Positions 1 through 64,000 of a stretch of 64,000 bases of DNA are shown piece by piece. Made by a program: the position numbers and the translations under genes. Position 1 is the stretch's first letter; every line of letters starts with the position of its first letter. Where the stretch lies: NCBI RefSeq assembly GCF_009193175.1, contig NZ_VUKE01000012.1:1-64000 (forward strand), written 5' to 3'. The DNA is from Georgenia ruanii (GTDB lineage Bacteria; Actinomycetota; Actinomycetes; Actinomycetales; Actinomycetaceae). The notes under the pieces were generated by a model. The model saw only the letters and a list, made by a program, of their open reading frames with translations, searched no databases and had not been told where the DNA came from.

Positions 1-118
1 GTTACGGCGGTCATAGCGAGGGGGAAACGCCCGGTCCCATTCCGAACCCGGAAGCTAAGCCCCTCAGCGCCGATGGTACTGCACGGGAGACCGTGTGGGA
101 GAGTAGGACACCGCCGAA
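1..118 (+). rRNA. rrf: 5S ribosomal RNA
   Basis: The sequence has the usual 5S layout: a 5' strand TTACGGCGG that pairs with the 3' strand CCGCCGAAC, the loop B/C region CCCATTCCGAACCCGG, and the loop E/helix IV part GGTACTGCACGG. Length is close to the usual 117-120 nt. It probably closes an rRNA operon lying to the left of the window. The exact ends are uncertain by 1-2 nt. Confidence 0.95.
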
Positions 119-128
119 CACCCATTCC

Positions 129-160
129 AGAAAGGCCCCCACACCCGTGGGGGCCTTTCT
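129..160 (+). terminator. rRNA operon terminator hairpin
   Basis: A 14-bp perfect stem (129-142 with 147-160, AGAAAGGCCCCCAC pairing to its complement) with a 4-nt loop lies 10 nt after 5S. The 3' arm ends in CCTTTCT. Position and strength fit the rho-independent terminator of the rRNA operon. Confidence 0.85.
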
Positions 161-204
161 GCGTCTACGCGCTTCGGACGCGGGTGCCGCCCGGCGGGTG
201 AATT

Positions 205-235
205 AACAATTTTCGAGCGCAAGTTTTCAATTGTT
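205..235. repeat. 7-bp inverted repeat in an AT-rich intergenic patch
   Basis: AACAATT (205-211) and AATTGTT (229-235) form an inverted repeat in a stretch that is clearly less GC-rich than its surroundings. I see no gene between 161 and 319. It could be a protein site or a remnant of older mobile DNA. Confidence 0.35.
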
Positions 236-319
236 CTGCGGAGCACTCGACACTGCTGTTCTGCTGTTCGCGGACCGAAGGCTTCGCGTATGTTCTGCGG
301 ATAGCCGAACACTTCGCCG

Positions 320-399
320 GCACATGCGTTGCATGACGCGGCCCCGTGCGGCCCGCGTGAAGTGCGTCTGTGCTGAGCCATCACGGCCGCGGTCCTAAG
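320..399 (+). repeat. Left copy of 80-bp direct repeat flanking the IS (target duplication)
   Basis: These 80 bp recur without change at 2184-2263, immediately outside the right end of the insertion sequence. The copy starts GCACATGCGTTGCATG and ends GGTCCTAAG. Such long duplications are known for IS1634 and IS1549, so this is read as an unusually long target-site duplication. Confidence 0.9.
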
Positions 400-2183
400 C
401 CTGAGTTTGGTCACCGCTGCGCGATCCAGGATCGCGCACCTCGCTGACCTGGGGTGATGGGTGCGCGGGGGGCGGTTTTGAGGCACTAATTGGTGCTCTA
501 CCGTGGGGTTCGTGGCGTGGATTCGGCGGGTGCGGACGGCCTCGGGAGCGACGGCCGTGCAGATCGCTGAGTCCGTCAAGGGCCGTCGGCGGATCGTCGC
601 CCATGTCGGCTCGGCCCATACCGAGGCCGAGCTCGGGCTGCTCCTCGAGCGGGCACGGGAACTGCTGGACAACCCCGGCCAGGGCGAGCTCGACCTCGGC
701 CTCGAGCCCGCAGCGCCCAGGACGCCGCTGATCGGCCGGCCCGGGGTGCCGGCCCTCTTCGACGAGGCGGGCTCACCGGTACGTGAGCGGGGACCGGTCA
801 CGACACCCCGGGTGGTTGGCACCGCCTCGCGGGTGCTCTACGACGCGCTCGCCGCGGTGTTCACCGATCTGGGGTTCGACGCCCTCGGTGACGCGGTGTT
901 CCGGGACCTGGTGATCGCCCGGATCGTGGAGCCGACCTCGATCCTGGACACCGCCCGGGTGCTGACCGAGCTCGGTGTCAGGCCGGCCAGTGAGAAGACG
1001 ATGCGCCGCACCCTGGCCCGGGCCGCGGCCGGCGAGGGCCCGGGCGCCTACCGGGACCAGGTCGCCGCGCTGTGCTTCACCCACGCGGTGACCAGCGGTG
1101 ATGTCTCGCTGTGCTTGTACGACGTGACGACGTTGTACTTCGAAGCGGAGAAGGAGGACGACCTGCGCAAGGTCGGCTACTCCAAGGAACGCCGCGTCGA
1201 CCCCCAGATCGTCGTCGGGCTGCTCGTCGACCGGCACGGGTTCCCCCTCGAGATCGGCTGCTACGAGGGCAACCAGGCCGAGACGGCCACGATCGTGCCG
1301 ATCGTCAAGCAGTTCCAGGACCGGCACGACATCGAGGACATGGTCGTCGTCGCGGACGCCGGCATGCTCTCGGCGGCCAACCTGACCGCCCTGGAGGAGG
1401 CGCACCTGCGCTTCATCGTCGGCTCCCGGGTGACGAAGGCGCCGCTGGACCTAGCCTCGCACTTCCGCTGGCACGGGGATGCGTTCACCGACTCCCAGGT
1501 CATCGACACCATCACCCCCAGGACCGGGCGGCACCGCAGCGAGAACAACGAAGCGGTCCGGGCTGAGCCGGTCTGGGACCCCCAGCAGCATCCCGGGTCC
1601 TGGCGGGCGGTCTGGGCGTACTCGGCCAAGCGGGCGGCCCGAGACGCCAAGACGTTGACGCTCCAGGAGAACCGGGCCCGCGCGGTCATCGCCGGGGAGA
1701 AGGCCGCCCGCACCCCGCGGTTTGTCAAGACCAAGGGCGACGCGCGCAGCCTGGACGAGGCCGCCCTGGCCCGCGCCCGCCGCCTGGTCGGCCTGAAGGG
1801 CTACGTCACGAACATCCCAGCCCAGCTGATGCCGGCCGGTGAGGTCATCGGGTCCTACCACGAGCTCTGGCACGTCGAGCAGTCGTTCCGGATGTCCAAG
1901 ACCGACCTGGCGCCCGGCCGATGTTCGTGCGGACCCGGGACGCGATCGAGGCCCACCTGACCATCGTGTTCACCGCCCTGGCCGTCTCCCGCGAGGTCCA
2001 GCGACGCTCCGGGCTCGCGATCCGCAACGTCATCCGCCAGCTCCGCCCGCTGCGCTCGGCGACCATCACCGCCAACGGCGCCACCCAGACCATCCCACCC
2101 CAGATCGACCCCGACCGACGAGCCATCATCGACACCCTCACGACCGGGAAATCTCAGGCACTAAGCGAATGACCGAACTCAGG
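400..2183 (+). mobile_element. IS1634-family insertion sequence
   Basis: The element is 1,784 bp with terminal inverted repeats CCTGAGTTTGGTCA (400-413) and, on the other strand, CCTGAGTTCGGTCA (2170-2183), 13 of 14 matching. It carries one transposase reading region on the plus strand whose stop codon lies inside the right repeat. An 80-bp direct repeat lies immediately outside both ends. The element sits between an rRNA operon and the 3' end of a small hypothetical gene. The transposase has a frameshift, so this copy is probably not autonomous. Ends are uncertain by one base, because the bases at the junctions are shared with the direct repeat. Confidence 0.88.
503..2172 (+). pseudogene. 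IS1634-family transposase, frameshifted
   Basis: This is a DDE transposase of the IS4/IS1634 type. The first frame opens with GTG at 503 and runs 485 residues to 1960, with the conserved YDVTTLYFE segment, a VVVADAGMLS segment and the LWHVEQSFRMSK segment (the usual E of the triad). The natural C-terminus (FVRTRDAIEAHL onward, to 2172) is in another frame. Comparison with the expected DLRARPMFVRTRD type junction shows one missing base at about 1907-1915. No slippery heptamer is visible there, so an inactivating 1-nt deletion is more likely than programmed frameshifting. A sequencing error cannot be excluded. Confidence 0.85.
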
Positions 2184-2263
2184 GCACATGCGTTGCATGA
2201 CGCGGCCCCGTGCGGCCCGCGTGAAGTGCGTCTGTGCTGAGCCATCACGGCCGCGGTCCTAAG
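2184..2263 (+). repeat. Right copy of 80-bp direct repeat flanking the IS
   Basis: Identical to 320-399. It ends 3 bp before the stop codon of the minus-strand gene at 2267-2563, so the original target lay in the intergenic space between the rRNA operon and that gene and did not disrupt a coding region that I can see. Confidence 0.9.
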
Positions 2264-2266
2264 CGA

Positions 2267-2563
2267 CTACTTGTCACGCTCCGCAACGACCTGCTCGCAG
2301 TTGGTGGCCGTTCGGTTGCACTGCCTGCACCACAGCTCGCCGACGTTGGCGTCGTACTCATGGTCATGGGCGGTCCAGTGCTCGTCGTCGAAGGGCAAGG
2401 TGTCCTGGATCCCGCTGGGGCGGAGCTCGCGATAGAGCTCGAAGGCCGTTTCGTATGAGATGACCCCGTCAAGGGCGAGATCGGCCAGTGCGTCGAAGAC
2501 GCGGTACTTTTCCTCGTCGTCCGGGGCGGGCAGGCCGGTCGTGGGCTGGCGGTGACGTGCCAT
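2267..2563 (-). CDS. Hypothetical protein (98 aa) with C-terminal CxxC
   Basis: A small acidic protein of unknown function. ATG at 2563 is chosen over the longer upstream start because AGGAGGGG sits about 7 nt before it. The middle (DDEEKYRVFDALADLALDGVISYETAFELY) looks helical. The C-terminal part holds WCRQC, a possible half of a metal site, and ends AERDK. It is divergent from the histidine kinase at 2742. The IS insertion stops 3 bp beyond its 3' end. I do not recognise a named family. Confidence 0.6.
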   Translation of the reverse strand: MARHRQPTTGLPAPDDEEKYRVFDALADLALDGVISYETAFELYRELRPSGIQDTLPFDDEHWTAHDHEYDANVGELWCRQCNRTATNCEQVVAERDK

Positions 2564-2741
2564 GGCGGATCCCCTCCTGGCGCGGAGTCGTGGCTCGGGC
2601 CGGAGCCTGCAACCTACCCCGACTGTTGGGGTCGCGCGCGACAACCCGCCATGGCATGTGGCGGCCGCCAGGCCCGTGAGCAGGCCTCTTACTTACCGCC
2701 TCAGGCAGTCGCAAATGCCGGTTCCTCGCTAGGCTCGGCGC

Positions 2742-4607
2742 ATGCCGGAGGCAGACACCGAGAGCGAGGAGTCCCTCGGTCGTGCCGCCGCCCCACCAGC
2801 AGGGGCCGCGACGCCGGCCAGCCGGTCCGGGTCCGCCGCTATGCCCGACCCTCCGGACGGCGGCCGGTCATCCGATGACGCCCAGGGCGCTCGGCGGGGG
2901 ACGCCGAGACAGACGCTCTCGCCGAGCGGGTTTGCCGGCGGGCCGCAGGACCTGCGCGAGGGTCCGTCGAAGACCGCTCCTCGCCGGGGCTATTCGCCAC
3001 ACACGGTGTTCTATCGACAGCTCCCGTTCCTGGCGGTCAGCCTGGTCCTCTTGGCGGCAGTCGTGGCCTACGACCCGGTGTACCTGCGCCAGCCGCGCTT
3101 CGGGGCCGGGCTGCTCGTGGCGATCGGTGCCTCGGTGCTGGCGATCGTGGTGCCGTGGCACCGGCTTCCCTCGCCGGCGGCCGTGCTGGTGCCCATGGCC
3201 GACATCGTCGCGGTCGGGCTCGTGGTCGCTGGCGGATACCGCGCCAGCTTCCTCCTCGTGCTGCCCGTGCTGTGGATGTCCGCCGTCCACGGCGCCGCGG
3301 GCGTCGTCGTCTCGGTGGCTGCGGCGACGTTGGCGGTGTGGGGTGGCAACCTCTACGCGCCCTCCATCGCCCTCGGCGACCTGCCCCGGTTGATCCTGCT
3401 GCCCGTCGTCCTCGTCGCCGTGGGGGTCGGCACCTACCTCTCTGAACGTCGCTCGGCTGCCCGGCTCGATCTGCTCGGCCGGCAGAGCGCCCTGATCGAG
3501 GAGACCCTGGCGGACTCCCACCAGCAGAGCCGGCTGCTGGACTCGATTCTCAACACCATCGACGTCGGCGTCGTGGCCCTCGACAAGGACGGGTACATCA
3601 CCATCCTCAACCGCGCTCACGCCGCCGCGGTCGAGGGCCGGCTCAAGGTGGGCGACCACGTCAGCGTCCACGGCGGCATCGACGGCTACGCCGCGGACCG
3701 CAAGACCCCGCTGGGCGCCGGCGGCTCGCCGCTGGTGCGCGCGAGCCGCGGTGAGGACATCGACCGCGAGCTGACCTGGTGGGACCACGGCGAGGGCCGC
3801 TGGATCGCCTACCGGGTCTCCGCGGCCCAGCTCGCCGACGGGGCCGGAAGGCGCGCGGGCGCCGTCGTCGTCTATCAGGACCTCACGGCCGAGATGGCCG
3901 CGCTGGCCCAGCGCGAGGACTTCGTCTCCTCGGTGTCACACGAGCTGCGCACCCCGTTGACGTCGGTGCTGGGCTACCTCGAGCTTGCCGCCGACGAGCC
4001 GACGGCCACCGAGGGCGTGCGGACCCACCTGCGGGTGGCCGAACGCAATGCCGAGCGGCTGCTCCACCTGGTCGCGGACCTCCTCCTCGCGGCGCGCACC
4101 CGCGAGCGCGGGGTCGAGCTGGACCGCTCGATGACCGACCTGCGCAACCTCGTCGCCGAGTCGGTCCAGAGCCAGCTCCCGCACGCCCGCTCGGCGGGCC
4201 TGGAGGTTCGTCACCACCTCACGGAGCCGTGCCGGCTCCTCGGCGACCGGACCCGGCTCGGTCAGGTGATCGACAACGTGCTGTCCAACGCCATCAAGTA
4301 CACCCCGCGGGGAGGGGAGGTCGAGGTGGCGCTGTGGCCGGGCCCGGACGTGGCCCGGCTGACGATCCGCGATACCGGGATCGGCATTGCGGCCGCCGAC
4401 CAGGAGAAGCTCTTCGCCCGCTTCTACCGTGCGCCGGCGGTGCGCCAGGGCTCGGTGCCCGGCACCGGGCTCGGACTGTACCTGTCCCGCCAGATCGTCG
4501 AGGCCCACGGCGGGACCATGGAACTCACCTCGGTCCTGGGCGAGGGCACGAGCGTGGAGATCCTGCTGCCGACGCCGGGTCCGGGCGAACGGGAAACGCG
4601 GCCATGA
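2742..4607 (+). CDS. Membrane-bound PAS sensor histidine kinase
   Basis: A 621-residue class I sensor kinase. Residues 1-85 are Pro/Gly-rich and probably disordered. About six hydrophobic segments follow at 93-232 with no large extracellular domain, then a PAS-like domain (about 262-385, containing DVGVVALDKDGYITILNRA), a HisKA domain with SHELRTPLT (phosphorylated His about H400), and an HATPase_c domain with the N box (DNVLSNAIKYT, about 511-521), DTGIGI (544-549) and GTGLGL (574-579). All ATP-binding boxes are intact. The start is uncertain because no clear ribosome site precedes 2742. The gene overlaps the next one by 4 nt (ATGA). There is no adjacent response regulator; the nearest are the two OmpR-type regulators 5-8 kb downstream, a likely but unproven pairing. 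Confidence 0.88.
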   Translation: MPEADTESEESLGRAAAPPAGAATPASRSGSAAMPDPPDGGRSSDDAQGARRGTPRQTLSPSGFAGGPQDLREGPSKTAPRRGYSPHTVFYRQLPFLAVSLVLLAAVVAYDPVYLRQPRFGAGLLVAIGASVLAIVVPWHRLPSPAAVLVPMADIVAVGLVVAGGYRASFLLVLPVLWMSAVHGAAGVVVSVAAATLAVWGGNLYAPSIALGDLPRLILLPVVLVAVGVGTYLSERRSAARLDLLGRQSALIEETLADSHQQSRLLDSILNTIDVGVVALDKDGYITILNRAHAAAVEGRLKVGDHVSVHGGIDGYAADRKTPLGAGGSPLVRASRGEDIDRELTWWDHGEGRWIAYRVSAAQLADGAGRRAGAVVVYQDLTAEMAALAQREDFVSSVSHELRTPLTSVLGYLELAADEPTATEGVRTHLRVAERNAERLLHLVADLLLAARTRERGVELDRSMTDLRNLVAESVQSQLPHARSAGLEVRHHLTEPCRLLGDRTRLGQVIDNVLSNAIKYTPRGGEVEVALWPGPDVARLTIRDTGIGIAAADQEKLFARFYRAPAVRQGSVPGTGLGLYLSRQIVEAHGGTMELTSVLGEGTSVEILLPTPGPGERETRP

Positions 4608-5788
4608 CGCTGGACCTCTTCTCCCTCCTCGTCGTCTCGGCGCTCGTCATCCTCACCTCGGCGGGGATGTTCGTGGCCGAGGCATGGGCGCGCACGGGTG
4701 ACCTGGTCGACCGGCTCTGGACCCTGTCCTTCGCCGCCGCGATCACGACGGCGCTCGCGTACGTCGTCGGGTCGCTCGCCCCCGAGGGCTGGTGGGCCAA
4801 CGCCATCGGCAACGGGGCGAGCGTGCTCTGCGTGTGGGCGATGTGGAGCGGCATCCGGGCCTATCAGCGCCGGCCGCCCCGCATCGTCCTATCGGCGGGG
4901 TTGGCGCTCGCGGCGGCGGCGGCCGTGCTGCTCCACGGACCCGGTGGTGGTCCCTGGGCCGGTGGGGCGGTGGCCCTGGGCGCCACCGCAGCCGGCGGCC
5001 TGGCCGGTGGCGTCGCGCTCCTGTACGGCCGGCTGCGGGCGGGGCGCGCGACGCTTGTCCTCGCGGTCATCCTGCTCCTCGCCGGTCTGTTCTACGCGGT
5101 GCGGTTCGCGGTGTTCGTCCTCGCCGGTCCGACGTCACCGAGCTTCGAGCGATACCTCGGGACCGCATTTACGACTGTTCTCAACACACTGCTCGTCAAC
5201 GCCGCCGCCTTCGCCGCGGTGACGATGCGTGCCCGCACCGCCCGGGCGAAGGTGGCGGAGGGGCGCAACTTCGATCCGATGACCGGGGCCCGCACCAGCC
5301 ACTCCTTCGAGCCGCGCGCGGCGGCGCAGTTGCGTCGGTCCGCCGAGACCCTGGCCCCGGTCGCGATGGTTCATCTCGTGCCCGACGGAACGGACGCGCT
5401 CGAGGTCGCGTTCGGTCGCGAGGTCGCCGAGCGCGCGCTCGTGACCTGCGGCGAGGTCGCGCAGATGCTGCTGCCGCCCCGGGCGTTGATGGGCCTGGAC
5501 CCGGACGGGCAGGCGTCGTTCCAGGTGCTGCTGCCTGGTTGGGAGGCGGACGACGCCGCGGAGTGGGCGACGGCCGTGCGCCGAGAGCTCATCGCCACGA
5601 CCGTGGAGGTGCCCGGCAGCCATGTGCGCATCGGCGCCTGCGCCGGCGTCGCCACGACCCGCGCGGCGGGCTACGAGCTCGGAGACCTGTGCGACGCCGC
5701 GCGGGCAGCGGCGCAGCGGGCTGTGGGCGACGGCGGGAACCGGGTCGTGGCGGCGGGCACGGAGGAACGCTCCGAGCGCCCCGGGTGA
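4604..5788 (+). CDS. Integral membrane protein with degenerate GGDEF domain
   Basis: 394 residues, ATG at 4604 overlapping the kinase stop. Residues 5-210 form about six or seven membrane segments. Residues 222-385 resemble a diguanylate cyclase: FDPMTGARTSHSFE matches the DPLTGLxNRRxFE opening of GGDEF domains and the end retains helix-rich DLCDAARAAAQRAVGDGGNRV. The place expected for GGDEF reads LDPDGQASF (about 298-306), so the metal- and GTP-binding signature is absent and cyclase activity is unlikely. Translational coupling to the kinase suggests a membrane signalling partner, perhaps a c-di-GMP-independent sensor. The family assignment rests on the fold pattern, not on catalytic residues. 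Confidence 0.7.
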   Translation: MTLDLFSLLVVSALVILTSAGMFVAEAWARTGDLVDRLWTLSFAAAITTALAYVVGSLAPEGWWANAIGNGASVLCVWAMWSGIRAYQRRPPRIVLSAGLALAAAAAVLLHGPGGGPWAGGAVALGATAAGGLAGGVALLYGRLRAGRATLVLAVILLLAGLFYAVRFAVFVLAGPTSPSFERYLGTAFTTVLNTLLVNAAAFAAVTMRARTARAKVAEGRNFDPMTGARTSHSFEPRAAAQLRRSAETLAPVAMVHLVPDGTDALEVAFGREVAERALVTCGEVAQMLLPPRALMGLDPDGQASFQVLLPGWEADDAAEWATAVRRELIATTVEVPGSHVRIGACAGVATTRAAGYELGDLCDAARAAAQRAVGDGGNRVVAAGTEERSERPG

Positions 5789-5803
5789 GGCGATGTGTCC
5801 GGC

Positions 5804-5874
5804 CTTGAGGAAGTGGCGGCAATCTTGAGCCGACCTTGAGGGGACCTGAAGCCGGCGCGGACGGCGTGTTGAGG
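5804..5874 (+). promoter_or_regulatory. Helically phased CTTGAGG repeats upstream of the secreted-protein operon
   Basis: CTTGAGG-like heptamers occur at 5804 (CTTGAGG), 5824 (CTTGAGC), 5835 (CTTGAGG), 5845 (CCTGAAG) and 5868 (GTTGAGG). Spacings are 20, 11, 10 and 23 bp, near multiples of a helical turn. OmpR-family regulators bind direct repeats with about 11-bp period, so this is a candidate site for one of the two regulators of this locus. A single TCACCC lies at 5932-5937, just before the first gene. Confidence 0.5.
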
Positions 5875-5950
5875 CTGAACGGGCATCGTTGCCGACGTCG
5901 CAAGGAGCGGACGCAGCCGCTCGCCAGCCCGTCACCCCGAAGGAATACCG

Positions 5951-6547
5951 ATGTCGCGCACCGCGCCCGCTCAGCCCCGTAGCTCCGCCAGAAAGATGCG
6001 CAAGGGCGTTATTGCCGGCATTGCTGGCATTGCGCTGCTCGCGGGTGGAGGGGCGTCGTTCGCGACGTGGAGTGCCGACTGGACCACCAGCGGAAGGATT
6101 TCTTCCGGCACGATGAGCTTGAAGAGCAGCTGGCAGGGTGAACCGATCTCCCACTGGCAATTGAACGACGCGGACATTGTCGGGATAACGAAGGTCGCCG
6201 ACCTCAAGCTTGTCCCTGGTGACAAGCTCACCTATCGCGACAACATAACGCTGTCGGCCGAGAAGCGCGCCATGTCCGTTAATCTGGAACCGCTCGCTCC
6301 GGGAATTGTGGGGAACCTGCAGGGCGTCACGTACAGCGTCAAGGTCACCGGGCCGGACTTCGAGCGAACTTGGAATGGCCGTGAGAGTAAGCCTATGTCG
6401 ATCGAGACCCGGGCTGGTTCGGATACCGCGATGTCCGTGGTCACGACCTTCACGTTCGACACGGACGCGGACAACAGCACGAAGAATAAGAACCTCACCT
6501 TCACTGACGCGGGCATTCGCGTCACTCAGGTCGCGAACGCGAACTGA
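5951..6547 (+). CDS. Secreted protein with SipW-type (alternate) signal peptide
   Basis: 198 residues. The N-terminus (RKMRKGVIAGIAGIALL then GASFATWSADW) is a SipW-dependent signal peptide of the TasA/camelysin kind, with the typical small-residue stretch followed by a Trp-Ser near the cleavage site. The rest is a beta-rich, Thr/Ser-rich domain of about 150 residues with no cysteine, consistent with an extracellular matrix or fibre-type protein. AAGGAATACCG precedes the ATG. It is the first of three such genes followed by a matching signal peptidase. Its base composition is visibly lower in GC than its neighbours, and a strong hairpin follows it, so it may be made at a higher level than the rest of the operon. 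Fibre formation is inference from TasA. Confidence 0.75.
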   Translation: MSRTAPAQPRSSARKMRKGVIAGIAGIALLAGGGASFATWSADWTTSGRISSGTMSLKSSWQGEPISHWQLNDADIVGITKVADLKLVPGDKLTYRDNITLSAEKRAMSVNLEPLAPGIVGNLQGVTYSVKVTGPDFERTWNGRESKPMSIETRAGSDTAMSVVTTFTFDTDADNSTKNKNLTFTDAGIRVTQVANAN

Positions 6548-6561
6548 GTCGCCCCTGATCT

Positions 6562-6601
6562 GGGGAGGGAGCCGGACGCCCCCCAACCCGGCTCCCTCCC
6601 C
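6562..6601 (+). terminator. Strong hairpin between first and second SipW substrate genes
   Basis: A perfect 14-bp stem (6562-6575 and 6588-6601, GGGGAGGGAGCCGG with its complement) and a 12-nt loop lie 14 nt after the stop. No T-tract follows. It is probably a partial terminator or mRNA stabiliser that lets the first gene be expressed more than the following ones. Confidence 0.75.
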
Positions 6602-6642
6602 GCCTACTGCCCCAAGCTGCTGAGCAGCTGAAGAGGATGATC

Positions 6643-7188
6643 ATGCGCGCCTACGCCATCCGTGGCCTTGTCGCGGTCGCCTTCGTCGTCGTTCTGCTCA
6701 GCAGCAGCCTCGGCAGCACTGCACTGTGGTCCGCGCAGGCCTCCATGTCGTCGGGCCAGGTCACGAGCGGCCAGCTGGACCTCACGCAGGACCCGATGAC
6801 CATCACGCTCAGCCGCGAGGGAACGACGAGGGACGTCTCCACGACCCTGTGTCATGAAGCGCTGCGTCCCGGCGACGTCCTGACGTACCGCGTCCCCGTG
6901 ACGCCAGTTCTCGAGGGCACGCACCTCGAGGCCACCCTCGCACTCGACGTCAGCGGGCTGGTCGTCGGCCCTCTGCGCGACGTCGTGGGCTCGCCCTCGG
7001 TCAGCGTCGAGACCCGGCCGCAAGGCTTGCTCCCCGCCGCCCCCGGCCCGTGGCACGTCACTCCTGCGCTACACGACAAGCTCGTGACCGGTATCGTCAC
7101 GGTCACCATCCCGGAGTCGCTCGGCGGCGAGCATCAGGGACGGACCCTCGAGCCGGGCACCATCCGATGGACCCTGACGCAGGCATGA
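6643..7188 (+). CDS. Secreted protein with SipW-type signal peptide (second)
   Basis: 181 residues from ATG 6643. AAGAGG at 6631-6636 is 6 nt from 6643 but directly touches the alternative ATG at 6637, so the later start is favoured. The leader RAYAIRGLVAVAFVVVLLSS then GSTALWSAQAS repeats the Trp-Ser-Ala signature of the gene before and after it. The mature part is a beta-rich domain with one Cys (LCHEALRPGDVLTYRVPV), reminiscent of the TasA-like fold. The ATGA overlap with the next gene shows translational coupling. Confidence 0.72.
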   Translation: MRAYAIRGLVAVAFVVVLLSSSLGSTALWSAQASMSSGQVTSGQLDLTQDPMTITLSREGTTRDVSTTLCHEALRPGDVLTYRVPVTPVLEGTHLEATLALDVSGLVVGPLRDVVGSPSVSVETRPQGLLPAAPGPWHVTPALHDKLVTGIVTVTIPESLGGEHQGRTLEPGTIRWTLTQA

Positions 7189-8390
7189 CCCCCACTCCGC
7201 GCGACCTCAGGACGAACCGGCGCTCCGCCGTCCGAACCGGTCTCCTCGCCGCGATCGCCGCCGGTGTCTTCGCCATCCTCATGGCCCCAACGACCGGCAC
7301 TCAGGCACGGTGGCACGCGGAGGCGATCGCGCAAACGCCCGCCGCGACCATGGACCAGGTGGCGCTCTCGGTTCCGGCAACCACGTCGGAGCCCGGCACG
7401 ACCATCTCCAACACCGCCCGGGCGACGGCGGTGACGTGGAGACCCGCCGCCCTCACGGTGGCTACCGGCAGCGGAACGTTGCCCGCCGCCGCACTGGCGG
7501 GAACGGCCCTTTCCTATGGCCTCGCGTCTGCAGGAGCATGCCTCAGCGTGACAGCCCGGTGGATGGCTGGGGCCGACCTGACGATCATCCCGGCCGCCGG
7601 GGCTAGCCGCAGTGAGACGTTGGCGCCGGGTGCCTCGACAGCCCTGTGCCTGAGCATCCAACCAGGAGCCGAGCTGCTCGCCAGATACCCCGGCCAGACG
7701 CTGACTCTGACCACCGGCATTGAGGCCCGGGCGGCTGAACCGGCCACCTGGACCGCGCCCCTCGCCACCTGGACGACGACCTTCCATGTCCCCGCCGCAG
7801 CCCTGACCCCGCCCGGCCTGAGCGCCTGCAACGTCAAGTCGCCGAACGAGAAGACAGCGGAGATCAGCTGGACCTGGACTGGCCAAGCCAAGGGCTGGGA
7901 CGTCCTGCAGCGGAAGGGCAGCGAGTGGGTGTCCCTCGGTAAGGATCAGGACCCCTCGGGGAACCACCCGAAGGTTCCGCCGGGTCAGCTGCTGCCCGGT
8001 GACCGGCGCTCCACCACGATCCGCCCGGCCGAGAACAGTGCCGAGGACGTCAAGGTGCGCGTCTACGTCACTGACACCGTCTTCGTCGACAGCACGCAGG
8101 TCTTCACATTCACCGCCAAGCACCCGAGGAACGAGAAGGTCGTCTGCGAGGGCCTGGACTGGGCTACCGCTGACCCAGCAGCCGCCGACGTAGCGCCTGC
8201 AGATGCCGCATCCACGTCCGGCCCGGTCGTGGCGAGCACCGCCCCGTCGGCATCCGCCACACCGGCTCCGGCGGCGACCGCCGCGCCCGCTCCCACGCCA
8301 GCCCCGTCGGCGACCGCTACCACCACGACGCTCACGCTCCCGGCGACCGCCACCGACGCGACCACCGTGCCCGCCACGGAAGGGAAGTAA
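7185..8390 (+). CDS. Large SipW-type secreted protein with Pro/Ala/Thr-rich tail
   Basis: 401 residues from ATG 7185, chosen because it overlaps the previous stop as ATGA; a longer reading frame upstream is a shadow. The signal region (AVRTGLLAAIAAGVFAILMAP then GTQARWHAEA) carries the same Trp-x-Ala cleavage context as its two neighbours. The middle (about 50-320) is beta-rich, including a WTWTGQAKGWDVLQRKGSEW segment that looks like a fibronectin-type or carbohydrate-binding strand region. The last 65 residues are Pro/Ala/Thr repeats typical of cell-wall-spanning linkers. There is no LPxTG plus membrane anchor, so it is probably released or held non-covalently. Its exact function is unknown. 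Confidence 0.68.
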   Translation: MTPTPRDLRTNRRSAVRTGLLAAIAAGVFAILMAPTTGTQARWHAEAIAQTPAATMDQVALSVPATTSEPGTTISNTARATAVTWRPAALTVATGSGTLPAAALAGTALSYGLASAGACLSVTARWMAGADLTIIPAAGASRSETLAPGASTALCLSIQPGAELLARYPGQTLTLTTGIEARAAEPATWTAPLATWTTTFHVPAAALTPPGLSACNVKSPNEKTAEISWTWTGQAKGWDVLQRKGSEWVSLGKDQDPSGNHPKVPPGQLLPGDRRSTTIRPAENSAEDVKVRVYVTDTVFVDSTQVFTFTAKHPRNEKVVCEGLDWATADPAAADVAPADAASTSGPVVASTAPSASATPAPAATAAPAPTPAPSATATTTTLTLPATATDATTVPATEGK

Positions 8391-8394
8391 CTTC

Positions 8395-9171
8395 ATGACC
8401 TCCATCGCCCGTTTCACGGGGAACGTCGTGCTCTGGCTGGTCCTCGCGGCCGTGGCCGCGCTCGCCGCCGTCATGGTGCTCATCCCCCGTGTCATGGGGT
8501 GGGTGCCTCTGACGATCCTGACCGGGTCGATGGACCCCACCATCCCGGCCGGCTCCCAGGTGGTCGTCGAGACCGTCGACGGCGAGGCGGACGCCGCGCA
8601 GCTGACCATCGGGGACGTCATCACCTTCATGCCCCACCCGGACGACCCCACTCTCGTCACCCACCGCATCGTCGCCCGCACCCTCAGCTCGGACGGCACG
8701 GTCTCCTTCACCACCCAGGGCGACGCGAACAACGCCCCGGACGAGTGGACCCTGACCGCCACGCAGATCCGCGGCGTCGTCGAGTACCACGTGCCCTACG
8801 CCGGCTACCTCGCCACCGCGCTGGACGGCTCGCAGAAGCAGACGGGCGTCGGGCTCGCCGCGGCCGCGCTGCTGGCCTACGCCGTCGTCCAGCTGCTCGG
8901 CGCCCTCCGCCAGCACCGCCGTCCCGCGCCCGTCGCGGCGGCCGGCATCGACGCCACCGCCGGCACGGTGACCCGCGAAGCCGCGTCCACGCTCGACGGC
9001 GTTGCACCGGAGCCCTCAGGGGACCACGGCGTCGCCCCCGCCGCCGCCCGCCCCGACGACGGCGCAGCCGCCCCGGCCGGCACCGTCGACCGCGACGCCG
9101 GCGCACGCACCAGCAGCCTTCGCACGCCCCAGGAGCGCACGAGCACACGCGAGCTCGCGGACGCCGCCTGA
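8395..9171 (+). CDS. sipW: Signal peptidase I, SipW/ER type
   Basis: 258 residues. One membrane helix (11-30) is followed by the catalytic serine in LTGSMDPTIPAGS (Ser45) and, instead of the usual lysine, a histidine in LVTHRIVAR (His90); the Ser-His pair defines the archaeal/ER-type SipW class. A second membrane helix lies around 147-170, and the C-terminal 75 residues are Ala/Pro-rich and cytoplasmic. GGAAGGGAAG sits just before the ATG. In Bacillus, SipW processes TasA-like fibre proteins encoded next to it, so the three upstream genes are its probable substrates. The stop overlaps the next start (TGATG). Confidence 0.9.
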   Translation: MTSIARFTGNVVLWLVLAAVAALAAVMVLIPRVMGWVPLTILTGSMDPTIPAGSQVVVETVDGEADAAQLTIGDVITFMPHPDDPTLVTHRIVARTLSSDGTVSFTTQGDANNAPDEWTLTATQIRGVVEYHVPYAGYLATALDGSQKQTGVGLAAAALLAYAVVQLLGALRQHRRPAPVAAAGIDATAGTVTREAASTLDGVAPEPSGDHGVAPAAARPDDGAAAPAGTVDRDAGARTSSLRTPQERTSTRELADAA

Positions 9172-9545
9172 TGAGCGTCGTGCTCAGCCATGGCACGCTG
9201 AGCGCCCTCTCCGACGACCTGGGCGCCGCCGCGGTCTGTTCCTTCGTGCGCCGCTACCTCGACCTCCTCGACGGGCGGGTGCGGGACCTGACCGCGGCGC
9301 TCGCTGGTAGAGACGTCGAGGCGGCGCAGGTGGTGGCGCTGAGCCTGCACAGCGCCAGCGCGATGATCGGGGCCGAGGCGCTCGCCGACGTCGCCCGCGC
9401 GCTCGCGACACAGCTCCGGACCGGCGCGGTGACAGCCGCGCGGCTGGCCCTGTGCGACGTGCCGTCGCTGGCGAGGGCGACGGCGCAGGCGCTGGCCGCG
9501 TTCCTCGCGCCGCCCGCCCCCGTCGCGCTCAGCGCGCGGGCGTGA
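9171..9545 (+). CDS. HPt-fold protein without phospho-His (paralogue 1)
   Basis: 124 residues; ATG overlaps the sipW stop. The whole sequence matches the HPt four-helix plan: an N-terminal helix pair (ALSDDLGAAAVCSFVRRYLDLLDGRVRDLTAAL), the helix with the signature (VVALSLHSASAMIGAEALADV) and a C-terminal helix. In HPt domains the phosphorylated His is ten residues before the Gly of the L/IGA motif; here that position is Leu57, while a His is found three residues later (His60) where Lys is usual. It is therefore unlikely to act as a normal phosphotransfer protein. Its 3' end overlaps regulator gene 9529-10344 on the other strand by 17 bp. Confidence 0.7.
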   Translation: MSVVLSHGTLSALSDDLGAAAVCSFVRRYLDLLDGRVRDLTAALAGRDVEAAQVVALSLHSASAMIGAEALADVARALATQLRTGAVTAARLALCDVPSLARATAQALAAFLAPPAPVALSARA

Positions 9546-10344
9546 GCCGATAGCCGGTGCCCCGGACGGTCTCGATGAACCGCGGCCGACTGGCGTTGTC
9601 GCCGAGCTTGCGACGCAGGTTCGCGATGTGGACCTCCACCGCCCGCTTGTCGGCGCCGGTGACGACCGCGCCGGTGCCGTAGTCCTCCGGCCACAGGTCC
9701 CGGACCAATTCGCTCTTGGGCAGCACCCGCCGCGGGGCGGCGAGCAGCGCCGCGAGCAGGTCGAACTCGGTGCGCGTCAGGTGCACCGGCGCGCCGTCGA
9801 GGTCGACGGTGCGGGCGCCGACGTCGACGTGCACCCCGTTGTGGGCGAGGACGCCGTCGCCGTCGGGCTGGGCGAGCACGACCTGGACGGGCGTCGCGGC
9901 GCTTTCCGAGAGCGCGATCGGCGCCGGGGCGGTGCTCGCGGAGGCGGGCGCGGCCGGGCCGGCCAACTGCCGCGGCCGGCGGAGCATGGCCTGGATCCGG
10001 GCCCGCAGCTCCCGCGGCCGGAACGGCTTGGTGACGTAGTCGTCGGCGCCGGCGTCCAGCCCCATGAGGGTGTCGATCTCCTCGTCGCGGGCGGTGAGCA
10101 TGACGATGTAGGTCCCCGAGAAGGTGCGCACCCGGCGGGCGACCTCGAACCCGTCGATGTCCGGCAGGGACACGTCGAGCGTGGTGACCTGCGGGCTGTG
10201 CTCGCGCACCAGCTCCACGCCGGCGGTGCCGGTGCCCGCGGCGTGCACGGCGAACCCTGCCTGCGTCAGGACGGAGACGAGGAGCTCGCGGATGTCCCCG
10301 TCGTCCTCGACGACCACTGCCGCCCGCGGCTCGCAGTCCTCCAT
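9529..10344 (-). CDS. OmpR/PhoB-family response regulator (paralogue 1)
   Basis: 271 residues. The receiver domain (8-122) has the acidic pair ED14D15, phosphorylation site Asp57 (TTLDVSLPD), Thr84 and Lys106 (VTKPF), so it is competent for phosphorylation. An Ala/Pro-rich linker of about 45 residues separates it from a winged-helix domain (about 170-271, HLTRTEFDLLAALLA, VEVHIANLRRKLGD, VRGTGYRL). It is about 60% identical by eye to the regulator at 11631-12605, and both are bracketed by HPt-fold genes. Its start faces the HPt gene at 10625 across a 280-bp divergent region with paired palindromes. It may be the partner of the kinase at 2742. Confidence 0.9.
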   Translation of the reverse strand: MEDCEPRAAVVVEDDGDIRELLVSVLTQAGFAVHAAGTGTAGVELVREHSPQVTTLDVSLPDIDGFEVARRVRTFSGTYIVMLTARDEEIDTLMGLDAGADDYVTKPFRPRELRARIQAMLRRPRQLAGPAAPASASTAPAPIALSESAATPVQVVLAQPDGDGVLAHNGVHVDVGARTVDLDGAPVHLTRTEFDLLAALLAAPRRVLPKSELVRDLWPEDYGTGAVVTGADKRAVEVHIANLRRKLGDNASRPRFIETVRGTGYRLTPAR

Positions 10345-10442
10345 GGACCCAACCTACTTGCTGCTTCCGAAAAACTCCTGGGAGAGCGGCGGAGATCTCG
10401 CCAGTGCGGCACCACGACGGCCTACCGAGGGAAGCGCACCTC

Positions 10443-10527
10443 AGAACGCCACAAGTGGGGCTGGAGTGACGTATGTGGCGGAGATCAGGGCCTCCGGCCG
10501 CCTCACCCGCACCACTTGTGGTGTTCT
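10443..10527. promoter_or_regulatory. Paired 19-bp inverted operator-like sites
   Basis: AGAACGCCACAAGTGGGGC (10443-10461) and its near inverse complement (10509-10527) match at 17 of 19 bases. Each copy contains a dyad of its own, CCAC-AA-GTGG and CCAC-TT-GTGG. They lie 47 bp apart in the divergent promoter region between the first regulator and the second HPt-fold gene, as expected for a dimeric regulator bound at two sites. Confidence 0.5.
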
Positions 10528-10624
10528 CGGCTTTGTGTCGAGGCACCGGGCGACGGCGCACGCGCCGGCGGTCGCGGCGCGTGCGCGCATGCCCCTTCCG
10601 GACGACGGCGGTACGCTCCCGGCG

Positions 10625-11014
10625 ATGAACGAGCCCGGCTGGCACGAACCGCCCCGCGTCACATCGGTGCTGCGCACCGATGCCCTGGACGCGCTGGCTG
10701 CCGATGTCGGAGCCGGCGAAGCCGAGCTTTTCGCCGGGCGATACCTGGCCCTCCTGGAGCAGCGGGTCGGCAACCTCCGCCAGGCAGCGGAGACGGCGGA
10801 CGCCACCGGTGTCCGCGAGGCGGCGCTCAGCCTGCAGACGACCTCGGCCATGATCGGTGCCGAGGCGCTCGCGGGCACGGTCGCCGCGCTGCCGACGGTC
10901 GCCGGGTCCGTGGTGGGGGAGTCGGTGGCGGAGGTCGAGGTGGTCGCGGCGGTGACCACCGGCGCGCTGGTGGCGCGCGCGTCCGCCGCGATCCCGGTCG
11001 GCGCGGGCGCCTGA
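10625..11014 (+). CDS. HPt-fold protein without phospho-His (paralogue 2)
   Basis: 129 residues from ATG 10625; an earlier ATG at 10589 is possible, and neither has a clear ribosome site. The core (VLRTDALDALAADVGAG, FAGRYLALLEQRVGNLRQA, EAALSLQTTSAMIGAEALAGTV) aligns along its length with the protein at 9171-9545, sharing the exact SAMIGAEALA segment. The phospho-His position is Leu68, and even the His found three residues later in paralogue 1 is Gln71 here. The C-terminal helix is shorter and Val/Ala-rich. The function is unknown; it may bind the receiver domain of a regulator without phosphotransfer. Confidence 0.65.
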   Translation: MNEPGWHEPPRVTSVLRTDALDALAADVGAGEAELFAGRYLALLEQRVGNLRQAAETADATGVREAALSLQTTSAMIGAEALAGTVAALPTVAGSVVGESVAEVEVVAAVTTGALVARASAAIPVGAGA

Positions 11015-11036
11015 CGCCGGCGAAGCCCGGGATCTC

Positions 11037-11064
11037 GCTGTTTGACGCATCCGCTGTTTGACGC
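11037..11064 (+). repeat. 12-bp direct repeat with 16-bp period
   Basis: GCTGTTTGACGC occurs at 11037-11048 and 11053-11064, separated by ATCC. TGACGC also occurs at 11012-11017. The repeat sits just after the second HPt gene and upstream of the third. It may be a regulator site, or the two TTGACG-like elements may be alternative -35 boxes. Confidence 0.35.
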
Positions 11065-11119
11065 TCAGGGCTCAGGCGTCCTGGCTGACGCGTCGCAGCT
11101 GGTACGCCCGCGGCCCGAC

Positions 11120-11191
11120 TCACCCGGCGCCATGCCCGCCCTCACCCTGATCCCCGCAGGGTGAACACGGTCGTTCATCCTCGGATCACCT
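11120..11191 (+). promoter_or_regulatory. TCACCC box array upstream of third HPt gene
   Basis: TCACCC at 11120-11125 and 11142-11147, its inverse GGGTGA at 11159-11164, and TCACCT at 11186-11191. The pair TCACCCT/AGGGTGA (11142-11148, 11158-11164) forms a dyad. The array upstream of the fourth HPt gene has the same order, and the distance from the inverted box to TCACCT is 27 bp in both. The last box is 111 bp before the GTG start. Confidence 0.5.
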
Positions 11192-11296
11192 TGCCGAACG
11201 ACAAATCGGCGGGTGGCCGTCCTGGTGTCCTGTCGTAGCCGGGGGGACCCGTCCGCGGCCGTATTGCCGCGTACGACCGGACATGAAAGGCGTGGC

Positions 11297-11680
11297 GTGG
11301 AGGAGATCATCGACCGCGGGGCGCTGGCCGCGCTCGTCGACGACATCGGTACCGAGCGGGTCCAAACCATCGTGGGCAGCTACCTCGCCACGTTGGACGA
11401 GCGGGTGTATCACCTGCGCGCCGCGCTGGTCGCGTGTGACACCGAACGCGCGCTCATCGCGCTGCGGGGGCTGGGCAGCGCCAGCACGCTCGTGGGCGCG
11501 CAGCAGCTGGCGGAGATCGTCCGGGAGGTCGAGCCCGCGCTCGCCAACGGCAGCGACGGCCCGGCCCGGGCCGCCCTGCCCGAACTCATGCTGAGCGCGG
11601 CGGCCACGACCGGCGTGCTCCTCGCCGTGCTCAGCGAGCCGGCACCAGCCGGTAGCCGACGCCCCGCACGGTCTCGATGA
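11297..11680 (+). CDS. HPt-fold protein without phospho-His (paralogue 3)
   Basis: 127 residues starting at GTG 11297, with AAAGG at 11286-11290 six bases before it. The sequence follows the HPt helix plan closely: ALAALVDDIGTERVQTIVGSYLATLDERVYHLRAAL, then ALIALRGLGSASTLVGAQQLAEIVREVE, then ARAALPELMLSAAATTGVLLAVL. The residue ten before the VGA Gly, where HPt proteins carry the phosphorylated His, is Arg57, and the usual Lys-Gly is Gly-Ser. Its 3' end overlaps the second regulator gene by 50 bp on the opposite strand, the same tail-to-tail arrangement as paralogue 1. Confidence 0.7.
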   Translation: MEEIIDRGALAALVDDIGTERVQTIVGSYLATLDERVYHLRAALVACDTERALIALRGLGSASTLVGAQQLAEIVREVEPALANGSDGPARAALPELMLSAAATTGVLLAVLSEPAPAGSRRPARSR

Positions 11681-12605
11681 ATCGCGGGCGGGCGGCATCG
11701 TCGCCGAGCTTGCGGCGCAGGTTGGCCATGTGGACCTCGAGGCTGCGGCGGTCGGCGCCCGCGAGGGGCGCCGCGTAGCTGGTGCCCCACAGGGACTCCA
11801 CCAGCTCGGTCTTGGCCCGGACGACGCCCGGGGCCGTGAGCAGGGCGGCCAGCAGCGTGAACTCGGTCGGCGTGAGGTGGACCTCCGCGCCGTCGACGAA
11901 GACCTGGCGGGCGTCGACGTCGAGGCGCAGGCCGGCGGGGGCAGCCAGGGTCGCCGTCCGGGACGCGGCCGCGGTGGCAACAAGCGGTGGGACAGCCGTG
12001 ATCGGGCCGAGGCCCGACGCCACGGCGGCGACCGGACCGGGGCTCGGCGCCCTGGCGGTGATCGGGCCGGGGGATACCGATGGGGCCGTGGCGGCCGGGC
12101 TGGGGGCGGCCGCCACGGCGCCCGGTGCGGGCAGCGCGAGGCTCGGTGCGGGCAGCGCGAGGCTCGGTGCGGCCAGCGCGAGGCTCGGCCGCGCGGGCGC
12201 CACCGCGGCGCGCGTGGTCCCGAGGTGGCGCGGCCGGCGCAGCATCGCCTCCACCCGGGCGCGCAGCTCACGGGGCCGGAAGGGCTTGGTGACGTAGTCG
12301 TCCGCGCCGGACTCCAGGCCCAGCAGCGTGTCCACCTCGTCGGTGTGCGCGGTGAGCATGACGAGGTACGTCGCCGAGAACGCCCGGATCCGCCGGGCCA
12401 CCTCGAAGCCGTCGATGTCCGGCAGGGAGATGTCCAGCGTGGTCACCAACGGCTCGTGGCTCCGCACCAGCTCGACGCCCGCGTGCCCGGTCGCCGCCGG
12501 GTGCACCACGAACCCGGCCTGGGTCAGCACCGCGACGAGAAGCCCGCGAATGTCGTCGTCGTCCTCGACGACGACCGCCGTGCGGTGCTCCACGAATCCG
12601 GACAT
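11631..12605 (-). CDS. OmpR/PhoB-family response regulator with long Ala/Pro linker (paralogue 2)
   Basis: 324 residues from ATG 12605, chosen because MSGFVEHRTAVVVEDDDD then aligns with the first regulator; no good ribosome site is seen. The receiver is complete: D15/D16, Asp58 (TTLDISLPD), Thr85, Lys107 (VTKPF). The winged helix is at about 225-324 (HLTPTEFTLLAALL, EVHMANLRRKLGDD, VRGVGYRL). Between them lies a linker of about 95 residues made of Ala/Pro/Ser with heptad-like PSLALPA repeats, several times longer than the usual OmpR linker. It is paralogous to 9529-10344 and divergent from the fourth HPt gene. Confidence 0.88.
   Translation of the reverse strand: MSGFVEHRTAVVVEDDDDIRGLLVAVLTQAGFVVHPAATGHAGVELVRSHEPLVTTLDISLPDIDGFEVARRIRAFSATYLVMLTAHTDEVDTLLGLESGADDYVTKPFRPRELRARVEAMLRRPRHLGTTRAAVAPARPSLALAAPSLALPAPSLALPAPGAVAAAPSPAATAPSVSPGPITARAPSPGPVAAVASGLGPITAVPPLVATAAASRTATLAAPAGLRLDVDARQVFVDGAEVHLTPTEFTLLAALLTAPGVVRAKTELVESLWGTSYAAPLAGADRRSLEVHMANLRRKLGDDAARPRFIETVRGVGYRLVPAR
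12124..12186 (-). repeat. Three tandem 21-bp repeats in the regulator linker
   Basis: The unit GGTGCGGGCAGCGCGAGGCT plus C is repeated three times, the third copy with one change. Each copy encodes seven residues (PSLALPA) of the inter-domain linker of the second response regulator. The length is a multiple of three, so copy-number change would lengthen or shorten the linker without a frameshift. Confidence 0.85.
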
Positions 12606-12718
12606 CAATCGGGAGATTACTACGGGCCCGACACCCGCATTCGATTTCCGTGCGCCCATGTCGCCGCAGGTCGCAGGGCACGGAGGGCTGGTCCCGGTGG
12701 GAGACGTTGCCGGTGGCG

Positions 12719-12791
12719 TCACCCCGGAGCCAGGGCCGTTCACCCCGGAAAACAGCCGGGGTGAACGGCGGTAATCATCTGGGATTCACCT
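12719..12791. promoter_or_regulatory. TCACCC box array and 13-bp dyad upstream of fourth HPt gene
   Basis: TCACCC at 12719-12724 and 12740-12745, GGGTGA at 12759-12764, TCACCT at 12786-12791. CCGTTCACCCCGG (12736-12748) and its exact complement (12756-12768) form a 13-bp inverted repeat with a 7-nt centre. The region lies between divergently transcribed genes, so an operator is more likely than a terminator. Box order and spacing match 11120-11191. Confidence 0.55.
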
Positions 12792-12888
12792 ACGCGTCGG
12801 CATTTTCCCAAATTGGTCAGGTGGTGTGCTGAAGCGCATCCCCGATAGGGGGCGCAACGTCGTGCCGAGCAGGGGGAGAGGGAGCGCG

Positions 12889-13254
12889 ATGAATCGGGTG
12901 GTGGACCCCGCGGTGCTGACGGCGCTGCAGCAGGAGGCCGGCGCCGATCGCGCCCGGGAGATCGTCGCGCGCTACCTCGCCACGCTCGAGGAGCGGCTGT
13001 ACATGCTGCGCGGCGCGGTCGCCGCCTACAACAGTGCCGGCGCGCTGGTCACCCTGCGGGGCCTGAGCGAGGCCAGCACCGTCGTCGGCGCGCACCAGCT
13101 CGGCCAGCTCGCCGACTCCCTCGAGCCGGCCCTGCGGCGCGGCAACTTTCGCCCCGCCCGCGACGCGCTGCCCGAGCTGCTGCAGCTGGTGGCCGCGACC
13201 AAGTCCGCCCTCGCCCCGGTGCTCGACCCGAGCGCGGTCCGCACCGCGCCGTGA
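12889..13254 (+). CDS. HPt-fold protein without phospho-His (paralogue 4)
   Basis: 121 residues from ATG 12889, preceded by GGGAGAGGGAG. It is closest to paralogue 3: AREIVARYLATLEERLYMLRGAV, LVTLRGLSEASTVVGAHQLGQLADSLEPAL, ARDALPELLQLVAATKSALAPVL. The residue at the phospho-His position is Arg57, as in paralogue 3. The only His in the signature helix is two residues after the VGA motif, on a different part of the helix. It ends the signalling locus; a small hairpin and the convergent IclR gene follow. Confidence 0.7.
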   Translation: MNRVVDPAVLTALQQEAGADRAREIVARYLATLEERLYMLRGAVAAYNSAGALVTLRGLSEASTVVGAHQLGQLADSLEPALRRGNFRPARDALPELLQLVAATKSALAPVLDPSAVRTAP

Positions 13255-13273
13255 CCACCGCGGTAGGCGGCCG

Positions 13274-13303
13274 CTGAGCCCGGGCGAGGATGGTGCGGCT
13301 CAG
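13274..13303. terminator. Hairpin between convergent HPt and IclR genes
   Basis: CTGAGCC (13274-13280) and GGCTCAG (13297-13303) form a 7-bp stem around a 16-nt loop. The right arm covers the stop codon of the IclR gene. It is a weak candidate for a bidirectional terminator. Confidence 0.4.
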
Positions 13304-14106
13304 GCCGGCACGGCCCCCAGGCGCGCGGAGATCTGTGCCGCGGTGTGCGCACACGCCCGGCCCAGCTCCTCACGGCGCCGCTCGTCGACCCGGTAGCGCG
13401 GCGCGGCCAGCAGAACCCCTGCCACCGTCTCCCCGCGGAGGTCGCGCACCGGCGCCGCGAGGCCGACCTCCTCGGGGTAGGTGTCGCCGTAGTTGACCGC
13501 GAAGCCGCGCTCGCGGGTCCGGGCCAGCCAGGTCAGCACCTCGTCGGTGCCCACGCCGGACCCCGCCGGCGGCGCTGCCGCGCCGGCGAGGAGCTCCCGG
13601 GCGCGGTCCTCGGACATGTCGGCGAGGAAGACCTGCACCGAGGCGTTGAGCGCCGAGGCGTACCGGGTCCCGAGCGGGGCAGTGTGCTTGATGTTCTGCG
13701 TGCTCGGCACCTGCTCCACCGTCACCGCCTCGGACCCGTCCCACACGACGAGCGCGACCGTCTCCTCGGTCGCGGCAGAAAGGTCCCGCAGCATGGGCAG
13801 CGAGACCCGCCGCACGTCGAGGTTGGCCAGCAGCGGGCCCGCGATGGCGATCAGCCCCAGCCCGAGGCGGAACTTCCGGGACAGCTCGTCCCGCTCGACG
13901 ATGCCCTCGCGCTCCAGCGTGGCGAGGATCCGCGACACGCTGGACTTGTGGAGGCCCACCTGGGCGGCGATCTCCGTCACCCCCTGCAGCGGCTCCTCGA
14001 CGGTGAAGCAGCGCAGCACGTCGATGACGTTGACGATGACCGAGGCCGACCGTGGCCCGGCCCCCTCGCCGTTCAGGTCGGCCGGCTGCGTCGTCGCCCC
14101 TGCCAC
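13300..14106 (-). CDS. IclR-family transcriptional regulator
   Basis: 268 residues from GTG 14106, selected because GGAGG lies 6 nt upstream; the open frame continues much further without a start signal. The N-terminal winged helix-turn-helix (about 25-85) contains VIDVLRCFTVEEPLQGVTEIAAQVGLHKSSVSRILATLEREGIVERD. The C-terminal IclR effector domain (about 100-265) includes GTRYASALNASVQVFLADM and VAGVLLAAPRYRV. It lies beside the creatininase gene on the same strand and is a likely regulator of creatinine use. A GTTGCA/TGCAAC dyad before the creatinase gene is a candidate target, but the pairing is inference. Confidence 0.85.
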   Translation of the reverse strand: MAGATTQPADLNGEGAGPRSASVIVNVIDVLRCFTVEEPLQGVTEIAAQVGLHKSSVSRILATLEREGIVERDELSRKFRLGLGLIAIAGPLLANLDVRRVSLPMLRDLSAATEETVALVVWDGSEAVTVEQVPSTQNIKHTAPLGTRYASALNASVQVFLADMSEDRARELLAGAAAPPAGSGVGTDEVLTWLARTRERGFAVNYGDTYPEEVGLAAPVRDLRGETVAGVLLAAPRYRVDERRREELGRACAHTAAQISARLGAVPA

Positions 14107-14252
14107 ACCGCGCCTCCGTTCCGTGCCCCCGGGATGTGACCGGCCCTGCGGGGGCCGGCTCGCCGTCCGTCCGGGCGAGGGACCCATGATGGCAGGCCCC
14201 GGGCGGGTGGTGCGGGAGCTCACCTGATCGTGGCGGCCGGTGGTGCTGGAGC

Positions 14253-15110
14253 TCACCCGACTGCGGCGGCCGACGACGGCGCCGCGTCCGACGACGGCGC
14301 AGCGCCCGGCGCCGACACCGGGCGCCCGCCCAGCTCGGCCTCCAGGTCGGCGGCGAGATCGCGCACGACCTGCTCGAACAGCAGCCGGCCCTTCGCCGCG
14401 TCGGCCCCGCGGGGCGCGGACAGGCACCCCGACGACGGCGTGCGGGCGGGCACCACGGGGAGCCGGTCGAACCGGGGCAGCTGCGCCGGGTCGTGGTCCA
14501 CCACCCGGTCCATGCGCACGAGCTGGGGCTCCAGGTGCAGCATGAGCGCCGTCTCCAGGACGCCCCCGTGCTCGACGTCCCAGCCGGGGAACGACCCGTG
14601 GTAGACCGCCTCCAGCGTCTCCTCCGAGACGTAGTCCCAGTAGGACAGCAGCAGCACGCACCGGGCGTCGTCGGCCCCGATCCCCAGGTCGCGGACGGCG
14701 AGGTCGACGCCCTCGTAGAGGAACTGGTAGTTCTCGTAGTGGCCGTTGACGAGCACCACGTGCCGCACGCCCTGCTCGAGCAGGCTGCGCACGAGGCTGC
14801 GGGTGAGGCCGATCAGCGTCGCCGCGTCCACGCTCGTGGTCCCCACGAGGTGGTCCCCGCCGCCGGACTTCTGCTGGGAGCGGTAGCCGTACGTGATCGG
14901 CTGGGCCACGCGCGCCCCGGTGGCGGCGGCCACCGCCAGCGCGATGCGCTCGGACAGGATCGCGTCGGTGCCCATGGGCAGGTGCGGGCCGTGCTGCTCC
15001 AGCGCCCCCACGGGCACCAGGACGGTCGCGTCGCCGGCTCCCACCCAGTCGGCGAAGCTGTGGGCGTCGAGGTGGGCGAGCTTGACCTGGGGGTTGTCGT
15101 GCGTCGTCAT
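14253..15110 (-). CDS. crnA: Creatininase (creatinine amidohydrolase)
   Basis: 285 residues from ATG 15110 with AGGAG five bases before. Creatininase interconverts creatinine and creatine in the cytoplasm using a binuclear metal site. Ligands known from the Pseudomonas enzyme are visible: Glu38 and His40 in VGALEQHGPHLP, Asp49 in MGTDA, His124 and Glu126 in VNGHYEN. The NGHYEN form, rather than the NGHGGN of other family members, together with Trp158 (SYWDYV), Trp177 and His181 (GWDVEHGG), supports a true creatininase. The C-terminal 25 residues are a low-complexity Ser/Ala/Pro tail. It lies 11 bp downstream of the BCCT remnant on the same strand as creatinase. Confidence 0.92.
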   Translation of the reverse strand: MTTHDNPQVKLAHLDAHSFADWVGAGDATVLVPVGALEQHGPHLPMGTDAILSERIALAVAAATGARVAQPITYGYRSQQKSGGGDHLVGTTSVDAATLIGLTRSLVRSLLEQGVRHVVLVNGHYENYQFLYEGVDLAVRDLGIGADDARCVLLLSYWDYVSEETLEAVYHGSFPGWDVEHGGVLETALMLHLEPQLVRMDRVVDHDPAQLPRFDRLPVVPARTPSSGCLSAPRGADAAKGRLLFEQVVRDLAADLEAELGGRPVSAPGAAPSSDAAPSSAAAVG

Positions 15111-15120
15111 GATGCTCCTG

Positions 15121-15474
15121 TCAGCTGCGGGTGGGGGAGGTGGGCGGGGCGGGGACGGCGGGCGCGGTGTGCTGGGCACCGGATCCTGGCGCAGCGACCG
15201 CCTCCGGCGCCAGGGGGAGGCCGTCGGCGTCGACCAGGTCGTCGCCGGGGCGGTGGCGCGGGTCGTTGACCTCCTTCTCGAGCTGCCGGACCGCCTTGTC
15301 CCGGCAGCGCAGGCGCCGCACCAGGGTGGCGATCATCAGCAGGATGACGAAGGAGAACGGGAACGCGCCGATGATCGTGCCGGTCTGCACGGTGTCCACC
15401 ACGGCCGTCCCGCCGAGGGAGAGCAGCAGCAGCGCCACCGCGCCGATGCTCACCACGAGCACCACGCGGAAGCC
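15121..15474 (-). pseudogene. C-terminal remnant of a BCCT-type transporter
   Basis: About 118 residues are recognisable: RVVLVVSIGAVALLLLSLGG, then TVQTGTIIGAFPFSFVILLM and a charged tail. This is the pattern of the last two membrane helices of betaine/carnitine/choline transporters, normally about 500-600 residues. Upstream the frame stays open only as Pro-rich sequence, 34-36-bp repeats and antisense to creatinase, with no further membrane helices. The first about 400 residues are therefore missing. Its place between creatininase and creatinase suggests the locus once had a creatinine, creatine or betaine uptake gene. It could alternatively be a short independent membrane protein. Confidence 0.65.
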
Positions 15475-15536
15475 CGGCCCGGGACTTCTTGGGGGCGGCG
15501 CGGGACCGGTCGGCCCCGGCGGACCGGGGGCGATGA

Positions 15537-15625
15537 TCGGCCGTGACCACCCCCCGGGGGCCGGGGGCGGTCGGCCGTGACCACCCCCCCCGGGGGCCGG
15601 GGGCGGTCGGCCGTGACCACCCCCG
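15537..15625. repeat. Two and a half tandem repeats of 34-36 bp
   Basis: Units start with TCGGCCGTGACCACCCCC at 15537, 15571 and 15607; the first is 34 bp, the second 36 bp (two extra C), and the third is truncated to 19 bp. Each full unit contains a CCCCC/GGGGG self-complementary core. The array lies exactly where the 5' part of the transporter should be, so it may mark the deletion junction. Confidence 0.8.
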
Positions 15626-15638
15626 GCACGGACGGTCG

Positions 15639-16889
15639 TCAGCAGGGGATGATGTTGTGCTCCGGGCCGAAGCCGAACTTGGTGATGTTCTCGGCGCCGT
15701 CCTCGTGGACGACGAGGATGTCGTGCTCGCGGTAGCCGCCGGCGCCGGGCTCGCCGTCGGGCACGGTGATCATCGGCTCCATCGACACGACCATGCCGGG
15801 CTCGAGCACGGTGTCGATGTCCTCGCGCAGCTCCAGGCCCGCCTCCCGGCCGTAGTAGTGCGAGAGCACCCCGAAGGAGTGCCCATAGCCGAAGGTCCGG
15901 TTGGGCAGCAGGCCGTAGCCGACGTAGATCTTGTTGAGTTCGGCGGCGATGTCCTTGCACACCGCGCCGGGCTTGATCAGCTCCAGCCCGGCGCGGTGCA
16001 CCTCGACGTTGATGTTCCACAGCTCCAGGGACCGGCTGTCCGGCTCGCCCAGGAACATGGTGCGCTCCAGCGCGGTGTAGTAGCCGGAGGTCATCGGGAA
16101 GCAGTTCAGCGACAGGATGTCGCCCTTGCGCAGCTTCCGCGTGGTGGACCAGTTGTGCGCGCCGTCGGTGTTGATGCCGGACTGGAACCACACCCAGGTG
16201 TCGCGGACCTCCCGGTGGGGGAAGGTGCGCGCGATCTCGTGGGTCATCGCCTCGGTGCCGATCAGGGCGACCTCGTACTCGCTGATGCCCTCGCGCAGCG
16301 CGGCCTTGATCGCCTCGCCGCCCAGGTCGCCGATGCGGGCCCCGTGCTTGATGACCTCGATCTCCTCGGCCGACTTGATCATGCGCTGGCGCATGGCGTC
16401 CTGCGAGACGTCGACCAGCTCCACGCCGTCGAACGCGGCCTGGATCCGCTGGCGGTTGAGCAGCGGGAGCGAGTCGTCCTCGACGCCGAGCCGGCGGGCC
16501 TTCACGCCGCGCTGGCGCAGGGCCTCCTGCAGCCCGTGGTAGTAGTTGTCGCGCCTCCAGTCGGTGTAGACGATGTTCTCGCCGTAGCTGGTGCGCCACG
16601 GCATGCCGGCGTCGATGTTCGCGGTGATCGTGACGGTGTCGTCGGCGGTGACGACCAGGGCGTAGGAGCGGCCGAAGTACGTGAACAGGAAGTCCGAGTA
16701 GTACTTGATGCCGTGGTAGCTGGTCAGGATCACCGCGTCGAGGTCCTTGGCGGCCATGATCTGGCGCAGGCCGGAGAGGCGACGCTCGAACTCGGCGTCG
16801 GAGAAGGTCAGCGGCTGCTTGGTGCCGTTGTGCAGCACCTTGAGACGCTCCAGCTCGGTGACGGAGGCCGGGGTGTTGGTGGCGGTCAT
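15639..16889 (-). CDS. Creatinase (creatine amidinohydrolase)
   Basis: 416 residues. Creatinase hydrolyses creatine to sarcosine and urea. The protein has the N-terminal creatinase domain (about 1-165) and the C-terminal pita-bread fold shared with aminopeptidase P but without its metal ligands. Segments typical of creatinase are present: TDGAHNWSTTRKL with the likely catalytic His245, GDILSLNCFPMTSGYYTALERT, ELWNINVEVHRAGLELIKPGA and RTFGYGHSFGVLSHYYGREAGLELRED. AAAGGA precedes the ATG. It probably shares a transcript with the transporter remnant and creatininase. The promoter seems to lie about 300 bp upstream. Confidence 0.95.
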   Translation of the reverse strand: MTATNTPASVTELERLKVLHNGTKQPLTFSDAEFERRLSGLRQIMAAKDLDAVILTSYHGIKYYSDFLFTYFGRSYALVVTADDTVTITANIDAGMPWRTSYGENIVYTDWRRDNYYHGLQEALRQRGVKARRLGVEDDSLPLLNRQRIQAAFDGVELVDVSQDAMRQRMIKSAEEIEVIKHGARIGDLGGEAIKAALREGISEYEVALIGTEAMTHEIARTFPHREVRDTWVWFQSGINTDGAHNWSTTRKLRKGDILSLNCFPMTSGYYTALERTMFLGEPDSRSLELWNINVEVHRAGLELIKPGAVCKDIAAELNKIYVGYGLLPNRTFGYGHSFGVLSHYYGREAGLELREDIDTVLEPGMVVSMEPMITVPDGEPGAGGYREHDILVVHEDGAENITKFGFGPEHNIIPC

Positions 16890-17169
16890 TGTCGGTGTCC
16901 TTTCGGGATGGAGGTCGTGCCAGGCGGCGGTGCCGTGCTCGTCTCACGCGGCGCTGCCGGGATGCCCAGTGCCGCTGGGATGGGAGGTGTCGGTCGGCGC
17001 CGGGGCTTCAGCGCTGAGCCGGCGTGCCGGCCGGGGCGGTGCTGCCCGGCCGGGGCGAGGGATATGTGTCCGTCGGATCCAGGTCCGCGGCCGTGGTCGG
17101 CCGGGCCCCAGCGAGTCGAGTCGGGGCCGGTGACGCGTGGGTGGCGGTCATGACTGTCCGATCCGTCCT

Positions 17170-17228
17170 CGTTGCACCCATTGCAACGATGTTGCGGAAG
17201 TATGCCCACGGCTTCTGACGAGCGTCAA
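17170..17228 (-). promoter_or_regulatory. Creatinase promoter with GTTGCA/TGCAAC operator
   Basis: Reading leftward: a -35 box TTGACG (17223-17228), 18-bp spacer, a -10 box CATACT (17199-17204), and just after the expected start site the dyad CGTTGCA-5 nt-TGCAACG (17170-17188) plus a third GTTGC half-site (17191-17195). A site over the start point fits a repressor, probably the IclR or GntR protein of this cluster. The implied 5' leader is about 300 nt. Nothing else is seen in the rest of 16890-17406. Confidence 0.5.
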
Positions 17229-17406
17229 GGGTGCGGAGTCCCCGAGGTGAGGGGGCGGGTGTCATCGACGGGCGGACGCCGCGGAACGGGCCGCGTCGCG
17301 GGGGTGGAGCGGCTTGGCGCCGGCAGCGGGCGCCACCCGGGTGTGGCGCGTGGAACGGCCCGTGGCGGGGACACCCGCATGGCGAGGCGCGCTCGGCGCG
17401 GCGCCG

Positions 17407-18066
17407 CTACAGCACCCGGCGGACCGACTCCTCGAACCGCGCGACGTGCTCGCCGGCCAGCGTCGCGGCCCGGTCGGCGTCGCCGTCGACGATCGCCCGC
17501 AGCAGGCCCACGTGCTCGTGGATGTGCGCGGCGACGTCGGGCAGGCGGTCCAGGACGAGGCACCAGATCCGGGTGGCGAGGTTGTCCAGCCGGACGAGGG
17601 TCTCCTCGACGTGGGGGTTGCCGGCGGCCCGGTAGATGAGCCGGTGCACCTCGAGGTCGTACTCCATGAGCCCGCGCCGGTCGGCCGGATCGTGGTCCAT
17701 CGCGCCGATCTGCTCGGCCTTGGCCGCCAGCTGGGCGCGCAGCTCGGGCCCCGCGCGGCGCGCCGCGCCCGCGGCCGCCACCGGCTCGAGCACCTGGCGC
17801 AGCTCGCTGATGTCGGCCAGGTCGGTGAGGTCGACCCGCGTGGCGAAGGTGCCCCGGCGCGGGAAGGAGACCACGAGGTGGTCCTGCTCGAGCTTCTTCA
17901 GGCCCTCGCGGATCGGCGTGCGGCCGATGCCGAGCTCGAGCGCGAGCCGCGCCTCGTTGATGGGCGAGCCCGGCGCGATGTCCAGCAGCACCAGCTGGTC
18001 GCGCAGCTCGTGGTAGGCCCGCTCCGCCAGCGAGTCGTAGCTGCGTTCGGTGCTCTGGCGGGCCAT
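17407..18066 (-). CDS. GntR-family (FadR/FCD subgroup) regulator
   Basis: 219 residues, with GGAGGAGG before the ATG. The N-terminal winged helix (12-75) has ERAYHELRDQLVLLDIAPGSPINEARLALELGIGRTPIREGLKKLEQDHLV. The C-terminal FCD ligand domain (about 80-215) carries the helix-rich pattern with metal-type residues in DLEVHRLIY and HIHEHVGLLRAI. It is divergent from glyA; the dyad TGATATATCA in the shared upstream region is a probable operator for both. The inducer is likely an intermediate such as sarcosine or glycine, but this is not shown by the sequence. Confidence 0.88.
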   Translation of the reverse strand: MARQSTERSYDSLAERAYHELRDQLVLLDIAPGSPINEARLALELGIGRTPIREGLKKLEQDHLVVSFPRRGTFATRVDLTDLADISELRQVLEPVAAAGAARRAGPELRAQLAAKAEQIGAMDHDPADRRGLMEYDLEVHRLIYRAAGNPHVEETLVRLDNLATRIWCLVLDRLPDVAAHIHEHVGLLRAIVDGDADRAATLAGEHVARFEESVRRVL

Positions 18067-18102
18067 GCGCCCTCCTCCTCGTTCGAACCGTCGATCAGAG
18101 TG

Positions 18103-18153
18103 TTGACCGTGCCGGGATTGTCCCCTTAGTGTTGCGCATCACTTGATATATCA
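18103..18153 (+). promoter_or_regulatory. glyA-sox operon promoter and GntR-type operator
   Basis: TTGACC (18103-18108) and TAGTGT (18127-18132) are spaced 18 bp. The perfect palindrome TGATATATCA (18144-18153), strikingly AT-rich for this DNA, lies just after the predicted start point, in the usual place for a roadblock repressor of the GntR/FCD group. A GTTGC half-site like the one before creatinase overlaps the -10 box (18131-18135). Confidence 0.55.
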
Positions 18154-18196
18154 GCCGTCGACACGACGTCGTGCGCCCGACCTGCTGGAGATCCCC

Positions 18197-19497
<1,301 letters not shown>

Positions 19498-19501
<4 letters not shown>

Positions 19502-20718
19502 ACCAGCGCCACCTGCCCCCGCACCCGGAGTTCCTCTGGGACAACCCCGAGCCGCGCAGCAGCTACGACGTCGTCATCGTCGGCGCCGGCGGCCACGGCC
19601 TGGCCACCGCCTACTACCTGGCCAAGAACCACGGCATCACCAACGTCGCGGTGCTCGAGCGCGGCTGGCTGGCCGGCGGCAACATGGCCCGCAACACGAC
19701 GATCATCCGGTCCAACTACCTGTGGGACGAGTCCGCCGCCATCTACGAGCACGCCCTGAAGCTGTGGGAGGGGCTCGAGGAGGAGCTCGACTACGACGTC
19801 TTCTTCTCCCAGCGCGGCGTGCTCAACCTCGCCCACACCCTGCAGGACGTGCGCGAGTCCGTCCGCCGGGTGGAGGCGAACCGGCTCAACGGCGTCGACG
19901 CCGAGTGGCTGGACCCCCGGCAGGTCAAGGAGGTCTGCCCGATCGTCAACATCGCCGACGACATCCGCTACCCGGTCATGGGCGGCACCTACCAGCCGCG
20001 CGCCGGCATCGCCAAGCACGACTGGGTCGCCTGGGCCTACGCCCGCCGCGCCGCCGAGCTCGGCGTGCACCTCATCCAGAACTGCGAGGTCACCGGCTTC
20101 ACGTTCGACGGCGACCGGGTCACCGGCGTGGAGACCACCCGCGGGCGCATCGGCGCGGGCAAGGTCGCGCTGGCCGCGGCCGGGCACACCTCGGTGCTCA
20201 CCGAGCGGGCCGGCTTCCGGGTGCCCATCCAGTCCCACCCGCTGCAGGCCCTGGTCTCCGAGCTGCACGAGATCATCCACCCCACCGTGGTGATGTCCAA
20301 CCACGTGCACGTCTACGTCTCCCAGGCGCACAAGGGCGAGCTGGTCATGGGCGCGGGCATCGACGCCTACAACGGCTACGGCCAGCGCGGCTCGTTCCAC
20401 ATCATCGAGCACCAGATGTCCGCCGCCGTCGAGCTGTTCCCGGCCTTCTCCCGGGCCCACCTGCTGCGCACCTGGGGCGGCATCGTCGACGTCACCCTCG
20501 ACGCCTCCCCGATCATGGGCCTGACCCCGGTCGACCAGCTCTACGTCAACTGCGGCTGGGGCACCGGCGGGTTCAAGGCCGTCCCCGGCGCCGGCTGGGC
20601 CTACGCCCACACCATCGCCCACGACGAGCCGCACGCGCTGAACCGCCCGTTCAGCCTCGACCGGTTCGTCACCGGCGCCCTCATCGACGAGCACGGCGCC
20701 GCCGCCGTCGCCCACTGA
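19498..20718 (+). CDS. soxB: Sarcosine oxidase beta subunit
   Basis: 406 residues. The subunit carries the non-covalent FAD and covalent FMN of the heterotetrameric enzyme and holds the sarcosine oxidation site. A dinucleotide-binding motif [18 protein letters not shown] is at 25-42. His174 in [12 protein letters not shown] corresponds to the histidine that binds FMN covalently in the corynebacterial enzyme. The end has [15 protein letters not shown]. Gene order B-D-A-G is the classic one. The start overlaps glyA by 4 nt. Confidence 0.95.
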
Positions 20719-20741
20719 CCCGGCCTTCCGGAAGGACCAGC

Positions 20742-21029
20742 ATGCTCACCATCGACTGCCCGTTCTGCGGGCCGCGCCCCGAGACCGAGTTCGGCTACGG
20801 CGGCCAGGCGCACGTGGCCTACCCCGAGGACCCCCACGCCCTGACCGACGAGGAGTGGGCCGCGTACCTCTTCTACCGCGACAACCCCCAGGGCGACTTC
20901 GCCGAGCGGTGGGTGCACTCGGCCGGCTGCCGCAAGTGGTTCAACGCCGTCCGCGACACCCGGACCTACGAGATCGCCCGCGTCTACACCATGACCGAGC
21001 CACGACCCGTCACGAGCAAGGGAGCCTGA
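20742..21029 (+). CDS. soxD: Sarcosine oxidase delta subunit
   Basis: 95 residues from ATG 20742, GAAGGA upstream. The small zinc-binding subunit of tetrameric sarcosine oxidase. CPFC at 6-9 and HSAGCRKW (His59, Cys63) give the Cys3His zinc site known for SoxD. The length matches the family (about 90-100). It lies 24 bp after soxB and 2 bp before soxA. Confidence 0.95.
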   Translation: MLTIDCPFCGPRPETEFGYGGQAHVAYPEDPHALTDEEWAAYLFYRDNPQGDFAERWVHSAGCRKWFNAVRDTRTYEIARVYTMTEPRPVTSKGA

Positions 21030-21031
21030 GG

Positions 21032-23992
21032 ATGGGGACCGACCAGACCCTGCGACTGGACGCCGGCGGCGCCATCGACCGCTCCCGGCCGGTCGAGTTC
21101 GTCGTCGACGGCGCGCCGGTGACCGGCTATGCCGGCGACACCGTCGCCTCCGCCCTGCTCGCCGCCGGGCGGGCGCGCGTGGGCGACTCGATCTACCTCT
21201 CCCGGCCCCGCGGCATCCTCACCGCGGGCGTGGAGGAGCCCAACGCCCTCGTGCGCATCCGCGGCGACTACGACGAGTCCATGCTGCCGGCCACCACCGT
21301 GGAGATCACCGAGGGCCTGGACGTCACCCTGCTCACCGGGATCGGGGTGCTCGACCAGCGCCCGGACCCGGCCGAGTACGACACCATGAACGTCCACACC
21401 GACGTCGCCGTCGTCGGCGCCGGCCCCGCCGGCCTGGCCGCGGCGCGCGCGGCGGCCGCCACCGGTGCCCGGGTGATGCTCTTCGAGCAGGACTTTCTGC
21501 TCGGCGGGTCCCTGCTGGCCGACCCGGGCGAGACCGTCGACGGCGTGCCCGCCGCCGACTGGATCGCCGCGGTGCGCGCCGAGCTCGAGGCGGCCCCCGA
21601 GGTCAGCGTGCTCACCCGCACCTCGGTCTTCGGCAGCTACGACGGCAACTACCTCATGGCCCTGGAGAAGCGGGGCCCGCAGTTCGGCGGCACCGCCCGC
21701 CCTGGGGTCTCCCGGCAGCGGGTCTGGCGCGTCACCGCCGGCCGGGTGGTGCTGGCCACCGGCGCGAGCGAGCGGCCGATCGTCTTCGCCGACAACGACG
21801 TCCCCGGGGTCATGCTCGCCTCCGCGGTGCAGACCTACCTCGGGCGCTACGCCGTCCGGCCCGGCCGCGCGGCGGTCGTGTTCACCACCAACGACTCCGC
21901 CTACGCCACCGCCCACGCCCTGCGCGACGCCGGCGCCGAGGTGACCGTGGTCGACGCCCGCGAGGCGTCCGAGCCCTCCGCGGCGCGCGACCGGGCCGTC
22001 GCGGCCGGGCTGGCCATCCGCTCCGGGTCCGCCGTCGTCGGCGTCGACGGCACCACCGCCGTCGAGGCGGCCTGGGTCGCGCCGATCGACGCCGACGGCC
22101 GCCCCACCGTGGAGCCGGACCGGGTCGCGGCCGACCTGGTCGCCGTCTCCGGCGGCTGGAGCCCCGTGGTCCACCTGCACAGCCAGCGCCAGGGCGCCCT
22201 GACGTGGGACGACGCCCTCGCCGGCTTCCTGCCCGCGGCCCCGGTCCGCGGCCAGCACCTGGCCGGGGCGGTGACGGGGACGTCCTGGACCGCCGGGTGC
22301 GTGGCCGAGGGCCGTCGAGCCGGGGCGGCGGCCGCCGCGGCTGCCGGGTTCGGCGCGGTCGACGACGCCGCGGCCGCTTCCGCCGACGCCGCCGAGACCG
22401 ACCCCGCCGGCGCCGGGACCGACCCGGCCGAGCGGCGCGCCCGGGCCGGCGCGACCCGCCAGCTGTGGATCGTCGAGGGCCGCGACGGCGCCTACGACAC
22501 CCACATCGTCGACCCCGGGCGCGACCAGACCGCCGCGGACGTGCTGCGCGCGACCGGCGCCGGCATGCGCTCGGTCGAGCACGTCAAGCGCTACACCTCC
22601 ATCGGCACCGGCCTGGACCAGGGCAAGATCGCCGGCGTCACCACCATCGGGCTGCTCGCCCGGGCGCTCGCGGGCGAGGCCGGCGGGCGCGTGTCCCCCG
22701 GGGACATCGGCACCACCACGTACCGGGCCCCGTTCACCCCGGTGGCCTTCGCCGCCCTGGCCGGGCGCCACCGCGGTGACCTGTTCGACGCCGCCCGCAC
22801 CACCCCGGCGCACCCGTGGCACGTCGCCCACGGCGCGCGGTTCGAGGACGTCGGGCAGTGGAAGCGGCCCTGGTACTACCCCCAGGACGGCGAGGACATG
22901 GACGCCGCCGTCGCCCGGGAGTGCCGCGCCGCCCGCGAGAACGTCGCCTTCATGGACGCCACCACCCTGGGCAAGATCGAGATCCGCGGGGCCGACGCGG
23001 GGGAGTTCCTCAACCGCGTCTACACCAACGCGTTCAAGAAGCTCGCGGTGGGCAAGGGCCGCTACGGGGTCATGTGCACCCCGGACGGCATGGTCTTCGA
23101 CGACGGCGTCACCCTCCGGCTGGCCGAGGACCGCTACTTCATGACCACCACCACCGGCGGGGCCGCCAAGGTCCTCGACTGGCTGGAGGAGTGGTCCCAG
23201 ACCGAGTGGCCCGACCTGGACGTCACGTTCACCTCGGTGACCGAGCAGTGGGCGACCACCGCCGTCGTCGGCCCGCGCTCGCGGGAGGTGATCGCCCGGA
23301 TCGCCCCGGACCTGGACGTGTCGACGGAGGGCTTCGGCTTCATGGAGTTCCGCGAGACCGTCCTGGCCTCCGGGATCCCGGCCCGCATCTGCCGGATCAC
23401 CTTCTCCGGCGAGCTGGCCTTCGAGGTCAACGTCGCCACCTGGTACGGGCTGAAGGTCTGGGAGGACATCGCCGCCGCCGGCGCGGACCTGGGCATCACG
23501 CCCTACGGCACCGAGACCATGCACGTGCTGCGCGCCGAGAAGGCCTACCCCATCGTCGGGCAGGACACCGACGGCACGGTCACCCCGCAGGACCTGGGGA
23601 TGGACTGGATCGTGTCCAAGACCAAGGACTTCATCGGCAAGCGGTCCTACGCCCGCGCCTCCCACGCCGAGGGCGGGCGCAAGGAGCTGGTCTCGGTCCT
23701 GCCGGTCGACGCCTCGCTGCGGCTGCCCGAGGGCACCCAGCTCGTCGCGGCCGACGCGCTCGGCGGCTACACCGGCGCGGGCCTGCCCGAACGGCCGATC
23801 CCCATGCTCGGGCACGTCACCTCCAGCTACCACAGCCAGGCGCTGGGCCGCAGCTTCGGCCTGGCCCTGGTCACGGACGGGCGGGCGCGGGTGGGGGAGA
23901 CCCTGCTCGCCTCCTTCGGCGGGCGCTTCGCCGAGGTCCGGATCGACGAACCGGTGCTCTACGACAAGGAAGGAGCCAGGCGAGATGGCTGA
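21032..23992 (+). CDS. soxA: Sarcosine oxidase alpha subunit
   Basis: 986 residues from ATG 21032 (AAGGGAG upstream); the frame is open further upstream through soxD but that is a shadow. An N-terminal 2Fe-2S-like ubiquitin-fold segment (about 15-100) is followed by an NAD-binding domain (VAVVGAGPAGLAAARAAAATGARVMLFEQD, about 125-155). A low-complexity Ala/Asp stretch lies at about 430-470. The C-terminal half (about 610-980) is the aminomethyltransferase-like domain that binds THF and makes 5,10-methylene-THF from the bound formaldehyde. It overlaps soxG by 8 bp. Confidence 0.95.
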   Translation: MGTDQTLRLDAGGAIDRSRPVEFVVDGAPVTGYAGDTVASALLAAGRARVGDSIYLSRPRGILTAGVEEPNALVRIRGDYDESMLPATTVEITEGLDVTLLTGIGVLDQRPDPAEYDTMNVHTDVAVVGAGPAGLAAARAAAATGARVMLFEQDFLLGGSLLADPGETVDGVPAADWIAAVRAELEAAPEVSVLTRTSVFGSYDGNYLMALEKRGPQFGGTARPGVSRQRVWRVTAGRVVLATGASERPIVFADNDVPGVMLASAVQTYLGRYAVRPGRAAVVFTTNDSAYATAHALRDAGAEVTVVDAREASEPSAARDRAVAAGLAIRSGSAVVGVDGTTAVEAAWVAPIDADGRPTVEPDRVAADLVAVSGGWSPVVHLHSQRQGALTWDDALAGFLPAAPVRGQHLAGAVTGTSWTAGCVAEGRRAGAAAAAAAGFGAVDDAAAASADAAETDPAGAGTDPAERRARAGATRQLWIVEGRDGAYDTHIVDPGRDQTAADVLRATGAGMRSVEHVKRYTSIGTGLDQGKIAGVTTIGLLARALAGEAGGRVSPGDIGTTTYRAPFTPVAFAALAGRHRGDLFDAARTTPAHPWHVAHGARFEDVGQWKRPWYYPQDGEDMDAAVARECRAARENVAFMDATTLGKIEIRGADAGEFLNRVYTNAFKKLAVGKGRYGVMCTPDGMVFDDGVTLRLAEDRYFMTTTTGGAAKVLDWLEEWSQTEWPDLDVTFTSVTEQWATTAVVGPRSREVIARIAPDLDVSTEGFGFMEFRETVLASGIPARICRITFSGELAFEVNVATWYGLKVWEDIAAAGADLGITPYGTETMHVLRAEKAYPIVGQDTDGTVTPQDLGMDWIVSKTKDFIGKRSYARASHAEGGRKELVSVLPVDASLRLPEGTQLVAADALGGYTGAGLPERPIPMLGHVTSSYHSQALGRSFGLALVTDGRARVGETLLASFGGRFAEVRIDEPVLYDKEGARRDG

Positions 23993-24626
23993 CGTGCTGA
24001 CGCTCGCAGACGACCCGACCGCCCGCGGCGCGGAGGTGCTGGGCCACCGGCGCAGCCCCGCCCACCACCTTCGCGCCGAGATGGCGGCCGGCTCCGCCGC
24101 CGCCGTCGCCCTGCGCGAGGTCGCGTTCCTCACCCAGGTCGCCCTGCGCACCGAGCCGGGCACGCCCGGCGGGGACGCGCTCGAGGCCGCGCTCGGCGCC
24201 GTCCTGCCCCGGCGGGTGGGCGAGGTGACCGAGGGGCCCGGCGGGCTGTTCGTGCTGTGGCTGGCCCCCGACGAGTTCCTCGCCGTCGCGCCCGACGAGG
24301 CCGATTCCGGCGTGCTCACGACGGAGTACGCCGCCCGGCTGGCGGCGGCGCTGGGCGACCGGCGCGGGCAGGTGGTGGACCTCTCCGCCAACCGGACCAC
24401 GCTCGAGCTGTCCGGGCCCGCCGCCCGCTGGGTGCTGGACAAGGCCTGCCGGCTCGACCTGCACCCGCGGGTCTTCCCGGTCGGCGCCGCCCTCGCCACC
24501 CAGCTGGGCGCGACCCCGGCGATCCTGTGGCGCACGGCCGAGCAGACCTGGCGGGTGCTCGTGCGCTCCTCCTTCACCACCCACGTGGTGCGCTGGCTGC
24601 TGGACGGGATGCGGGAGTACGCCTGA
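23985..24626 (+). CDS. soxG: Sarcosine oxidase gamma subunit
   Basis: 213 residues. The gamma subunit has an aminomethyltransferase-like fold and a structural role. Visible are the N-terminal RRSPAHHL-type segment, the central LWLAPDEFL and [29 protein letters not shown], typical of SoxG, and the C-terminal [25 protein letters not shown]. The stop overlaps the next start as TGATG. Confidence 0.93.
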
Positions 24627-26026
24627 TGGCCCTCTCCGCCCTGGACCTGTTCTCGATCGGGATCGGTCCGTCCTCCTCGCACACCGTCGGCCCGATGCGC
24701 GCCGCGCAGCGGTTCGCCGCCGGGCTGGCCGCGGCGGGGCTGCTCGAGCGCACCGCCCGGGTCCGTGCCCAGCTGTTCGGCTCGCTCGGGGCCACCGGGC
24801 ACGGGCACGGGTCGGACCGGGCGGTGCTGCTCGGGCTGGAGGGCGAGGTCCCCGAGACGGTCGACACCGACCACGCGGTGGCCCGCGTCGCCGCGCTCAA
24901 GCAGGACCAGAGCCTGCGCCTGGGCGGCGCCCACCGGATCGCCTTCGACCCCGACGAGGACCTGGTCCTGCACCGCCGCAAGGCGCTGCCGGCCCACCCC
25001 AACGGGATGACGTTCGAGGCGTTCGACGACGGCGGGGCCCTGCTGCGCGAGCGGACCTACTACTCGGTGGGCGGCGGCTTCGTCGTCGACGACGAGGCCG
25101 CCGGGGCCGACCGGATCGTGGAGGACGCCACCGCGCTGCCCTACCCGTTCCGCACCGGCGCCGAGCTGCTGCAGCGGTGCCGGGAGGCGGGCACCTCCAT
25201 CGCCGGGGTCATGCTCGCCAACGAGCTGAGCTGGCGGACCGAGGAGGAGCTGCGGGCCGAGCTGCTGACCATCTGGGACGTCATGCAGCAGTGCGTCGAG
25301 AACGGGTGCACCCGCACCGAGGAGACGCTCCCGGGCGGGCTGAAGGTGCGGCGCCGCGCCCCGCGGCTGCGCGAGCGGCTGCGCGCGCAGGAGGCCGAGG
25401 CCACCAAGGACGGCGGGGTGATGACCGACCCGCTGTGGGCCATGGAGTGGGTCAACCTCTACGCCCTGGCCGTCAACGAGGAGAACGCCTCCGGTGGACG
25501 GATCGTCACCGCCCCCACCAACGGCGCGGCCGGGATCATCCCGGCGGTGCTGCACTACTACACCCGGTTCGTCCCGGGGGCCGACGACGACGGCGTGGTC
25601 GAGTTCCTCCTCACCGCCGCCGCGATCGGCATCCTCTTCAAGATCAACGCCTCGATCTCCGGGGCGGAGGTCGGCTGCCAGGGCGAGGTGGGCTCGGCCT
25701 GCTCGATGGCCGCCGCCGGCATGTGCGCCGTCCTCGGCGGCAGGCCGGAGGAGGTCGAGAACGCCGCCGAGATCGGCATCGAGCACAACCTCGGGCTCAC
25801 CTGCGACCCCGTCGGCGGGCTGGTGCAGATCCCGTGCATCGAGCGCAACGCGATCGCCTCGGTCAAGGCGATCAACGCCGCCCGGCTCGCCCGGCAGGGG
25901 GACGGCACGCACAAGGTCAGCCTCGACCAGGCGATCAAGACCATGCGCCAGACCGGCGCCGACATGAAGATCAAGTACAAGGAGACCTCCCGTGGCGGCC
26001 TCGCGGTCAACGTCATCGAGTGCTGA
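24626..26026 (+). CDS. sdaA: L-serine dehydratase (iron-sulphur, single chain)
   Basis: 466 residues from ATG 24626. It deaminates serine to pyruvate with an oxygen-sensitive 4Fe-4S cluster. The N-terminal beta domain starts [21 protein letters not shown]; the C-terminal alpha domain has the cluster cysteines in [18 protein letters not shown] and IPCIERN, and [15 protein letters not shown]. Next to glyA and sox genes it completes the route from sarcosine to pyruvate. Its 3' end overlaps purU by 35 bp. Confidence 0.94.
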
Positions 26027-26888
26027 GGGAGCGCCGGGCTACGTGCTCACCCTGGACTGCCCCGAGCGGCCCAACCTCGTCCACGCGGTGACCGGGTTCC
26101 TCCTGCGCCACCACGGGGACATCCGCGAGCTCAAGCAGTTCGACGACTTCCGCGCCGGGCACTTCTTCCTCCGGCTGCACTTCGTCGTGGGCCAGGGGCA
26201 TCCCGACCCGGGCGCGCACGGGCTGCGCGCGGACTTCGCCCCGCTCGCGGCGGAGCTGGGCGCCCGGTTCACGATCCGGGAGGCGGGGGCCAGGACCCGC
26301 GTGCTGGTCATGGTGTCCCGGTTCGCGCACGCCCTCAACGACCTGCTCTTCCGCACCCGCACCGGCGACCTGCCGGCCGAGATCGTCGCCGTGGTGTCCA
26401 ACCACCCCGACCACCGCGACCTCGTGGAGTGGCACGGCATCCCGTACTTCCACGTCCCGGTGACCGCGGCCACCAAGCCCGAGGCCGAGGCGCGGCTGCT
26501 GGAGCTGGTCGACGCCCTCGACGTCGAGCTCGTCGCCCTCGCCCGCTACATGCAGATCCTCAGCGACGACCTCGCCGGGCGGCTGACCGGGCGGGCGATC
26601 AACATCCACCACTCGTTCCTGCCCAGCTTCAAGGGCGCCCAGCCCTACCACCAGGCCTACCAGCGCGGGGTCAAGACGGTCGGGGCCACCGCCCACTACG
26701 TCTCCTCCGACCTGGACGAGGGGCCGATCATCTCCCAGCAGGTCCAGGACGTCGACCACGCCTTCGGCCCCGAGGAGCTCGTCGCCGCCGGCCGGGACAC
26801 CGAGTGCAAGGCGCTGTCGAACGCCGTCCGGTGGCACTGCGAGGGGCGGGTGTTCCTGCACGGCAACCGGACCGTGGTGCTGCGCTGA
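25992..26888 (+). CDS. purU: Formyltetrahydrofolate deformylase
   Basis: 298 residues from GTG 25992 inside the end of sdaA. An N-terminal ACT domain (about 15-95, [24 protein letters not shown]) is followed by a formyltransferase-fold domain with the catalytic Asn-His-Asp set in [15 protein letters not shown] and [18 protein letters not shown]. It releases formate and free THF, preventing one-carbon units from sarcosine oxidation from trapping THF. Co-location with tetrameric sarcosine oxidase is common. Confidence 0.93.
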
Positions 26889-26950
26889 CGGGCGACCGCT
26901 CCGTGGCCTCGGGCTGAGCGCCTCCGCGGGGCGCGCCATGATGGGCCATC

Positions 26951-28246
26951 ATGACTGCCCGCCCCACCACGTCGCGCGACGGCGACGGCCCGATGTTCCC
27001 CTTCCGCACCGTGGTGCTCGGCGCCCTGCTGCCCTCCCTGGTCTTCGAGATCGGCGTGGGCGCGATGCTCCCGATCATCGCCCCGACGGCGGTGGGCCTG
27101 GGCTCGAGCCTCGCCGTCGCCGGGGTGGTCGCGGCCCTGCTGCCGGTGGGGCAGATCGTCGCCGACCTGCCCGCCGGGGCGCTCGCCGCCCGGGTGGGCG
27201 ACCGGCGCGCGATGATCCTCGCCGGCGTCGTCGCGTCCCTCGCGTTCGCCGGGGCGGCGGCGTCGTCGAGCCTGCTGCTGCTCGCCGTCGCCGTGCTGGC
27301 CACCGGCGCGGCGGCGGCGGTGTTCAACCTCGCCCGGCAGTCCTACCTCACCGAGATCACCCCGCCGCTGCGTCGGGCCCGGGTGCTGTCGACCCTGGCC
27401 GGGGTGCACCGCATCGGGCAGTTCCTCGGCCCGTTCGTCGGCGCCGCCGTCATCCACGGCGGCGACCTCCACCACGCCTACCTCCTCGGCGCGGTCACCG
27501 CCGTCGCCGCCACCGTCACGGTCATCTTCGCCCGGGACGAGACCGAGCGGATCGGCGTGCCCGTCTCCGGCACCCTGCGCGAGCGCGCCGCCGCCGCCCG
27601 CGCCGCCCGCCGCGCGCACACCGCGCCGACGATGGTGCAGGTGCTGCGCGAGCACCGGGCCGTGCTGGGCACCCTCGGCGTGGCCGTGCTGCTCGTCGGC
27701 GCCGTGCGCGGCGCCCGGCAGACGGTGCTGCCGCTGTGGACCGAGCACCTGGGCTTCGACCCCAGCACCACCTCGCTGATCTTCGGCCTGGCCGGGGCGG
27801 TCGACATGCTGCTGTTCTACCCGGCCGGGAAGGTCATGGACCGCATGGGCCGGCTCTGGATCGGGATCCCGTCCATGATCGTCATGGCCGTCTCCATGGT
27901 CCTCCTGCCCTTCACCACCAGCCTCGCCGCCGTCGCGGTCGTCGCCGGGCTCATGGGGCTGGGCAACGGCATGGGCTCGGGCATCCTCATGACCCTCGGC
28001 TCCGACGTGGCCCCGGCGCACGCCCGCGCGAAGTTCCTGGGGCTGTGGCGGGTGCTGCAGGACGGCGGGATGGCGCTGGGCCCCCTGGTCGTCTCCGCCG
28101 GGGCCGCCCTCGGCTCGCTCGCCGCCGGCATCTGGGTGACCGGCGCCCTCGGGTTCGGCGCCGCCGGGGCTCTCGGGCGGTGGGTGCCGCGGTGGTCGGT
28201 GCACGCCAACCGCACCACCCGGCGCCGGGCCGGGATCCGCGTCTGA
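26951..28246 (+). CDS. MFS transporter
   Basis: 431 residues with about 12 membrane helices. The N-half carries AARVGDRRAMILAGVV, the usual loop 2-3 motif; the C-half has GKVMDRMGRLWIGIPS. It follows purU by 62 bp on the same strand and may be the last gene of the sarcosine operon. Because the BCCT gene is broken, it could be the remaining uptake system for creatinine, creatine or sarcosine, but it looks equally like a drug or metabolite exporter. No substrate can be read from the sequence. Confidence 0.8.
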   Translation: MTARPTTSRDGDGPMFPFRTVVLGALLPSLVFEIGVGAMLPIIAPTAVGLGSSLAVAGVVAALLPVGQIVADLPAGALAARVGDRRAMILAGVVASLAFAGAAASSSLLLLAVAVLATGAAAAVFNLARQSYLTEITPPLRRARVLSTLAGVHRIGQFLGPFVGAAVIHGGDLHHAYLLGAVTAVAATVTVIFARDETERIGVPVSGTLRERAAAARAARRAHTAPTMVQVLREHRAVLGTLGVAVLLVGAVRGARQTVLPLWTEHLGFDPSTTSLIFGLAGAVDMLLFYPAGKVMDRMGRLWIGIPSMIVMAVSMVLLPFTTSLAAVAVVAGLMGLGNGMGSGILMTLGSDVAPAHARAKFLGLWRVLQDGGMALGPLVVSAGAALGSLAAGIWVTGALGFGAAGALGRWVPRWSVHANRTTRRRAGIRV

Positions 28247-28255
28247 GACGCTGCA

Positions 28256-28292
28256 TCACCCTGGACTCACCCCAGCGCCCCCGGCATCACCC
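28256..28292 (+). promoter_or_regulatory. TCACCC direct repeats upstream of the first glycosyltransferase
   Basis: TCACCC at 28256-28261, 28267-28272 and 28287-28292 (spacings 11 and 20 bp), with a further copy at 28407-28412. The phasing on one DNA face resembles OmpR-family sites, and the hexamer is the same as in the arrays before the third and fourth HPt genes. Confidence 0.45.
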
Positions 28293-28474
28293 ACCCGTGG
28301 CGGGGTCCACCCCGCCGGATCATCAGGCGATCATCCGTCCGTTTCGAGGAGCACGGGGAGCCCGGCCGGTTTTCTGGGCTGGCGCGTACCCGCGCGGGCG
28401 TACCGGTCACCCGGTTCGCCCTTCGGGTCCTCCTGCGCACCGTCGCGGTGGTCCTTGGGACGAAGGGACGCTTC

Positions 28475-29599
28475 ATGGACTCTCGGATGCTCGTGATCTC
28501 CACGGTCGCCCGCGACCTCGTCATGCAGGGCCCGGCGGCGTGGCAGATCGCGCGGGAGCAGGGGCTCCGGCTCACCTTCGCCGCGGCTCAGGACGGGTGG
28601 AGCGAGCGGCTCACCGCCCTGGGTACCTTCGTGCCGCTGCCGGCCCCACCCTCCCTCGGCCCCGCCGCGCTCGTGCGGCTCGGCCGCGCCCTCGCCCGGC
28701 TGGGCGAGGCCGAGGACTGGGACCTCGTCCAGGTCCAGGCGCCCGTCGCGGCCGCCGTGTGGCGGCTGGTGGCGCCCGAGCGCCTGCGCCGCCGCACCCT
28801 CTACGTCGCCCACGGGTTCCCCTTCCAGGACGGGGACAGGAGCCTGGCGTCCGCCGCCAGCCGCACGGTCGAACGTTTCCTCGCCCCGCGCTCCCTGGCG
28901 GTGGCCACCGTCAGCCGCGAGGACCACGCCTGGTTTTCGGCGCTCCCGCCACACCGGCGGCCGGCGATCGTCTGGAGCCTCCCCGGGGCGGGGGTGGACG
29001 TCCACCGCTTCCGGGACGCGCCTCGCCGGGCGCACGCCGGGGTTCCGTACGTCCTCTTCTGCGGCGATCTCGATGCCAACACCGACCCGCTCCTGGCGGT
29101 GGAGACCGTGGAGCGCGCCCACGTCAGCCTTCCCGGCCTCCGCCTGGTGGTGATCGGCGAGGGGCCGCTGCGCGGGCGCCTGGAGGAGCTCGCCCGCGCC
29201 CGTCCGTGGCTCACCCTGATCGACCGCGCCGACACGATGCCCGCGTGGGTCGCGGGCGCCGGAGCAGTGCTCGCACCCAGCCGGCGGGAGGGCATGGCTG
29301 AGACCGTCGTCCAGGCGCTGGCCGCCGGGACGCCCGTGCTCGCGCGTGCCAACCGGGGCAGCCGCGAGCTGCTCGGCGATGGCGCGGGGATGATCCTCCC
29401 GGCGAGCGCCGGTGCCGCACGGTGGGCGGCGGCGCTGGAGGCGCTCCTGAGGCAGCCGCCGGACCCCGCTCTCATGCTGGACCGGGCCATGGCCTACGAC
29501 CTCACCGCGTTTCGCCCCGCCTACGCCGGCCTGCTCGCGACCTGTCTCGAGGCAACGTCCCGCGGCAGCGGCCAGACGGAGGCCCTGTCGGCCACCTGA
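28475..29599 (+). CDS. Glycosyltransferase, family 4 type
   Basis: 374 residues from ATG 28475 (AAGGGA 6 nt upstream; a GTG at 28448 is possible). GT-B fold: an N-terminal acceptor half (DLVQVQAPVAAAVW, YVAHGFPFQD) and a C-terminal Rossmann half with YVLFCGDLDANTDPLLAVE, LVVIGEGPLRGRLEEL and the GT4 EX7E region in APSRREGMAETVVQALAAGTPVLA (two Glu seven or eight apart). Probably makes cell-surface glycan. It stands alone between the MFS gene and a small hypothetical gene, and its upstream region shares TCACCC boxes with the GT2 gene downstream. Confidence 0.82.
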   Translation: MDSRMLVISTVARDLVMQGPAAWQIAREQGLRLTFAAAQDGWSERLTALGTFVPLPAPPSLGPAALVRLGRALARLGEAEDWDLVQVQAPVAAAVWRLVAPERLRRRTLYVAHGFPFQDGDRSLASAASRTVERFLAPRSLAVATVSREDHAWFSALPPHRRPAIVWSLPGAGVDVHRFRDAPRRAHAGVPYVLFCGDLDANTDPLLAVETVERAHVSLPGLRLVVIGEGPLRGRLEELARARPWLTLIDRADTMPAWVAGAGAVLAPSRREGMAETVVQALAAGTPVLARANRGSRELLGDGAGMILPASAGAARWAAALEALLRQPPDPALMLDRAMAYDLTAFRPAYAGLLATCLEATSRGSGQTEALSAT

Positions 29600-29694
29600 T
29601 CGGCACCGCTCAGCGCCGTGCTCCCGGTCGCGGCCGTCTGCCGTATCGTCGCTGCCGGCCCGTCAGGGGCCGGCCGAGGGCCGAAGGGAGAGCG

Positions 29695-29985
29695 GTGCCG
29701 TCGTACCGGGTAAGGGTGGGCGTGGGGCTGCTGCACCCGGGCGTCGATCCGGCCGCCGTGCTGCCCGCCGCCGCCGACGCGGCCGCCGCGCTGACCACGG
29801 TCGAGGCCCGCGACGTCGCCCTCGTGCGCGGTGAGCCGCTGGTGAGCGTGCGCTTCACCGCCGACGACGACGACGACGCCGACCACGTCGCCTTCCGGGT
29901 GGCCGCCGCCGTGGCCGCGCTCGCCGGGACCGGTCACGTCCGGCTGGAGTGCCGGGCCGGGGCCCGCTGGCGGCCGGTGCGCTGA
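29695..29985 (+). CDS. Hypothetical protein (96 aa)
   Basis: Starts at GTG 29695 with GAAGGGAG nearby. An acidic, Ala/Val-rich small protein with an alternating strand-helix pattern (YRVRVGVGLLHPGV, EPLVSVRFTADDDDD, VAFRVAAAVAALAGTGHVRLECRAGARW). No signal peptide or membrane helix. Unknown function. Confidence 0.5.
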   Translation: MPSYRVRVGVGLLHPGVDPAAVLPAAADAAAALTTVEARDVALVRGEPLVSVRFTADDDDDADHVAFRVAAAVAALAGTGHVRLECRAGARWRPVR

Positions 29986-30009
29986 CTCCGGCCCGCCCAT
30001 GCTCGAGGG

Positions 30010-30073
30010 TCACCCTCCCTCGCCCTGCCCCTGATCCCAGGGTGAGTCCTCCGAAATCCTCTGCCCTTCACCC
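30010..30073. promoter_or_regulatory. TCACCC box array upstream of the GT2 operon
   Basis: TCACCC at 30010-30015, inverse GGGTGA at 30040-30045, and TCACCC at 30068-30073. The 28-bp step between the inverted and last box is almost the same as the 27-bp step in both HPt promoters. GAGGGT-C-ACCCTC (30005-30017) is a dyad around the first box. Confidence 0.48.
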
Positions 30074-30154
30074 TCGGGCCCCCACCCGCCGGTGACGCCG
30101 CCGCGGTGTGCTTGTGGGGACCGCACGGAGCACACCAGGGACGGGAGGGACGCC

Positions 30155-30265
30155 ATGGCCGACCGGCACGCGCGCCTCACGCTCGCGCCGTGGGTCGTCC
30201 CGGGACGGCCCGGCGCGCACCGCGGGCGGCCTGGCCGCACGACCCTCGCCGAGGTCGCCCGGTGA
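30155..30265 (+). CDS. Small coupled ORF (36 aa) before the GT2 gene
   Basis: ATG 30155 is preceded by GACGGGAGGGACGCC, a good ribosome site. The product is basic and Arg/Gly/Pro-rich with no recognisable domain, ends TTLAEVAR, and its TGA overlaps the GTG of the glycosyltransferase (GTGA). It may mainly serve to deliver ribosomes to the GT2 start, which lacks its own strong site. Confidence 0.5.
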   Translation: MADRHARLTLAPWVVPGRPGAHRGRPGRTTLAEVAR

Positions 30266-31290
30266 GCGTCGTCGCCGTCATCCCGGCCCACAACGAGGAG
30301 GCCTCCGTCGGCCGGACCGTCCGCTCGCTGCGCGCGCAGACCATCAAGGTCAACCGGGTGCTCGTCGTGTCGGACAACTCCACCGACCGCACGGTCGTCG
30401 CCGCCCGCAAGGCCGGGGCGGGCACGATGGTCACCCGGGGGAACACCCACCGCAAGGCCGGGGCGCTGAACCAGGCCCTGGCCGCGTTGCACCTGGCGCC
30501 GGGCGACTTCGTCCTCGTCATGGACGCCGACACCGAGCTCGTCCCCACCTTCGTCGCGCGTGCGCTCGAGGATCTGCGCGACCCGCGGGTCGGGGCGGTG
30601 GGCGCGGTCTTCCGCGGCGAGCACCCGCGTGGCTACCTGCAGTTCATGCAGCACCTGGAGTGGGCCCGCTACGCCGAGCAGATCGCCCGGACCGGCAAGA
30701 CGTTCGTGCTCTCGGGCACGGCCGCGCTGATCCGCTGGGAGGCGCTGGTGTCCGTCCGCGAGGCGCGCGGCCACTTCTACGACCCGCACTCCATCACCGA
30801 GGACTCCCGCCTCACACTCGACCTCAAGCAGCTCGGCTGGCGGGTGACCTCGCCCGTGGAGTGCCGCGCCACCACCGAGATGATGCCGACCCTCCGACTG
30901 TTGTTCCTGCAGCGCCGGCGGTGGTACCTCGGGGCGCTGCAGAACGTCACCGCCTGCGGACTGAACCGGGTGACCGCGCCCTACTGGGGCCAGCAGGTCA
31001 TGCTCACCGTCTCGGTCGCGCTCATGGCCACCTACCTCGTCCTCACCACGATCGCCCTGGTCACCGGCAGCTTCCGGGTGGACCCGTTCTGGCTCTCGGT
31101 CGGGCTGGTCTTCGTCCTCGAGCGCGTGGTGACGGTGTGGGACGAGGGGTGGAAGGCCCGACTCACAGCGGTCGTCGTCCTGTTCGAGCTCACCTACGCC
31201 CTCGTCCTCCAGGCCGCGTTCGTCGCCGCCGTCGTCCAGCACGCCAGGCGCCAGGAGGGCACCTGGCACCACGTCACGCAAGGAGCATGA
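30262..31290 (+). CDS. Glycosyltransferase family 2, processive membrane type
   Basis: 342 residues from GTG 30262. GT-A domain with VVAVIPAHNEEASVGRTVRSL, SDNSTDRT, the DxD motif in VMDADTELVP, TEDSRLTLDLKQLGW (catalytic Asp) and LFLQRRRWYLG (Q/RxxRW). Three or four membrane helices form the C-terminus (about 235-325). The pattern is that of PgaC/hyaluronan-synthase-like enzymes that polymerise and export a polysaccharide. Two tiny genes follow in tight succession. The product is probably a surface glycan of unknown composition. Confidence 0.85.
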   Translation: MSVVAVIPAHNEEASVGRTVRSLRAQTIKVNRVLVVSDNSTDRTVVAARKAGAGTMVTRGNTHRKAGALNQALAALHLAPGDFVLVMDADTELVPTFVARALEDLRDPRVGAVGAVFRGEHPRGYLQFMQHLEWARYAEQIARTGKTFVLSGTAALIRWEALVSVREARGHFYDPHSITEDSRLTLDLKQLGWRVTSPVECRATTEMMPTLRLLFLQRRRWYLGALQNVTACGLNRVTAPYWGQQVMLTVSVALMATYLVLTTIALVTGSFRVDPFWLSVGLVFVLERVVTVWDEGWKARLTAVVVLFELTYALVLQAAFVAAVVQHARRQEGTWHHVTQGA

Positions 31291-31291
31291 G

Positions 31292-31450
31292 ATGTACGGA
31301 TCCGACATGTCCTCGGCCGCGGCGCTCGCGGCCACCGGCCTCGCGGTCGGCTACCAGTCGCTCGCGCTGGGCGTCCTCGTCCTCGCCGGCGTCGCCGGGC
31401 TCACCGCCGCTCGCGTGCTCGCCCGCCGGCTGCTCGGGGAGCCCCGATGA
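31292..31450 (+). CDS. 52-aa peptide consisting of an LAATG sorting signal
   Basis: ATG 31292 lies one base after the GT2 stop, with AAGGAG upstream. After 11 residues comes LAATG, then about 25 hydrophobic residues and ARRLLGEPR: the layout of a C-terminal sortase sorting signal, with the LAxTG form used by class E sortases. There is no export signal peptide before it. It may be a membrane accessory peptide of the glycosyltransferase or an anchored minipeptide. A class E sortase is encoded at 45265. Its stop overlaps the next ATG (ATGA). Confidence 0.6.
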   Translation: MYGSDMSSAAALAATGLAVGYQSLALGVLVLAGVAGLTAARVLARRLLGEPR

Positions 31451-31635
31451 GGGGCCTGCTGGCCGCGCTGCGCGCGGCGTTCGGAACGCCCCTCGCCGAC
31501 GCCGCCGCGGAGCCGCAGCCCGCCGCCCCGAGGGTCACGCGCGCCCGGCACCGGGCCGAGTCGAGCGAGGACGTGGCCCGCCGTGCCGACGACTACGCGC
31601 CTGCCGGCCGGCATCGAGCGGCCGCGCCGGCCTGA
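31447..31635 (+). CDS. Small basic hypothetical protein (62 aa)
   Basis: Starts within the previous stop (ATGA). The N-terminal amphipathic segment MRGLLAALRAAFGTPLA is followed by a charged, Arg/Ala-rich disordered part ending RHRAAAPA. Function unknown; translational coupling places it in the GT2 unit. Confidence 0.5.
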   Translation: MRGLLAALRAAFGTPLADAAAEPQPAAPRVTRARHRAESSEDVARRADDYAPAGRHRAAAPA

Positions 31636-31678
31636 CCGCGCCTGGGCCAGAGCACGGAAGCAGGGCCTGCGAAGAGGG

Positions 31679-31714
31679 CTCAGGCCGCGCCCCGAGAACG
31701 GGACGCGGCCTGAG
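31679..31714. terminator. Bidirectional terminator between GT2 unit and subtilase
   Basis: CTCAGGCCGCG (31679-31689) pairs perfectly with 31704-31714; an inner CCC/GGG pairing lengthens the stem. It lies between convergent genes, 17 bp from the subtilase stop. Confidence 0.75.
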
Positions 31715-31730
31715 CGTGGGCTTCAGCCGG

Positions 31731-33248
<1,518 letters not shown>

Positions 33249-33444
33249 AGAAAACTCCCCCTAGTGTGATGTCCGAACCGGACGACGCTGTCCGGTGATG
33301 GGGGAGTGTAGCGGGGGTCACGTTTCGACAAGGTTTCTTCTCATACGGTTCTCGTTCGCCGTGGCGAGATGGCGGCGCAAACCCCTCCGGGGAGCCGTCC
33401 GAGGCTCTACGCTGACGCCGTCCGCAAACCAGTGGGGAGCCGGC

Positions 33445-33789
33445 ATGAGCTACGAGGTCCACCTCACCCGGGCAGAGCTGCCCTGGGAGAGCGCCGAGCG
33501 GCCGATCGATCTGAGCGAGTGGCTGGCCTTCGCGGGTGCGCGCGCGGATCTCACCGTCAACGGCCGGATCGGGTGGGCGGACGGGACCGAGATCCCGGTC
33601 TACGAGTACCGGTCCGCCGGCGGCGACCCCGTCTCGCTGACGTGGGACGACGGGGCCGTGGCGGTCAAGGGACTCGCCGACGAGGACGGCGCGCGCGAGC
33701 TGTTGCCCCTGGCCGCCGCCCTCGGCGCGAACCTCGTGGGCGACGACGGCGAGCACTACACCGCCGACGGCGTCGTCTGGCCCGACTGA
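33445..33789 (+). CDS. Hypothetical protein (114 aa)
   Basis: ATG 33445 follows GTGGGGAGCCGGC. Starts SYEVHLTRAELPWESAERPIDLSEWLAFAGARADL, a pattern of small immunity or toxin-neutralising-like proteins of actinobacteria, with alternating strands (IPVYEYRSAGGDPVSLTWDDGAVAVKGL) and a helix. No signal peptide. Function unknown. It stands alone; the 17-bp duplication that begins inside its last codons includes the stop. Confidence 0.55.
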   Translation: MSYEVHLTRAELPWESAERPIDLSEWLAFAGARADLTVNGRIGWADGTEIPVYEYRSAGGDPVSLTWDDGAVAVKGLADEDGARELLPLAAALGANLVGDDGEHYTADGVVWPD

Positions 33790-33834
33790 CCCGTCCTCCC
33801 GACTGACCCGTCCTCCGCCTCCAGCGCGCTGGAG
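33782..33834. repeat. 17-bp tandem duplication over a stop codon and a 16-bp palindrome
   Basis: CCGACTGACCCGTCCTC occurs at 33782-33798 and 33799-33815; the first copy contains the stop TGA of the preceding gene. The perfect palindrome CTCCAGCGCGCTGGAG follows at 33819-33834 and may be part of a terminator. Confidence 0.7.
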
Positions 33835-33980
33835 CGACGCAGAGTTCCGCGGACGCTGTCCGGCCGCGTGGGGGGACGACCTCTTCCAGGTGCACGGCGA
33901 CGATGTGACGGCGCGGACGGGGGCCGGTTCAGCGCCGCGCACTGCGGCTGTGGGCCCGTTCGGCGTGACGCCTCACCGGC

Positions 33981-34298
33981 TCACTGCCGTGGCTCGGTCC
34001 GTGGCTCGGCCCGGGACCGCCGGGCGCGGCGCTCGTGGACGTACCCCCAGCCGATGGCGAGGACGCCCATGGCGAGGCCGGCGAAGCAGACGTCGAGCAG
34101 CGCGGCGTCGACGGCTCCGGCGACGATGAGGGCCGCGACCGCCGCCGTCGCGACGGCCCACACCAGCGTGCCGGTGACGGTGAGCGTGATGGCATTGACC
34201 TTCGCGGGCGGCGGGTCGGGGCGACGCTCGAAGAAGCGGGGCTCGGGCACGGCTTGATCGTAGGCCGGGCGGGCGGCGCGTCGGCTCCACCAGGACAC
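33981..34298 (-). CDS. DUF2530-like membrane protein
   Basis: 105 residues from GTG 34298 (a start at GTG 34250 is possible; no clear ribosome site). Two membrane helices (about 38-60 and 68-85) follow a short Pro/Arg-rich N-terminus (EPRFFERRPDPPPAKVNAITLTVTGTLVWAV), and the end is highly basic. The pattern is that of DUF2530, a small actinobacterial membrane family of unknown role. It is divergent from the NCS2 permease. Confidence 0.6.
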   Translation of the reverse strand: MSWWSRRAARPAYDQAVPEPRFFERRPDPPPAKVNAITLTVTGTLVWAVATAAVAALIVAGAVDAALLDVCFAGLAMGVLAIGWGYVHERRARRSRAEPRTEPRQ

Positions 34299-34390
34299 CG
34301 GCAGCGGCCGGTGTTCGTGATGTGAGACACGGTTCCCAGTATCTGAGCCGGAGGGGCTGACTTTCTCGCGGAGTGGGACGATTCGGCAAC

Positions 34391-35854
34391 GTGAGCACCA
34401 CAGCGCCGAGCGCGCCCCCCACGTCCCTCGGTCGTCTGGACCGCTTCTTCCGCCTCACCGAACGGGGTTCCACCGTCGGGTCCGAGATCCGCGGCGGCTT
34501 CGCCACGTTCTTCGCGATGGCCTACGTCCTCGTGGTCAACGCCGGCATCCTCTCCGGCCCGGACTCCACCGGCGCCTACCTCGGCGGTGGCACGTCGCCC
34601 AACATTCCCGCCATCGCCGCCGCGACCGCCCTGGTGGCCGGCATCATGACGATCCTCATGGGCGTGGCCGCCAACTACCCCCTCGCGCTGGCCGCCGGCA
34701 TGGGCATCAACGCCCTGCTCGCGTTCACCGTCGTCCAGCTGCCCGGCATGACATGGGCGGACGGCATGGGCCTGGTGGTCCTCGAGGGGCTCGTCATCCT
34801 CGTCCTGGTCCTCACCGGCCTGCGCGCCGCGGTGTTCAAGGCCGTGCCGCACACGCTCAAGGTCGCCATCTCGGTCGGCATCGGCCTGTTCATCACCCTG
34901 GTCGGCCTGGTCAACGCCGGCATCGTGCGTCCCGGCGGCACGCCGCTCGAGCTCGGCATCAACGGCTCGCTGGCCGGCTGGCCCGCTCTGGTGTTCGTCT
35001 TCGGGCTGTTCCTCATCGCCGTGCTCATGGTCCGCAAGGTCCGGGGCGCCATCCTCATCGGCATCGTCGCGGCCGCCGTGCTGGCGGCGATCATCGAGGC
35101 GGTGGCGCACATCGGCACCAAGAGCGACGCCAACCCGGCCGGCTGGGCGCTGAGCGCCCCGACCCTGAGTGGCTCGCCCGTCCAGCTGCCGGACTTCAGC
35201 ACGCTCGGCCAGTTCTCCCTCTTCGGGGCGTTCGAGAAGCTGGGTCCGCTCGCGGCGATCCTGCTGATCTTCTCCATCATGCTCGCCGACTTCTTCGACA
35301 CGATGGGCACGATGGTCGCCATCGGCGCCGAGGGGAATCTGCTCGACGAGGAGGGCAACCCGCCGAACACGCGCAACATCCTCGTGGTCGACTCCCTCGC
35401 CGCCGCCGCGGGTGGTGCCGCCGGCGTCTCGTCGAACACCAGCTATGTCGAGTCCGCGACCGGCGTCGGCGCGGGCGCGCGCACCGGTCTCTCGGCCGTC
35501 GTCACCGGGCTGGCGTTCCTGGTGGCCATGTTCTTCTCGCCGCTCGTGGCCTTCGTGCCCTTCGAGGCGGCCAGCCCCGCCCTCGTGATCGTCGGCTTCC
35601 TCATGATGACCCAGGTCGTCGAGGTCCCGTGGCGCGACCTGTCCATCGCCATCCCGGCCTTCCTCACCATCGTGATGATGCCGTTCGCCTACTCGATCAC
35701 CGCCGGCATCGGCGCGGGCTTCATCGCCTACGTGCTGCTCTCCGTCGTGATGAAGGGTGGCGCGAGGCGGGTGCACTGGCTCATGTGGGTCGTCTCGGCG
35801 CTGTTCGTCCTCTACTTCGCCCTCGGGCCCATTCAGGCGGTGCTCGGTCTCTGA
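34391..35854 (+). CDS. NCS2-family purine permease (AzgA type)
   Basis: 487 residues from GTG 34391; a GTG at 34373 is the alternative. About 12-14 membrane segments. Family motifs: RGGFATFFAMAYVLVVNAGIL near the N-terminus, NYPLALAAGMGINALLAF, MLADFFDTMGTMVAIGAEGNLLDEEGNPPNTR and SSNTSYVESATGVGAGARTGLSAVVTG. These are the AzgA-like hypoxanthine/guanine/adenine proton symporters. It is transcribed alone and ends at a strong hairpin. Confidence 0.9.
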   Translation: MSTTAPSAPPTSLGRLDRFFRLTERGSTVGSEIRGGFATFFAMAYVLVVNAGILSGPDSTGAYLGGGTSPNIPAIAAATALVAGIMTILMGVAANYPLALAAGMGINALLAFTVVQLPGMTWADGMGLVVLEGLVILVLVLTGLRAAVFKAVPHTLKVAISVGIGLFITLVGLVNAGIVRPGGTPLELGINGSLAGWPALVFVFGLFLIAVLMVRKVRGAILIGIVAAAVLAAIIEAVAHIGTKSDANPAGWALSAPTLSGSPVQLPDFSTLGQFSLFGAFEKLGPLAAILLIFSIMLADFFDTMGTMVAIGAEGNLLDEEGNPPNTRNILVVDSLAAAAGGAAGVSSNTSYVESATGVGAGARTGLSAVVTGLAFLVAMFFSPLVAFVPFEAASPALVIVGFLMMTQVVEVPWRDLSIAIPAFLTIVMMPFAYSITAGIGAGFIAYVLLSVVMKGGARRVHWLMWVVSALFVLYFALGPIQAVLGL

Positions 35855-35869
35855 CGAGCTCTGCACGGG

Positions 35870-35906
35870 ACGGGGCCCCATCCGCCGCTCTCGGGTGGGG
35901 CCCCGT
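35870..35906 (+). terminator. Terminator after the purine permease
   Basis: ACGGGGCCCCA (35870-35880) pairs perfectly with 35896-35906 across a 15-nt loop, 15 nt after the stop. Confidence 0.8.
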
Positions 35907-36009
35907 GCGTCTGCGGGGGAGCGGAACGTGGCAGAGCGGTGGGCCGGTCCCGGACGGCTCCGCGCCGTCGTTCCGCCGCCTGCGCCGACGACCCGGATGT
36001 AGTTTTGCC

Positions 36010-36903
36010 ATGATGCCTCCGAATCCTGGCGGCGGCGGCGACATCGGTCCGCGACGCCGCGGCGCCGCCAACGTGCACCAGACCGGCACGTCGCTGCGCT
36101 CCCGGGCGCCGGGGCAGTCCGCCATGGCCCAGCTGCGCCGGTTGGAGGCGGGGCGGTCGCGCCGCGGCCTCCTCCGGCGACTGCTCGGCCTCGGCGCCCT
36201 CAGCCGGGAGGGCCGCAGCTGGTACCAGGGCGCGCTGGGCGAGATCGCGGCAGCGCGGGAGCTCGCACGGCTCGGACCGCGCTGGCTCGTCCTCCACGCC
36301 GTCCCCGTGGGTGCGGCGGACTCCGACATCGACCACGTCGCCATCGGCCCCGCCGGCGTCTACACCATCAACACCAAGCACCACGCCGGCCAGGACGTCG
36401 CCGTCTCCGAGGCGCTCTGGGTGTCCGGGCAGCGCACCGACCACCTGCGCAACTCCCGCCACGAGGCCGGACGGGCCGCCCGGCTGCTCGGTGCCGCCAC
36501 CGGGCGGGCCGTCGTCGTCCGACCCATCGTCGCGATCCACGGTGCGAAGCGCGTCACGATCCGCCGGCGCCCGCGCGACGTCGAGGTTCTCACGGTGCGC
36601 CACCTGACGCGGTGGCTCGCGAAGCAGCGACCGCGACTGACCGAGGAGGACGCGGCGGCCATCCGATCGGCGGCGGAGGACCCGCGCACCTGGCGGACGC
36701 GGCTCGTGCCTGGCCTCGAACCGGCGCCGGAGGACTCGATGGAGCTGCGGGCGTGGTTCGACCGGCTGGACGGGACGGTCCGGGCGGCCCGCCGGCGCAG
36801 GATCGTGGTGGGGATCGCTGGGTTCTCGGTCGTGGCGGCAGTGATCCTACGCAGCGTCGCTGCCCTGCCTCCCGGCCTGGTCGCGGCCCTCATTCCCGGC
36901 TGA
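36010..36903 (+). CDS. NERD (nuclease-related) domain membrane protein
   Basis: 297 residues; ATG at 36010 or 36013. TAGTTT lies right before the start, and no ribosome site is seen, so the mRNA may be leaderless. The N-terminal 65 residues are basic. NERD domain at about 75-175: YQGALGEIAAARELARLG, DIDHVAIGPAGVYTINTKHH, with the Glu, Asp and Lys expected of a restriction-endonuclease-like site. A single C-terminal membrane helix (about 265-290). Role unknown; nuclease activity of NERD proteins is not generally shown. Confidence 0.78.
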   Translation: MMPPNPGGGGDIGPRRRGAANVHQTGTSLRSRAPGQSAMAQLRRLEAGRSRRGLLRRLLGLGALSREGRSWYQGALGEIAAARELARLGPRWLVLHAVPVGAADSDIDHVAIGPAGVYTINTKHHAGQDVAVSEALWVSGQRTDHLRNSRHEAGRAARLLGAATGRAVVVRPIVAIHGAKRVTIRRRPRDVEVLTVRHLTRWLAKQRPRLTEEDAAAIRSAAEDPRTWRTRLVPGLEPAPEDSMELRAWFDRLDGTVRAARRRRIVVGIAGFSVVAAVILRSVAALPPGLVAALIPG

Positions 36904-36974
36904 CCGCCCCTCGGCCGCTCTGGGGAAGACGCCTCAGGAGTCGGCGTCGGGCACCTCGTCCGCGACGGCGGCGG

Positions 36975-37355
36975 TCATGTCGCCCAGGTGATCTCGTCCG
37001 CCTCGGCCAGCTCGACGATCGCTCGCACATCGGCCGGGCGGGCGTGCAGGAGCGCCTCGACGGGGCAGCGGCCGCCGAGGTCGGGCCGGGAGCGACGCAG
37101 CCACCGCGCCCTCTCGACGCCGGAGCGCTCGCCGAGGGCGCGCCAGACGTCGGGCAGGCCCTCGATCACCTGGCCGTCCGGACGGAACTGCCAGACGGGG
37201 AAGTGCGCCTCGCCCGAGCGGTCGCGCACGGCGAGGAGCTCCCCGGCGCGGACCCGGCGGCGGATGCGCCGCTCGCTCAGGCCCAGCCACCACTCCAGAT
37301 CGACCGAGGTGTAGAACGGCCCGATCAGGACCTTCCACCGCTCCGAGACCGCCAT
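36975..37355 (-). CDS. MbcA/ParS/Xre-type antitoxin-like protein, no visible toxin
   Basis: 126 residues from ATG 37355, with GAGGGAGGAG upstream. The N-half (FYTSVDLEWWLGLSERRIRRRVRAGELLAV) looks like a DNA-binding or excisionase-type helix-turn-helix. The C-half (ARWLRRSRPDLGGRCPVEALLHARPADVRAIVELA) resembles the MbcA/ParS/Xre toxin-binding domain (former DUF2384). Such proteins usually sit beside a RES-domain toxin; none is present in the flanking sequence. It may be an orphan regulator. Confidence 0.5.
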   Translation of the reverse strand: MAVSERWKVLIGPFYTSVDLEWWLGLSERRIRRRVRAGELLAVRDRSGEAHFPVWQFRPDGQVIEGLPDVWRALGERSGVERARWLRRSRPDLGGRCPVEALLHARPADVRAIVELAEADEITWAT

Positions 37356-37555
37356 GGCTCCTCCCTCGCCGCTGTCGCGCTCAAGGTAGTCCGCGCCGGG
37401 GGCCGCCAGGGGCGTTTCGAGCGACATCTGTCGGCCATTCGCGCACGTGAGACGCGCGCCGTCGGACGGCCACCGCGCCGTCACGTCGTGGCCACATTGA
37501 CGCCATGAAGCGTCCGTAACGTGCCTGGTCATCACCGCCGTCGGAAGGAACGCTT

Positions 37556-38791
37556 GTGTCACGTTCGATGTCCCGTCTCGCCGGACTGGCTGCCGCCACA
37601 CTGGTGGCCCTGCCCGTGGCCGCCACTGCCCTGCCCGCCGGCGCGGCCGCCACGGCCGCCGCTGTCGCGTCCCCTGCGGTAACGGCCGCCGCGGCCACGC
37701 CCGCCACCGCCTGCGCCGAGGCCCCGCCGACGCCCGTCACCACGGGCGCCGCGTTCAACAACCCCGCGGCCGGCGACGCGACCGGCGTCGTCGAGCAGAT
37801 TTGCAGCCTCGTCACCCAGGCCCCCGCGGGCTCCCAGATCCGCCTCGCGCACTTCGTCATCTCCGGCTCCGCCGGCATGGACTTCACCAACGTGCTGCTG
37901 GCCGCGCGCGACCGCGGCGTCGACGTCCAGGTGGTCCTGGACGGCTGGCAGGTGGCCAACCCGGCCTCGGTGGCCCTCATCGAGGGGCTCGGCCAGGACG
38001 AGTCCGCCGACTCCTGGGTGCACGTGTGCGGGAACGTCTCCCCGGAGGGCAACACGTCCTCGTGCATCGGCACCAAGGGCCAGCACAACAAGTTCTACCT
38101 GTTCTCCGAGACCGGGGGCGCGAAGAACGTCGTCGTCCAGTCCTCGGCCAACTTCACCGACGTCAACTCGCGCACCTACTGGAACAACGCGGTGGTCCTC
38201 CCGGGCAACCACCGGCTCTACGACGCGTACAACGCCTACTTCGAGGACCTCGCGGCCGAGGTGCAGGACCCCGACTACTACCGCCAGGTGGCCACCGCCG
38301 GCCCCGGCGGCCCGGTCACCGCCCACTTCTTCCCCAGCGCCGACACCGACCCGGCGCTCGAGCGGCTGACCGAGCTGGGCTGCAAGAACAACGGGACCAC
38401 CGAGATCCGGGTCGGCATGTCCGAGTGGGACACGACCCGCCTCGGCATCGCCGACCGGCTCGTGGAGATGGCGGAGAGCGGGTGCACCGTGCGGGTCGTG
38501 CACGGCCCCATGGACCAGGAGGTCGCCGACACTCTCACCGCGGCCGGCATCGAGCTGCGCGCGCTGAACAGCGGCACGCTGCCGGGGCGCATCCACTCCA
38601 AGTACCTCGTCGTCGACGGCGCCACCGGCACCCGCTCCGGCGGCCAGCTGGTGCTGACCGGCAGCCCGAACTTCAACACCACGTCGCTGCACCGCAACGA
38701 CGAGACGATGCTCGAGCTGCGCGACAAGGGGATCTACGAGCAGTACGAGGAGAACTTCGAGACCATGTGGGCCGCCGCGGCCCAGGGCTGA
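37556..38791 (+). CDS. Secreted phospholipase D-like protein
   Basis: 411 residues from GTG 37556 with GGAAGGAA upstream. Signal peptide MSRSMSRLAGLAAATLVALPVAATALPAGA, then an Ala-rich spacer. Two PLD repeats: the first has GQHNKFYLFSE with SSANFTD, the second GRIHSKYLVVDGA with TGSPNFN. Only the second has the full HxKxxxxD; the first lacks the Asp. Four or more Cys suggest disulphides. Probably an extracellular phosphodiesterase or phospholipase; the substrate cannot be told. Confidence 0.82.
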   Translation: MSRSMSRLAGLAAATLVALPVAATALPAGAAATAAAVASPAVTAAAATPATACAEAPPTPVTTGAAFNNPAAGDATGVVEQICSLVTQAPAGSQIRLAHFVISGSAGMDFTNVLLAARDRGVDVQVVLDGWQVANPASVALIEGLGQDESADSWVHVCGNVSPEGNTSSCIGTKGQHNKFYLFSETGGAKNVVVQSSANFTDVNSRTYWNNAVVLPGNHRLYDAYNAYFEDLAAEVQDPDYYRQVATAGPGGPVTAHFFPSADTDPALERLTELGCKNNGTTEIRVGMSEWDTTRLGIADRLVEMAESGCTVRVVHGPMDQEVADTLTAAGIELRALNSGTLPGRIHSKYLVVDGATGTRSGGQLVLTGSPNFNTTSLHRNDETMLELRDKGIYEQYEENFETMWAAAAQG

Positions 38792-38804
38792 CCGGATGCG
38801 CCAC

Positions 38805-38849
38805 GGCGCTGCCCGCCCCCGGTTCCCGACGACGGCGGCGGGCAGCGCC
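38805..38849 (+). terminator. Terminator after the phospholipase D-like gene
   Basis: GGCGCTGCCCGCC (38805-38817) pairs perfectly with 38837-38849, loop 19 nt, 13 nt after the stop. Confidence 0.75.
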
Positions 38850-38887
38850 ACCCCCGCCGGGGAATGACGTCCGGACAGAGGCGTTGA

Positions 38888-39205
38888 CCGAACAAGCGCG
38901 CCATCGGTGTCACGGAGTTCGGCGGTCCCGACCAGATGGAGGTCGTCGACCTCCCCGAGCCGCACGCCGGGCCGGGCCGGGCGAGGGGCGGGGACGGCGA
39001 CCCGGGACGCGGCATCCGCCTCCACCGGGTGATGGTCGCGCAGGTGGCCGGCCGCACGGACTGGCTCGAGGAGCTGCGCCGGGACGCCGAGGACGGCTGG
39101 CTCACCCCGCGGGTGGCCCGGACCTTCCCGGCCGAGCAGGCGCCCGAGGCGCACCGGACGCTCGAGGCGGGCGGGACGCGCGGGCGGCTGTTGCTGACAT
39201 TCTGA
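38888..39205 (+). pseudogene. Remnant of a zinc-type alcohol dehydrogenase/quinone oxidoreductase
   Basis: In one frame, the start RAIGVTEFGGPDQMEVVDLP (typical N-terminus of MDR oxidoreductases) is joined after about 25 unrelated residues to a typical C-terminus TDWLEELRRDAEDGWLTPRVARTFP then EAHRTLEAGGTRGRLLLTF. The central about 220 residues, including the nucleotide-binding fold, are missing, and a stop codon (38885) precedes the first recognisable residue. An internal deletion created this pseudogene. Confidence 0.75.
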
Positions 39206-39313
39206 CGTCTGACCAGGCGCGCTCGCCGTCGTCGGAGGTCGACGCCGAGACGCGAGGTCCGCCGTCGTCCGTCCTGGCGGAGGTCGGCACGGAAACCCGG
39301 GCCCGCCGTCGGG

Positions 39314-40852
39314 CTAGGTGACGGTGCCGAGCTGCCAGGGGACGAACTCCTCCTGGCCCAGGTCCAGCTCCTCGCTGACCGTCCGCTCCCCTGAGGCGAC
39401 GGCGATGATCTTCTCGAAGATCTCGGCGCCGACCTCCTCCAGGGTGGCCGTGCCGTCGACGATGCGTCCGCAGTTGAGGTCCATGTCTTCGCGCATGCGC
39501 TCGTACATCTCGGTGTTGGTGGCGAGCTTGATCGACGGTGCGGGCTTGCAGCCGAACACCGACCCGCGGCCGGTGGTGAAGGCGACGACGTTGGCCCCGC
39601 CGGCCACCAGCCCGGTCACCGACACCGGGTCGTAGCCGGGGGTGTCCATGAACGTGAACCCGTGGTCGGTGATGGGCTCGGCGTACTCGTACACCGCGGT
39701 GAGCTCGGCGGTGCCGCCCTTGGCGACGGCGCCGAGGGACTTCTCGAGGATGGTCGTCAGCCCGCCGGCCTTGTTGCCGGGGGAGGGGTTGTTGTCCAGC
39801 GTGCCGCCGCCGGCCGCGGCGTAGTCCTGCCACCAGGCGATCCGGTCGAGCAGCCTGCGGCCGACGGCCTCGCTCACCGCCCGGCGGGTGAGCAGGTGCT
39901 CGGCGCCGTAGACCTCCGGCGTCTCGGCGAGCACCGACGTCCCGCCGGCGCCGACGAGCAGGTCCGAGGCGTACCCGAGCGCCGGGTTGGCGGTGACGCC
40001 GGAGTAGCCGTCCGAGCCGCCGCAGTTGAGCCCGAGGACCAGGTGGGACAGGTCCGCCGGCTCGCGGCGCCGCTGGTTGACCACCGGCAGCATGTCCCGG
40101 ATCTTCGCGACGGCGGCGCGCACGGTGGCCCGGATGCCGCCGGCGTCCTGGATGGTCAGGGTGTCCACGAGCAGCCCGTCGGGCAGGTCGAGCCCGTCCA
40201 CCAGCGAGGTGACCGGGATCATCTCGCAGCCCAGCCCGAGGACGAGGAGGCCGCCGAAGTTGGGGTGGCGGGCGTAGCCGCGCAGGGTGCGCAGCAGCAG
40301 CTGGCCGCCGACGCTGTCGGGCACCAGACCGCAGCCGGACTGGTGGGTCAGCGCCATGACGCCGTCGACGTTCGGGTACTCGTCGAGGACGCCGAGCCCG
40401 CGGAACTGGTCGGCGATGATCCGCGCCGAGGAGGCCGAGCAGTTCACCGAGGTGATGACGCCGATGACGTTGCGGGTGCCGACCCGCCCGTCGGCGCGCG
40501 GGTAGCCGAGGAAGACCCGCGGCGGCGCCGGCGGGATCGTGACCCGGGCGGTGCCGAACTCGTGGGCGCGCTCGGCGTGGTCCATGCCCAGGTTGTGGGT
40601 GTGCACGTGGTCGCCCGGGGCGATGTCGGCGGTGGCCCGGCCGATGGACTGGCCGTACTTGTGCACCTGGCCGCCGCGCGGGACCGGCCGGACGGCCACC
40701 TTGTGCCCGCGGGGGACGGTGGCGGTGACGGTGAGCTCGCCGTCGGCGGTGGTCAGGCGGGCGCCGACGGGCAGGTCGCGGGTGGCGATGGCGACGTCGT
40801 CGTCCGGGCGCAGCCGGATGGTGACGGCGGCGAGCTCCGTGGTCGTGCTCAT
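39314..40852 (-). CDS. UxaA-family dehydratase (altronate dehydratase-like)
   Basis: 512 residues with GGGGAGGA upstream of the ATG. An N-terminal SAF domain (about 10-95, AIATRDLPVGARLT, GDHVHTHNLGM) is fused to the GarD/UxaA catalytic region (about 110-505) with FLGYPRADGRVGTRN, NCSASSARI, THQSGCGL, GLGCEM, GLNCGGSDGYSGVTANPALG and DTPGYDPVSVTG. Cys/Glu residues in these motifs probably bind the metal. It dehydrates a sugar acid such as altronate or galactarate. It stands alone, so the substrate remains open. Confidence 0.85.
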   Translation of the reverse strand: MSTTTELAAVTIRLRPDDDVAIATRDLPVGARLTTADGELTVTATVPRGHKVAVRPVPRGGQVHKYGQSIGRATADIAPGDHVHTHNLGMDHAERAHEFGTARVTIPPAPPRVFLGYPRADGRVGTRNVIGVITSVNCSASSARIIADQFRGLGVLDEYPNVDGVMALTHQSGCGLVPDSVGGQLLLRTLRGYARHPNFGGLLVLGLGCEMIPVTSLVDGLDLPDGLLVDTLTIQDAGGIRATVRAAVAKIRDMLPVVNQRRREPADLSHLVLGLNCGGSDGYSGVTANPALGYASDLLVGAGGTSVLAETPEVYGAEHLLTRRAVSEAVGRRLLDRIAWWQDYAAAGGGTLDNNPSPGNKAGGLTTILEKSLGAVAKGGTAELTAVYEYAEPITDHGFTFMDTPGYDPVSVTGLVAGGANVVAFTTGRGSVFGCKPAPSIKLATNTEMYERMREDMDLNCGRIVDGTATLEEVGAEIFEKIIAVASGERTVSEELDLGQEEFVPWQLGTVT

Positions 40853-41043
40853 GCGTCCTCCCCAGGCCCCGATGGTCGTCGTCGACCGCGGGCGTCACTC
40901 ACAGTAGCGCCGGGGCACCGCCGGAGGCCGGTCGAGGGCTGCCGCCGGTGGCGCCGGGGAGCCGCCGGGGGTCGGGCTCGGGCCGCGAGGGTGTTCCCGC
41001 CCTCGGTGCGGGGTGGCCCGCCTCACGTTCGTTACCCCTAGTA

Positions 41044-41058
41044 ATTAGCAATGCTAAT
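41044..41058. promoter_or_regulatory. MarR operator-like dyad
   Basis: ATTAGC-AAT-GCTAAT lies 20 bp before the MarR start in a short AT-rich patch. A possible -10 (TAGACT, 41063-41068) follows, so the transcript would have almost no leader. This is the expected place and form of an autoregulatory MarR site controlling the MarR-MFS pair. Confidence 0.6.
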
Positions 41059-41078
41059 GACCTAGACTAACGAACGGT

Positions 41079-41525
41079 ATGACTCAGACCTCTCCCACCC
41101 CGTCCCGCGCCGAGCGCCGCCCCGACCTGGCGACCAACCTGCGCATCGCCGTCCTGCGCCTGTCGCGCCGGCTGCGCAGCGAGTCCGGCGAGCTCACCGA
41201 GGCGCAGTACTCGGTGGTCTCGGCGCTGTGCCACCTCGGGCCCATGAGCCCGGGCCAGCTCGCCGAGCACGACAAGGTGCAGCGGCCGTCCATGACCCGC
41301 ACGGTGGCGGCGCTGGAGGAGCGGGGGCTGGTGACGCGCGCGGCCCACCCGGACGACAAGCGGCAGGTGGTCGTCGCGGTGACCGACGCCGGGCGCGACC
41401 TCATCCGGGAGGTCAAGCGACGTCGGAACGCGTGGCTGGACAAGCGCCTCGCGAAGCTCACGCCGGCGGAACGGGAGATCGTCGCCCAGGCCGCCGTCAT
41501 CCTGCGGAAGGTGGTGGAGGAATGA
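41079..41525 (+). CDS. MarR-family transcriptional regulator
   Basis: 148 residues. Winged helix typical of MarR: LRSESGELTEAQYSVVSALCHLGPMSPGQLAEHDKVQRPSMTRTVAALEERGLVTRAAHPDDKRQVVVAVTDAGR, with the DDKR wing. The dimerisation helices at both ends are present. ATGA overlap with the MFS gene, which it probably represses through the upstream dyad. Confidence 0.92.
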   Translation: MTQTSPTPSRAERRPDLATNLRIAVLRLSRRLRSESGELTEAQYSVVSALCHLGPMSPGQLAEHDKVQRPSMTRTVAALEERGLVTRAAHPDDKRQVVVAVTDAGRDLIREVKRRRNAWLDKRLAKLTPAEREIVAQAAVILRKVVEE

Positions 41526-42874
41526 CCCGGACGTTCTACTCGCTGCGGTACTTCAACTACCGCCTGTGGTTCGTCGGTGCCCTGGTGGCCAACGTCGGCA
41601 CGTGGATGCAGCGCGTGGCGCAGGACTGGCTGGTGCTCACCGTCCTGTCGAACGACTCCGGGCTCGCCGTCGGCATCGTCACCGGCCTGCAGTTCCTGCC
41701 CATGCTGGTGCTCAGCCCGGTCGCCGGGCTGGTGGCCGACCGGCTGCCGCGGCGCAAGCTGCTCGTGGCCACCCAGGCCGCGCTCGGGCTGCTCGCCGCC
41801 GGGCTCGGCGTCCTCGTGCTCACCGGCGTCGCCGAGCTGTGGCACGTGTACGCCTTCGCCCTGGCCCTGGGCGTGGTGACGGCGTTCGACAACCCGGTGC
41901 GCCAGACCTTCGTCGCCGAGATGGTGCCCGCCAAGGACCTGCCCAACGCTGTCGGGCTGAACTCCACGTCCTTCAACGCCGCCCGGCTCATCGGGCCGGG
42001 CCTCGCCGGTCTGCTCATCGCCGCCGTCGGGCCGGGGTGGATCTTCATCATCAACGCCGTCTCCTTCGGCGCGACGATCTTCTCGCTGACCCTCATGCGG
42101 GCGCGGGAGCTGAAGGTCCTGCCGCACGCCGGGCGGGGCAAGGGGCAGGTCCGCGCGGGCGTGGAGTACGTGCGCCGTCGCTCGGACATCGTCGTGATCC
42201 TCGTGGTCGTCGGCGTCGTCAGCGCCCTCGGCCTGAACTTCCAGCTGACCTCCGCCACCATGGCGCGCGAGGTGTTCCACAAGGGCGCGGGGGAGTACGG
42301 CGTCCTCGGCTCCGTCATGGCCCTGGGCACGCTCGCCGGGGCGCTACTCGCGGCCCGGCGCCGGCGGCCGCGCGTGCGGCTGGTGGTCGGCGCGGCGCTG
42401 GCCTTCGGCGTGTCCGCGGGCATCCAGGCGCTGATGCCCACCTACGAGCTGTACGCGCTGATGTGCATCCCGGTGGGGCTGTTCTCCCTGACCATGATGA
42501 CGGCGGCGAACACCACGATCCAGATGTCCACCGAGCCGGCCATGCGCGGGCGGGTGATGAGCCTGTACATGATGGTGTTCCTCGGTTCTACCCCCATCGG
42601 CTCGCCGATCATCGGCTGGATCTCCGAGCAGTGGGGTCCGCGCTGGTCGGTCGGGGTGGGCGCGATCGCCTCGATCCTCGTGGCGGTCGGGGCCGCCGCG
42701 TGGGTCCAGCGGCACTGGCACATGCGGGTGAGCTACTCGCTGCTGCACCGCCCGCACCTGGCCGTGGTCGGGCCGGGCGAGCGGTACACCCGGCAGGTGG
42801 AGCGCGCCGAGCGGGAGCTGGCCAAGGTCGCCATGGGCGCCGAGGAGGCGCAGCAGCGCACGGCGAGCGCCTGA
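41522..42874 (+). CDS. MFS exporter (EntS/multidrug type)
   Basis: 450 residues, ATG inside the MarR stop. The N-terminus FYSLRYFNYRLWFVGALVANVGTWMQRVAQDWLVL and the segments VTAFDNPVRQTFVAEMVP and NSTSFNAARLIGPGLAGLLI mark the EntS-like/MFS_3 group. About 10-12 membrane helices; a charged cytoplasmic tail of about 50 residues. Together with a MarR partner it is a likely drug or siderophore exporter. Confidence 0.88.
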   Translation: MTRTFYSLRYFNYRLWFVGALVANVGTWMQRVAQDWLVLTVLSNDSGLAVGIVTGLQFLPMLVLSPVAGLVADRLPRRKLLVATQAALGLLAAGLGVLVLTGVAELWHVYAFALALGVVTAFDNPVRQTFVAEMVPAKDLPNAVGLNSTSFNAARLIGPGLAGLLIAAVGPGWIFIINAVSFGATIFSLTLMRARELKVLPHAGRGKGQVRAGVEYVRRRSDIVVILVVVGVVSALGLNFQLTSATMAREVFHKGAGEYGVLGSVMALGTLAGALLAARRRRPRVRLVVGAALAFGVSAGIQALMPTYELYALMCIPVGLFSLTMMTAANTTIQMSTEPAMRGRVMSLYMMVFLGSTPIGSPIIGWISEQWGPRWSVGVGAIASILVAVGAAAWVQRHWHMRVSYSLLHRPHLAVVGPGERYTRQVERAERELAKVAMGAEEAQQRTASA

Positions 42875-42953
42875 GGCGGGCGGCTCGCCCTTCGCGTTGC
42901 GGCACCCCACGGGCCGGGACAGGGTGGGCCCATCCAGCCCCGGAGGGAGTGCC

Positions 42954-43181
42954 ATGAACGAGTCCGCGCTGGGAGGCGGCCGCCAGAAGGCCGACGAGGC
43001 CAAGGACCTCGCCGAGGCGGCGGCGGAGAACCTCGGCGAGGCGAGGCCGCGGGACGACGACGCGGTCGATGAGGACGTCGACGTCGCGAACACGCCCGAG
43101 GCCGAGCGCGAGGGCCGGCCCGACATGGAGGCCGAGGGGGAGGGCGGGGACATCGCCGGCCCCGGCTCGCCGATGCCCTAG
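42954..43181 (+). CDS. Small acidic disordered protein (75 aa)
   Basis: ATG 42954 follows GGAGGGAG. Very rich in Glu, Asp, Ala and Gly with no hydrophobic core (EAKDLAEAAAENLGEARPRDDDAVDEDVDV). Likely unstructured; function unknown. Confidence 0.55.
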   Translation: MNESALGGGRQKADEAKDLAEAAAENLGEARPRDDDAVDEDVDVANTPEAEREGRPDMEAEGEGGDIAGPGSPMP

Positions 43182-43188
43182 GCCGCGT

Positions 43189-43211
43189 CCCGCCGCGGCG
43201 CCGCCGGCGGG
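43189..43211. terminator. Hairpin between convergent genes
   Basis: CCCGCCG (43189-43195) and CGGCGGG (43205-43211) with a 9-nt loop lie between the acidic protein gene and the cold shock gene. Confidence 0.5.
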
Positions 43212-43224
43212 CAGCGCTTGCGGC

Positions 43225-43428
43225 TCAGGAGGGACGGACGTTCTCCGCCTGCGGGCCCTTCGGGCTCTCCGCGACGTCGAACTCGACCTTCTGGTCGTCC
43301 TCCAGCGTGCGGTACCCGCGCATCATGATCGCCGAGTAGTGCACGAACACGTCCGGGCCGCCGTCGTCGGGGCTGATGAAGCCGAAGCCCTTGTCGGCGT
43401 TGAACCACTTCACGGTCCCGGTGCTCAT
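43225..43428 (-). CDS. Cold shock protein
   Basis: 67 residues. A single cold-shock domain with RNP1 KGFGFI (13-18) and RNP2 VFVHY (27-31), starting [11 protein letters not shown]. It binds single-stranded nucleic acid and acts as an RNA chaperone. GGGAGGG lies before the ATG. Confidence 0.95.
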
Positions 43429-43533
43429 CTCGCACCCTCCCTCCCAGGAACCATCAGCCGGAACATAGGGCAGGGACCGGCCGGTTCGGGTCGGATTGGC
43501 GGGTGAATCCTCGGGCAGCGGCGCCGTCCACGG

Positions 43534-44304
43534 TCAGCGCGTCGCGGTGACCTCGCAGCTCTCCGGCGTGGCGCCGTACAACGTCACCTCGTAGGCGGCG
43601 TCGCCGTGGGCGGGCACCTTGGGCACCCGGCCGAACCCGGCGGCGACCGGCCTGCCGTCGGTGGTGCACACCGCCATGACGCGGACCGCCTCGAGGGCAC
43701 GCGGGTGGGTGGAGCGCACGCGTCCGGTGACCGTGGGGTTGTGCGCGTCGGGGTGGATGGTGCGGCCCGTGACGCTCAGAGCCGGGCTCAGGGACGTGGG
43801 CCCGGCGGAGGCGGAGACCGGGGCTACCACCGAGTGGGCGGCGTCCATGCGGGCCACCGTCGTCCCCTCGGGGGAGATGACCTCGGCGACGAAGAGCGTC
43901 GATCCCCCGGCCGCCACCTCGACCTCCGCCGTGTTGTCCTGCGACAGGACGGCGCCGGCGTCGTCGTAGGTGGACACCTCGACGGTCACCCGCACGGCGG
44001 ATCCCGTGGGGTTGACGACGGTGCCGAACGCGAGGTCGTGCGGCCCGCTGCGGAGCAGCCCCAGGTCCTCGATGACGACCCCGTCACCCACGGTGGGCCG
44101 CGCCTCGGGCGCCGGTTCGGCTGGTGCGGAGAGCGTCGTCGCGGCCGAGTCTCCTGGCTGCTCTGCCGACGGCGCCGGGGACGGGAGGGGCACCACCGCC
44201 TCGTTGGCCACCAGCACCGACGGCGCCCCCGCCGAACAGGCGGCGAGGCCGAGCACCGCGAGCACGCCGAGCGCCGCGAGGGCGGGGCGTCGGGCCGGGG
44301 GCAT
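43534..44304 (-). CDS. Lipoprotein with FxLYD-like domain
   Basis: 256 residues. Signal peptide with lipobox LAAC (Cys23). After a Ser/Pro/Ala-rich spacer comes a beta domain (about 75-165: VIEDLGLLRSGPHDLAFGTVVNPTGSAVRVTVEVSTYDDAGAVL) of the FxLYD kind and a second strand-rich part (GRVRSTHPRALEAVRVMAVCTTDGRPV). It is membrane-anchored on the outer face. Role unknown. Confidence 0.68.
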   Translation of the reverse strand: MPPARRPALAALGVLAVLGLAACSAGAPSVLVANEAVVPLPSPAPSAEQPGDSAATTLSAPAEPAPEARPTVGDGVVIEDLGLLRSGPHDLAFGTVVNPTGSAVRVTVEVSTYDDAGAVLSQDNTAEVEVAAGGSTLFVAEVISPEGTTVARMDAAHSVVAPVSASAGPTSLSPALSVTGRTIHPDAHNPTVTGRVRSTHPRALEAVRVMAVCTTDGRPVAAGFGRVPKVPAHGDAAYEVTLYGATPESCEVTATR

Positions 44305-44357
44305 CCTGTCTCCGATGGTGGCCGGGCTGGTCTTGCCCTATCATTCGGCAGCTCTGG

Positions 44358-45029
44358 TCATTTCGTGACAGAACGGCGCGGGAAGTTCCGGCCAGCGGCG
44401 GGTGTCGCCGGCGTGGCATGGCCCGGCCGCGTGGCAGAGAAGTGGCTCGGTTCAGCCCCGTCGAGCGCCCGGCGCACGGTGGGCCGGCCGCGGCGCCGGC
44501 CGACCTCCACGAACCCCGCGCGCAGGAAGAGCTCGAGCGGCCCGCGGAACAGTCCGGAGTCGGACTGGCCGGGACCCGGCTCGACGGGGTAGGCCTCCAG
44601 GTGCTCGGCGCCGTGGGCGCGGGCGTGCTCGACGGCGGCGGCCAGCAACTGGCGCAGGAGGCCCCGGCCCCGGTGGTCGGGGTGGACGTAGAAGCAGGTG
44701 ACGGCCCAGCAGCCGGGCACCTCCTCGTACGTGATGACGGTCGAGCGGGGGATGCGCGGGTACTCCGCCCGCGGCGCGAGCGCCACCCAGCCGATCGGGA
44801 CGCCGTCGGCGTAGGCCAGCAGCCCCGGCGCCGGGGGCCGCGCCACCCGCTCGGCCAGGAGCGCGCGACGATCGGCCACCGATGTCGCGCTGTAGTCCGC
44901 CCGGGGCAGGCGCCACCACGCGCACCAGCAGTTGCGTGGATCGCCGGGGCCGCGGAAGAGGCGCTCGACGTCGGGCCACCGGTCGGCGTCGGCCGGGTGG
45001 ATCGCGACGGTGGCGGGCGGCGTGACCAC
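44358..45029 (-). CDS. GNAT-family N-acetyltransferase
   Basis: 223 residues from GTG 45029 (AAGGAG 5 nt before). Core motif CFYVHPDHRGRGLLRQLLAAAVEHARAHGAEHLEAYPV gives the acetyl-CoA loop (RGRGLL). The N-half carries RNCWCAWWRLPRADYS, typical of a GNAT subgroup with a Cys/Trp-rich N-terminus. Substrate unknown. The C-terminal 30 residues are basic and probably disordered. Confidence 0.82.
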   Translation of the reverse strand: MVTPPATVAIHPADADRWPDVERLFRGPGDPRNCWCAWWRLPRADYSATSVADRRALLAERVARPPAPGLLAYADGVPIGWVALAPRAEYPRIPRSTVITYEEVPGCWAVTCFYVHPDHRGRGLLRQLLAAAVEHARAHGAEHLEAYPVEPGPGQSDSGLFRGPLELFLRAGFVEVGRRRGRPTVRRALDGAEPSHFSATRPGHATPATPAAGRNFPRRSVTK

Positions 45030-45264
45030 ATGGGCTCCTTCGGCGGTGGGCGTCTCGGACGATGCCGGCCGAGCATGGCGCGAGGTCCTGCACGGTGGCA
45101 AGCAGCCGCCGCCCAGGAGGCGCCCGCGCGGCCGGCGCCGGCGCGAACCTTGTCGACGCTGACCGACCGGCAGGTGCTCGTCGTGCCGACACCGGGACGC
45201 CGCGCGCGGCGGCGAATAGGGTCACGGGGCGTCAGGTGTGAGACCGGCGGCGAGGGAGGCACCC

Positions 45265-46029
45265 ATGAGCACGGTGATCGCCGAGCCCGGCCCGGCGCGA
45301 TCGCCCGCCCGGCATCGCGGGCGGCGCCCGAGCCGGGGGGCACGCATCGTCGGCGTGCTCGGCGAGCTGCTGCTCACCGCCGGGGTGCTGCTCGGCCTGT
45401 TCGTCGTGTGGCAGGTCTGGTGGACCGACGTCGTCGCCGGTCGCGAGCAGGACACCGTCGTCGCCCAGCTCAAGGAGAGCTACGCGGCCCCGGCGGTGGA
45501 GGCGACGGCGCAACCCCGGACGGACCCGCCGCCCACGGTGGCCCCCGTTCCTGAGGGGCAGGGCTTCGCCACGCTCCACGTCCCGCGGTGGGGGAGCGAC
45601 TACGAGGTGGCCGTGGCCGAGGGCGTCGGGCTGCGCACGGTGCTCAACACCGGCGCCGCCGGGCACTACCCGGGCACCGCGATGCCCGGCGAGCTGGGCA
45701 ACTTCGCCCTGGCGGCGCACCGGCAGACCCACGGCGCGGCCTTCCACGGCGTCGACAAGCTGCGGCCAGGCGACCCGCTCGTCGTGGAGACGGCGGACGC
45801 GTGGCTGGTGTACCGGGTGACCGACAGCGATGTCGTCACCCCCGACGAGGTCGACGTCATCGCGCCGGTGCCCGGCGAGCCGGGGGCGCAGCCGACCGCC
45901 CGGACGATCACGCTGACCACCTGCCACCCGTTGTGGAGCGTGGCGGAGCGGTGGATCACCCATGGCGAGCTGACCGAGTGGTATCCGCGCGCCGAGGGCA
46001 TGCCGGCCGAGCTGCTGGAGGGGAACTGA
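45265..46029 (+). CDS. srtE: Class E sortase
   Basis: 254 residues from ATG 45265, GGGAGGC before it. An N-terminal membrane helix (31-52) is followed by a spacer and the sortase barrel (about 100-245). Catalytic residues: His152 (ALAAHRQTH), Cys220 (ITLTTCHPLWS), Arg229 (AERWI). TLTTCHP and the following partner gene mark class E. Such enzymes attach LAxTG proteins to peptidoglycan in actinobacteria. The LAATG peptide at 31292 is the only candidate substrate in this window. Confidence 0.9.
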   Translation: MSTVIAEPGPARSPARHRGRRPSRGARIVGVLGELLLTAGVLLGLFVVWQVWWTDVVAGREQDTVVAQLKESYAAPAVEATAQPRTDPPPTVAPVPEGQGFATLHVPRWGSDYEVAVAEGVGLRTVLNTGAAGHYPGTAMPGELGNFALAAHRQTHGAAFHGVDKLRPGDPLVVETADAWLVYRVTDSDVVTPDEVDVIAPVPGEPGAQPTARTITLTTCHPLWSVAERWITHGELTEWYPRAEGMPAELLEGN

Positions 46030-46190
46030 TGTACGCGGCGATCTGGCGGCTGCTGCCCGGGCCGCGCTGGCTCAAGGCGCTCGAGGCGGTCGTGCTCGCG
46101 CTCGCGGTCGTGGCGGTGCTGTTCGCCTGGGTGTTCCCGGCGCTGGCCGACAGCGTCAGCCTGTTCGGCCCCACAACGGTGGGGGAGTAG
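46029..46190 (+). CDS. Small membrane protein, conserved partner of class E sortase
   Basis: 53 residues; start overlaps the sortase stop (TGATG). YAAIWRLLPGPRWLKALEAV leads into one membrane helix, then FAWVFPALADSVSLFGPTTVGE outside. Genes of this kind (GPRWLK near the start and VFP after the helix) regularly follow class E sortases in actinobacteria. Their role is unknown; perhaps the protein assists the sortase in the membrane. Confidence 0.75.
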   Translation: MYAAIWRLLPGPRWLKALEAVVLALAVVAVLFAWVFPALADSVSLFGPTTVGE

Positions 46191-46235
46191 CGCCCTCGCC
46201 GGGGCGGCATGGGGCGCCGGTGGACGTAGTCCCGC

Positions 46236-46259
46236 TCCGGGCGTGCGGAGGCGCCCGGA
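46236..46259. terminator. Terminator between sortase pair and ROK gene
   Basis: TCCGGGCG (46236-46243) and CGCCCGGA (46252-46259) form an 8-bp stem, loop 8 nt, between convergent genes. Confidence 0.6.
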
Positions 46260-46260
46260 C

Positions 46261-47490
46261 CTAGTCCGCCGAGCCGACCAGGGCGTTGATCTGCTCGGGG
46301 GAGAGCACGTGCTGGGCCACCATCGCGGCGGCCCCGAGCACCCCGGCCCTCCCCGCGGTGCGTGAGGCGACGATGCGCAGATGCTGCGTGGCGAGCGGCA
46401 GCGAGCGGGTGTAGACCACCTCGCGGATGCCCGCCAGCAGGTGCTCCCCGGCCGCCGCCACGGCGCCGCCGATGACGATCACGGACGGGTTGAGCAGGTT
46501 GACGCAGGTGGCCAGCACCGCGCCGATCTCCCGACCGGCCTGCCGGACGGCGAGGGTCGCCTCGAGGTTTCCCGATCGGATGAGGTCGACCAGCGCGGCG
46601 TTCGACGGCACCTCGAGGCCCTGTTCGCGCAGGGCGGCGGCCACCGCCGGCCCGCCGGCGACCGCCTCGAGGCACCCGAGGTTGCCGCACCGGCACGGCG
46701 CCTGCGCCCCGCCCGGGACGGCGATGTGGCCGAGGTCGCCGGCGGCGCCCTGGGCGCCGCGCTGGAGCGTGCCGTCGCTGATGATGCCCGCGCCGATGCC
46801 GGTGGCGATCTTGACGAAGAGGAGGTCGTCGACGTCGGGCCACACCGCCTCGTGCTCGCCCAGCGCCATGATGTTGACGTCGTTGTCGACGAGGATCGGG
46901 ACGGGGAAGGCCTCGCCCAGCCGTGCGGGGACGTCGAAGCCGTCCCAGCCGGGCATGATCGGCGGGCTCGTCGGCCGGCCCGAGGCGTGCTCGACCGGCC
47001 CGGGCAGGCCGACCCCCATGCCGGCGACGTCGGACTCCGGCCGCCCGACCTCGCGCAGCAGGGCCCGAGCGACCTCGACGACGCGGTCCAGCACCGGTTC
47101 CGGGCCGTCCGCGATCGCCAGGTCCAGCGTGTCCTCCGCGAGGACGTGCCCGCCCAGGTCGGTCACCGCGACGCGGGCATGGCTCACCCCGAGGTCGACG
47201 GCGACGACGACGCGGGCGCGCGGGTTGAACGCAAAGGTCGCGGGCGGGCGCCCGCCGGTGGAGGCGGCCTCGCCGGTGGGGGCGAGCAGCCCGGTGGCGA
47301 GGAGGTCCTCGATGCGTGCCGCCACGGTGGACCGGGCGAGCCCGGTGGTCGCCGCGAGGTCCGCGCGGGTGCGGGGCTGGCCGTCACGCAGGAGCTGGAA
47401 GAGGCTGCCGGCGCTGTTCGGGCGCACGGCAGCCCGGCCTGCCTGGTCGGGTGAGGAGAGAGGAGCCGTTCTGGGGGCAGCGAGCGCCAT
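46261..47490 (-). CDS. ROK-family transcriptional repressor
   Basis: 409 residues from ATG 47490 (a TTG at 47535 is less likely). The N-terminal winged helix (about 25-85: SLFQLLRDGQPRTRADLAATTGLARSTVAARIEDLLATGLL) is joined to the ROK sugar-kinase fold: VVAVDLGVSHARVAV, the ROK signature GIGAGIISDGTLQRGAQGAAGDLGHIAVPG and the zinc motif CRCGNLGCLEA. It is divergent from the CUT2 ABC operon and very probably represses it until the sugar binds. Its own promoter region overlaps that of the ABC operon. Confidence 0.9.
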   Translation of the reverse strand: MALAAPRTAPLSSPDQAGRAAVRPNSAGSLFQLLRDGQPRTRADLAATTGLARSTVAARIEDLLATGLLAPTGEAASTGGRPPATFAFNPRARVVVAVDLGVSHARVAVTDLGGHVLAEDTLDLAIADGPEPVLDRVVEVARALLREVGRPESDVAGMGVGLPGPVEHASGRPTSPPIMPGWDGFDVPARLGEAFPVPILVDNDVNIMALGEHEAVWPDVDDLLFVKIATGIGAGIISDGTLQRGAQGAAGDLGHIAVPGGAQAPCRCGNLGCLEAVAGGPAVAAALREQGLEVPSNAALVDLIRSGNLEATLAVRQAGREIGAVLATCVNLLNPSVIVIGGAVAAAGEHLLAGIREVVYTRSLPLATQHLRIVASRTAGRAGVLGAAAMVAQHVLSPEQINALVGSAD

Positions 47491-47540
47491 GCCGCGAGTA
47501 AACCACGGCCACTTCCGCACGTCATCACGAGACAACTAGG

Positions 47541-47598
47541 AAAAATGGACGTCATCTTTTGCTTGACGGCCATCAGAAGCCTCCCTATGTTGTGCCCA
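47541..47598 (+). promoter_or_regulatory. Leaderless promoter of the sugar ABC operon with ROK operator candidate
   Basis: TTGACG (47563-47568), 17-bp spacer, TATGTT (47586-47591), then the ATG at 47598, exactly where transcription should start. The message is therefore probably leaderless. An imperfect dyad centred on GACGTC (47549-47554), with AAAAA on the left and TTTT on the right, directly abuts the -35 box and is a candidate ROK site. Confidence 0.65.
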
Positions 47599-49112
47599 TG
47601 GTCACCGCCGACCCCCCGCTGCTGCTGCAGATGCGCGACATCGTCAAGACGTTCCCCGGCGCGCGGGCCCTCGACGGTGTCAACCTCGACATCCGTGCCG
47701 GCGAGGTCCACTGCCTCCTGGGCCAGAACGGCGCCGGGAAGTCCACCCTCATCAAGATCCTCGCCGGCGCCCACCAGCCGGACGAGGGGGAGATCCGCTG
47801 GCTCGGGGAGCCGGTGACGATCGCCGGCCCCCAGGCGGCGCTCGCGCTCGGTGTCGCCACGATGTACCAGGAGCTCGACGTCGTCGACGGCCTCACCGTC
47901 GCCGAGAACATCTTCCTCGGCCACGAGCTGGCGCGGGGCGGGTTCCTCCGCCGGTCGGAGGCGCACGCGCGCACCCGGGACCTGCTGCGCCGGCTCGGGC
48001 ACCGGGAGATCGCCCCGGGCCGCGAGGTGGGCCGGCTCTCCGCGGCCGGCAAGCAGATCGTCTCCATGGCCCGGGCCCTGTCCCGCGACGCCAAGGTCAT
48101 CGTCATGGACGAGCCGTCCGCGGTGCTCGACCCCGAGGAGGTGGAGAACCTCTTCCGGGTGGTCCGCTCGCTCACCGCCGAGGGCGTCGCCGTCGTCTAC
48201 ATCTCCCACCGCCTCGAGGAGATCCGCCGGCTCGGGGACCGCATCACCGTCCTCAAGGACGGGCGCACCGTCGCCGCCAACCTTGACGTCGCCGGCACCC
48301 CCACCCGCGAGCTCATCCGCCTCATGACCGGCCGCACCGTGGACCCCGCCCTCGGCGGCGAGCCCCGAGAGGTCCAGGGCGGGCCCGTGCTCGAGGTCGC
48401 GGGCCTCGCCCTTGCCGGGGTGTTCCAGGACGTCTCCTTCACGGTGCGTGCCGGAGAGATCGTCGGCCTCGCCGGCCTCGTGGGCGCCGGCCGGTCCGAG
48501 ATCCTCGAGACGGTCTACGGCGCCCGCCGGCGCACCGCCGGCAGCGTGCGGGTGCGCGGGCGGGAGCTGCGCGCGGGCTCCGTGCCCGACGCCGTCGCCC
48601 ACGGCGTGGGGCTGGCCCCCGAGGAGCGCAAGGGGCAGGGCCTGCTGCTGGACGAGCCGGTGTACCGCAACATCACCCTCTCGACGTTCGCGCGCTTCGC
48701 CCGCTCGGGGTTCGTCGACGAGCGCGCCGAGCGGGTCGCGGCCCGGGAGCAGATCCGGGCGATGCGGCTGTCCCCGAGCGACCCCGAACGGGCCATCCGC
48801 ACCCTCTCCGGGGGCAACCAGCAGAAGGCGATGCTCGCCCGGTGGCTCGTCCACGGCTGCTCGGTCCTCCTGCTCGACGAGCCCACCCGCGGCGTCGACG
48901 TCGGGGCGCGGGCAGAGATCTACGGGCTGATCCGCCGCCTCGCCGGGGAGGGGGCCGCCGTCGTCGTCGTCTCCAGCGAGATCGAGGAGGTCCTGGGGCT
49001 GTCCGACCAGGTCCTCGTCGTCGCCGACGGCCGCATCGTCCACCAGGGCCCGTCCCACCTCATCGACGAGCACGGTGTGCTCGACCTCGTCATGGAAGGA
49101 GCGCACTCGTGA
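47598..49112 (+). CDS. Sugar ABC transporter, ATP-binding protein (CUT2)
   Basis: 504 residues with two fused ATPase domains, as in RbsA/MglA. The first has Walker A GQNGAGKST, signature-like LSAAGKQ and Walker B VIVMDEPS; the second has the degenerate GLVGAGRSE, signature LSGGNQQK and Walker B LLLDEPTRGVD. No ribosome site before the ATG; see the leaderless promoter. It powers uptake of a sugar or polyol with the next two genes. GTGA overlap with the permease. Confidence 0.93.
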   Translation: MVTADPPLLLQMRDIVKTFPGARALDGVNLDIRAGEVHCLLGQNGAGKSTLIKILAGAHQPDEGEIRWLGEPVTIAGPQAALALGVATMYQELDVVDGLTVAENIFLGHELARGGFLRRSEAHARTRDLLRRLGHREIAPGREVGRLSAAGKQIVSMARALSRDAKVIVMDEPSAVLDPEEVENLFRVVRSLTAEGVAVVYISHRLEEIRRLGDRITVLKDGRTVAANLDVAGTPTRELIRLMTGRTVDPALGGEPREVQGGPVLEVAGLALAGVFQDVSFTVRAGEIVGLAGLVGAGRSEILETVYGARRRTAGSVRVRGRELRAGSVPDAVAHGVGLAPEERKGQGLLLDEPVYRNITLSTFARFARSGFVDERAERVAAREQIRAMRLSPSDPERAIRTLSGGNQQKAMLARWLVHGCSVLLLDEPTRGVDVGARAEIYGLIRRLAGEGAAVVVVSSEIEEVLGLSDQVLVVADGRIVHQGPSHLIDEHGVLDLVMEGAHS

Positions 49113-50161
49113 GCGAGCCGCAGACCACCGGGAGCGCGGCGGCGCTGCCGCCGTCCAACCGGGACCTGCTCCCCGCCGGGGCGGAGACGAAGCCCGCCGC
49201 GGCCCCGGCCCGCTGGCGCGGCATCGGCCTCGGGCACAACCTTGGCCTCGTCATCGCCCTGGCGCTGCTGGTCGCGATCGGCGTGGCGACGGCGGGGGAG
49301 CGCTTCGCCAGCCTCGACAACCTCATGACGATCCTGCGCCTCGCCGCCGTCACCGGCGTGGTGAGCGTGGGGATGACGTTCGTCATCACCTCGGGCGGCA
49401 TCGACCTGTCCGTCGGCTCGGTCCTGGGCCTGGCCAGCGTGTGGGCGACGACGGTCGCCACCCAGACGATGGCGGCGAACACCCACTGGGTCGTGATGGT
49501 CTTCACCGCCCTGGCCGTCGGCGCCGTCGCCGGGCTCATCAACGGCGTCCTCGTCGCCTACGGGAAGGTCGTCGCCTTCATCGCGACCCTGGCGATGATG
49601 ATCGCCGCTCGCGGCCTGGCTGAGATGATCGCCCAGAAGCGGACCCAGGTCGTCACCGTCCGGCCCTTCCTCGACTTCTTCCAGGCCCGCGTGCTCGGCA
49701 TCCCGATGATCGTGTGGATCTTCGTGGTCGTCGCCGTGGCGGGGTGGGTGGTGCTCAACCGCACCACGTTCGGCCGGCGCACCGTCGCCGTGGGTGGCAA
49801 CCCGGAGGCGGCCCGGCTGGCCGGCATCAAGGTCCAGCGGCACACGATGTACATCTACGCCCTCGCCGGCCTGACCGTCGGCATCGGCTCTGTCATGATG
49901 GTCGCCCGCACCACCTCTGGCTCGTCCACGCACGGCCAGCTCCTGGAGCTCGACGTCATCGCAGCGGTCGTCGTCGGCGGCACGCTGCTCATCGGCGGGC
50001 GCGGCACCATCGTCGGGACCGTCCTCGGCGTCCTCATCCTCGCGACGCTGACCAACATCTTCACCCAGAACAACCTGTCCATGTCGGCGCAGTCGGTGGC
50101 CAAGGGGGCCATCATCGTCGCCGCCGTGCTGCTGCAGCAGCGCTTCTCCCGCCGCACCTGA
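49109..50161 (+). CDS. Sugar ABC transporter permease (CUT2, RbsC type)
   Basis: 350 residues from GTG 49109. A 45-residue Pro/Ala-rich cytoplasmic N-terminus precedes about 9-10 membrane helices. Family segments: VSVGMTFVITSGGIDLSVGS, LINGVLVAYGKVVAFIATLAMM, GGNPEAARLAGI and the EAA-like region. Pairs with the upstream ATPase. Confidence 0.92.
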   Translation: MSEPQTTGSAAALPPSNRDLLPAGAETKPAAAPARWRGIGLGHNLGLVIALALLVAIGVATAGERFASLDNLMTILRLAAVTGVVSVGMTFVITSGGIDLSVGSVLGLASVWATTVATQTMAANTHWVVMVFTALAVGAVAGLINGVLVAYGKVVAFIATLAMMIAARGLAEMIAQKRTQVVTVRPFLDFFQARVLGIPMIVWIFVVVAVAGWVVLNRTTFGRRTVAVGGNPEAARLAGIKVQRHTMYIYALAGLTVGIGSVMMVARTTSGSSTHGQLLELDVIAAVVVGGTLLIGGRGTIVGTVLGVLILATLTNIFTQNNLSMSAQSVAKGAIIVAAVLLQQRFSRRT

Positions 50162-50166
50162 GGCGG

Positions 50167-50187
50167 GGCCGGGCGCGTCGCCCGGCC
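50167..50187 (+). terminator. Hairpin between permease and binding-protein genes
   Basis: GGCCGGGCG (50167-50175) and its complement (50179-50187), 3-nt loop, 5 nt after the permease stop. The following 140 nt are pyrimidine-rich with no gene. It may protect or uncouple the mRNA so the binding protein is made in excess. Confidence 0.6.
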
Positions 50188-50332
50188 GCACCTGTCCCGC
50201 ACGATCTCGGCCCGCACCCGCCGTCCCGCTCGCTTGTCGCTTCTCCGTCCCCCGTCCGCCCTCGACCGCACCCTTTGTCCCAGCCCCACCCCTTTGTGTT
50301 TGACGCCCACCCCCTTCCCAAGGAGAGAAAGC

Positions 50333-51391
50333 ATGTCCGCACCGAAGACGCTGCGCCGCCGGGTCATGGCCCCGCTGGCGGTCCTGGCCGGGGCCGCCGT
50401 GCTGGCCGCCTGCACCTCGAACACTCCCGCGCCGACCGAGACCAGCGGCGGCGGCAGCGCGGCCCCGGCGCCCGCCGGGGCCAACGACGAGCCGGGCGAC
50501 ACGGTCACCATCGGCTTCTCGGCCCCGGCCGCCGACCACGGCTGGATGGGCGCGATCACCTCCGCCGCCCAGGCCGAGGCGGAGAAGTACAAGGACGTCG
50601 AGCTCCGGGTCGCCGAGGGCACCAACGATGTCAACGTGCAGATCAGCCAGGTCGAGCAGTTCATCAACGACAAGGTCGACGCCATCGTCCTGCTGCCCTT
50701 CGACGGCGCCGCCCTCACGGACGTCGCCACCAAGGCGATGGAGGCCGGCATCCCGGTGGTCAACGTCGACCGGGAGTTCTCCAGCCCGTTCGCCGCGCGC
50801 ACCACCGTGCTCGGTGACAACTACGGCATGGGCGTCTCCGCGGGCACCTACATCTGCGAGCGCCTGGGCGACAAGCCCGACGCCGTCGTGGCCGAGATCG
50901 CCGGCATCGACAACCTGCCGCTGACCCAGGACCGCAGCCAGGGCTTCGCCGACGCGCTGGAGGACTGCGGGTTGAAGGTCTCCAACCGCGTGGCCGCCGA
51001 CTTCACCGTCCAGGGCGGGGAGACGGCCACCTCCAACCTGCTTCAGGCCGCGCCGAAGATCGACGCCATCTGGAACCACGACGACGACCAGGGCGTCGGC
51101 GTCCTCGCCGCCATCGACAACGCGGGCCGCGACGAGTTCTTCCTCGTCGGCGGCGCCGGCTCGAAGAACGTGATGGACATGATCAAGGCCGGCGGCTCCG
51201 TCGTCGAGGCCACCGTCATCTACCCGTCCACGCAGGCCGCCGACGGCATCCGCATGGCCCGGCTCATCGCCCAGGGCAAGTCCATGAGCGACCTCGTCGA
51301 GGTCGAGGTGCCGCGCACGGTCCAGCTCCACGCGCCCGTGGTGACCAAGGACAACGTCGACCAGTACCTGCCCACGGCGTTCCAGTCCTGA
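50333..51391 (+). CDS. Sugar ABC transporter, substrate-binding lipoprotein
   Basis: 352 residues from ATG 50333 with AAGGAGAG. Lipobox LAAC (Cys27), then a Ser/Gly/Pro spacer. Periplasmic-binding type I fold: TVTIGFSAPAADHGWMGAI, EQFINDKVDAIVLLPFDGAALT, GIPVVNVDREF, WNHDDDQGVGVLAAI. Closest in pattern to ribose/inositol-type CUT2 binding proteins. The ligand is unknown; the downstream oxidoreductase and isomerase suggest an inositol- or rare-sugar-like compound. Confidence 0.92.
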   Translation: MSAPKTLRRRVMAPLAVLAGAAVLAACTSNTPAPTETSGGGSAAPAPAGANDEPGDTVTIGFSAPAADHGWMGAITSAAQAEAEKYKDVELRVAEGTNDVNVQISQVEQFINDKVDAIVLLPFDGAALTDVATKAMEAGIPVVNVDREFSSPFAARTTVLGDNYGMGVSAGTYICERLGDKPDAVVAEIAGIDNLPLTQDRSQGFADALEDCGLKVSNRVAADFTVQGGETATSNLLQAAPKIDAIWNHDDDQGVGVLAAIDNAGRDEFFLVGGAGSKNVMDMIKAGGSVVEATVIYPSTQAADGIRMARLIAQGKSMSDLVEVEVPRTVQLHAPVVTKDNVDQYLPTAFQS

Positions 51392-51397
51392 CGCGAC

Positions 51398-51424
51398 GCC
51401 GCCCGGCGGCACCCGCCGGGCGGC
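51398..51424 (+). terminator. Strong hairpin after the binding-protein gene
   Basis: GCCGCCCGGCGG (51398-51409) pairs perfectly with 51413-51424, loop CAC, 7 nt after the stop. It may end most transcripts and reduce expression of the catabolic genes relative to uptake. Confidence 0.7.
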
Positions 51425-51455
51425 CCGCCCAGGAGAGGTGAGGAGAGATTTTCTG

Positions 51456-52655
51456 ATGAGTCAGGCAGCACGGCCGCTCCGCGTGGCCATGATCGGCTAC
51501 GCGTTCATGGGGCGCGCGCACTCCCAGGGGTGGCGGGTGGCCCCCCGCTTCTTCGACCTGCCGTCGGAGCCGCGCATGCAGGTCCTCGTGGGCCGCCACG
51601 CCGACGCGGCGCAGGCGGTGGCGGACCGGCTGGGCTGGCAGGAGGTGGAGACGGACTGGCGGCGGGTGCTCGAGCGCGACGACGTCGACCTCGTGGACAT
51701 CTGCACCCCCGGCGACACCCACGCCGAGATCGCCTGCGCGGCGCTCGCGGCCGGCAAGCACGTGCTGGTCGAGAAGCCGATGGCGAACACCCTCGCCGAG
51801 GCCGAGACGATGGCCGCCGCGGCCGAGGAGGCCGCCGCCCGCGGGGTGCTGTCCATGGTGGGCTTCACCTACCGGCGGGTGCCCGCCGTCCAGCTCGCCC
51901 GGCAGCTGGTGGCCGAGGGCCGCATCGGCCAGGTCCGGCAGGTGCGCTGCCAGTACCTGCAGGACTGGCTGGCCGATCCGGAGGCGCCGCTGTCCTGGCG
52001 CACCGACAAGGCCAAGGCCGGCTCCGGGGCGCTGGGCGACATCGGCGCCCACATCGTCGACCTCACCCACTTCGTCACCGGCGAGCGGGTCGCCGGGGTG
52101 TCGGGGATGCTCGAGACGCTCGTGGCGGAGCGGCCGGTGGCGGAGAGCTTCGACGGCCTGCACGGGGTCGGCGGCAGCGCGCGGGGACCGGTGACCGTGG
52201 ACGACACGGCGATGTTCACCGCCCGCCTCGCGAGCGGCGCCCCGGCGGTGTTCGACGCCACCCGCTTCGCCTGGGGCCGCAAGAACGCCATCCGCATCGA
52301 GGTCAACGGCAGCACCGGGTCCCTGGCGTTCGACTTCGAGGACATGAACGTCCTGCAGTACTACGACGCCACCGAGCCCGCCCGCACCGCCGGGTTCCAC
52401 CGGATCCTCGTCACCGAGCCCGAGCACCCCTACATGGCCGGCTGGTGGCCGGCGGGGCACGGCCTCGGCTACGAGCACGGCTTCGTCCACCAGGCCGTGG
52501 ACCTCGTCCGGGCCGTCGCCGCCGGCGAGCAGCCCACCCCGTCCTTCGCCGACGGCCTGGCCGTGCAGCGCGTGCTCGACGCCGTCGAGCGCTCCAGCGC
52601 CGCACGCAGCGTCTACACCGACATCGCCGCGCACGCGGCGGCCGCACAGTCCTAG
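51456..52655 (+). CDS. Gfo/Idh/MocA-family oxidoreductase
   Basis: 399 residues from ATG 51456 (GAGGAGAG about 8 nt upstream). NAD-binding domain [18 protein letters not shown] (10-27) with [33 protein letters not shown] (the EKP motif, catalytic Lys). The C-terminal domain has [20 protein letters not shown], the usual D/H active-site residues. Probably oxidises the imported sugar or polyol, as inositol dehydrogenases do. Followed after 35 bp by an isomerase. Confidence 0.9.
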
Positions 52656-52690
52656 CCGCCACGGCGGCGCACAGTCCTCAAGGAGGGACC

Positions 52691-53690
52691 ATGACGCGAC
52701 CGATCACCCTGTTCACCGGCCAGTGGGCCGACCTGCCCTTCGAGGAGGTCGCCCGGCTCGCCTCCGAGTGGGGCTACGACGGGCTGGAGATCGCCTGCTG
52801 GGGCGATCACCTCGACCCCTGGCGCGGCGCCATGGACGACGCCTACATCCAGGACCGCCTCGACATCCTCGAGCGCCACCACCTCAAGGTCTACGCCATC
52901 TCCAACCACCTCAAGGGCCAGGCGGTGTGCGACGACCCGATCGACGAGCGGCACCGGGACATGCTGCCCGACCGGATCTGGGGCGATGGCGAGCCCGAGG
53001 GCGTGCGCCGGCGCGCCGCGGAGGAGATGAAGCTGACCGCCCGCACCGCCGCCCGGCTCGGGGTCAAGACGGTCGTCGGCTTCACCGGCTCCTCGATCTG
53101 GAAGTACGTGGCGATGTTCCCGCCGGTGAAGGAGGAGTGGGTCGAGGCCGGCTTCCGGGACTTCGCCGACCGGTGGAACCCCATCCTCGACGTCTTCGAC
53201 GAGGTGGGGGTGCGCTTCGCCCACGAGGTTCACCCCAGCGAGATCGCCTACGACTACTGGACCGCCGTGCGCGCGCTGGAGGCGATCGGGCACCGCGAGG
53301 CCTTCGGTTTGAACTGGGACCCGAGTCATTTCGTCTGGCAGGACCTGGACCCGGTGGGCTTCCTGTGGGACTTCAGGGACCGGATCTACCACGTGGACTG
53401 CAAGGACGCCAAGCGCCGGGTGGGCAACGGGCGCAACGGGCGCCTCGGCTCCCACCTGCCCTGGGCGGACCCGCGCCGCGGCTGGGACTTCGTCTCCACC
53501 GGCCACGGCGACGTGCCCTGGGAGGACTGCTTCCGGATGCTCAACACCATCGGCTACGACGGCCCCATCTCGGTGGAGTGGGAGGACGCCGGGATGGACC
53601 GGCTGGTCGGCGCGCCCGAGGCGCTGGCGTTCGTGCGCACGCTGGCCTTCGACAAGCCCGCGGCCGCGTTCGATGCCGCGTTCAGCGTGC

Positions 53691-53695
<5 letters not shown>
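52691..53695 (+). CDS. Sugar phosphate isomerase/epimerase (TIM barrel)
   Basis: 334 residues, AGGAGGGACC before the ATG. AP-endonuclease-2 type TIM barrel: [80 protein letters not shown] and ISVEWED provide the usual Glu/Asp/His metal ligands. Likely acts after the dehydrogenase in the same catabolic route, as in IolE/IolI-type enzymes. It ends against serC. Confidence 0.9.
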
Positions 53696-55601
<1,906 letters not shown>

Positions 55602-55608
<7 letters not shown>

Positions 55609-55628
55609 CGGCGGCGGCGGCTCAGCCG
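55602..55628. terminator. Inverted repeat over two convergent stop codons
   Basis: CGGCTGA (55602-55608) and TCAGCCG (55622-55628) include the stop codons of the VKOR and citrate synthase-like genes. The design is the same as at 53691-53709. Confidence 0.5.
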
Positions 55629-56641
55629 CGCAGCGCGCGCTGGACCTCGAGCACGTGGGCCGACCAGCCCGCGGTGCGCCCGCACAGGTACAGGGCGCCG
55701 TGCAGCGAGGCCGGCACTCCGGCGGCGTCGAGCAGGACCGCCCCCCAGAACAGCGCCCCGGCGCGCGGCCGGCCGTCCGGGGCGCCGTCGCCCGCGGTGC
55801 GCAGCGCCTCCTCGCCGGCGGCGGCCACGGCATCGGCGGCCTCCAGGCGCGCGGCCCCGAGCCGGACGCACGCCGCGCGCAGCAGCTGCCCGCGGGCGTC
55901 CTCGGGCAGGTGCGGGTCGCCGAAGCCGGGCAGCGCGCCGTGCCGGGCGAGGTGCTCGGCGACGACGGCGGCGGCGTCCCCGTCGCGCTCGGCCCGTTCG
56001 ACCAGCGCCAGGGCCCGCGCGCCGGCCCCGCCGCTGCTGGGCCCGCTGCCCACGGCCACGGCCGCGGCCAGGCAGGAGGCGGCGTCGGCGCCCTCCTCGG
56101 CGGCGAGCCGGGCCGTGCGGGTCGACGGCGACAGGCCGTTCTCCGCCAGGGCCAGCCAGTAGGTGTTCAGCGCCTCGACGGCGGTCGGGTCCGCCTCGCC
56201 GCGCCAGCGCACGAGGAAGCGCTCGGTGATCGTGGCGGCGAGGTCAACCTCGCGCTGGGGCACGGCCGGGACGTCCTCGCCCCGCGCCGACTGGGCGACG
56301 AAGCTCAGCGCCATCACCGACGCGCGCGCGAGGTCCTCCCGGGCCTGCTGCGCGCCGATCTCCGCCAGCGGCCGGTACGCCCACACCGGGGTGAGCTGGG
56401 CCAGCGCCGACATGACGTCGACGCGCACGTCGCCGGTGCGCACCGGCAGGTTGAACGGCTCCGCCGGGGGCAGGCCGGGCGTGGGTGCGCCGTCGACGAG
56501 CAGGCCCCAGACCCGCTCGAACGGGGAGCCCAGCAGGTGGGGTAGCGGGTGGCCGCGGTAGACCGGCGTGCCCGTGCCCGGTTCGAAGGCGGAGATCGCC
56601 GGCTCTGGAGCCCCCGTCTGGTCGGCAGGTGTGGTGACCAT
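55622..56641 (-). CDS. Citrate synthase homologue lacking both catalytic histidines
   Basis: 339 residues. The citrate synthase fold is recognisable: VWGLLVDG, YWLALAENGLSPSTRTARLAA, LFWGAVLLDAAGVPASLHGALYLCGRTAGWSAHVLE. The two active-site histidines are replaced: GPLHGGA reads GPSSGGA (Ser203), and GFGHP reads GFGDP (Asp242). The oxaloacetate-binding R-x-GW-AH end is kept. It should not form citrate by the known mechanism. It may be a degraded paralogue or a regulator/other enzyme; the frame is intact and the gene is not obviously decaying. Confidence 0.8.
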   Translation of the reverse strand: MVTTPADQTGAPEPAISAFEPGTGTPVYRGHPLPHLLGSPFERVWGLLVDGAPTPGLPPAEPFNLPVRTGDVRVDVMSALAQLTPVWAYRPLAEIGAQQAREDLARASVMALSFVAQSARGEDVPAVPQREVDLAATITERFLVRWRGEADPTAVEALNTYWLALAENGLSPSTRTARLAAEEGADAASCLAAAVAVGSGPSSGGAGARALALVERAERDGDAAAVVAEHLARHGALPGFGDPHLPEDARGQLLRAACVRLGAARLEAADAVAAAGEEALRTAGDGAPDGRPRAGALFWGAVLLDAAGVPASLHGALYLCGRTAGWSAHVLEVQRALRG

Positions 56642-56916
56642 CTCGGGCAGGATAGGGCGCGGCGGCCGCCAACGAGGAATCCCCGTCGGCGACTGGGCGC
56701 CGGCGGCGCGGGACGACGGCGTCTGGCGGTGACCGGCGGATGGCGCCGGCCCGCTCTGCCACCGACGCCGGGAGATGACTGGCGACGGCGACGGGGCCGC
56801 GAAGGCGGCGAGTCTGCCGAGATGTGGGCGATTCTCCCTATCCTGAGGCCAGAAGGGTGCGCGCCGGCCGGACGGCGGGCGCCGGCCGGGGCCACGTACG
56901 AAGGAGCGGCGGACGC

Positions 56917-57735
56917 GTGAGCGACCTGATCGACACCACCGAGATGTACCTCAAGACGGTCTACGAGCTCGAGGAGGAGGGCGTCGTCCCGCTGCGCGCC
57001 CGCATCGCGGAGCGGCTCGGCCACTCCGGGCCGACCGTCTCCCAGACCGTGGCGCGCATGGAGCGCGACGGGCTCCTGGTGCTCACGGGTAGCCGCCAGC
57101 TGCGCCTGACCGACGAAGGCCGGGCGCGGGCGACGATGGTCATGCGCAAGCACCGCCTCGCCGAACGTCTGCTCACCGACGTCGTGGGGCTGGAGTGGCC
57201 CTTCGTGCACGAGGAGGCCTGCCGCTGGGAGCACGTGATGAGCGAGCGCGTGGAGCGCCGCCTGGTCGAGCTGCTCGGCCACCCGCACATGGACCCCTAC
57301 GGCAACCCCATCCCCGGGCTCGACCAGCTGGGCGAGCAGGGCTCGGCGGCGACCCACCCCGAGGTGCGCTCGCTCGCCGACGTCGCCGCGGAGTCCGTGC
57401 CCGCCGGGCTCGGTGCGGCCCCCGGGGCGGCGCGGCCGATCGTGCATGCGGCGGTGACCGGCGCGGCCGTGCCGCACGCGGCCCCCGCCGCGGCGCCCGG
57501 CCAGCCCGCCGGCGCCCCCGAGGGCTCCTTCACCGTCGAGCTCGCCCGCATCGGGGAGCCCCTGCAGGTCGACGTCGAGCTCCTCGGCCGCATGGCCGAG
57601 GCCGGGCTCCGGCCCGGGCTGCGGGTGGAGGTCACGGTGCACCCGGACGAGATGATCTCGCTGCACGCACCGGGCTCGGACGTGGTGCTCGATCTGCCGG
57701 AGGACATTGCACGCCACCTGTTCGTGGTGGCCTGA
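56917..57735 (+). CDS. DtxR/IdeR-family iron-dependent repressor with Ala/Pro insert
   Basis: 272 residues from GTG 56917 with AAGGAG upstream. Numbering coincides with DtxR: Met10, Cys102, Glu105, His106 (ACRWEHVMSE) form the primary metal site; His79, Glu83 and His98 the ancillary one. The N-terminal winged helix has LRARIAERLGHSGPTVSQTVARMERDGLLVL. After PIPGLDQLGEQGS comes an Ala/Pro-rich insert of about 50 residues, then a C-terminal SH3-like domain (FTVELARIGEPLQVDVELLGRMAEAGLRPG). The family is usually about 230 residues. Likely the iron regulator, acting as Fe2+-dependent repressor. Confidence 0.92.
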   Translation: MSDLIDTTEMYLKTVYELEEEGVVPLRARIAERLGHSGPTVSQTVARMERDGLLVLTGSRQLRLTDEGRARATMVMRKHRLAERLLTDVVGLEWPFVHEEACRWEHVMSERVERRLVELLGHPHMDPYGNPIPGLDQLGEQGSAATHPEVRSLADVAAESVPAGLGAAPGAARPIVHAAVTGAAVPHAAPAAAPGQPAGAPEGSFTVELARIGEPLQVDVELLGRMAEAGLRPGLRVEVTVHPDEMISLHAPGSDVVLDLPEDIARHLFVVA

Positions 57736-57786
57736 GCGCGGCGCGGCCGGGGCCGGCGGCGCTTGCGTGACCGTGCCCGGCTGAGT

Positions 57787-57807
57787 CCGGCGCGCAGGGG
57801 GCGCCGG
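57787..57807 (+). terminator. Hairpin after the DtxR gene
   Basis: CCGGCGC (57787-57793) and GCGCCGG (57801-57807) with a 7-nt loop lie 52 nt after the stop. Weak terminator candidate. Confidence 0.4.
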
Positions 57808-58211
57808 GGGCGCGCCGCTGGCTCGATGCGCCGATGCACCCGTGTGAGCCGAGTTCCACTGCGCACCTGAGACGGAGCGCTGGGGCGGCGGAGCCCCGCG
57901 CCGCCCGGTGCCACGCACTTCGGACCGGACTCGTCCCCGCAGCCGAGTCCTCACCCGGTCCGGCCGGTCCGTTACCCTCGATCGCCGGCTGCAGGACGGC
58001 GTCGCGGGAGGTCCGCATCTCCCGAGCCCGGTCCCGTGCGATCGTCCTCAGGGGTTCTCGGACCTCGGAACCCCCGTCAGCTGGCCCGGCACTCCGCCAC
58101 GTGGAGGCCTGACACAGCTCTCACCTGGGGCATCGCGGCCGCGACGACGCCGTCGCGCGGCTCGACGGGCAACGGCACCGCGTGACGTCCCCCACGGTCC
58201 GTTATAGAAAC
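57808..58211. other. Gene-free stretch
   Basis: I see no convincing gene or RNA in this stretch. Short open frames here have no ribosome sites and unbiased composition. The next recognisable elements are the promoter and riboswitch of the NlpC/P60 gene. Confidence 0.5.
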
Positions 58212-58247
58212 GTGACAATCGAGTTCGCGCCACGTAGATTCGCTATC
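58212..58247 (+). promoter_or_regulatory. Promoter of the riboswitch-controlled NlpC/P60 gene
   Basis: GTGACA (58212-58217) and TAGATT (58235-58240) are 17 bp apart in a relatively AT-rich patch. The start point would be near 58247, just before a small hairpin (GCTTTGCGG 58249-58257 with CCGTAAAGC 58266-58274) that opens the leader. Confidence 0.55.
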
Positions 58248-58286
58248 GCTTTGCGGAAACCCTCCCCGTAAAGCCTCTGGACGGGC

Positions 58287-58449
58287 ACCGAACCCTGCCG
58301 CCGTCCGGAGCCGTTCGACTACGCACCGCGGCAGGGGCGGGGGACCCACATCCGGTCCTGGCCCGGCCAGGACCTTGGGGTGAAGCGCGGCCCACCGGGA
58401 CGCGCCGGGTGAACTCCACACCCGAACCCGACAGCTCACCCCGCAGGCT
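58287..58449 (+). ncRNA. c-di-AMP riboswitch (ydaO-yuaA type)
   Basis: The leader carries the conserved blocks in order: ACCGAACCCTGCCG, GTCCGGAGCCG, GGCAGGGGCGGGGGACCCAC, TTGGGGTGAAGCG, GCCGGGTGAACTC and ACCCGAACCCGACAGCTCAC followed by CCCGCAGG. This is the signature of the ydaO class, which binds c-di-AMP and in actinobacteria typically precedes cell-wall hydrolase genes. It lies 18 nt before the start of the NlpC/P60 gene. c-di-AMP binding is expected to switch expression off. The limits are approximate. Confidence 0.88.
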
Positions 58450-58466
58450 TCCAGGAGAGGTAGTTC

Positions 58467-59255
58467 GTGACCATCAGCACCACCACTGACGCGAAGCACC
58501 GCGCGGCGCGTCGCCCCAGCACCCCTCTGACCACCCTCACCGCCGGCACCCGCCGCGGTCTCGCGGCCATCGCGGCGTCGGGCCTCGTGCTCACGGCCGC
58601 GGCCACCGGGGCCACCGCCGCCACCGCCGGCGCCGACACCGTCGCCGCCCCGAAGGCCGACGTCGCCGCCGCCGCGCAGAAGGCCGCCGCGGTCGTCACC
58701 ACGCCGACGGTCACCGTGCCCGCCGACGTCACGTGGAGCGTCGAGACCGACACCATCACGGCCAAGGCCACCCCGGCCCCCAAGCCGAAGCCCGTGCCCG
58801 CGCCGGCCCCGGCCGCCGCGGCCCCCGCCGTCGACCGCGAGGCGTCGACGGCGTCGCGCAGCACCGACCGCCCGGCGCTCGCCGCGGCCGAGCAGGAGGC
58901 CGCGCCGCAGCTGGCCTCCGCGTCGGCGAGCGCGGTCATCAACTACGCCCGCCAGTTCATCGGCACCCCGTACGTCTACGGCGGCTCCACCCCGGCCGGG
59001 TTCGACTGCTCCGGCTTCACCCAGTACGTGTTCGCCAAGTTCGGCGTGAACCTGCCGCGCAGCTCCGGCGCCCAGGGCACGGCCGGCAAGCAGGTCTCCG
59101 CCGCCCAGGCGCAGCCCGGCGACCTCGTCGTGTGGCCCGGCCACGTCGGCATCTACACCGGCAACGGCAACCACATCGCGGCCCGCAACCCGGGCACGCC
59201 CCTGGCCGAGACGCCGATCTACAAGGCGAACCCGACCTACGTCCGCGTGCTCTGA
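58467..59255 (+). CDS. Secreted NlpC/P60 cell-wall hydrolase
   Basis: 262 residues from GTG 58467 (CCAGGAGAGG upstream). Sec signal peptide (30-55), an Ala/Pro-rich spacer, and a C-terminal NlpC/P60 domain (about 152-262). Catalytic Cys181 (AGFDCSGF), His226 (WPGHVGIY) and His236 (GNHIAARN) are all present. It cleaves peptide stems of peptidoglycan. Control by the c-di-AMP riboswitch links it to turgor and wall homeostasis. Confidence 0.93.
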   Translation: MTISTTTDAKHRAARRPSTPLTTLTAGTRRGLAAIAASGLVLTAAATGATAATAGADTVAAPKADVAAAAQKAAAVVTTPTVTVPADVTWSVETDTITAKATPAPKPKPVPAPAPAAAAPAVDREASTASRSTDRPALAAAEQEAAPQLASASASAVINYARQFIGTPYVYGGSTPAGFDCSGFTQYVFAKFGVNLPRSSGAQGTAGKQVSAAQAQPGDLVVWPGHVGIYTGNGNHIAARNPGTPLAETPIYKANPTYVRVL

Positions 59256-59271
59256 CCCTCGCGCGCGCCGA

Positions 59272-59303
59272 GCGGCCCGTCCCCGACCCCGGGGGCGGGC
59301 CGC
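59272..59303 (+). terminator. Terminator after the NlpC/P60 gene
   Basis: A 13-bp stem (59272-59284 with 59291-59303, one G-T pair), 6-nt loop, 17 nt after the stop. Confidence 0.7.
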
Positions 59304-59429
59304 CGTCGTCCCCGGCTCCGACGCCCGGGGCGCGAGTTCCGGACAGTTCCCGCGGGTCCCGGCCCACCACCCCATCGATGGCGGCACAATGAAGGTCAAC
59401 GGATGACCAACCAACGGAAGGGGCGGGTC

Positions 59430-60353
59430 ATGGCGAACCAGAAGGTGGTCGTCGTCGGGGTCGACGGCTCGGAAGCGAGCCTCGCCGCCGTCGACTGGGC
59501 GGTGGCGGAGGCGAAGCAGGCGGGCATGCGCCTGCACATCGTGTGCGCCTACGCCCTGCCCTCCTTCACCGCGGCCTCGCTCGACGGCGGCTACGCGGCG
59601 ATGGACGACACCGCGATCCAGCAGGGCGCCCAGGCCGTGGTCGAGGAGGCGGTCGTCCGCGTGGGCGACGCCGACGTCGTCGTCACCTCCGCGCTGGAGA
59701 CCGGGGACCCCGCCGGCGTCCTCGTCGACCTGTCCCGGGAGGCGGCCCTCGTCGTCGTCGGCACCCGCGGCGGCGGCGGCTTCACCGACCGGCTGCTGGG
59801 GACCGTCTCCTCCGCGCTGCCCGCCCACGCGCACTGCCCGGTCGTGGTCGTCCCCGTCCGGGAGGGCCGCACCTACATGCCGATCCGGCGCCTCGTCGTC
59901 GGCGTCGACGGCTCGGAGTCGGCCCGGGTGGCGCTGCGACGCGCGGTCGACGAGGCGGCGGTGTGGGACGCCGAGCTGACCGCCGTCGCCGCGGTCCCGA
60001 TCGCCACCGGCGCCGGCGCGATGGCGTGGCTGCCCGCCACCGTGGACCGCGAGGAGGTCCTCGCCGACGTCCGCGAGGGGCTCGGGGTGGCCGTGGCCGG
60101 CGCGGTGGGGGACCGCCCGGTGCGGGTGCGCCAGCACGCCTTGGACGGCAACGCCGCGGCGCTCATGGCCGAGTTCTCCACCGCCGTCGAGCTGATCGTG
60201 GTGGGCACGCGCGGCCGCGGCGGCTTCGCCGGGCTGCTGCTGGGCTCGACCAGCCAGGCCGTGCTGCACCACGCCGCCTCGCCGGTCATGGTCGTGCCGA
60301 GCCGCGTCAAGGACGAGGGCCGCTCGCCGTCCGACGTGCCCTGGAACGCGTAG
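59430..60353 (+). CDS. Tandem-domain universal stress protein
   Basis: 307 residues from ATG 59430 (GGAAGGGG upstream; ATG 59403 is less well placed). Two USP domains (about 5-145 and 152-295), each beginning VVVGVDGSE / LVVGVDGSE and each with an intact ATP-binding motif (VVGTRGGGGFTDRLLGTVS; VVGTRGRGGFAGLLLGSTS). Presumably ATP-binding, acting in stress or dormancy. Ends at a very strong hairpin. Confidence 0.93.
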   Translation: MANQKVVVVGVDGSEASLAAVDWAVAEAKQAGMRLHIVCAYALPSFTAASLDGGYAAMDDTAIQQGAQAVVEEAVVRVGDADVVVTSALETGDPAGVLVDLSREAALVVVGTRGGGGFTDRLLGTVSSALPAHAHCPVVVVPVREGRTYMPIRRLVVGVDGSESARVALRRAVDEAAVWDAELTAVAAVPIATGAGAMAWLPATVDREEVLADVREGLGVAVAGAVGDRPVRVRQHALDGNAAALMAEFSTAVELIVVGTRGRGGFAGLLLGSTSQAVLHHAASPVMVVPSRVKDEGRSPSDVPWNA

Positions 60354-60390
60354 CCGGAAGGGGCGCACTGGCCCGACGCGGGCCGAGCGA

Positions 60391-60426
60391 GAGGGTGCGG
60401 CGGGTGGGACAACCCGCCGCACCCTC
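60391..60426 (+). terminator. Strong terminator after the universal stress protein gene
   Basis: GAGGGTGCGGCGGGT (60391-60405) pairs perfectly over 15 bp with 60412-60426; loop GGGACA. It may also stop transcription arriving from the rocD side. Confidence 0.85.
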
Positions 60427-60636
60427 CCGTTGCGCGTGCCGCCGACCACGATCGGCACGCCCCCAGGGCGCACTGGTGCGCATGGTCGATGCGGGCGGCA
60501 GGCGGGCCGCTCCCCGCCCCGGCGCCTGCGCTCCCGCTGTGCAGTATCCAAGCGTGCCGCACGTCCGGGCGCACACGGAACCGCGGGACGGTTCGGTGGG
60601 CAGGCGGGCTGGCCGCTGTGCGAACGGGCGGCGACG

Positions 60637-61947
60637 TCACGAACGCGGGCGTGCCGCCTCGGCGGCCTCCTCCTCGAGGACGTCGCCGAGCGTGTCGAGG
60701 GCCAGGTGCAGGTCGTCGCTGGAGATGGTCAGCGGCGGGGCCAGCCGGATGGTGGTCCCGTGCGTCTCCTTGACGAGGATCCCGCGGGTGACCAGCCGCT
60801 CGCAGGTGGCCCGCCCGCTCAGCCCCAGCGCGGGCTCGACGTCAAGCCCCGCCCACAGCCCGACCGTGCGCCCGGACGCCAGCAGCCCGCGCGCGACGAG
60901 CTCGTCCACCCGCTCGCGGAGCTCCGCGCCCAGCGCCGCCGCCCGGGCCTGCAGGTCGCCCGGCGCGAGCAGGTCGATCACGGCCAGGCCGACCGCGCAC
61001 GCCAGGGAGTTGCCGCCGAAGGTCGACCCGTGCGTGCCCGCTGTGAGGACGCCGAGCACGTCGCGCCGGCCGACCACGGCGGAGACGGGCAGGATGCCGC
61101 CGCCGAGCGCCTTGCCCAGCGCGATGAGGTCCCCGCGCACGCCGGTGAGGTCCTGGGCGAGGGTGGTCCCGGTGCGACCCAGCCCGGACTGGACCTCGTC
61201 GAGCACGAGCAGCACGTCGGCCGCCGTGCACAGGTTGCGCAGCCGGGGCAGGTAGTCCGCCGGCGGGATGACGACGCCGGCCTCGCCCTGGATCGGCTCG
61301 ACGAGCACCGCCACGGTCGTCTCGTCCACGGCGGCGGCGACGGCGTCGACGTCGCCGTAGGGGACGATCCGGAAGCCGGGCGTGTAGGGCCCGAAGCCGT
61401 CGCGGGCCTCGGGGTCGGAGCTCATCGAGACCATCGTCGTGGTCCGCCCGTGGAACGCGCCCTCGGCGACGACGATGGTCGCCCGGCCGTCCGGCACGCC
61501 CTTGATGTCGTAGCCCCACTTGCGGGCGGCCTTGACCGCCGTCTCCACCGCCTCGGCGCCGGTGTTCATCGGCAGCAGCATCTCGGTGCCGGTCAGCCGC
61601 GTCACCGCCTCGGCGAAGGGCCCGAGCAGCTCGTGGTCGAAGGCCCGGGAGGTGAGCGTGATCTTCCCCAGCTGGGCGGTGGCCGCGGCGACCAGGGCGG
61701 GGTGGCGGTGGCCGAAGTTGAGGGCGGAGTACCCGGCGAGGCAGTCGAGGAAGCGGCGGCCGCGCACGTCGGTGACCCACGAGCCCTCGCCGGCGGCGAG
61801 CACCACGTCCAGGGGGTGGTAGTTGTGGGCGAGCGCGCTGGGCGCGAGGGCGGGCGCCGCGGCCGCGGCTCCGTCGGTGGCCGGCGGGGCGGTGCCCGAC
61901 CCGGACGACGCGTTGGTGCCGGTGCGAACCTGCCCGTCGTGGAGCAC
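60637..61947 (-). CDS. rocD: Ornithine aminotransferase (class III)
   Basis: 436 residues from GTG 61947 (GGGAGG 6 nt upstream). A 40-residue Ala/Ser-rich extension precedes the class III fold: NYHPLDVVLAAGEGSWVTDVRGRRFLDCLAGYSALNFGHRHP, TGAEAVETAVKAARKWGY, FHGRTTTMVSMS, VLVEPIQGEAGV, LVLDEVQSGLGRTG and the PLP Lys in IALGKALGGG. THGSTFGGNSLAC follows. These are ornithine-aminotransferase features. It converts ornithine to glutamate semialdehyde. No dimethylargininase or arginine genes are adjacent. Confidence 0.9.
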   Translation of the reverse strand: MLHDGQVRTGTNASSGSGTAPPATDGAAAAAPALAPSALAHNYHPLDVVLAAGEGSWVTDVRGRRFLDCLAGYSALNFGHRHPALVAAATAQLGKITLTSRAFDHELLGPFAEAVTRLTGTEMLLPMNTGAEAVETAVKAARKWGYDIKGVPDGRATIVVAEGAFHGRTTTMVSMSSDPEARDGFGPYTPGFRIVPYGDVDAVAAAVDETTVAVLVEPIQGEAGVVIPPADYLPRLRNLCTAADVLLVLDEVQSGLGRTGTTLAQDLTGVRGDLIALGKALGGGILPVSAVVGRRDVLGVLTAGTHGSTFGGNSLACAVGLAVIDLLAPGDLQARAAALGAELRERVDELVARGLLASGRTVGLWAGLDVEPALGLSGRATCERLVTRGILVKETHGTTIRLAPPLTISSDDLHLALDTLGDVLEEEAAEAARPRS

Positions 61948-62065
61948 GTGGCCTCCCTGGTCTCATGACGGACGGTAGAGCAGGCGGTCACCCGGCGGAA
62001 GGGGAATGGAGACGCGGTGCTCGGCCGGCCGCGTCGTGAGGCCGCACACAGCCGCCACCCACCAC

Positions 62066-62094
62066 TTTCAGGAACCGGTCGTCTGGAGTACGTT
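62066..62094 (+). promoter_or_regulatory. Possible promoter for leader peptide and cystine symporter
   Basis: TTTCAG (62066-62071) and TACGTT (62089-62094) with a 17-bp spacer precede the leader ORF by about 70 bp. The match to consensus is modest. Confidence 0.35.
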
Positions 62095-62164
62095 GGCCTC
62101 GTCCCGCGCTCCGCGGGCGGTCCTTCTTCTTGGAGCGAGCGTGCTCAACCCCTGGAACCTCACC

Positions 62165-62230
62165 ATGCGCCACGACGTCGACCTTCGTCGTCAGGCCAGC
62201 ATGCTGTGTGCGTCCGGGACGTGTTGTTGA
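62165..62230 (+). CDS. Cys-terminated leader peptide (putative cysteine attenuator)
   Basis: A 21-residue ORF whose second half is RRQASMLCASGTCC: three Cys, two of them directly before the stop. It matches the actinobacterial leader-peptide pattern with a VDLxRxxS core and late Cys. Ribosome stalling at these codons when cysteine is short could change folding of the mRNA that follows and so regulate the cystine symporter 180 nt downstream. ATG 62165 is about 10 nt after CCCTGGAACC; the ribosome site is weak. Confidence 0.6.
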   Translation: MRHDVDLRRQASMLCASGTCC

Positions 62231-62244
62231 GCCGTGACCACGCC

Positions 62245-62290
62245 GCCGACGACGACCGTCGGCACCTGCTGATGCCCCGCTGACCGGGGC
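62245..62290 (+). promoter_or_regulatory. Tandem hairpins after the leader peptide
   Basis: GCCGACG/CGTCGGC (62245-62251, 62257-62263) and GCCCCG/CGGGGC (62274-62279, 62285-62290). They follow the leader stop closely, as the structures of an attenuator would. No run of T follows, so a translational or rho-dependent mechanism is possible. Confidence 0.4.
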
Positions 62291-62412
62291 CCCGCTCCCT
62301 CCCGCCGCGCCCTGCCCCGGCGGCCCGCGTTCGCGCGCGTGCCGCCGCGCGGCACCGCTCTTCCCGTCGTCCCCGCGCGCCGCCGGGACGAGACCCGAAA
62401 GGTAGAAAACCC

Positions 62413-63840
62413 GTGTCCTCGACCACCACCGAGCGCTCCCGGGGCCGCCGCCTCCGGATGCCCTCGTTCAGCGTCCAGATCCTGCTGGGCCTCGCGCTCG
62501 GCGTCGTCCTCGGCTGGATCGCCCTGAGCCTGGGCAAGACCGCCGACGACGCCGACAACTGGCTCACCGTCACGCTGAGCACCATCGGCTCCTCCTTCGT
62601 CACGCTCCTCAAGGCCGTCGTCCCGCCGCTGGTGTTCACCGCGATCGTCGCCTCCATCGCCAACCTGCGCGGCCTGACGAACGGCGCCCGGCTCGCCGGG
62701 CAGACCCTCCTGTGGTTCGCCGTCACCTCCCTGGTCGCCGTGGCGATCGGCATCGGCCTGGGCCTGGTGCTCCAGCCGGGCGCCAACGCGGGCGTGGACG
62801 CCGCGGAGGCCGCCGCGCCGAGCAAGACCGGCACCTGGCTGGACTTCGTCCAGGGGCTCATCCCGGCCAACTTCCTCGGCCTCGGCGCCTCGTCCTCGCT
62901 CCAGACCGGCGCCGACGGCGCCGTCACCGCCGTGACCACCGGCGTGAGCTTCAACGTCCTGCAGATCATCGTCATCGCCCTGGTGGTCGGCCTCGCCGCG
63001 CTGAGGGTCGGCACGAAGGCCGACCCGTTCCTCACCCTCAACGCCTCGGTCCTCGCCGTGATCCAGAAGGTGCTGTGGTGGATCATCCGCCTGGCGCCGC
63101 TGGGCACCCTCGGCCTGGTCGGCCGCGCCATCGCCACCTACGGCTGGTCCTCGCTGGCCAACCTCGGCACCTTCGCCGTCGCGATCTACGTGGGCCTGGC
63201 CCTGGTGCTCTTCGTGGTCTACCCGGTGCTGCTCAGGACGCACGGCCTGCCGGTGATGAGCTACTTCCGCGGCGCCTGGCCGGCCATCCAGCTGGCGTTC
63301 GTCTCCCGTTCCTCCATCGGCACCATGCCGGTGACCGAGCGGGTGACCCACCGCAACCTCGGCGTCCCGCGCGCCTACGCCGCCTTCGCGGTGCCGTTCG
63401 GCTCGACGACCAAGATGGACGGCTGCGCCGCCATCTACCCCGCCGTCGCCGCGATCTTCGTCGCGCAGTTCTTCGGCGTGGACCTCTCCGTCACCGACTA
63501 CCTGCTCATCGCGTTCGTCTCGGTGGTCGGCTCCGCCGCGACCGCGGGCCTGACCGGCGCGACGGTGATGCTCACCCTGACCCTGTCCACCCTGGGCCTG
63601 CCGCTCGAGGGCGTGGGCCTGCTGCTGGCCATCGACCCGATCCTCGACATGGGCCGCACCGCGGTCAACGTCGCCGGGCAGGTGCTGGTGCCGATCGTGG
63701 TGGCCAAGCGCGAGGGCATCCTCGACGTCGAGAAGTACCGCGGCGCCGACGCCGAGGACCTCTTCACCGAGGACGACGCCGACGCCGACGCCGACGCCGA
63801 CGTCGCCACCCGCGAACCGGAGCTCATGGCCAGCCGCTGA
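62413..63840 (+). CDS. Dicarboxylate/amino acid:cation symporter, TcyP-like
   Basis: 475 residues from GTG 62413 (CGAAAGG upstream). DAACS fold with about 8 helices and two hairpins: SRSSIGTMPVT (HP1), FGSTTKMDGCAAIYPAVAAIFVAQ (TM7), ATAGLTGATVMLTLTLSTLGLPLEGVGLLL (HP2) and IDPILDMGRTAVNVAGQ (TM8). These resemble cystine symporters of the TcyP type more than the glutamate/C4-dicarboxylate branch. The Cys-rich leader upstream supports cystine. The last 25 residues are an acidic Asp/Ala run. Confidence 0.85.
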   Translation: MSSTTTERSRGRRLRMPSFSVQILLGLALGVVLGWIALSLGKTADDADNWLTVTLSTIGSSFVTLLKAVVPPLVFTAIVASIANLRGLTNGARLAGQTLLWFAVTSLVAVAIGIGLGLVLQPGANAGVDAAEAAAPSKTGTWLDFVQGLIPANFLGLGASSSLQTGADGAVTAVTTGVSFNVLQIIVIALVVGLAALRVGTKADPFLTLNASVLAVIQKVLWWIIRLAPLGTLGLVGRAIATYGWSSLANLGTFAVAIYVGLALVLFVVYPVLLRTHGLPVMSYFRGAWPAIQLAFVSRSSIGTMPVTERVTHRNLGVPRAYAAFAVPFGSTTKMDGCAAIYPAVAAIFVAQFFGVDLSVTDYLLIAFVSVVGSAATAGLTGATVMLTLTLSTLGLPLEGVGLLLAIDPILDMGRTAVNVAGQVLVPIVVAKREGILDVEKYRGADAEDLFTEDDADADADADVATREPELMASR

Positions 63841-63867
63841 GGCGGGCGGCCAGGGGCCGCGCCGGAC

Positions 63868-63905
63868 GAGGGCCGGTGGTGCGGGAGACCGCGCCGCCGG
63901 CCCTC
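63868..63905. terminator. Bidirectional terminator with GAGA tetraloop
   Basis: A 17-bp stem (63868-63884 with 63889-63905; a few G-T pairs) closed by GAGA lies between the symporter and the convergent stress protein gene. Confidence 0.75.
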
Positions 63906-63913
63906 GCGCCGTC

Positions 63914-64000
63914 TCAGGCCTTGACGGCGAGGACCGGCACGGCGGCGTTGAGCAGGATCCGCTGGGAGTTGCTGCCCAGGACGAGCTTGCCCACCGGGGT
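63914..64000 (-). CDS. Universal stress protein, C-terminus (cut by window end)
   Basis: The last 28 codons on the minus strand read TPVGKLVLGSNSQRILLNAA then VPVLAVKA and a stop (63914-63916). G-x-LVLGSNSQRIL...PVLAV is the end of a USP domain with the ATP-binding G-S-N/S element. The remainder lies to the right of the window. Confidence 0.8.
   Translation of the reverse strand, partial: TPVGKLVLGSNSQRILLNAAVPVLAVKA

Follow-up and report, generated by a model that had tools for sequence, protein, structure and literature searches.

Domains that have the HPt fold but have lost the phosphorylatable His (pHPts) are frequently encoded beside intact REC proteins in one actinobacterial order, and some are fused to SipW signal peptidases or membrane glycosyltransferases. 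On balance, these sequence patterns lead us to favour a function for pHPt as a REC-docking domain through which matrix-export machines, SipW in this locus, would be coupled to a two-component regulator with no transfer of phosphate. Sequence-level support for docking comes from conservation of the domain, loss of its His, the fold predicted for pHPt1, the many genes that sit beside one for an intact REC protein, and the fusions. The placement of a dead domain on fibre-processing and sugar-polymer enzymes, usually with the matching regulator adjacent, suggests a new signalling input to matrix building. If pHPt docks REC, two-component control of matrix assembly would operate by direct contact and need neither c-di-GMP nor transcription. 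A second, non-catalytic use in bacteria would then exist for a domain that annotation labels as phosphotransfer. The family would also open to experiment the question of how surface fibres, polysaccharides and pili may be turned on in actinobacteria, and the fusions (12 glycosyltransferase, 9 SipW) identify the partner beforehand.

A kinase, SipW and pHPt locus in Georgenia

In the window (the whole 64,000-nucleotide stretch of Georgenia ruanii contig NZ_VUKE01000012.1 that was analysed), an operon runs from a histidine kinase through a degenerate GGDEF protein and three SipW-type substrates to a SipW peptidase, and downstream of it four His-less HPt-fold proteins are interleaved with two intact OmpR regulators (Table 1). 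The parts listed in a preliminary description of this DNA are all real and lie where it placed them, save for the start of RR2, which on gene calling is more likely 12605 than 12743; translation of pHPt3 probably begins nearer 11297 than 11213. Gene starts are approximate, and 3′ ends were taken from stop-to-stop frames. The kinase and GGDEF-protein genes overlap by 4 nt, the pHPt1 start overlaps the SipW stop (TGATG), and the 3′ ends overlap in both pHPt1/RR1 and pHPt3/RR2.

Table 1. Genes of the locus and their positions in the window
Feature	Position	Strand	Characteristics
Sensor histidine kinase (HK)	2742–4607	+	Hydrophobic N-terminal segments, weak PAS, HisKA, HATPase_c (Pfam, hydropathy); genus-conserved
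Membrane protein, degenerate GGDEF domain	4604–5788	+	Six hydrophobic segments; Pfam below cut-off
S1, SipW-type secreted protein	5951–6547	+	TIGR04089
S2, SipW-type secreted protein	6637–7188	+	TIGR04089, just below cut-off
S3, probable SipW-type secreted protein	7185–8390	+	One N-terminal hydrophobic segment, position, S2 overlap
SipW/archaeal-type signal peptidase	8395–9171	+	TIGR02228; two hydrophobic segments, long C-terminal tail (hydropathy)
pHPt1, His-less HPt protein	9171–9545	+	PF01627, AlphaFold fold, His to Leu
RR1, OmpR-type response regulator	9529–10344	-	Pfam, REC residues; convergent with pHPt1
pHPt2, His-less HPt protein	10625–11014	+	PF01627 below cut-off, His to Leu; divergent from RR1
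pHPt3, His-less HPt protein	11213–11680	+	PF01627 below cut-off, His to Arg; convergent with RR2
RR2, OmpR-type response regulator	11631–12605	-	Pfam; Pro/Ala-rich linker joining its domains
pHPt4, His-less HPt protein	12889–13254	+	PF01627 below cut-off, His to Arg; divergent from RR2

The locus contains an OmpR-type two-component system, with a HisKA and HATPase kinase and regulators that join REC (D, D, D, T/S and K) to a winged helix; RR1 and RR2 each carry the full REC residue set and an OmpR-type DNA-binding domain, in which 67 of 102 residues are identical between the two. The GGDEF match of the protein at 4604–5788 scores 21.7 against a Pfam cut-off of 23.8. The GG(D/E)EF active-site motif that marks diguanylate cyclases is absent from this protein, as from all 16 homologous ORFs scanned, itself among them. 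The stretch from RR1 to pHPt2 contains GAACNCCACAAGTGG twice, as an inverted pair, which was considered as a candidate regulator site and dropped for poor conservation, because the nearest relative (L037) had no match and L047 only two imperfect ones.

The secretion genes likewise form a recognizable unit, a SipW/archaeal-type peptidase with neighbours bearing a SipW-type signal region. S1 passes TIGR04089 (78.2 bits, cut-off 60), S2 falls 0.6 short of it (59.4 bits), and S3 had no family match in profile searches. The peptidase passes TIGR02228 (79.1, cut-off 51.85), lies under the cut-off of the Bacillus equivalog NF046067 (82.9 against 190) and scores 29.4 with PF10502; its long C-terminal tail is taken to be cytoplasmic. 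As in the Bacillus SipW–TasA/TapA matrix operon, a SipW-type peptidase adjoins substrates with SipW-type signal regions, and the cluster beside the pHPts may build surface fibres. The predicted structure of S1 was too weak for a decision on a TasA fold. The Bacillus operon is not known to include an HPt gene or to adjoin a kinase/OmpR pair.

pHPt1 keeps the HPt fold, and its family nearly always lacks the phosphorylatable His

Only pHPt1 passes the PF01627 profile unaided (29.8), because pHPt4 (21.8), pHPt2 (19.8) and pHPt3 (15.8) score below the cut-off of 24.6, and all four lack the phosphorylatable His of the HxLKG-type motif. The AlphaFold model of pHPt1, the one protein modelled, is a confident HPt four-helix bundle (pLDDT 88.5), whose best PDB matches are HPt proteins, led by HptB (7c1i, TM 0.84). 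HptB retains its His and transfers phosphate, whereas in the HMM alignment that His falls on the Leu of pHPt1. Passages of PMC5085249 describe HptB–HsbR of Pseudomonas aeruginosa as an HPt with a partner regulator gene controlling biofilm.

The substitution is general in the family. Among 98 domains scoring above 55 bits, His is lost in 97, with Leu at the site in 64, His in 1 and G, R, V, I, A, D, M or Q in the rest; hybrid-kinase HPts recovered with the same model keep it in six of six. Additional standalone frames that score below 55 bits lie outside this set; some of them are His-less (for example, L124, L127, L128 and L133), and three, namely L098, L130 and L137, have His. The set also drops two long frames (L112 with Glu and L116 with Leu at the site) that are kept in a count of 100 domains. 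PF01627 has two other matches in this genome, one strong (an 853-residue frame on contig C7) and one weak (C31).

The possibility that the pHPt ORFs are antisense artefacts of the regulator genes was rejected because the genes overlap only briefly at their 3′ ends, all four window pHPts are coding by codon scoring and the ORFs are conserved; a conserved motif and gene pairing also argue against decaying relics. No bacterial counterpart of the His-less family was found in open-access literature text, and in passages of two bacterial papers that use the phrase 'lacks the conserved histidine', it applies to kinase domains rather than to HPt. The preliminary description took the HPt-like proteins to be non-catalytic modulators; with the regulators as their targets, this reading has the best support.

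Distribution across the order

pHPts occur in nine of nine genomes examined in the genus, each with a comparable locus, so the set is not a matter of chance. Conservation of the neighbourhood had been set beforehand as a check on the preliminary description, and since the neighbourhood is kept in the nine genus genomes and is found, rearranged or partial, in members of three further genera from the same family, lack of conservation does not count against it. In all four mapped genomes of genus g9, a kinase–regulator–pHPt locus lacks SipW, and a SipW–pHPt fusion lies elsewhere in the genome. A phylum-wide search of 396 genomes found matches above 70 bits confined to the order; those outside it scored 30–65 bits and were mostly long frames, which are presumed to be hybrid kinases. 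A plasmid search gave two weak Arthrobacter matches (57% and 59% of the query at 39% and 36% identity), one annotated 'hypothetical protein' and the other in an unannotated record; family f5 appears to be Arthrobacter-like. A viral fold search gave no useful match. Among the 72 genomes of the order having TIGR04089, a pHPt lies within 5 kb of a match in at least 12, as judged by comparing two listings by eye, a point against tying the family to SipW alone.

pHPt genes often face intact REC genes

We mapped 80 loci selected for containing a pHPt, with each close relative counted on its own (for example, L045/L046 and L052/L060/L062/L064) and omitting L037 and L038, duplicates of L041 and L048. 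A REC gene lies tail-to-tail with the pHPt gene (convergent, −150 to +300 nt) in 58 of 80. With a looser limit, a convergent REC adjoins 54 of 81 pHPt ORFs (those above 40 bits in an earlier locus set) and 25 of 1,032 other genes of the same loci, an imperfect control because the loci are centred on the pHPt, which already occupies the place beside the regulator. D, D, D, T/S and K are kept in all 69 paired RECs, including that of L126, where a true HPt lies tail-to-tail with a short REC protein of 155 residues. L126 shows that true HPts can be arranged likewise and counts against the docking reading; as it faces a true hybrid-kinase HPt, it was later dropped, leaving 68 pairs.

The 68 paired RECs group in a single clade (SH-aLRT 99), to which none of the 11 other OmpR regulators, all from this genome, belongs; the tree has few columns and long outgroup branches. 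Distances among pHPts and among their RECs are correlated in families f1 (r = 0.77) and f5 (r = 0.76), and none of 2,000 within-family shuffles was as high, although co-inheritance of linked neighbours by itself lifts such a correlation. When pairs were shuffled only inside the 11 genomes with several of them, r was 0.405 against a mean of 0.324, and 1 of 3,000 shuffles was as high. A convergent REC is absent from 22 of 80 loci, and from four of nine SipW–pHPt fusions; some docking partners would therefore have to act in trans.

Fusions tie pHPt to surface machinery

Nine ORFs join pHPt to SipW, and twelve join it to a membrane glycosyltransferase. Opposite every one of the 12 glycosyltransferase fusions lies a REC-only protein that has no DNA-binding domain, an arrangement seen in none of the other 56 pairs; measured from the match start, the REC-only partners have 128–150 residues and the other regulators 250–338. 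Eleven of the twelve pass the cut-off of NF053846, the XrtP-associated glycosyltransferase, the exception, G250, being a split frame. Matches to this profile (E 1e-40) occur in 38 of 396 genomes of the order sample and bear pHPt in 12 of those, so most genomes having the enzyme lack the domain on it. Tad-pilus genes adjoin eight loci. The preliminary description cast the locus as a SipW-matrix system; SipW linkage does recur, both in further families and in the form of fused genes, but that view proved too narrow, as the pHPt–regulator pair also occurs with glycosyltransferase and Tad-pilus genes, contexts that led us to discard a SipW-only function for pHPt.

A mechanism can be outlined in which pHPts, as phosphorylation-dead HPt domains, dock onto the REC of a dedicated response regulator. 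From what is known of such families, the membrane kinase would phosphorylate RR1 and RR2; pHPt1, to judge from the SipW–pHPt fusions of relatives, would hold or read the regulator at or near SipW; RR1 and RR2 would then control the substrate–SipW genes, and the extra pHPts could be soluble competitors setting a threshold. More tentatively, phosphorylated REC might switch membrane matrix machines directly through a dead HPt receptor domain, whether fused (exopolysaccharide-type glycosyltransferase, SipW) or encoded alongside (Tad pilus), in several families of the order. In that event, a REC-only protein and a glycosyltransferase–pHPt would constitute a complete signalling route without a DNA-binding step.

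Alternative explanations and known systems

pHPts might instead be purely soluble antagonists that weaken signalling by occupying the kinase or the regulator, their link to SipW being mere operon membership. The plant protein AHP6, in which the His is replaced by Asn, offers a likeness, and to our knowledge it is neither fused to membrane enzymes nor genetically paired with one REC gene. Passages of PMC7402358 and PMC11903765 describe it as an HPt whose phosphorylatable His is replaced, like that of pHPt, and which acts as an inhibitor in a two-component network. Standalone domains make up 79 of the 100, and four pHPts per two regulators fits titration; we nevertheless consider this role unlikely, as it leaves unexplained the in-frame SipW and glycosyltransferase fusions and the REC-only partners of the latter. 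It is rather improbable that pHPt serves SipW and the glycosyltransferase as a structural or assembly module, with an adjacent regulator that acts on cluster transcription and never contacts it: four SipW–pHPt loci (L075, L099, L102 and L108) do lack a regulator in the stretch covered, but in 24 of 80 loci neither SipW nor Tad, glycosyltransferase or substrate genes lie near the pHPt, 15 of these still have a convergent REC, and REC-only partners have no DNA-binding domain.

The docking reading presumes no phosphotransfer. In pHPt1, however, another His follows the site of the lost one at a distance of one helical turn, as it does in 12 of 98 domains in all, and phosphorylation there is therefore conceivable. 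Passages of PMC11481889 present HmrB of Caulobacter crescentus, in a surface-attachment pathway, as a proposed atypical HPt that lacks HxxKG and uses other His residues; its helical hairpin is proposed to dimerise, and replacing its His residues abolishes function. pHPt differs in its four-helix HPt fold and mostly has no His there: 80 of 98 domains, including three of the four in the window, have none at motif positions −13 to −3, making continued phosphotransfer through a displaced His highly improbable. We give equally little credence to an effect at the RNA level, in which overlapping 3′ ends would make regulator and pHPt transcripts mutually antisense; the coding 3′ ends of the 68 pairs range from a 53-nt overlap to a 111-nt gap, but many pairs do not overlap and the fusions put pHPt on other proteins. 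Such an effect and docking are not mutually exclusive.

A regulatory domain built onto a membrane polysaccharide synthase is also known from the control of cellulose synthase by PilZ, where the ligand is c-di-GMP; for pHPt, the proposed ligand is a REC protein.

Layout and conservation of the locus

The locus opens as a single co-directional run encoding a sensor histidine kinase (HK), a degenerate GGDEF protein, three SipW-type secreted substrates (S1, S2 and the probable S3), the signal peptidase SipW and the first of four His-less HPt-fold proteins (pHPt1–pHPt4), with overlaps of 1–4 nt between several of these genes. In the 3′ block, plus-strand pHPts alternate with minus-strand OmpR-type response regulators (RR1 and RR2) in the order pHPt1 > < RR1, pHPt2 >, pHPt3 > < RR2, pHPt4 >, which looks like a duplicated unit of one regulator and two pHPts. 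Two perfect inverted copies of GAACNCCACAAGTGG lie between RR1 and pHPt2; other matches in the rest of the window all carry three mismatches, and the element was not found in the nearest relative.

The preliminary description had named conservation of the neighbourhood in relatives as one of its checks, and this was borne out: all nine genus members carry a locus that combines HK, GGDEF protein and SipW with substrate-like genes, a pHPt and a regulator. Searches with the window SipW gave 76% identity to G. thermotolerans NBRC 104148 and 79%, over a shorter stretch, to Georgenia sp. SYP-B2076. The four-pHPt, two-regulator layout is shared with two genomes (G002 and G007); in the rest of the genus, the stretch that was mapped holds one regulator together with two or three pHPts. 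A model built from 20 pHPt sequences detected the family in 9/9 genomes of the genus and, at E 1e-3 and counting weak hybrid-kinase matches, in 71 of 396 genomes of an order-wide sample; in a phylum-wide sample (396 genomes), matches over 70 bits fell only inside the order. Three loci (L045, L046 and L048) carry an additional pHPt gene that is separated from the regulator by several kb.

Coordinates of features in the window and in pHPt loci of relatives (L-numbers)
Feature	Position	Remark
5S rRNA gene	3-119	extreme start of window
DDE transposase (PF01609)	503-1960	directly upstream of locus
Kinase-to-pHPt4 locus	2742-13254	
GAACNCCACAAGTGG, copy 1	10444-10458 (+)	perfect
GAACNCCACAAGTGG, copy 2	10512-10526 (-)	perfect
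c-di-AMP riboswitch, ydaO/yuaA type	58314-58464	59.4 bits
Distant pHPt	L045:15642-15980	Asp at His place
Distant pHPt	L046:16089-16427	Asp at His place
Distant pHPt	L048:7492-7821	Leu at His place
Short REC-type gene	L078:14954-15328	125 aa (gene calling)
Split glycosyltransferase-pHPt frame	L087:8317-10283	two overlapping ORFs
Hybrid-kinase HPt (His present), tail-to-tail with short REC gene	L126:9737-10234	REC protein of 155 residues

Loss of the phosphorylatable histidine

pHPt1 is predicted to adopt the HPt fold, and in an HMM alignment the His of P. aeruginosa HptB falls on a Leu of the window protein. Counting from the invariant Gly of the motif in 98 domains over 55 bits, the His place holds Leu in 64, Gly in 9 and Arg in 8, followed by V, I, A, D, M and Q; a single domain (L074) retains His. 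The model is not blind to His, because the six hybrid-kinase HPts that it picked up all keep it. In canonical HPts, a Lys one turn later sits beside the phosphoryl group; a basic residue at this position is kept in 61/98 domains and would suit reading of a phosphorylated receiver (REC) domain.

Pairing with REC genes

Among 80 loci chosen for holding a pHPt, with close relatives each counted, 58 have a REC gene tail-to-tail with it. Other genes, counted at a looser limit in an earlier set of loci, gave 25/1032, an imperfect control, since these loci are centred on pHPt. Phosphorylation residues are intact in 69/69 paired RECs. After the L126 pair, whose partner is a true hybrid-kinase HPt, was dropped, the 68 paired RECs formed one clade that excluded 11 further OmpR regulators encoded in the window's genome, in a tree that carries warnings for few columns and long outgroup branches. 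Within families, pHPt distances track REC distances; when regulators were shuffled only inside genomes with several pairs, the observed correlation (r 0.405 versus a mean of 0.324) was equalled in 1 of 3000 shuffles. The short REC-type gene of L078, a locus that also has a standalone pHPt, faces a kinase gene and thus lies outside the pair set.

Fusions to SipW and a glycosyltransferase

Nine ORFs (L045, L046, L052, L060, L062, L064, L113, L117 and L120) carry an in-frame pHPt at the SipW C-terminus. As it comes after two hydrophobic segments in all nine, this pHPt is probably cytoplasmic. An internal Met ahead of the pHPt in L045 and L046 makes its separate initiation possible. Regulators adjoining five of the nine fusions occupy two separate positions in the REC tree. 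In genus g9 the kinase-regulator locus lacks SipW and the fusion lies elsewhere in the same genome (4/4 genomes mapped), an arrangement that suits a partner acting in trans.

In 12 loci from three families, a family-2 membrane glycosyltransferase, the XrtP-associated NF053846, carries pHPt fused to its C-terminal end, with 11 of 12 over the family's cut-off; the frame is split in one genome (L087). All 12 have a kinase gene on the fusion's own strand in the fetched stretch and a REC-only protein opposite, the regulators of the remaining 56 pairs being 250–338 residues long. These loci offer the strongest clue: with pHPt built into this enzyme, the partner lacks a DNA-binding domain, and no output is evident except the glycosyltransferase itself.

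A proposed docking model

Sequence analysis establishes the parts, their conservation, the missing His, the predicted pHPt1 fold, the pairing and the fusions. We infer that REC binds pHPt on two grounds: binding between HPt proteins and REC domains is measurable in a simple assay, with KD 94–174 nM for plant AHP1–5 and ARR1 (PMC11903765), and no other partner common to these contexts offers itself. At the window locus, the docking site would be carried by SipW or produced next to it, so that the export machine may hold the regulator and later release it, or the regulator may act on that machine. The effect may be activation or sequestration.

In text searches of an open-access library, pseudo-HPt terms brought up plant papers only, and among the matches listed no title or abstract tied HPt to SipW, Tad pili or a glycosyltransferase, which is no proof of absence. 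Two bacterial papers use the phrase "lacks the conserved histidine" for kinase domains; one of them, on Caulobacter, proposes HmrB as an atypical HPt that lacks HxxKG and relies on other His residues (PMC11481889).

Other genomic contexts

A Tad/Flp pilus operon adjoins eight pHPt loci of family f5, and a protein of the camelysin/TasA family (Peptidase_M73) is encoded in seven loci, with SipW present in six of these; the one from L099 is a match above threshold to TIGR04088, a model of the SipW signal. Counting SipW, glycosyltransferase, Tad or Peptidase_M73 genes and TIGR04089-like substrates, pHPt lies beside a surface context in 56/80 loci (46/54 genomes), leaving 24 loci with none. Four HK-regulator-pHPt modules of f5 (L058, L069, L072 and L076) adjoin McrBC restriction genes, three with a Vsr-like gene nearby. 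In family f19 (L079 and L081), the HK-GGDEF pair of the window recurs beside pHPt and regulator, but without SipW; a motif scan found the GGDEF motif missing here as well, yet the L079 protein exceeds the GGDEF family cut-off at 42.6 bits.
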